Shown here: positions 1 through 7,744 of the stretch, one piece after another
Layout of the letters: each line of letters starts with the position of its first letter
How positions within the stretch are numbered: the first letter of the stretch is position 1
From: Candidatus Sumerlaeota bacterium
GTDB taxonomy: Bacteria; Sumerlaeota; Sumerlaeia; JAFGJS01
Reading direction: 5' to 3'
NCBI GenBank assembly: GCA_016928995.1
Contig: JAFGJS010000160.1
Span: forward strand, 1-7,744
DNA length: 7,744 nt
The notes under the pieces: generated by a model
Seen by the model: the letters and a program-made list of their open reading frames with translations, nothing else
What the model was told of the DNA's origin: nothing
Databases searched by the model: none
Made by a program: the position numbers and the translations under genes

Positions 1-26
1 CATTGGCATTGGATATCCCTCAATAT

Positions 27-126
27 CGCGCCCCTACAGGGCTTAATAAGGTTGGATGATCGAGTCCCAGGGCGTTGCCCTGGACTGTGGTACGCAGCAC
101 TTTCAGCGCTGATAAGGAGCCATGAT
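27..126. repeat. Hairpin repeat cluster, copy A
   Basis: Two related units lie in tandem. Unit 1 (about 27-60) has GCCC/GGGC arms and then TTAATAAGG; unit 2 (about 93-126) has AGCACT-TTC-AGCGCT and then GATAAGGAGCCATGAT. Between them is a perfect 7-bp hairpin, CCAGGGC (67-73), loop GTT, GCCCTGG (77-83). Bases 100-126 match 7212-7238 with one difference, so this is a dispersed repeat present at both ends of the window. The rest of 1-218 shows no convincing gene; a weak TTGAAT (135-140), 16-nt gap, TATACG (157-162) could be a promoter for the next gene. Confidence 0.7.
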
Positions 127-218
127 TAAAGAGATTGAATTTCGAAGATTAACTGATATACGCCTCCTGTATAACACCGGAGAATGCGCTTGCTTTTCCC
201 CGTGCGCTGGCGCTGAAT

Positions 219-1004
219 ATGGCCATGTCTGAAGCTGCTCGTGAAAAAGTCTCAGTGTTGATTCCTTGCGGGAACGAAGAGGCGAACATCGCCGCTTGCC
301 TGGCGAGCGTGCAGTGGGCGGATGAGATCGTCGTGGTCGATTCGTTCAGCAAGGATCGGACGGTGGAACTCGCGAAGCCGCTGTGCACGCGGGTGTTGCA
401 GCATGAGTATGTGAATTCAGCGACGCAGAAGAACTGGGCGCTGCCGCAGCTGACGCATGATTGGGTGTTGATCGTGGACGCGGATGAGCGGGTGACGCCG
501 GAGTTGCGCGAGGAGATCCTCGGTGTGCTCGCCGATCCTGGCACGCGCAACGGGCACCGCATCTACCGCCAGAATCATTTCATGGGACGGCGGGTGAATT
601 ACTGCGGCTGGCAGAGCGACAAGGTGCTGCGTTTGTTCCGGCGCTCGAAGGGGCGTTATCAGGATCGCGAGGTGCATGCGGACGTGGAGTTGGAGGGCGA
701 GACAGGCGTGTTGCGGCACAAGTTGCTGCATTACACTTTCACGAGTTTTGAGCAGTATATGCGCAAGTTCGATCAATACACGACATGGGCGGCCGGCGAC
801 CGGGCCAAGCGCACGCCGAAGGTGCGCTGGCATCATCTGACGTTGCGTCCGGCGTTCCGTTTTTTTAAGCAGTACATCCTCAAGCGCGGTTTCCTCGACG
901 GCCAGGCGGGCGTGGTCATTTGCTCACTGGCGGCGTATAGTGTGTTCATGAAGTACGCCAAGCTGTGGGAGCGGCAACAACGCGAATTGCCGGATGGCGA
1001 ATAG
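219..1004 (+). CDS. Family 2 glycosyltransferase, WaaE/KdtX-like
   Basis: A 261-residue GT-A-fold glycosyltransferase that should move a sugar from a nucleotide-sugar donor to a surface glycan, probably lipopolysaccharide core or a similar cell-envelope polymer, on the cytoplasmic face of the inner membrane. Visible motifs are the nucleotide-binding opening VSVLIPCGNEEANI (11-24), VVVDSFSKDRT (38-48), and the metal-binding DADE (87-90, the DxD equivalent) followed by RVTPELR. The middle has K135-VLRLF and the C-terminal part has RGFLDGQAG (223-231), then an apolar stretch typical of the WaaE/KdtX group; length is normal. The usual P-x-Y-N-E-E is P-C-G-N-E-E here. ATG 225 is an equally possible start, as neither has a clear ribosome site. 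It stands alone, closed by the terminator at 1054-1096. The family call is strong; donor and acceptor cannot be read from sequence. Confidence 0.93.
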   Translation: MAMSEAAREKVSVLIPCGNEEANIAACLASVQWADEIVVVDSFSKDRTVELAKPLCTRVLQHEYVNSATQKNWALPQLTHDWVLIVDADERVTPELREEILGVLADPGTRNGHRIYRQNHFMGRRVNYCGWQSDKVLRLFRRSKGRYQDREVHADVELEGETGVLRHKLLHYTFTSFEQYMRKFDQYTTWAAGDRAKRTPKVRWHHLTLRPAFRFFKQYILKRGFLDGQAGVVICSLAAYSVFMKYAKLWERQQRELPDGE

Positions 1005-1053
1005 CGATTTCTTGAACCATCAATCTTCTTTTTTTCATCATCGAGAGTTAGCG

Positions 1054-1096
1054 CGATTTTCACCGCTTGAGCGAGGCGGGTAAAATCGAATTTTTT
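1054..1096 (+). terminator. Intrinsic terminator after the glycosyltransferase
   Basis: CGATTTT (1054-1060) pairs with AAAATCG (1082-1088). The stem continues inward through ACC-GC against GC-GGT with small bulges, around a loop near TTGAGCGAG. T6 follows at 1091-1096. It starts 50 nt after the glycosyltransferase stop and is the only well-formed hairpin plus T-tract in the window. Confidence 0.6.
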
Positions 1097-1299
1097 AATT
1101 TTACCAGTATGAATAATATAAGCTGTTTAGTTTGAAATATTTACAGAAATGGTAATTTTCTCCGGCGTGGCCACCCGATTTGTATGATGCTGAATTTTAT
1201 CCAGTTAAATCGGTTTCTTAAGCGTTTTCGAATTGGCTTTGTATGATTTTTTTTCGGGATTAGAGTGGGATTAGTTTCGATTGAGGGAGGGCGTCAGGC
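1097..1299. other. AT-rich intergenic gap upstream of the phage genes
   Basis: No convincing gene on either strand. The stretch is markedly more AT-rich than its flanks. The decamer TTTGTATGAT occurs twice (1179-1188 and 1238-1247) and contains a -10-like TATGAT, but neither copy has a recognisable -35 box at 16-18 nt. A good ribosome-binding stretch, GGGAGG (1285-1290), ends the gap just before the small ORF at 1300. A promoter for the phage genes probably lies here but cannot be fixed. Confidence 0.4.
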
Positions 1300-1482
1300 A
1301 TGTGTTACAGCAACTGGGATGTGCGGACAGTGTTTTCGCGGGAGGTGCTGCGGAAACGGGAAATGTGCTACCGGAAACGACGGCGGCGTTTGCCAATGGA
1401 CGGCTATTGGCGGCCGGTATGCATGAATGCATTGAAGGATGATTCGTCGATCGAAAGTTTGTTTTCGGAAATTAATTCATAA
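1300..1482 (+). CDS. Small hypothetical basic protein upstream of terminase
   Basis: A 60-residue ORF that I do not recognise. It is strongly basic in the middle (a run of Lys/Arg around residues 19-31) and ends in an acidic, Ser-rich tail (DDSSIESLFSEINS). ATG 1300 has a fair ribosome site, GGGAGG at 1285-1290 with 9-nt spacing. The stop (1480-1482) lies inside the heptamer repeat array. Its place just before the terminase is where phages often put a small terminase subunit, but no helix-turn-helix is evident and the protein is very short. A competing reading frame (TTG 1281 or GTG 1302 to TGA 1442) has more ordinary composition and overlaps ATG 1439 as ATGA. Only one of the two is likely real, and either may be a remnant. 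Confidence 0.35.
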   Translation: MCYSNWDVRTVFSREVLRKREMCYRKRRRRLPMDGYWRPVCMNALKDDSSIESLFSEINS

Positions 1483-1501
1483 TTATGAATTCGTAATTAT
1501 G
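1474..1501. repeat. Heptamer array and palindrome at the terminase start
   Basis: Four 7-bp units alternate AATTCRT and AATTATG. The first units form a perfect 18-bp palindrome, AATTCATAATTATGAATT (1474-1491), and a one-mismatch copy of its core follows at 1489-1504. The array contains the stop of the preceding small ORF and the ATG (1499) of the terminase ATPase half. It may be a short tandem heptanucleotide repeat of the STRR kind known from cyanobacteria, or an operator; the period favours the former. Confidence 0.65.
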
Positions 1502-2461
1502 AATGCCATTTCAAAAACGAGTTTGGATATGGAGTGCGTTGATTTTGTGGAGGGGGTGTTAAAAGATGGACGCGGGGAGCGGGTGCGTTGCGCGGAGTTG
1601 CACCGGTCCTGGCATGCGCATATTGATTGGTGCTGGGGGGCGGGATTGCATCCGGTGATTTTTGCGCCGTGGGGACATGGAAAGACGGTGCAAATCGTGC
1701 TGGGCCGGACGCTGTATGAATTGAGCCGGGATTCGGCGTTGCGGGTGAAGGTGGTGTGCAATTCATCGGGCGCGGCGCGGAATCGCGTGCAAATGCTGCG
1801 GTATTATGTGGAGTATGACGAGAATTTGCATGCGCGATGCTCGGCGCTGCGCAAGCCGGGCAAGCGCGGCGCGGGGCGTTGGGCGGCGATGGAGTTTTCG
1901 GTGGATGATGAGCGGGCGCTGGGGCGCGTGGATGCGAGCGTGCAGGGGGCGTCGATCCTGAGCACGGGCATCGGCGGCCGGGCGGATTTGATAGTGTTCG
2001 ACGATGTGGTAGACCGGCGCAACGCGATTGATCAACCGAAGTTGCGGGAGCGGGTGTTTGAGAATTTCTTCGAGACATGGCTTTCGCGGTTGGATGGTGC
2101 GGCGGGGCGGAGCGTGACGATTCAGACGCTATGGCATCGGGAGGATCTGGGGCATCGGTTGATGGGGAACGCGGAGTTTTGCGTGTTGAAGCAGGCGGTG
2201 AGCAGGGCGCTGGACGGGATTGAGTGCGAGCTGCTGAATGCGCGGGAGGGGCATCCGTTGCTGCAAGGCGCTGTTGATGGACGGTTCGTTCTGCCGCTCT
2301 GGGCGGAGCGTTGGGGACGCGAGGCGCTGAAGCGGAAGAAGCGGGAGAACGTGCGGGCGTTCGAGCGTGGCTTTCAGCAGCGGGCGTATACGCGCGAGGA
2401 GACGATGTTTCCGTCGTTCCGCAAGTGCCTGGTGGATTTGCGGCGGGAGGAGTTATTTTAA
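1499..2461 (+). CDS. Phage terminase large subunit, ATPase half (split gene)
   Basis: A 320-residue N-terminal motor domain of a tailed-phage terminase large subunit, which uses ATP to drive DNA through the portal into proheads. Walker A is APWGHGKT (56-63), Walker B LIVFDD (164-169) after a TGIGGRAD loop, and a motif III-like TIQTLWHRED follows at 207-216. The end of the ATPase domain, RGFQQRA (290-296) then MFPSF, is typical of the junction before the nuclease. Full-length relatives have about 500-550 residues, so the nuclease is missing; it is encoded at 3452-4096. The stop TAA (2459-2461) is supplied by the octamer repeat beginning at 2456. ATG 1499 was chosen because the 20 codons from the alternative ATG 1439 run through AT-rich repeat sequence; neither start has a well-spaced ribosome site. 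It could be an active half-protein or a decaying gene. Confidence 0.88.
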   Translation: MNAISKTSLDMECVDFVEGVLKDGRGERVRCAELHRSWHAHIDWCWGAGLHPVIFAPWGHGKTVQIVLGRTLYELSRDSALRVKVVCNSSGAARNRVQMLRYYVEYDENLHARCSALRKPGKRGAGRWAAMEFSVDDERALGRVDASVQGASILSTGIGGRADLIVFDDVVDRRNAIDQPKLRERVFENFFETWLSRLDGAAGRSVTIQTLWHREDLGHRLMGNAEFCVLKQAVSRALDGIECELLNAREGHPLLQGAVDGRFVLPLWAERWGREALKRKKRENVRAFERGFQQRAYTREETMFPSFRKCLVDLRREELF

Positions 2462-2493
2462 CGTAGAGACGCAGAGGCGCGGAGAACGCAAAG
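2456..2493 (+). repeat. Octamer repeat array, left copy
   Basis: TTTTAACG followed by units close to CGCARAGR with 8-bp period, ending ACGCAAAG. It provides the terminase ATPase stop codon. CGTAGAGACGCAGAGGCGC (2462-2480) recurs exactly at 3362-3380, and the whole array matches 5482-5519 closely in the same orientation. Confidence 0.8.
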
Positions 2494-2552
2494 ATTGATT
2501 ATGACGCTTTTGTGATTGAGGGATGGAGATTGGGCGAAGGCAGTGACTGAAC

Positions 2553-2588
2553 GCATCATCTATCGCGCTTTTGCGCGATAGATGATGC
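2553..2588. other. Perfect 16-bp hairpin
   Basis: GCATCATCTATCGCGC (2553-2568), loop TTTT, and the exact reverse complement (2573-2588). It lies 35 nt past the stop of the minus-strand membrane gene. There is no T-tract on either side, so it is not a classical intrinsic terminator, though it could still protect or end that transcript. Confidence 0.6.
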
Positions 2589-2623
2589 ACATGCCGCCGA
2601 CGCAAGCGCCGGGATTCATCGTA

Positions 2624-3250
2624 TTAATTTTTATCGGATGATCGTAAAGACCTTTTAACATCATGGAATGAGGCATGCATAAAAAATAACAGTATTATTG
2701 ACAGAAAATATATATGTCCTGGGGGCGAATATATTTTTGTTTTTGGATGCATTTCTGCGATTGTAATATCGGTGAACCACATAACTGTGCTGATTCCAAA
2801 ATAATACTGGAATAGAAGATCGATTATCACAATCGAAGCGCCGGATAAAAATGCAACTGTGAAGATCAAAGTTTTATTGTTTTTGAATATAGCGACACAG
2901 TGAGCGCTAATTATTGCTGCGAAAAGTATATCAATGAAAAGAGCAAGCGTATGAAAGATTTTGATAAAAGCACGGCGATGCAGATGGAATACGTTCCAGT
3001 ATGCCCAGTAATCAAAGATAAGGGTGAACAGAACAAAGACAAACCAAAGGAGCAACCATTTGGAGATGAGTTTTCGAAAGCGGGCAGTGTAGAGCTTGCC
3101 GGGTGATAGCGGCGTGACGCGGTGTTGCGGGTCCAGAGCGTATTGAATGGCGCCGTGGACAGCGTTGGCGAGCATGAACGCGAGCATCGCAGTGAGCGCA
3201 AATTCGATGCCGAGTTTGATCAGGGCAATGTGGTTGGATGTCGTTATCAT
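2624..3250 (-). CDS. Hypothetical multi-pass membrane protein
   Basis: A 208-residue protein that I do not recognise. It has about five hydrophobic segments: roughly residues 8-33, 64-85, 96-122, 128-152 and 178-194. Basic loops separate some of them (around 58-64 and 91-97), and the C-terminus is charged. No catalytic motif or signal-peptidase site is visible. ATG 3250 is the first start after an in-frame TAA and has no good Shine-Dalgarno sequence. It runs antisense to both terminase halves and is the only gene in the inserted segment. Codon use changes inside the gene: the first 60 or so codons are GC-rich like the neighbours, while the rest is AT-rich (many ATA, TTT, AAA and ACA codons). 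A cargo role such as phage exclusion or an envelope function is possible, but no sequence feature assigns one. Confidence 0.6.
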   Translation of the reverse strand: MITTSNHIALIKLGIEFALTAMLAFMLANAVHGAIQYALDPQHRVTPLSPGKLYTARFRKLISKWLLLWFVFVLFTLIFDYWAYWNVFHLHRRAFIKIFHTLALFIDILFAAIISAHCVAIFKNNKTLIFTVAFLSGASIVIIDLLFQYYFGISTVMWFTDITIAEMHPKTKIYSPPGHIYFLSIILLFFMHASFHDVKRSLRSSDKN

Positions 3251-3361
3251 GGTTGGTTGGACAATTTACAGATGCCTTTGTTGCATAAAATATATCGTGT
3301 GACATATTGAAGATTGCGCGGGATAGAAGCAAGGCGAGTTGTTTGAATTGCGTTTTTTTCT

Positions 3362-3433
3362 CGTAGAGACGCAGAGGCGCAAAGTTTTTGATATGCTTTG
3401 CGGCCTCCGCGTCTTTGCGCCTTTGCGTTAAAT
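3362..3433. repeat. Octamer repeat hairpin, right copy
   Basis: A direct array (3362-3384, units near CGCAGAGG) is followed after an 11-nt loop (3385-3395) by inverted arrays CTTTGCGG/CTTTGCGCC ending CGTTAAAT (3396-3433). The core arms 3369-3384 and 3396-3412 pair with one bulge and one mismatch. The inverted part is the partner of the left array at 2456-2493. Confidence 0.8.
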
Positions 3434-3451
3434 TCATTTTGGCGGTGATGC

Positions 3452-4096
3452 ATGGGGGAGTTGCCGGGAAGGCCGGAGTGGATTGTTGATGCTTTGAATA
3501 AGGGCTGGCGGTTTTGTTGCGGGGTGGATTTGAGCGGGACGGGGCGGAAGGGGAATGTAATTTTTTGCGGCGCGGTGAGCGCGAGCGGATCGCGCGTGCC
3601 GGTCGAGGTGCGTTGCGGGAAGTGGAGCAGCCCGGAACTGGCGCGGCAGCTGGATGCGATTGACGCGCTGTATGGGCCGGAAATTATCCTGGTGGAGAAC
3701 AACGGATATCAACGGGCGTTTCAGGATTGGGCGGCGGCGGATGGCGAACGGCATGCGTGGTGGGGACGCGTGAAGGGCTTCGTGACGGGACGCAACAAAG
3801 CAAATGCAACGTTGGGGCTGCCGGGGCTGGAGGTGGAGTTTGAGAACGGCGTGTGGCGCGTGCCGCGTCGGGAGTTTGCGGATCATGGCGGTTTTTGCGA
3901 TCGCGGACCGGACGGCGGCCCGTGCGGCTGGTGCCGGTGGGTGGAGGAGATGGAGAGTTATCCGCACGTGGGGAGCGACGACACGGTGATGGCGTGCTGG
4001 TTTTTTCGAGAGGCATGCCGGTTGCTAAGCGGAAGCAATGTGAATTTCCGGCGTGCGCGCATGCGGGAAGGCGAACGTGAGATGGGGAGTTTTTAA
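3452..4096 (+). CDS. Phage terminase large subunit, nuclease half (split gene)
   Basis: A 214-residue C-terminal nuclease domain with the RNase H/RuvC-like fold of terminase large subunits, which cuts the concatemer at the start and end of packaging. Acidic metal-binding positions are visible in order: D26 in CCGVDLSG, E82 in ILVENNGYQ, and D176/D177 in GSDDTVMACWF. Between the last two lies H145-x3-C149-x8-C158-x2-C161, which could bind zinc. The protein begins just before the nuclease fold, with no ATPase motifs. ATG 3452 follows a weak GGCGG (3441-3445), and an in-frame TGA at 3446 excludes an earlier start. It lies in the same phase as the ATPase half at 1499-2461, 993 nt away from stop to start. 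The preserved acidic residues argue against long decay, but expression as a separate protein is unproven. Confidence 0.85.
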   Translation: MGELPGRPEWIVDALNKGWRFCCGVDLSGTGRKGNVIFCGAVSASGSRVPVEVRCGKWSSPELARQLDAIDALYGPEIILVENNGYQRAFQDWAAADGERHAWWGRVKGFVTGRNKANATLGLPGLEVEFENGVWRVPRREFADHGGFCDRGPDGGPCGWCRWVEEMESYPHVGSDDTVMACWFFREACRLLSGSNVNFRRARMREGEREMGSF

Positions 4097-4102
4097 AATT
4101 CT

Positions 4103-4169
4103 TTCACCACGAAGGCGCAAAGACACGAAGCGGGATTCGTGCTTTGCGCCTTTGAACCTTTGTGGCGAA
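4103..4169. repeat. Octamer repeat hairpin between convergent genes
   Basis: Left arm 4103-4129 (octamers near CGCAAAGA), loop GCGGGA, right arm 4136-4169. TTCGTG and CTTTGCGCCTT of the right arm pair with the left arm, and the outer GTGG..GAA pairs after a bulge. It separates the terminase nuclease half (stop 4096) from the end of the minus-strand gene (stop 4175), so it may act as a two-way transcription stop, although it lacks a T-tract. Confidence 0.7.
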
Positions 4170-4174
4170 TCCGG

Positions 4175-4495
4175 TCAGTTGCCGTACATATCGTCGTAGT
4201 CGAAGTTGTCGCTGGACGAGCCGCCGCCCGAGGATTCGTTGCGTTCGGTGTTACGAATTTCGCGCCGGACTTGCCGGTCCTTCTCATCGGCGCGGCGTTG
4301 GGCTTTGAAGGCTTCGTCCATGGCCTTGTCCATTTCGGATTTCGGGGCGTTTTCATCGTAGGGTTCGAAGCCTTTGGGCTTGGGCAGCATCATGAGGGCG
4401 ACGGCCAGAAAGACAAGAGCGGCGGCGACGATGAGCGCGGGGAGAATCCAACCGCGGGATCGCCGGCGTTGTGCAAATATTGCGTTGTGGCGCAT
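4175..4495 (-). CDS. Hypothetical single-pass membrane protein
   Basis: A 106-residue protein with no family that I recognise. A basic N-terminus (RRRSR, 10-14) precedes one clear transmembrane helix (about 16-37, alanine/valine/leucine-rich). This suggests a type II-like anchor with the C-terminus outside the cytoplasm, or a tail-in arrangement. Residues 52-83 are highly charged and probably form a helix or coiled coil. The tail (about 88-106) is Gly/Ser-rich and then acidic with tyrosines. ATG 4495 is preceded by a strong ribosome site, AGGAGGA (complement of 4504-4510), 8 nt away. It lies 116 nt downstream of the lipoprotein gene on the same strand and has a possible promoter of its own in that gap. 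The gene is well supported; its function is unknown. Confidence 0.75.
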   Translation of the reverse strand: MRHNAIFAQRRRSRGWILPALIVAAALVFLAVALMMLPKPKGFEPYDENAPKSEMDKAMDEAFKAQRRADEKDRQVRREIRNTERNESSGGGSSSDNFDYDDMYGN

Positions 4496-4534
4496 GGGAT
4501 GGTTCCTCCTTGGCGCTGGAACAGCGTGATGGGA

Positions 4535-4540
4535 ATTATA
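4535..4540 (-). promoter_or_regulatory. Possible -10 box for the small membrane protein
   Basis: A perfect TATAAT on the minus strand lies 39 nt before the ATG at 4495, leaving room for a leader that carries the AGGAGGA site. A perfect TTGACA (complement of 4568-4573) is on the same strand, but the gap is 27 nt, too long for a normal sigma-70 pair. GCGG/CCGC arms sit in that gap. Only the -10 is offered. Confidence 0.35.
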
Positions 4541-4611
4541 ATGATTTCAGGCGGTTTTTCCCGCTGATGTCAAGCTGTTCGGCAGGATGGCCGCGAGGCT
4601 TGAGCCGGAAA

Positions 4612-5412
4612 CTATTTGCCGAGGACGGCGAGCAGCGGACGGTGGTCGGAGGTTCCCTCGCGGATGACTCGGGCGTCGACGCATTGGAGGGGCGGGGTGA
4701 AAATAATGTGGTCGATTTGCGCGCCGAGATTCAGACCCATGTATTTATAGCGGATCGTGTGGGCGTTGTCGCGGCGCTCAATCATGGCGCTTTTCAGCCC
4801 CTGGCTACGCAGGCGCTTGACGGCTGGAGAAAAGGGGAAGTCGTTGTAGTCGCCGAGGATCACGGTGGGGAGCGCCGGATCGATGGCGGCGCAGAGCATC
4901 TGAATCTCGTTGCGCCGCATGATACGCGAGGCGTAGTAGCCGCGCAGACCCATACCGTGCTTTTCGGTGAGGCAGGGGTGCAGGTGGACGTTGAAAATCT
5001 GCACGGAACCGATGGGCGTGTCGGCCGTGGCGAGGATGTTGGGGAAGAAGGTTTCGCCTTCGAGCAGCGTGCGGGCGTTGCTGAGCGGATAGCGGGAGAG
5101 GGTGGCCGTGCCGAATTTGCGGCCGTTCCATTGGTCCGTGGCGTAGACGGCGTGCGGATATTTCGCCCCGAGGCGCTCGCGGATCAGAGTTGCCCAGGCG
5201 GCGTCGGTTTCCTGCAGGCAGACGATGCCGGCGTCGAGGGATTCGATCAGGTCGAGCGTGGCGTTTTTATCGGGATTGGATTTGAGCACGTTGTAGGTGA
5301 CGACGGTGATCGTCTCGGGCTGCGTGAGCTGCGGCGCGGGTTTGGGCATGAGTATGCATCCTGTGATGGGGAGTATGAGGATCAGGAGCGTAATGAGACG
5401 CGGTAGGCGCAT
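4612..5412 (-). CDS. Endonuclease/exonuclease/phosphatase-family lipoprotein
   Basis: A 266-residue member of the EEP (DNase I/exonuclease III/sphingomyelinase-like) superfamily, metal-dependent hydrolases of phosphodiester or phosphoester bonds. Residues 1-19 form a lipoprotein signal with lipobox ITGC, so C19 would be lipidated and the enzyme anchored outside the cytoplasm. The family signature is complete: N41 in TYNVL, E68 in LQETD, H143 in NVHLHP, D188/N190 in GDYNDFP, D234 in IDHI, and the terminal S-D-H (255-257). ATG 5412 has GGAG (complement of 5420-5423) 7 nt upstream. It is divergent from the portal gene and upstream of the small membrane-protein gene on the same strand. It looks like an ordinary bacterial surface or periplasmic gene, not a phage gene. 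The substrate (DNA, nucleotide, lipid or inositol phosphate) cannot be decided. Confidence 0.9.
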   Translation of the reverse strand: MRLPRLITLLILILPITGCILMPKPAPQLTQPETITVVTYNVLKSNPDKNATLDLIESLDAGIVCLQETDAAWATLIRERLGAKYPHAVYATDQWNGRKFGTATLSRYPLSNARTLLEGETFFPNILATADTPIGSVQIFNVHLHPCLTEKHGMGLRGYYASRIMRRNEIQMLCAAIDPALPTVILGDYNDFPFSPAVKRLRSQGLKSAMIERRDNAHTIRYKYMGLNLGAQIDHIIFTPPLQCVDARVIREGTSDHRPLLAVLGK

Positions 5413-5481
5413 GGTTTTTCTCCGGATTATGCGATGGAGAAAATTGTGCGTGATGCGGAGGAGCGGGGCAATAGCTTTTTT

Positions 5482-5519
5482 TTAACGCAAAGACGCAAAG
5501 GCGCTGAGAAACGCAAAGA
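5482..5519 (+). repeat. Octamer repeat array before the portal gene
   Basis: TTAACG followed by CGCAAAGA, CGCAAAGG and CGCTGAGA type units, ending ACGCAAAG. It has the same orientation and nearly the same sequence as 2456-2493. It contains no stop in the portal frame, so that frame stays open upstream to ATG 5434. Confidence 0.8.
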
Positions 5520-5525
5520 GCTGTT

Positions 5526-5530
5526 GGAGG
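5526..5530 (+). promoter_or_regulatory. Ribosome site fixing the portal start
   Basis: GGAGG, with an 8-nt AT-rich spacer to ATG 5539. It decides for 5539 over the in-frame ATG 5434, whose extension would be translated repeat sequence. Confidence 0.65.
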
Positions 5531-5538
5531 ATATAAAT

Positions 5539-7047
5539 ATGGGCGAGAGCGTGGCTTTGGGAGTTGTTGTTGGGGGCGGAGATATTGTGGGGAATGAGAA
5601 GGAGAACCGGTATGCGGCGATTGCGGCGCGGTGGCCGCGGATGGGGCGGTATGCGTATGGCTACAGCGGCGCGGCGTGGAACCGGATGTATGAGGCGTTT
5701 CAGGATATGCTGGACAAGGATCCGCACCTGGCGTCGGTGTTTGAGACGCGGCGCAAGGCGGTGACGGGGCTGCGCTGGGATGTGCTGCCGGATCCAAACG
5801 ATGGTGAGCGCGGCGTGCGCGCGGCGGCGCTGGTGAAGGATGCGCTGCGGCATTGCGAAAATTTCGAGGGGGCGCTGCGCGGGCTGCTGGGCGCCATCGG
5901 CTTTGGTTGGAGCGTGAGCGAGGTCGTGTGGTCGCGGCGCGAAGACGGCTATCTCGGCTTCGAGCGGATCGTGTCGCGCTGGCCGGGACGGTTCGTGTAC
6001 GATGCGGACGGGGCGCTGTGCCTGAAGAGCTCGCGGTGGGATGCGAAGGGCCGGCCGCTGCCGGAGCGAAAATTCGTGACGGCGAAATTCGGCGATGAGC
6101 ATGACAATCCGTACGGCGCGGGACTGCTGATCAAGGCGTTCTGGTTCTGGTGGTTCAAGAAAAACGCGCTGCGGTTCTGGAATCTATTCAATGAGAAGTA
6201 CGGCGCGCCGTTGGCCGTGGCGAAGCATCCGGCCGGCGCGAGCGAGGAGGTGCGCGAGCGGCTGCGCGAGGTGCTGGAGGCGCTGCAGAGCGACAGCGGC
6301 GTGGTGCTGGAGGAAGGCCAGGCGATCGAGTTCGTGCAGGCGGCGGCTTCGCGCATGGGCGTGGTGAACCATTACCGCGAGCTGGCGGAGTTCTGCAACG
6401 ATGAGCTCACGAAGCTGTTCCTGGGGGCGACGCTGGCGGTGAGCGCGGGCAAGGGCGGTTCGCTGGCGCTGGCGCGGGTGCATGAGAGCGTGCGGCAGGA
6501 TTACGTGGAGGACGATGCGCGGATGCTCATGGGCGTGGTGAACGGGCAGCTGGCGCGGTGGCTGGTGGATGTGAACTTTGGCGCGGACGCGCCGGCGCCG
6601 CGGTTCGTGATCGAAACGGAGCCGCAGGCGGACTTGAAGGAGCTGGGCGAGCGGATCGAGGCGGCGGTGAAGATGGGACTGCGGGTGCCGGTGGATTGGA
6701 TTCACGCGCAGCTCGGCGTGCCGGCGGCAGGCGAGCAGGAGCGTTCGCTGCGGTATGATGATCAGAATCTGTATCAGTACCACTTGCAGTGGGGTGTGCT
6801 GACGACGAACGAGGTGCGGCGGTCGATGGGGCTGGCGCCGCTGCCGTATGGCGATGCGCCGGCGAATCCGCTGGTGACCCGGCAGCTGGCGGAAATGGGA
6901 TTGCTGCGGCTGCCGGAAGGCAAAGGCGCGCTGGAACTGGGCGCGTCGCAGCTGTATTCATTGCGTCCGAGCGCGTTGCATGGCAGCGCGCCGCGACACG
7001 AACATGAGCCGGAGCGCGAGGAGCCGCTCAAGGCGCGGGAGGAATAG
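5539..7047 (+). CDS. Mu gp29-like portal protein (DUF935)
   Basis: A 502-residue phage portal of the Mu gp29/DUF935 type. It forms the ring at one head vertex through which the terminase pumps DNA and to which the tail joins. Recognisable parts are DPHLASVFETRRKAVTGLRW (61-80), FGWSVSEVVW (122-131), NPYGAGLL (190-197) followed by the aromatic run FWFWWFKKNALRFW (201-214), EKYGAPLAVAKHP (219-231), and LTKLFLGATLAV (290-301). The helical stretch VHESVRQDYVEDDARML (314-330), usual for the family, precedes the wing/stem end. The C-terminal 30 residues are charged and probably disordered. Length matches Mu gp29, and no frameshift is seen. In phages this gene directly follows the terminase; here 1.4 kb with two minus-strand genes intervenes. 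No capsid, protease or Mu F-like gene follows. Confidence 0.93.
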   Translation: MGESVALGVVVGGGDIVGNEKENRYAAIAARWPRMGRYAYGYSGAAWNRMYEAFQDMLDKDPHLASVFETRRKAVTGLRWDVLPDPNDGERGVRAAALVKDALRHCENFEGALRGLLGAIGFGWSVSEVVWSRREDGYLGFERIVSRWPGRFVYDADGALCLKSSRWDAKGRPLPERKFVTAKFGDEHDNPYGAGLLIKAFWFWWFKKNALRFWNLFNEKYGAPLAVAKHPAGASEEVRERLREVLEALQSDSGVVLEEGQAIEFVQAAASRMGVVNHYRELAEFCNDELTKLFLGATLAVSAGKGGSLALARVHESVRQDYVEDDARMLMGVVNGQLARWLVDVNFGADAPAPRFVIETEPQADLKELGERIEAAVKMGLRVPVDWIHAQLGVPAAGEQERSLRYDDQNLYQYHLQWGVLTTNEVRRSMGLAPLPYGDAPANPLVTRQLAEMGLLRLPEGKGALELGASQLYSLRPSALHGSAPRHEHEPEREEPLKAREE

Positions 7048-7098
7048 GGGTTGGGCGCAACTTTCTTAAGCTGCGAAACTGCAGACACGGCTGTCATG

Positions 7099-7122
7099 AT
7101 TTTTGCGGGGCAAAAATCCCGC
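7099..7122. other. Hairpin after the portal gene
   Basis: ATTTTTGC (7099-7106), loop GGG, GCAAAAAT (7110-7117). An alternative fold pairs GCGGG (7105-7109) with CCCGC (7118-7122). It lies 52 nt after the portal stop. There is no downstream T-tract, so termination is only a possibility; the two exclusive folds are noted. Confidence 0.4.
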
Positions 7123-7148
7123 CTGCCTTGGGTGTAGTTGTGCGTCTA

Positions 7149-7238
7149 CCCAGGCCGGCGCTCACGGCCGCTTTGCGGCCTACGCTCTGGCCTGGGCTAC
7201 GATCTTAAGCGCTTTCAGCGCTAATAAGGAGCCATGAT
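7149..7238. repeat. Hairpin repeat cluster, copy B (nested hairpin)
   Basis: An outer stem CCCAGGCC (7149-7156)/GGCCTGGG (7189-7196) encloses an inner perfect stem GGCCGC (7166-7171), TTT, GCGGCC (7175-7180). Then comes AGCGCT-TTC-AGCGCT (7208-7222) and ATAAGGAGCCATGAT. Bases 7212-7238 match 100-126 with one difference. It has the same order of parts as copy A, with the CCAGG hairpin loop enlarged by a second hairpin. Confidence 0.7.
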
Positions 7239-7304
7239 AATAAGAGATTGGTGTCTGGAGTTGAAGTGAGATGCGCCAATCGGCGCCTCGCGCCGGATTT
7301 TTTC

Positions 7305-7332
7305 TGAACTCTGAACTCTGGATTCTGAACAC
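7305..7332. repeat. Heptamer array, TGAACTC type
   Basis: Four uninterrupted 7-bp units. The first two are exactly TGAACTC; the other two are TGGATTC and TGAACAC. It is part of the gene-free stretch 7048-7358, which otherwise holds only the hairpin repeats above. Confidence 0.65.
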
Positions 7333-7335
7333 TTT

Positions 7336-7370
7336 GTCTAAAGTCGAATGTCCAAAGTCTATGGTCGAGC
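7336..7370. repeat. Heptamer array, GTCNAAN type
   Basis: Five 7-bp units each beginning GTC (GTCTAAA, GTCGAAT, GTCCAAA, GTCTATG, GTCGAGC). It starts 3 nt after the previous array and runs into the end of the minus-strand ORF, whose TAG stop (7361-7359) it provides. Confidence 0.6.
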
Positions 7371-7676
7371 TAACGTCCATTGGTAGATGGCGTCCTCGAT
7401 GCGCCGGAGCGTCTCGTCGTCGAGCTGTCTAAAGAATTGCTCGATGTAAATTTGATTGCGGAAGCTGCGCAGGAGCATTTGCGGTTCAACGTCGGGCAAA
7501 GTGCAAGCATGGCACTTGAGGAGGGCCGTGATGAAGGCGGTTTCGTCGCGATGCTCATCGGGCGCGGCGTCGATCCAGATGCGGCAGGCGGCGGATAGGA
7601 TATGGCGCTTGATGATTTCGCGCCGTTTATATTGCCGATGCGCGTATAAAATTAAGATCCCGGATTCAACTTCCAA
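7359..7676 (-). CDS. Hypothetical helical protein, start uncertain
   Basis: Up to 105 residues from TTG 7676, with no earlier in-frame ATG. I do not recognise a family. From about residue 13 onward codon use is strongly C/G-ending (ATC, GCC, TGC, CTC), like the lipoprotein gene, which supports real coding on this strand; the antisense frame is then a shadow. The body is probably all-helical and charged (KRREIIKRH, DEHRDETAF, DDETLRRIEDAIYQW), with C49 and C52 (CHAC). The first dozen codons are AT-rich and a C9 tract (G9 in this sense) lies just upstream, so the true start may be lost, use a non-ATG codon, or lie across the tract. The stop is inside the heptamer array, so the C-terminus may also be altered. 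Confidence 0.5.
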   Translation of the reverse strand: MEVESGILILYAHRQYKRREIIKRHILSAACRIWIDAAPDEHRDETAFITALLKCHACTLPDVEPQMLLRSFRNQIYIEQFFRQLDDETLRRIEDAIYQWTLARP

Positions 7677-7679
7677 GTG

Positions 7680-7688
7680 CCCCCCCCC
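7680..7688. other. C9 homopolymer tract
   Basis: Nine consecutive C on the plus strand lie just upstream of the TTG start of the minus-strand ORF. With nine bases, GTG 7690 is out of frame with that ORF; one extra base would put it in frame. Confidence 0.6.
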
Positions 7689-7744
7689 ACGGGGTGGTCA
7701 CGTGTTCTTTGAGAATACAACTGCTGGCGTGGCGAAGCCAAGCG

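Follow-up and report, generated by a model that had tools for sequence, protein, structure and literature searches.

The large terminase (TerL) of tailed phages, in the two-domain form typified by PHROG 38, T4 gp17, G20c and PhiV-1, joins an ATPase to an RNase H-like nuclease. The locus described herein lies in a window of 7,744 nt (the whole stretch of DNA analysed) and resembles these systems in that the motifs of both domains are intact and a Mu-type portal gene neighbours the terminase. It differs from them in that the two domains are carried on separate ORFs, with approximately 1 kb of non-phage DNA between them.

Rickettsia palindromic elements are selfish repeats that reside inside protein genes. 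The present locus is similar in harbouring a palindromic repeat within a protein-coding gene, as does a relative with an in-frame repeat insert (L024), but here the repeat terminates the reading frame and brings no extension of the protein. These elements are named in PMC10969869, where dispersed palindromic intergenic elements of the REP/BIME and MITE-like types are reviewed. As with the latter, the repeat family of the window is present in many copies, forms hairpins from inverted pairs and lies mostly behind gene ends; unlike them, it shows no consistent target-site duplication and is, at this locus, tied to a cargo gene. A further comparison is with fractured phage genes, which are accompanied by split inteins or homing endonucleases according to Dassa et al. 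(2009), as cited in PMC12350094 and PMC6892783. The likeness is that of a conserved phage gene divided into two ORFs through inserted DNA, and the gap of one relative (L016) does contain a nuclease gene; however, no intein or homing endonuclease is present at this locus, and its cargo is an unrelated minus-strand gene set between host repeats. Within the open-access literature the phrase 'split terminase' returned no match, and the 'split into two' cases examined in papers from a broader search did not concern terminases. The locus is a fairly clear case in which host dispersed repeats, joined by cargo, have entered a phage gene between its two domains and turned it into two intact domain genes. 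Apparent two-gene terminases in the family, with another, recurrent split point, make the need for a covalent motor–nuclease link testable.

Two intact halves of a large terminase

The ATPase half of TerL (1439–2461, plus strand, 340 aa) and its nuclease half (3452–4096, plus strand, 214 aa) were each assigned by PHROG profile, alignment and AlphaFold model. In the profile search the first ORF matched positions 274–530 of phrog_38 (E = 2.5e-20) and the second positions 530–699 (E = 3.3e-7), so that the break in TerL coincides with the boundary of ATPase and nuclease, and zero profile positions are lost. The clean separation of ATPase from nuclease described in the initial annotation is therefore borne out, and the ORF coordinates likewise place both halves in a common phase, as had been claimed, approximately 1 kb apart. 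Alignment shows an intact Walker A (APWGHGKT), Walker B (LIVFDD) and coupling motif (TLWHREDL) in the ATPase half, together with retention of the acidic residues of GVDLSG, VEN and SDDTVMACWF in the nuclease half. AlphaFold models, for which the input consisted solely of the window and fetched-locus sequences and was small (mean pLDDT of 79 and 75), resemble the PhiV-1, HK97, P74-26 and T4 gp17 terminases for the ATPase half, and the T4 gp17, G20c and RB49 nucleases for the nuclease half. Both the ATPase domain and the RNase H-like nuclease domain of a TerL are accordingly present, albeit not as one polypeptide, as the ATPase ORF stops at 2459–2461 and a new ORF runs from the ATG at 3452. Third-position GC is 0.71–0.72 in both halves, with a coding-like composition by codon position. 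Taken with the open frames and the catalytic motifs, this indicates either that the gene was broken recently or that its products can still work as a pair of chains.

Fused and separated terminases among homologues

Homologues were drawn from one Planctomycetota MAG (L024) and approximately 40 IMG/VR loci. Within this set the ATPase and nuclease share a single ORF at 32 loci (a few of which overlap or are near-identical), and in none of the homologues does a split fall at the linker between the two domains. Secondary breakage of a fused gene is for this reason well supported, and on sequence comparison the window's TerL appears to have been continuous once and interrupted later at the inter-domain linker. 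Neither an empty allele nor a close relative was found in the 38 other genomes of the class that were searched, so the borders of the insert and the order of events are inferred. A nuclease-profile search of 39 genomes of the class returned one distant match besides the window (E = 8e-6), ATPase searches gave weak matches in five further genomes (four from the class, one from outside), named phage records yielded distant matches only, and no TerL paralogue was found elsewhere in the window's own genome.

Eight relatives carry the nuclease on a separate ORF (L016, L021, L081, L084, L093, L108, L112 and L116; L084 grouped with L118, and L112 with L120). These ORFs begin some 10 residues before a PLW motif of the (I/L)P.(W/F) type, which places the break approximately 65 residues upstream of that in the window and leaves the PLW..FxRGF linker region with the nuclease. 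The ATPase half is on the same record in five of the eight, overlapping the nuclease ORF in L021 and separated from it by approximately 1 to 1.5 kb in L093 and L016, 5.5 kb in L084 and 16 kb in L112; none was found on the records of L081, L108 and L116, which may be fragments. The recurrence of this arrangement suggests that TerL can be viable in the form of two chains, a suggestion that concerns the relatives and carries no evidence on the window's copy. With these relatives as a hint, it is possible that the two halves in the window also function as two chains. The fuller proposition, that the terminase still works as separately translated motor and nuclease chains without a covalent link, host repeat DNA having caused this split and others having arisen independently in a TerL clade that tolerates them, is rather doubtful.

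The same relatives bear on whether the window simply retains an old, natural two-gene terminase of its phage lineage, in whose gap the repeats and a cargo gene (ORF208) gathered later. The existence of eight separate nuclease ORFs, five of them sharing their record with an ATPase ORF, would fit such a history, as would the intact appearance of both halves in the window and the frequency with which the dispersed repeats lie behind ORF 3′ ends (see below). The break itself is not shared, however, since every split in the relatives falls before the PLW motif; moreover, the stop of the ATPase ORF is supplied by the repeat, and both ORFs keep one phase. We regard this history as unlikely.

Several relatives display insertions of their own. 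In L016, positions 1223–2622 between the halves hold genes for an HNH/NUMOD3-like nuclease and for an N6/N4 DNA methylase, with no Rfam intron match. The ATPase ORF of L093 (461–2377) contains, besides the split, an intein-like insert of approximately 320 residues at Walker A (GAGKC-LGPETELLEK...). The fused terminase of L024 has an in-frame insert at approximately 5673–5935, consisting of dispersed repeats of two types, namely octamers of the CACAGAGG type and TGTCATTCTGAGCGGAGCGAAGAATC, and located near the loop where other relatives split. From these three cases the TerL family can be seen as a frequent insertion target.

A dispersed palindromic repeat family at the break

The break is associated with a repeat family of approximate consensus TTTAACGCAAAGACGCAAAGGCGC, the core of which occurs in 79 copies in this genome, compared with 14 for a reversed control (≤2 mismatches). 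Copies are present on many contigs, and the core also occurs in several further genomes belonging to the class. Only one viral contig was found to contain an exact 24-mer from the repeat. Many arms are arranged as inverted pairs that form hairpin units with the termini TTT(A/C)-ACGC...GCGT-(T/G)AAA, and the family has the attributes of REP/BIME- or MITE-like elements, with many hairpin or inverted-pair copies that are intergenic and often behind gene ends. Arms lie just behind ORF 3′ ends in 18 of 41 instances, as against 4.3 % of random positions. Examples are found at L033, L045 and L066, often with one arm for each gene of a convergent pair; in a few cases (L038 and L039) the repeat copy itself furnishes the stop codon.

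Within the window, a left arm occupies 2452–2480 (plus strand), the insert beginning with ATTTTAACGTAGAGACGCAGAGGCGC, and the TTTTAA of this arm forms the TAA stop of the ATPase ORF. A complete hairpin unit of the family follows at 3352–3437 (z = −5.7), approximately 15 nt before the ATG of the nuclease. Positions 2452–2480 and 3352–3380, the latter being the plus arm of the hairpin unit, constitute a direct repeat of 26 identical residues in 29, at a spacing of 900 nt and flanking ORF208. Both plus arms contain 19 identical bases, the variant CGTAGAGACGCAGAGGCGC, which among all genome copies at ≤2 mismatches is private to 2462–2480 and 3362–3380.

The length of a shared run also matters to the question of whether short reads were misjoined at repeat copies. 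Runs of 19 bases are short relative to common assembly word sizes. An artefact of this kind might be entertained on account of the identity between the two arms and because the MAG comprises 161 contigs, of which the window is a short one, yet the halves agree in strand and phase, stand in the correct order and lack no profile position, and we consider misassembly most improbable.

The insert and its cargo gene

The inserted DNA extends from 2455 to approximately 3451, as delimited by the fused homologues, by composition and by the repeat arm at its left end; at the right border, no repeat marks an edge where the nuclease codons begin. Its GC content is 36–50 %, compared with approximately 60 % in both TerL halves. 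The cargo gene, ORF208 (2624–3250, minus strand, 42 % GC), has no match in Pfam, PHROG or NCBIfam, and has weak relatives on the chromosomes of two other members of the class (G008 and G028). On the basis of hydrophobic stretches judged by eye, it probably encodes a small membrane protein. Inside the insert at 2553–2588, 3′ of ORF208, lies GCATCATCTATCGCGC, an inverted repeat with perfect arms of 16 bp and a 4-nt loop. A promoter and terminator scan of the insert gave a result no greater than that for shuffled sequences. No transposase, integrase or other mobility gene was matched in the insert, although a non-autonomous element would need none, and neither a homing endonuclease nor a reverse transcriptase was matched there.

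The last of these observations touches upon the idea that excision of the insert at the RNA or protein level, as an intron or intein, restores a full-length terminase. Precedents of a sort exist in the nuclease and methylase genes within the gap of L016 and in the intein-like insert at Walker A in L093. In the window, though, Rfam gave no match up to an E-value of 1, such that no group I or II intron is recognised, and the ends of the halves have no intein-like sequence. The intron or intein explanation was consequently rejected, its probability being very slight.

The junction and the 9-nt near-duplication

The initial annotation had drawn attention to a near-duplication, GGAGGAGTT at 2446–2454 and GGGGGAGTT at 3454–3462 (both plus strand, the latter overlapping the nuclease start codon), and had read it as the target-site duplication of a single insertion into an intact gene. 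The 9-mers are indeed identical at 8 of 9 positions, 1008 nt apart and at equal codon position, and joining the flanks in a script reproduces the proposed reading LRREEL-PGRPEW. At a hypothetical empty site, the ATPase side would end ...CGGCGGGAGGAGTT and the nuclease side would begin GCCGGGAAGGCCGG....

Matches of this quality are nevertheless at chance level. When codon-aligned pairs of 30 nt are drawn at random from these phage genes, 11.5 % contain an in-phase match of 8 in 9, and such a match in any phase arises in approximately 16 % of random 40-nt pairs. The window is G-rich and contains five occurrences of GGAGGAGTT at ≤1 mismatch where 1.8 are expected. The left 9-mer adjoins the repeat arm, and the right one lies approximately 21 nt past the end of the repeat; hence the element is not bordered at either end pair by an abutting direct repeat above chance. 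A consistent target-site duplication is, furthermore, absent from the other units of this family.

A single mobile element of approximately 1 kb that left a 9-bp target-site duplication would account for the shared phase of the 9-mers and the open frame restored on joining them, for the position of the left copy against the repeat arm, and for a joined junction that falls inside the range of the fused relatives. It accords poorly with the chance-level match, the offset of the right copy, the behaviour of the sister units, the want of a matched mobility gene in the insert and the private direct repeat within it, which indicates two steps. This explanation is consequently held to be improbable, and of the original proposal the interruption of a once-continuous TerL at the linker stands, whereas the single event with target-site duplication lacks support.

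The accompanying statement that no residues are missing or extra at the junction holds in part. The span from FERGF to GVD is 54 residues in the joined protein, within the 42–65 found over all fused relatives; however, most of the closest fused relatives have 42–48 (L082 has 59), so that the joined protein exceeds most near relatives by 6–12 residues. Given this surplus, a few of the codons adjoining the break may be later additions or changes.

Proposed order of events

The reading that we favour, and consider probable, is that of a prophage-remnant TerL, originally a single ORF, which was secondarily interrupted at the linker by a repeat unit and then by cargo. A compact repeat unit would first have entered the linker codons, its TTTTAA end giving the ATPase a stop. 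A segment of approximately 880 nt with ORF208 would then have entered via recombination at a repeat arm, and its entry would have duplicated the arm, so that one copy flanks the cargo on each side. The restart of the nuclease half would be at the ATG at 3452. That at least two steps took place is suggested by the private direct repeat of 26 in 29 at 900-nt spacing. The order, from repeat unit to ORF208 segment, is the simplest reading of the arrangement, and gene conversion, instead of cargo entry, could have produced the shared private variant.

Phage context of the terminase

Between the nuclease and portal genes is a second non-phage block (4097–5538), bounded by repeat-like sequence on the left and by a repeat arm on the right. 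It encodes a 106-aa ORF (4175–4495, minus strand) and a protein of the endonuclease/exonuclease/phosphatase family (4612–5412, minus strand), and is thus arranged like the insert, with minus-strand non-phage genes between repeat-like ends. With regard to the relatives, the nuclease and portal genes overlap or are separated by <30 nt in six, and are approximately 280–2100 nt apart in seven others; given such variability, the second gap is by itself unremarkable. The portal protein is of the Mu type (Portal_Mu, PF06074, E = 8e-98; 5434–7047, plus strand), and its ORF runs in frame through the repeat arm FFLTQRRKGAEKRKE at 5485–5504. The real start may therefore be the ATG at 5539, or the repeat may extend the protein.

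A Phage_Mu_F gene, which would have pointed to a prophage of greater completeness, was not found elsewhere in the genome (a MAG that is 92 % complete). Host-type genes both flank and interleave the packaging genes on the contig, which ends at 7744, and the locus is likely a prophage remnant. Near both contig ends, at 76–126 and 7188–7238, there is also a second dispersed-looking repeat of 51 nt (...TTTCAGCGCTGATAAGGAGCCATGAT), the two copies of which are 78 % identical.
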